Origin: Clostridiales bacterium
Lineage (GTDB): Bacteria > Bacillota_A > Clostridia > Christensenellales > Aristaeellaceae
Direction: 5' to 3'
Assembly (NCBI GenBank): GCA_012514855.1
Contig: JAAYZL010000300.1
Coordinates: forward strand, 1 to 7,419
Length of the DNA: 7,419 bases
Of the stretch, positions 1-7,419 are shown one piece after another (position 1 is the stretch's first letter; each line of letters starts with the position of its first letter). The position numbers were made by a program, and so were the translations under genes. The notes beneath the pieces were generated by a model that had not been told where the DNA came from, did not search any database, and saw only the letters and a program-made list of their open reading frames with translations.

Positions 1-372
1 CGCATCCTGGGAAACGCCGAGACCACCGCGATGAACCGCGTGACCTCCGCCGAAATGCGCGCGAACGCGGCGCTGGAGAAGGCGAAGGAGGAGGTCCAGC
101 AGCGGCTCGCCGACGCCGAAAACCGCGCGCACGACATACTCGCCGACGCGCAGGAGCGGGCCGACCACATGCTCGACGAGAGCGAGATCGTCCGCCGCGC
201 CCGCGAGGAGGCGCGCATCATCAAAAACGACGCGCGCGTCGAGGCGAACGAGATGCGCATCAAGGCCAGCCAGGACGCCTACAAGCTGCTCTCCGCGGTC
301 GAGGGCGAGCTCTCGCAGGCGCTGAACACGATCCGAAGGCGCAGGGCGGAACTCGGAGCGGAGAGCGAGTAG
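1..372 (+). CDS. Coiled-coil protein of the clostridial coaD-neighbour family, 3' part
   Basis: The reading frame is open from the first base of the window, so the start codon lies upstream; 123 residues are visible, ending at TAG 370-372. The Met codon at 31 is in frame but has no clear ribosome binding site and the protein reads through it, so I treat the gene as 5'-truncated. Nearly all visible residues form a charged heptad-like helix rich in Ala, Glu, Arg and Lys, with no membrane segment and no nucleotide-binding motif. The segment around the Asp-Glu-Ser-Glu-Ile-Val stretch, followed by Ala/Glu-rich repeats and a basic RRRR tail, resembles from memory a clostridial family often labelled 'ATPase' or 'V-type ATPase subunit H-like' and usually found after rsmD and coaD. 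That label reflects coiled-coil resemblance to ATP synthase b/H subunits, not a shown activity. DivIVA-like or other coiled-coil proteins are alternatives. Function unknown. Confidence 0.75.
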   Translation, partial: RILGNAETTAMNRVTSAEMRANAALEKAKEEVQQRLADAENRAHDILADAQERADHMLDESEIVRRAREEARIIKNDARVEANEMRIKASQDAYKLLSAVEGELSQALNTIRRRRAELGAESE

Positions 373-394
373 GGGCGACGGCATACAAAACGGG

Positions 395-423
395 CGGCGG
401 CGATTTTTCGCCGCCGTTTGCTT
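395..423. terminator. Intrinsic terminator, probably bidirectional
   Basis: A perfect 9-bp GC-rich stem (CGGCGGCGA at 395-403 with TCGCCGCCG at 408-416) closes a TTTT loop. On the plus strand it is followed by TTTGCTT, and it lies 22 bases after the stop of the coiled-coil gene. On the minus strand the same stem is followed by CCCGTTTT, placing it about 50 bases after the stop of the cupin gene. It therefore probably ends both convergent transcripts. The U tracts are short, so efficiency is uncertain. Confidence 0.75.
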
Positions 424-465
424 GCCGCCGGGCTTTCGGTTCGGAGTGTTCCCGCGGCGGCGCGC

Positions 466-807
466 TCAGTCGCGGACGATCGCCGCGGCGAGCGCGAGCT
501 CCTCGCTTCCGACGCACTCGACCGAGTGGCCGTGGCCGGAGAAGGTCGCCATCGAGTCGCCCGCCTCGACGAATACCTCGCGGTCGTCGTCCATCACGCG
601 GCCCTTGCCCCGGAGGAACAGGAAGATTTCGGTCTCATTTTCGTGGACGTGGAAGCCGATCGACGAGCCGGGCGCGAGCCGGATCTCCGAGAACAGCCTG
701 CAGTTCTTCGGAAGCTCCTTCGAGACGGGCGTCAGCAGCGCCGCGCCGTTTCCCCCGCGCATATTCTCCCGGCGGTCGGTTGCGCGCTCCGTTTTGCGGG
801 TAATCAT
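466..807 (-). CDS. Small single-domain cupin protein
   Basis: Codes a 113-residue protein, within the normal size for a one-domain cupin. The start is the ATG at 807-805 because GGAGGTG (821-815) sits 7 bases before it; the frame extends further upstream but into the promoter. Cupin motif 1 is complete: Gly47, His53, His55, Glu60 and Gly67 fit the G-X5-HXH-X4-E-X6-G pattern and would bind a metal ion. Motif 2 keeps Gly83, Gly91 and His94 but has Phe89 where Pro is usual and Cys98 where Asn is usual. The N-terminal ENMRGG stretch is, from memory, typical of a group of small clostridial cupins of unknown role. Substrate and activity cannot be read from the sequence; a small-molecule isomerase or sensor role is possible. 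The gene is convergent with the coiled-coil gene and divergent from the ECF operon, and has its own strong promoter with a dyad over the start site. Confidence 0.88.
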   Translation of the reverse strand: MITRKTERATDRRENMRGGNGAALLTPVSKELPKNCRLFSEIRLAPGSSIGFHVHENETEIFLFLRGKGRVMDDDREVFVEAGDSMATFSGHGHSVECVGSEELALAAAIVRD

Positions 808-866
808 AAGAATGCACCTCCGATGTCGTTTGTCGGCGTGCCGGTCCGCACACGGCCCGCCGACCC

Positions 867-886
867 GCAATCCGCAGGCGGATTGC
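867..886. promoter_or_regulatory. 20-bp interrupted palindrome at the cupin transcription start
   Basis: Two perfect 9-bp arms, GCAATCCGC (867-875) and GCGGATTGC (878-886), are separated by AG. The dyad begins at the predicted transcription start of the cupin gene and covers about +1 to +20. Its size and symmetry fit an operator for a dimeric repressor. It cannot fold fully as an RNA hairpin because the 2-base centre is too small, although a shorter stem with a larger loop could form. The regulator is not in the window. Confidence 0.55.
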
Positions 887-892
887 TAAACT

Positions 893-921
893 ATTATACC
901 ATTTCCCGGCCCCTGCATCAA
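893..921 (-). promoter_or_regulatory. Sigma-A-type promoter of the cupin gene
   Basis: Read on the minus strand, TTGATG (921-916) is followed by a 17-base spacer and a perfect TATAAT (898-893). Transcription should start near 887-886, giving a leader of about 80 nt before the ATG at 807. This is one of the best promoter matches in the window. Confidence 0.82.
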
Positions 922-960
922 CGATTTTTACAAAAATACACGGAAATGTGCGCGAAGATG

Positions 961-969
961 TGCTATAAT
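961..969 (+). promoter_or_regulatory. Extended -10 promoter of the ECF/coaX/repair operon
   Basis: TGC directly precedes a perfect TATAAT at 964-969, forming an extended -10 element. At the normal 16-18-base distance (around 940-947) there is no good -35 hexamer, which fits extended -10 promoters. The start would be near 976, leaving a leader of about 88 nt before the ATG at 1064. No known riboswitch was recognised in this leader. Confidence 0.65.
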
Positions 970-1063
970 GTGCGCGTCGGCATTCGCGAGAAGCCGAACA
1001 GGGAACCCCGGTCTTCCATATTCGTAGGGTATCGAAAATCGAACTCGAACGGAGGAAATCAAG

Positions 1064-1657
1064 ATGAAGAACGTATTTTCTGCAACCCGCCTGACCCGGC
1101 TGGCGCTGTTCGTGGCGCTGACGCTGCTGCTGGGCCTGACGCCGCTGGGCCTGATACGGCTCGGCCCGCTGAACCTGACGCTTCTGTTTCTGCCGGTCGT
1201 CGCGGGCACGCTGTCGCTCGGCCTGCTCGAGGGCCTCGTGCTCGGCGCGTGCTTCGGCGCGATCAGCGCGGCCAGCGCGTTCGGCGCGAGCCCGTCGGTG
1301 CTGGCCTCGATGACGGTGTCGGCAAGCCCCTTCTGGGCGCTCGTGATGTGCTTTGTGCCGCGCCTCCTGATCCCGGTCAACGTGCATCTGGTGCACCGGG
1401 CGCTTTCCGGCGGCGACAGGCCCCGCAGGTTCGCGCTCCCGGTCGCGGCGGCGGCCGGCACGCTGACGAACACCGTGTTTTACCTCGGCACGATGCTCCT
1501 GATCTTCGTCGCGGCGGGGCTCGACACGGGCCGCGTGCTCGCGGTGATCTTCGGGTTCGGCGGCGTCGGCGCGATCTGCGAGACGCTCCTGTGCGCGGCG
1601 GTCATCCCGCCGATCGTGCTGGCGCTGCGCAAGATCGACAAAAAGAACAAGGGATGA
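1064..1657 (+). CDS. ECF transporter substrate-binding (S) component, probably for pantothenate
   Basis: A 197-residue, highly hydrophobic protein with about six predicted membrane helices (roughly residues 10-30, 35-53, 54-73, 83-110, 125-152 and 160-190) and a basic C-terminal tail. This size and topology are typical of S components of energy-coupling factor vitamin importers. Helix 1 holds an Ala14-xxx-Ala18 motif, the type of small-residue motif through which S components dock on EcfT. The start has GGAGG at 1051-1055, 8 bases upstream. EcfA and EcfT are not in the window, so this would be a group II S component sharing a module coded elsewhere. The gene ends 4 bases before coaX, and CoaX phosphorylates pantothenate, so pantothenate (PanT-like) is the likely substrate. 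This is inference from context: S components are poorly predictable by sequence alone, and another vitamin is possible. Confidence 0.85.
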   Translation: MKNVFSATRLTRLALFVALTLLLGLTPLGLIRLGPLNLTLLFLPVVAGTLSLGLLEGLVLGACFGAISAASAFGASPSVLASMTVSASPFWALVMCFVPRLLIPVNVHLVHRALSGGDRPRRFALPVAAAAGTLTNTVFYLGTMLLIFVAAGLDTGRVLAVIFGFGGVGAICETLLCAAVIPPIVLALRKIDKKNKG

Positions 1658-1661
1658 TTCG

Positions 1662-2432
1662 ATGATTCTGGCGCTGGACATCGGAAACACCAACATCAAG
1701 GCCGCGCTGTTTGAGGGCCTCGAGGACCGCACGTACTTCCGCGTTGCCAGCGACCGCAACAAGTCGTCCGACGAGTACGGCGTGCTGTTCCTGAGCATGC
1801 TCCGGCACGGCGGCTACGCGGCGTCCGACGTCACGGGCATCGTGTTTTCCTCGGTCGTGCCGACGATCAACTTCACGATCGAGCACATGTGCCGCAACTA
1901 CTTCGGCGTGGAGCCGATGAGCGTGCAGCCGGGCATCAAGACCGGCATCAACATCAGGTACGAAAACCCGCGCGAGCTCGGAAGCGACCGCATTGCGAAC
2001 GCAGTGGCCGCCTACGAGCTCTACGGCGGGCCCTGCATCACGATCGACTTCGGCACCGCGACCTCGTTCGGCGCGATCTCGGCCAGGGGCGAATTCCTCG
2101 GCGGCGCAATCTGCCCGGGGCTGAAGCTCGCGGCCGAGGCGCTGACCGAGCGCACGGCGAAGCTGCCGCGGTTCGAGCTGCAAAGGCCCGAGGCGGCGAT
2201 CGGCCGGACGACGATTGCGAACCTCCAGTCCGGCATCGTGTACGGATACATCGGGCAGGTCAGCTACCTGGTCGAGCGCATCCGCCGCGAGCTGGGCGCG
2301 CCCGACGCCAAGGTCATCGCGACCGGGGGTCTCGCGCTCCTGATCGCCGGGGATTCCAATGTCATCAACGTGCTCGACGGACTGCTTACGCTGAAAGGAC
2401 TGTGCCTGATCTATGGAAAAAACGCAGGGTAG
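1662..2432 (+). CDS. coaX: Type III pantothenate kinase
   Basis: CoaX phosphorylates pantothenate to 4'-phosphopantothenate using ATP, the first step of coenzyme A synthesis, in the cytoplasm. The 256-residue length is typical of the family. Visible motifs of the ASKHA fold are the N-terminal D6-I-G-N-T phosphate-binding motif, the G107-S-D-R110 motif holding the conserved Asp109 expected as catalytic base, the D129-F-G-T-A-T motif, the GGAICPG stretch at 147-153, and the adenosine-side ATGG motif at 220-223. The ATG at 1662 follows AAGGGA (1649-1654) by 7 bases and lies 4 bases after the ECF gene stop, so the two are probably cotranscribed and translationally coupled. Type III kinases are known to escape feedback inhibition by CoA, unlike type I enzymes. 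The 3' end overlaps the next gene by 20 bases. No key residue appears to be missing. Confidence 0.96.
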   Translation: MILALDIGNTNIKAALFEGLEDRTYFRVASDRNKSSDEYGVLFLSMLRHGGYAASDVTGIVFSSVVPTINFTIEHMCRNYFGVEPMSVQPGIKTGINIRYENPRELGSDRIANAVAAYELYGGPCITIDFGTATSFGAISARGEFLGGAICPGLKLAAEALTERTAKLPRFELQRPEAAIGRTTIANLQSGIVYGYIGQVSYLVERIRRELGAPDAKVIATGGLALLIAGDSNVINVLDGLLTLKGLCLIYGKNAG

Positions 2433-2880
2433 AACCTTTTCCCGCCGGGTCGACACCCCGGCCGGGCCGATGACGCTCGTCTCGGACGGCGAGGCGCTCA
2501 TCAGGGCGGACTTCGGCGGCGCCCCGGCCTCGGACGCGTGCCCGATACTGGACGCCGCCGAGCGCGAGCTTCGGGAATTCTTCGCGGGAAAGCGGCGCGC
2601 ATTCACCGTCCCGCTGAAGCCCTCCGGCACGCCGTTTCAGCTTCGCGTCTGGGCGGCGCTCCGCGAAATTCCCTACGGCGAGACGCGCAGCTATCAGGAC
2701 GTCGCGCGCGCGGTCGGAAACGAGCGGGCGACGCGCGCCGTCGGGGGCGCGAACAACCGCAACCCGATCTCCGTGATCGTGCCCTGCCACCGCGTGATCG
2801 GCAAGGGCGGCTCGCTCGTGGGCTACGGCGGCGGGCTGGAGAGAAAGCGGTACCTGCTCGAACTGGAGGGGCGAGAGTGA
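2413..2880 (+). CDS. ogt: Methylated-DNA--protein-cysteine S-methyltransferase (O6-alkylguanine repair)
   Basis: A suicide repair protein that moves the alkyl group from O6-alkylguanine (and less well O4-alkylthymine) in DNA to its own cysteine. The 155-residue length fits the Ogt class without an Ada regulatory domain. The C-terminal domain contains the active-site motif PCHRVIG with acceptor Cys125, preceded by the DNA-binding recognition segment with Arg108 (TRAVGGANNRNP, 107-118) and the YGETRSYQDVA stretch at 88-98. The N-terminal part (about 10-70) is the variable domain of the family. The ATG at 2413 overlaps coaX by 20 bases. Its best upstream purine run, AAAGGA at 2394-2399, is 13 bases away, so translation may depend on coupling to coaX; Met20 (2470) is a possible but less likely start. 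The symbol follows family usage; it may also be called mgt or adaB. Confidence 0.94.
   Translation: MEKTQGRTFSRRVDTPAGPMTLVSDGEALIRADFGGAPASDACPILDAAERELREFFAGKRRAFTVPLKPSGTPFQLRVWAALREIPYGETRSYQDVARAVGNERATRAVGGANNRNPISVIVPCHRVIGKGGSLVGYGGGLERKRYLLELEGRE
2865..2871 (+). promoter_or_regulatory. Ribosome binding site fixing a GTG start for the glycosylase gene
   Basis: GGAGGGG ends 5 bases before the GTG at 2877-2879. It decides the start of the glycosylase, which has no in-frame ATG near the point where family similarity begins. The GTG shares bases with the ogt stop codon in a GTGA overlap (2877-2880), a common arrangement for translational coupling. Confidence 0.8.
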
Positions 2881-3461
2881 ACTTCCGCTACGGAACCGAG
2901 GAGGCGGATTACCTCTCCCGGCGCGACCCGGCGCTCGGCGCGTGGATTCAAAAGCTCGGGGTTCTCGAGTGGTCGACCATCCCGGACGTGTTCGAGGCGC
3001 TGATGAGCTCGATCACCGCGCAGCAGGTCTCCGGCCGCGCGTACCGGACGGTCTGGGGGCGGCTGACCGCGCGCGGGCTCACGACGCCCGGGGCGTACCT
3101 CGCGATCCCCCAGGAGGAGCTCGCCGCGCTCGGCGTGGGCCCCAAGAAGGCGAAGTGGATGCGCCGGGCGGCGGAGCGCGCGGAGGAGCTCTCCGTCCTC
3201 CCGGAGCTTTCCGACGAGGACGCGATCAAAAAGCTCGTGTCGTTCGACGGCGTCGGCCGCTGGACGGCGGAGATGCTTTTAATCTTCTCGCTGAACCGCA
3301 TGGACATTTTGAGCCAGGGCGACTTCGGCATCCGCAAGGCGCTCTGCGCGCTCCACGGCGACGGCGCGGACAGGGATTTCGCGCGGTTCCGGGAGCTCTA
3401 CGCGCCGTATGCGAGCGTCGCGTCGCTGTACCTCTGGGAGATCGCGAATGGCGAGGTTTGA
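2877..3461 (+). CDS. AlkA-like DNA-3-methyladenine glycosylase (HhH-GPD family)
   Basis: Removes alkylated purines such as 3-methyladenine from DNA, starting base excision repair. The protein is 194 residues. It shows the HhH-GPD order: an N-terminal helical part with the SSITAQQVSGRA stretch (44-55), typical of AlkA/Mag enzymes, then the helix-hairpin-helix VSFDGVGRWTAEML (121-134), then the loop SQGDFGIRKAL (146-156) with Asp149 as the expected catalytic aspartate. No four-Cys iron-sulfur cluster follows, which argues against Nth and MutY. It lacks the N-terminal domain of E. coli AlkA (282 residues) and is nearer the short Mag-type enzymes. The frame is open far upstream through ogt, but that part is a shadow of ogt; GTG 2877 with GGAGGGG is the likely start. 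It overlaps ogt by 4 bases and recD2 by 14, so it belongs to the same operon and complements Ogt in alkylation repair. Confidence 0.92.
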   Translation: MNFRYGTEEADYLSRRDPALGAWIQKLGVLEWSTIPDVFEALMSSITAQQVSGRAYRTVWGRLTARGLTTPGAYLAIPQEELAALGVGPKKAKWMRRAAERAEELSVLPELSDEDAIKKLVSFDGVGRWTAEMLLIFSLNRMDILSQGDFGIRKALCALHGDGADRDFARFRELYAPYASVASLYLWEIANGEV

Positions 3462-5646
3462 GGGCGTCGTCGAAAAAATCTCCTTCCGGAGCGACGAGAG
3501 CGGCTTCACGGTCGCGCAGGTGAAGCTCGAGGACGGCTCGAGGCTCGCCGCGGTCGGCCTGATGCCGCTCTTGCTCGCGGGCGAGAAGGCGGCGTTCGAC
3601 GGCGACGTCGTCGAGCACCGCGAGTACGGGCGGCAGATTCGCGTGAGCTTCGTCGAATCCGTGCGGCCCGAGAGCCTCGACGGGATCGAGAAATACCTGG
3701 CCTCGGGGCTGATCCGCGGCGTCGGCCCGGCGACGGCGAAGCTGATCGTCGAGGAGTTCGGCGCCCGGACGCTCGACGTGCTCGAGTCCGAACCCGACCG
3801 GCTGACGGAGGTTCCCGGCATCGGCCGAAAGCGCGCCGCCCTGATCGCCGAGAGCTTTCTGAGCCACAGCCAGATGCGCGGCGCGATGATGTTTCTGCAG
3901 CGCTACGGGCTGTCGCCGGCGCTCGCGGCGAGGGTCTACCGCGCCTTCGGCGACCGCACCGAGCGCGCCGTCTCCGAAAACCCGTACCGGCTCGCCGACG
4001 AGGTCGACGGCGTCGGCTTCAAGACCGCCGACCGGATGGCGCTCTCGATGGGCTTCTCGCTCGAGAGCGAGTTTCGGCTCAAGAGCGGCATACGCTACGC
4101 GCTCTCGGAGGCGGCGAACGCGTCCGGGCACATGTTTTTGCCGCTGAACGACCTCGTCGGGCATGCGCGGCAGATGCTCGGCGCCGACGAGGACCTGGTC
4201 GACAACGCGGTCCGCAGCCTGCTCTTCTCCGGCGGGCTCGAGGCCGACGACATCGACGGCGAGACGGCGGTGTACCTGCCGTGGCTCTACGAGGCGGAGT
4301 GCGACGCGGCGTTCCGGCTGATCCGGCTCAAGCGGTCGTTCGATCGCGGGGACTTCGAGGAGGGCCGCGCCGAGCGGCTGATCGCGGAGGCGGAGGACGA
4401 GGCCGGGATGGAGCTCTGCCCGGAGCAGCGCGAGGCCGTGTGCGCGGTCGAGCGCGAGGGCGTGCTCGTGATCACCGGTGGGCCGGGAACCGGCAAGACG
4501 ACGACGCTCAACTGCATTTTGAAGCTCTTGGACGAGCTCGGCGGCGCGGAGCTCTGCGCCCCGACCGGCCGCGCGGCGAAGCGCATGGGCGAGGCGACCG
4601 GCCGCCCCGCGCGCACGATCCACCGGCTGCTAGAGTACGCGGGCGAGGACGGCCGCTTCCAGCGCGACGAGCACAACCCGCTCGACTGCCGGGCGGTCGT
4701 CGTCGACGAGATGAGCATGGTCGACATATTTCTGCTTCGGGCGCTCTTGCGCGCGATCCCGCAGGGCACGCGGCTCGTGATGGTCGGCGACAAGGATCAG
4801 CTTCCGTCGGTCGGCGCGGGCAACGTGTTGAAGGACATCATCGCGAGCGGCGCGGTGCCGACGGTCACCTTGACCGAGGTGTTCCGGCAGGCGGCGACGA
4901 GCATGATCGTCCGCAACGCGCACCGCATCAACCGCGGCGCGTATCCGGAGCTCAATCAGCGCGGCACCGACTTCTTCCTCGAGCGCCGGGAGAGCGTGCA
5001 GTCCGCGGTCGACTCGGTCGTCAAGCTGGTTACGAGGCGGCTGCCGAATTACATGGGGCTCGACCCGCTCCGGGACATTCAGGTCATGGCGCCGATGAAG
5101 CGCTCGGACGGCGGCGTGTTCGCGCTGAACGCGGCGCTCCAACAGGCGCTGAACCCGCCCGCGCCGGAAAAGCCCGAGATGCACCGCGGCGAGGCGCTGT
5201 TCCGGCTCGGCGACAAGGTCATGCAGATCAAGAACAACTACGGGCTCCGGTGGCGGCGCGGCGGGGAACCGGGCGAGGGCGCGTTCAACGGCGACATCGG
5301 CTTCATCGTGGAGATCGACCGGCTGGGCGAAAACGTGACCGTCGAGTTCGACGACGGGCGCGAGGCCGAGTACGGCCTGCAGGAATTGGAGGAGCTCGAG
5401 CTCGCGTACTGCATGTCGGTGCACAAGAGCCAGGGAAGCGAGTTCGACTGCGTCGTGCTTCCGCTGGTCGCGGGGCCGCGCATGCTGATGACGCGCAACC
5501 TTCTCTACACGGCGGTCACGCGCGCGAAGAAGCTCGTCGTCGCCGTCGGGCGCGAAAAGTGCTTGAACGGCATGGTCGACAACGACTATGTCGACCGCAG
5601 GTTCAGCGCGCTGGACCGGAGGCTGCGCGCGTGGTTGACGAAATAG
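3448..5646 (+). CDS. recD2: RecD2-type ATP-dependent 5'-3' DNA helicase (SF1B)
   Basis: A 732-residue SF1B helicase of the RecD2/YrrC type (known members about 715-800), which acts without RecBC. The start is ATG 3448, with GGGAG (3436-3440) 7 bases upstream; it overlaps the glycosylase by 14 bases. An N-terminal OB-like region is followed by three helix-hairpin-helix motifs, around residues 90-105 (RGVGPATAK), 121-133 (EVPGIGRKR) and 184-198 (DEVDGVGFKTADR), typical of RecD2. Helicase motifs follow in order: Q-like LCPEQREAV (about 324-332), Walker A GGPGTGKT (344-351, Lys350), motif Ia with APTGRAAKRM (371-380), Walker B VVDEMSMVD (418-426), motif III GDKDQLPSVGAGNVL (447-461), LTEVFRQ (475-481), SVHKSQGSEFD (657-667) and YTAVTRAKK (687-695). 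All motifs are intact. Homologues act in replication-fork and repair processes, in line with the repair genes upstream. No terminator is seen after the stop, and its last codons contain a -35 element. Confidence 0.96.
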   Translation: MARFEGVVEKISFRSDESGFTVAQVKLEDGSRLAAVGLMPLLLAGEKAAFDGDVVEHREYGRQIRVSFVESVRPESLDGIEKYLASGLIRGVGPATAKLIVEEFGARTLDVLESEPDRLTEVPGIGRKRAALIAESFLSHSQMRGAMMFLQRYGLSPALAARVYRAFGDRTERAVSENPYRLADEVDGVGFKTADRMALSMGFSLESEFRLKSGIRYALSEAANASGHMFLPLNDLVGHARQMLGADEDLVDNAVRSLLFSGGLEADDIDGETAVYLPWLYEAECDAAFRLIRLKRSFDRGDFEEGRAERLIAEAEDEAGMELCPEQREAVCAVEREGVLVITGGPGTGKTTTLNCILKLLDELGGAELCAPTGRAAKRMGEATGRPARTIHRLLEYAGEDGRFQRDEHNPLDCRAVVVDEMSMVDIFLLRALLRAIPQGTRLVMVGDKDQLPSVGAGNVLKDIIASGAVPTVTLTEVFRQAATSMIVRNAHRINRGAYPELNQRGTDFFLERRESVQSAVDSVVKLVTRRLPNYMGLDPLRDIQVMAPMKRSDGGVFALNAALQQALNPPAPEKPEMHRGEALFRLGDKVMQIKNNYGLRWRRGGEPGEGAFNGDIGFIVEIDRLGENVTVEFDDGREAEYGLQELEELELAYCMSVHKSQGSEFDCVVLPLVAGPRMLMTRNLLYTAVTRAKKLVVAVGREKCLNGMVDNDYVDRRFSALDRRLRAWLTK

Positions 5647-5664
5647 CCGCCGGCGGGGTATAAT
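5635..5664 (+). promoter_or_regulatory. Sigma-A-type promoter of the structured RNA, overlapping the recD2 end
   Basis: TTGACG (5635-5640) is followed by an 18-base spacer and a perfect TATAAT (5659-5664). The -35 is formed exactly by the Leu730 and Thr731 codons of recD2, and the recD2 stop lies in the spacer. Transcription should begin about 7 bases after the -10, near 5671, which is also the first base of the closing helix of the RNA. Confidence 0.82.
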
Positions 5665-5670
5665 AGGCGT

Positions 5671-5892
5671 GCGGTTCTCCGCGTCCGTGATTGAAAGTCG
5701 ATGCCAGTCGCAGGCGAAACGACCCACGTAAGCGGGAAAAATTCCCGTGAGCATGGTGCGATCTAGTGGTAAGTCCGGCCAATCTTCGGATTGAGAGGGC
5801 TCGTAGTGGGGAGGCTTCACGCCTTAGTAGCGAGCGCCCCGGCCGGCGGGTGTGGGGGCAAAGATCAGGTCGGGCGGGGAACCGCATTTTTT
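5671..5892 (+). ncRNA. Structured noncoding RNA, raiA-motif-like candidate (about 222 nt)
   Basis: The 260 bases between recD2 and the HAD gene hold no credible gene but strong RNA structure directly after a strong promoter. The 5' end GCGGTTCTCCGC (5671-5682) pairs with GCGGGGAACCGC (5874-5885) over 12 bp with one G-U, and U6 follows at 5887-5892. Inside are a CGGGAA/TTCCCG hairpin with an AAA loop (5733-5747) enclosed by CCAC/GTGG (5724-5727 with 5766-5769), a CAATC-UUCG-GATTG hairpin (5780-5793), and GCTCG/CGAGC (5799-5803 with 5831-5835) enclosing AGGC/GCCT (5812-5815 with 5821-5824). It does not fit 6S RNA, RNase P RNA, tmRNA or SRP RNA in size or motifs. Known raiA-motif RNAs of Firmicutes are about this size and, as I recall, lie near comFC and raiA, genes often linked to recD2 in clostridia; this is the best family guess. 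A leader controlling the HAD gene is the main alternative. Structured RNA: fairly sure. Family: uncertain. Confidence 0.75.
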
Positions 5893-5907
5893 ACGGAGGA
5901 GAGCCGG

Positions 5908-6603
5908 ATGCTGCAATACGACGCGATACTGATCGACGCGGACGACACGCTGTTGGACTTCCGGACCGCGGAGAGAAACGCGATCGCGGAGGTCATCGAA
6001 GCCCTCGGGATTTCCGATCCGGAAGCGGGCGAGGTCTACAGCCGGATCAACCACGCTTGCTGGAAGGAATTCGAGCGCGGGACGATGACGCAGGCCGAGC
6101 TCCGCGTGCGCAGGTTCGGCGATTTTCTGCAGTTCTACGGGGTTTCGGCCGATCCGGAGGAGGTCGGCGGGCGGTTCACCGGCGCGCTGTCTAGGCAGGG
6201 GATGCTGCTCCCCGGCGCGCTCGAGGCTGTCCGCGCAATCGCCGAACGGCTCCCGGTCGCGCTCGTCACGAACGGCATCTCGAGCGTCCAGCACGGGCGC
6301 ATCGACGCATCGCCCCTGCGCCCCTACATATCGGCCCTGGTCATCTCCGGCGAGGTCGGCTTCCAGAAGCCCGACCCCAGGATGATCTTCCGCGCGCTCG
6401 AAATGCTCGGCGGCGTCGAGCCCGGCCGCGCGCTGATGGCGGGCGACAGCCTGACGAGCGACGTGCTCGCCGCGAACCGGGCCAACGCCGACGCGTGCTG
6501 GTACAACCCGTCCGGCGAATTGGCCCCCGCGGGGTACAAAATCCGCTACGAAATCCGCGACATCCGGGAGCTTCCGGGCATCGCGCTCGCGGAAAATTTT
6601 TGA
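5908..6603 (+). CDS. HAD-superfamily hydrolase, YjjG-like pyrimidine 5'-nucleotidase family
   Basis: A 231-residue cytoplasmic phosphatase. The start is ATG 5908 with GGAGGA (5895-5900) 7 bases upstream; the frame is open further back, but only into the structured RNA. All four HAD motifs are present: D10-A-D-D-T (Asp10 nucleophile, Asp12 acid/base), Thr121 in VTNG, Lys154 in GFQKPDP, and G179-D-S-L-T-S-D185 for magnesium binding. The helical cap lies between motifs I and II (about 17-100), as in subclass I enzymes. The DADDTLLDF start and the SSVQHGRIDASPLRPY stretch after motif II are typical of YjjG. YjjG of E. coli hydrolyses pyrimidine and noncanonical nucleoside monophosphates and is thought to clean the nucleotide pool; the substrate here is inferred. 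It follows the structured RNA with only 15 bases between the U tract and the ATG, so it depends on readthrough or is controlled by that RNA. A terminator follows. Confidence 0.92.
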   Translation: MLQYDAILIDADDTLLDFRTAERNAIAEVIEALGISDPEAGEVYSRINHACWKEFERGTMTQAELRVRRFGDFLQFYGVSADPEEVGGRFTGALSRQGMLLPGALEAVRAIAERLPVALVTNGISSVQHGRIDASPLRPYISALVISGEVGFQKPDPRMIFRALEMLGGVEPGRALMAGDSLTSDVLAANRANADACWYNPSGELAPAGYKIRYEIRDIRELPGIALAENF

Positions 6604-6621
6604 CTCAATTCCAACGACATA

Positions 6622-6653
6622 AGGCGTCGGGACGGCTCCCGGCGCCTTTTTTT
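6622..6653 (+). terminator. Strong intrinsic terminator after the HAD gene
   Basis: An 11-bp stem (6622-6632 with 6637-6647, one G-U pair) closes the loop CGGC and is followed by a run of seven Ts at 6647-6653. It starts 19 bases after the HAD stop and separates that gene from the secreted-protein gene. Confidence 0.92.
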
Positions 6654-6686
6654 GTGCCGGCTCCTGGAAAATGGCGAAAAAACGAC

Positions 6687-6738
6687 AAAAATATTTTTTT
6701 CGGGTTGCCATATATTACAATTTCATGTATAATATAAT
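6687..6738 (+). promoter_or_regulatory. Strong promoter with UP-like A/T tract before the secreted-protein gene
   Basis: TTGCCA (6705-6710), a 17-base spacer and a perfect TATAAT (6728-6733) form a near-consensus sigma-A promoter. A second TATAAT (6733-6738) overlaps the first by one base and gives a 22-base spacer to the same -35, so it is probably not used with it. An A5-TA-T7 tract (6687-6700) lies just upstream of the -35, where UP elements bind the RNA polymerase alpha subunit. The predicted start near 6740 leaves a 35-nt leader with GGGAGG at 6760-6765. Confidence 0.82.
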
Positions 6739-6774
6739 ATAGTATGAACTTTCTGCCGTGGGAGGATTCTGACG

Positions 6775-7419
6775 ATGAAGAAGATGCTGGTCAAGCTGCT
6801 GTCCCTGCTTTTGTGCGCCGTGACGCTCGTTGGCGCGATGGGTGAGTTCGCTTTGGCGGAGCCGGACGCGGGCATACAGTCCGGGACGACGGAAACCCCG
6901 ACGGACGCGCCGACGGAAACCCCGACGGACGCGCCGACGGAGACCCCGACGGACGCGCCGACGGAAACCCCGACGGACGCGCCGACGGAAACCCCGACGG
7001 ACGCGCCGACGGAAACCCCGACGGACGCGCCGACGGAGGCCCCGACGGACGCGCCGACGGAGGCCCCGACGGACGCGCCGACGGAGACCCCGACGGACGC
7101 GCCGACCGAGGCCCCGACGGACGCCCCGACCGGCGCGCCGGAGCTCGAGGAGCCCGGCCTGATGGGGTTCTCGCTGATGATGCCGATGAGCAGCGGGGGC
7201 AGCGTCATCGTCGACGGCGCGACCTACACCTATGAGCTGAACAGCGCGGGGGACGCCGCGATACTGACCGGCTACGAGGGCGACAAAGTCACGCTGTCGA
7301 TCCCGTCGACGCTCGCCTCCTACCCGCTCGAGGCGATCGGCCCGGAGGCGTTCAAGGGCGCGAACATGGTCACGCTCGTCGTGCCCGGAGACCTTAACTC
7401 GATCGGCGCGGGCGCGTTC
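6775..7419 (+). CDS. Secreted BspA-like leucine-rich repeat protein with Thr/Pro repeat stalk, 5' part
   Basis: The frame from ATG 6775 stays open to the window edge (215 residues), so the gene is cut at its 3' end. GGGAGG (6760-6765) lies 9 bases upstream. Residues 1-28 form a Sec signal peptide: basic MKKMLVK, a Leu-rich core, and a predicted cut after Ala-Leu-Ala28. Cys14 is not in a lipobox. Residues 39-118 are ten 8-residue repeats, TETPTDAP or TEAPTDAP, ending in a partial TGAP, probably an extended and possibly glycosylated stalk. A short Met-rich hydrophobic patch (129-138) follows. From about residue 143 the sequence reads like the entry of BspA/LRR_5 proteins: a Thr/Tyr-rich strand, an IPSTL segment and then the repeat signature IGPEAFKGANMVTLVVPG with IGAGAF. 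Such proteins are exported and often act in adhesion or surface display. A stalk at the N terminus, before the LRRs, suggests any wall anchor would be at the unseen C terminus. Ligand unknown. Confidence 0.88.
   Translation, partial: MKKMLVKLLSLLLCAVTLVGAMGEFALAEPDAGIQSGTTETPTDAPTETPTDAPTETPTDAPTETPTDAPTETPTDAPTETPTDAPTEAPTDAPTEAPTDAPTETPTDAPTEAPTDAPTGAPELEEPGLMGFSLMMPMSSGGSVIVDGATYTYELNSAGDAAILTGYEGDKVTLSIPSTLASYPLEAIGPEAFKGANMVTLVVPGDLNSIGAGAF
6889..7140 (+). repeat. 24-bp coding tandem repeat, ten copies plus a half copy
   Basis: Ten in-frame 24-bp units run from 6889 to 7128, each ACG-GA(A/G)-(A/G)CC-CCG-ACG-GAC-GCG-CCG or a close variant, with a 12-base degenerate half unit at 7129-7140. 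Units 1, 2, 4, 5 and 6 are identical. Units 3 and 9 differ only in GAG for GAA. Units 7 and 8 have GAG-GCC, changing Thr to Ala. Unit 10 is the most diverged. Because the unit is a multiple of three, copy changes would keep the frame. Confidence 0.97.

Follow-up and report, generated by a model that had tools for sequence, protein, structure and literature searches.

A full-length raiA (ModT) RNA between recD2 and a HAD hydrolase gene in a Clostridiales bacterium, and a small zinc protein as a candidate partner in its relatives

Results

Identity and structure of the RNA

The stretch of Clostridiales DNA analyzed here, 7,419 nucleotides in length and referred to below as the window, contains a full-length raiA motif (ModT) RNA at positions 5671-5885, that is, a member of an already known RNA family. 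We consider it probable, at roughly 0.82, that this is an RNA gene with its own promoter, ending at helix P1 and the U-tract that follows it, whose product acts in trans. The features discussed below are these:

3448..5646, plus strand: recD2 (SF1B helicase RecD2), upstream neighbor (TIGR01448, 836.4 bits; Pfam)
5635..5640, plus strand: -35 hexamer TTGACG (sequence, promoter scan)
5659..5664, plus strand: -10 hexamer TATAAT, with a predicted start at about 5671 (sequence, promoter scan)
5671..5885, plus strand: raiA (ModT) RNA, about 215 nt (Rfam match 5674-5882 by cmscan, covariation)
5671..5682, plus strand: P1, 5' strand, pairing with 5874-5885; in many relatives its outer pairs differ in both bases
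5703..5715, plus strand: P3 hairpin GCC-AGUCGCA-GGC, whose loop holds the pk1 5' strand GUCGCA, 5707-5712 (sequence, A2 alignment)
5733..5747, plus strand: P5 hairpin CGGGAA-AAA-UUCCCG (sequence, fold; covaries in the A2 alignment)
5757..5762, plus strand: pk1 3' strand UGCGAU (sequence; its place agrees with the pk-loop in the excerpts of PMC11751092)
5775..5846, plus strand: P6 domain, CCGGC 5775-5779 with GCCGG 5842-5846 (cmscan structure line, covariation)
5780..5793, plus strand: P7, the UUCG hairpin CAAUC-UUCG-GAUUG, inside P6 (sequence, cmscan structure line)
5797..5839, plus strand: P8, inside P6 (cmscan structure line)
5874..5885, plus strand: P1, 3' strand, with an alternative weak local hairpin GCGG-GGAA-CCGC (P1 -23.2 versus -6.0 kcal/mol)
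5887..5892, plus strand: U6, terminator-like, preceded by A5886 (sequence)
5908..6603, plus strand: HAD hydrolase of the YjjG/YfnB nucleotidase type, downstream neighbor (TIGR02254, 169.4 bits, cut-off 159.9; Pfam)

When the whole window was searched with cmscan, RF03072 (raiA) was the sole Rfam family to match above its cut-off, at 5674-5882 of the plus strand, with 185.6 bits and an E-value of 2.8e-48 (curated cut-off, 101.3 bits). The match covers the model from position 1 to 209, end to end and with no truncation. A first-pass annotation, made from the sequence, had named a candidate raiA-motif RNA at this place and proposed the Rfam search as a check; both the full-length match and the covariation described below bear it out. 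The match also rejects the alternative of a new RNA family at 5671-5885. A protein gene in this interval is likewise rejected, as had been anticipated, the open reading frames that cross the RNA being mechanical.

The RNA matches the RF03072 family, known as ModT in Clostridioides difficile, in its helices from P1 to P8, in the two pk1 strands and in having a promoter that abuts P1. P1 is formed by GCGGUUCUCCGC at 5671-5682 and GCGGGGAACCGC at 5874-5885, which pair over 12 bp including one G-U; this end-to-end pairing, the U6 behind it and the UUCG-capped helix at 5780-5793 had all been claimed earlier, and each can be read in the sequence. According to the excerpts of PMC11751092, the P6 region of raiA RNAs occurs either as a short stem (variant 1, 32%) or as P6-P8 (variant 2, 68%). 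By our reading the window RNA is of the second type, and the RNAs of three other loci (L174-L176), at 164-172 nt, look like the first. The same excerpts describe a pseudoknot, pk1, in which the P3 loop pairs with the pk-loop. Both strands of a candidate pk1 are present in the window, and GUCGCA (5707-5712) can form six pairs with UGCGAU (5757-5762).

Positions 5671-5892 fold with a minimum free energy of -98.3 kcal/mol (z -3.38), and 0 of 200 dinucleotide shuffles fold equally well. This nested minimum-energy fold differs from that of raiA RNAs, one example being the possible pairing of the P3 loop (5706-5712) with 5757-5762. Ahead of the RNA, TTGACG-N18-TATAAT at 5635-5664 has 11 of the 12 consensus bases and an 18-nt spacer, in keeping with the near-consensus promoter of the first-pass annotation, and the scan found four promoter-like sites in 5500-6800 against a shuffle mean of 0.2. 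At the other end, a terminator scan that requires a short hairpin called no intrinsic terminator at 5874-5892.

Conservation and covariation

Relatives were reached through RecD2 (3448-5646), for which 80 loci were kept; the three best of these belong to uncultured Clostridiales RUG isolates, with 63-66% RecD2 identity. A raiA RNA above the cut-off was found in 16 of 20 genomes from the RecD2 loci, one per genome. The corresponding figures were 165 out of 200 genomes for the family to which genome G003 belongs and 67 out of 200 for the order of genome G012, in each case against 0 of 14 control genomes. The closest relatives found were the genomes G025, G168 and G094, with RecD2 identities of 78, 77 and 70%, respectively, over the matched part.

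An alignment (A2) was made of 35 raiA RNAs, namely that of the window and those of 34 relatives that we selected among those fetched. RNAalifold predicts 59 pairs for it, in a nested consensus that departs from the cryo-EM fold in some helices; 29 of these pairs have at least one sequence altered on both sides, and such changes are concentrated in P1, P5, P6, P7 and P8. Covarying pairs are thus present, in favor of the family named in the first-pass annotation.

The alignment also bears on whether the RNA is a decaying relic in the lineage of the window. Its score of 185.6 bits is below those of G094 (197.3 bits) and G025 (197.9 bits), and of the 106 columns with at least 90% conservation among the other 34 rows it deviates at 2. 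One of these two deviations, in inner P1 (UGAUU with GAUCA), keeps the pairing, with A-U in place of the G-C of most rows, and at the 74 columns that are invariant across the other 34 rows the window RNA is identical throughout. Its promoter is intact. We therefore regard decay as very improbable.

Gene neighborhood

The neighbors of raiA RNAs were surveyed at 72 oriented loci, consisting of the window and the 71 best-scoring relatives from three raiA genome searches (L097 was dropped). Classes were assigned by tblastn with fixed references, within 1.5 kb and for the families having a reference; this replaced an earlier blastp clustering of open reading frames, which had been spoiled by shadow ORFs. 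Upstream, RecD2 was found at 30 loci, ComFC at 23, MetA at 6, CorA at 4 and HAD at 1. Downstream, the most frequent neighbor was a small zinc protein, here called ZnR, at 38 loci, followed by HAD (8), HPF (7), PBP (5), and MetK, PfkB and SecA (4 each). The CorA and MetK neighbors lie on the opposite strand. Neighbors as varied as these are what is expected for a gene that acts in trans.

In its typical setting an RF03072 RNA has comFC upstream, raiA/hpf downstream, or both; the frequencies are 74% for comFC and 66% for raiA/hpf in Soares 2024, as quoted in the excerpts of PMC11706538. The window RNA differs, being flanked by recD2 and the YjjG-type HAD gene, with neither comFC nor an hpf/raiA gene beside it. 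These neighbors are typical rather than defining, and with published frequencies of 74% and 66% their absence is not rare and does not disqualify the RNA. The position behind recD2, which the first-pass annotation had counted in favor of a raiA RNA, is not the published landmark, and recD2 is rejected as a fixed one; over the 72 loci, recD2 precedes the RNA at 30 and comFC at 23.

Among the closest relatives, recD2 precedes the RNA in G025, G094 and G168, and a HAD gene follows it in G025 and G094; the G168 contig stops 68 nt past the RNA. The order RNA-HAD is shared by the window, L106, L108 and L109, while RNA-ZnR-HAD occurs at L086, L092, L121 and L132, and RNA-ZnR-HPF at L127, L142 and L143. 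One locus, L092, has recD2-comFC-RNA-ZnR-HAD in a single stretch, an arrangement from which we infer that both comFC and ZnR were lost in the lineage of the window. A gene for the HPF (raiA) protein itself was found in 12 of 15 relatives checked, the copy of G025 being on a different contig from the RNA; G094 gave no match to it.

The HAD protein of the window is compatible with an ATG start at 5908, only 22 nt past P1, and Rfam types RF03072 as a riboswitch, which implies action in cis. In addition, the 4-bp GNRA-like hairpin GCGG-GGAA-CCGC overlaps the 3' strand of P1 just ahead of U6. On this basis the RNA could be imagined to serve the HAD gene in cis, as a leader or riboswitch in which a ligand would shift the 3' end between P1 and the small hairpin. 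However, P1 is far more stable than that hairpin (-23.2 versus -6.0 kcal/mol), and HAD lies downstream at just 8 of the 72 loci, with ZnR intervening at 4 of these 8. A riboswitch would hold a fixed place before one gene class and carry an expression platform, but the downstream genes vary over the 72 loci. Moreover, the trans-complementation given in the excerpts of PMC11706538 excludes a purely cis role in C. difficile and, by what that paper cites, also in C. acetobutylicum. We thus judge this explanation improbable for the window.

Some further observations concern the neighborhoods themselves. A PBP (periplasmic-binding protein) gene follows the raiA RNA at L082, L115, L119, L120 and L122, with MetA upstream at L082, L115 and L119; PBP genes are mentioned in the excerpts of PMC11477304. 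Within the window, an ECF transporter S-component gene stands directly ahead of a type III pantothenate kinase gene (1064-2432), possibly a pantothenate uptake pair, and a row of DNA repair genes spans 2413-5646 (O6-alkylguanine methyltransferase, an HhH-GPD protein and recD2). Behind the HAD gene there is an intrinsic-terminator-like hairpin (6621-6648), and a near-consensus promoter at 6705-6733 is followed by a gene for a protein with TETPTDAP-type repeats.

A small zinc protein gene behind many raiA RNAs

At 38 of the 72 oriented loci (within L081-L152) the next gene downstream, on the same strand, belongs to the ZnR family. In the set of raiA matches from the family of G003, at least 113 of the 150 matches listed have a same-strand ZnR gene no more than 150 nt further downstream, at a distance of 28-66 nt (median 35) among them; in the order set, which overlaps with the family set, this is so for 44 of 68 matches, at 28-50 nt (median 36). 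The protein has 90-98 residues and two CxxC...CxxC modules (two treble clefs), and 8 cysteines are invariant across 17 aligned members. Its domains are zf_Tbcl (PF13451, 94.0 bits) and zf_Tbcl_2 (PF23477, 68.4 bits; TIGR04272). An AlphaFold model of ZnR (mean pLDDT 84.1, pTM 0.44) has no fold match in the PDB at E <= 0.001, and its sequence gives weak zinc-finger and LIM matches there (best E 0.0013).

A literature search found no zinc protein beside raiA, although Soares 2024 may already list one; the excerpts of PMC11706538, PMC11751092 and PMC11477304 each contain 0 occurrences of 'zinc'. Relative to the literature consulted, in the portions available, the ZnR linkage and the reduced RNAs described below appear to be new, as they were not encountered there.

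We hypothesize, from gene order, that the raiA system of many clostridia includes ZnR as a protein component. In one form this would be a raiA ribonucleoprotein: the RNA would scaffold ZnR, and in the lineage of the window, which would have lost the linked gene, an unlinked paralogue or another protein would have taken over. Besides the frequency and the tight spacing of the linkage, further points speak for this possibility. At 21 of the 38 ZnR-linked loci, both recD2 and comFC are missing from the upstream DNA examined, which extends up to 1500 nt (950 nt at L094 and 4 nt at L096). The C. difficile ModT RNA shows signs of protein binding; co-sedimentation in gradients and changes in reactivity after deproteination are described for it (PMC11706538, excerpts).

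Gene linkage, however, differs from binding. No ZnR gene stands directly behind the RNA in the window, G025, G094 or G064; a profile search found an unlinked copy in G025, only a weak match in G168 and no match in G094. This profile was built from the 17 raiA-linked members, so that its score ranking is biased; the adjacency counts are unbiased. G421, a Clostridium with a 205.6-bit raiA RNA, has only partial ZnR matches. Unlinked ZnR-like paralogues exist, also in genomes without raiA, and at 13 of 15 ZnR loci from genomes without an above-cut-off raiA RNA no raiA-like RNA was found. The only raiA-like matches among these 15 were those at L182 (44.8 bits) and L192 (21 bits, E 0.12). The lack of a PDB match for the ZnR model also counts against the ribonucleoprotein, which we hold to be a tentative possibility.

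Promoter types and the sequence after P1

A promoter-like site with at least 9 of 12 consensus bases and a -10 hexamer ending 1-17 nt ahead of P1 was found at 63 of 71 loci with sufficient upstream DNA, counting within 60 nt before P1, where the mononucleotide-shuffle rate is 0.06. These sites fall into two types. With p-values that ignore shared ancestry, a TTGC -35 element occurs at 32 of 37 ZnR-linked loci versus 2 of 29 others (p 4e-11), and a TTGAC element at 0 of 37 versus 19 of 29 (p 1e-9). The sequence directly after P1 differs in the same sense: at least 4 T within 7 nt were found at 16 of 29 loci without ZnR versus 0 of 38 with it (Fisher p 6e-8, again ignoring shared ancestry), a distribution that agrees with a ZnR ribonucleoprotein. 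By its sequence the window RNA, with TTGAC, P1 followed by U6, and no ZnR, is of the free-standing type.

The idea that T-runs near the 3' end are exclusive to loci without ZnR had to be rejected. When T5 runs are counted over the whole 30 nt that follow P1, the two groups have them equally often (11 of 38 ZnR-linked loci versus 10 of 33 others), and the U-tract argument thus rests solely on position directly after P1. For the ribonucleoprotein, the 11 ZnR-linked loci with such a run mean that co-transcription of RNA and ZnR is not assured, and we have rated the ZnR reading slightly lower because of this result.

Reduced raiA RNAs in the Tepidanaerobacter order

In Tepidanaerobacter sp. EBM-38 (G430, locus L068), a raiA match of 44.8 bits, below the cut-off, lies 42 nt before ZnR. 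The pattern GGTCTGTGGTTG-N65-95-CCAGGTCAG identified one reduced RNA per genome in 19 of 22 genomes of this order, and none with the reversed control; a shorter form of the pattern gave 11 matches in 398 genomes of the phylum, all within the same 19 RNAs. These RNAs (L195-L213; additional coordinates, L182:528-646) measure 116-128 nt with an extended P1 and score 38.9-58.9 bits, all below the Rfam cut-off. They retain P1, P3 and one hairpin, without P6-P8. Compared with the P6 variants of PMC11751092, they appear to be without any P6, a complete loss not found described in the excerpts of that paper.

In all 19 reduced RNAs a GCCG loop and a CGGC strand are present that could form pk1, and a pk1 is plausible here as judged from the sequences; it beats shuffles at 5% in 3 of the 19 (L199, L205 and L211). 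Single-sequence folding gave z-scores of 0.03 to -2.67 over five of the RNAs, which is unimpressive for most. Upstream, a -10/-35 pair with 9-10 of 12 consensus bases was found at 18 of the 18 loci with sufficient upstream DNA; the -35 element is TTGCAT or TTGCTT in 17 of these, and L199 shows a register shift. A single stretch in G087 (L192:220-332; 21 bits, E 0.12), with TTGCAG and TATAAT upstream and 37 nt before ZnR, is possibly a second reduced form, represented by this one case.

At 19 of 19 reduced loci a ZnR gene comes next on the same strand, 48-57 nt past the CCAGGTCAG box (its domains were checked at 2 of them), and the RecD2, ComFC, HPF, SecA and HAD references gave no match at these loci. 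That ZnR stays behind the RNA in another order adds to the case for a ribonucleoprotein. The retained link could also be explained if, in the ZnR-linked lineages, the RNA were a 5' UTR regulating ZnR in the manner of a leader, which would make the window RNA an orphan without its target gene. The RNA-ZnR distance is short and its range narrow, and the ZnR-linked loci have no T-rich stretch directly after P1, both in line with a leader. Yet the orphan RNA has kept 185.6 bits and an 11/12 promoter and so seems to be under selection without ZnR, there are loci at which hpf, PBP or PfkB is the next classified gene, and action in trans has been published (PMC11706538, excerpts). On balance we think leader-type regulation of ZnR unlikely.

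Sporulation genes

The excerpts of PMC11706538 report effects of ModT on c-di-GMP and sporulation. Spo0A_C was found in 13 of 15 relatives checked, including G025, G094 and G168. In a set of 200 genomes from one order, Spo0A_C is present in 180; raiA (E <= 0.001) was found in 54 of the 180 genomes with Spo0A_C and in 14 of the 20 lacking it (Fisher p 7e-4 for draft genomes, with shared ancestry uncorrected and stricter filters in the raiA search). The expectation that raiA goes with sporulation genes thus failed in this set. In one of the 14 genomes, G104, the contig that carries the raiA RNA measures at least 1.86 Mb. Since raiA RNAs occur in genomes without Spo0A_C, we conclude that raiA RNA is not tied to Spo0A.

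Discussion

In C. difficile, trans-complementation, high abundance and stability have been described for ModT, and trans-complementation is also cited for the raiA RNA of C. acetobutylicum (PMC11706538, excerpts). In the two clostridia cited, raiA/ModT is reported to be among the most abundant RNAs (PMC11706538 and PMC11751092, excerpts). For the window RNA, our preferred reading is a free-standing RNA, acting in trans and ending at P1-U6. It is most likely a trans-acting structured RNA, perhaps an RNP.

Transcription would start at about 5671 from the RNA's own sigma-A-type promoter, and the RNA would fold co-transcriptionally. Closure of P1 just ahead of U6 would then end most transcripts, with some reading into the HAD gene; the predicted transcript unit, delimited by the promoter and P1-U6, has about 215-220 nt. 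The product would be abundant, stable and structured, acting in trans in growth-phase transition like its C. difficile and C. acetobutylicum orthologues, and would probably be protein-bound. The candidate partner is, in many relatives, encoded directly behind the RNA. The window RNA itself would work without a linked ZnR, with an unlinked ZnR or with another protein.

Among large bacterial RNAs, the conserved OLE RNA has RNA-binding proteins dedicated to it. It offers a functional analogy to raiA and ZnR, to which its RNP is unrelated in sequence; OLE RNA has dedicated partner proteins, whereas for raiA, ZnR is a candidate partner by gene linkage alone. It is conceivable, though doubtful, that ZnR is a dedicated and previously unrecognized raiA/ModT protein, its gene lying about 30-65 nt past the RNA in two distinct groups of clostridia. 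In that case the reduced RNAs might represent the core with which ZnR acts, and the lineage of the window might have lost its linked ZnR, its RNA becoming a free-standing gene whose promoter is stronger and which ends at P1 and a U-tract.

The window RNA is in itself one further member of the raiA family. Taken together, a candidate partner in ZnR, a naturally occurring form of about 120 nt in which the minimal core may be seen, and two architectures with different promoters would make the question of the mechanism and partner of raiA RNA directly testable.
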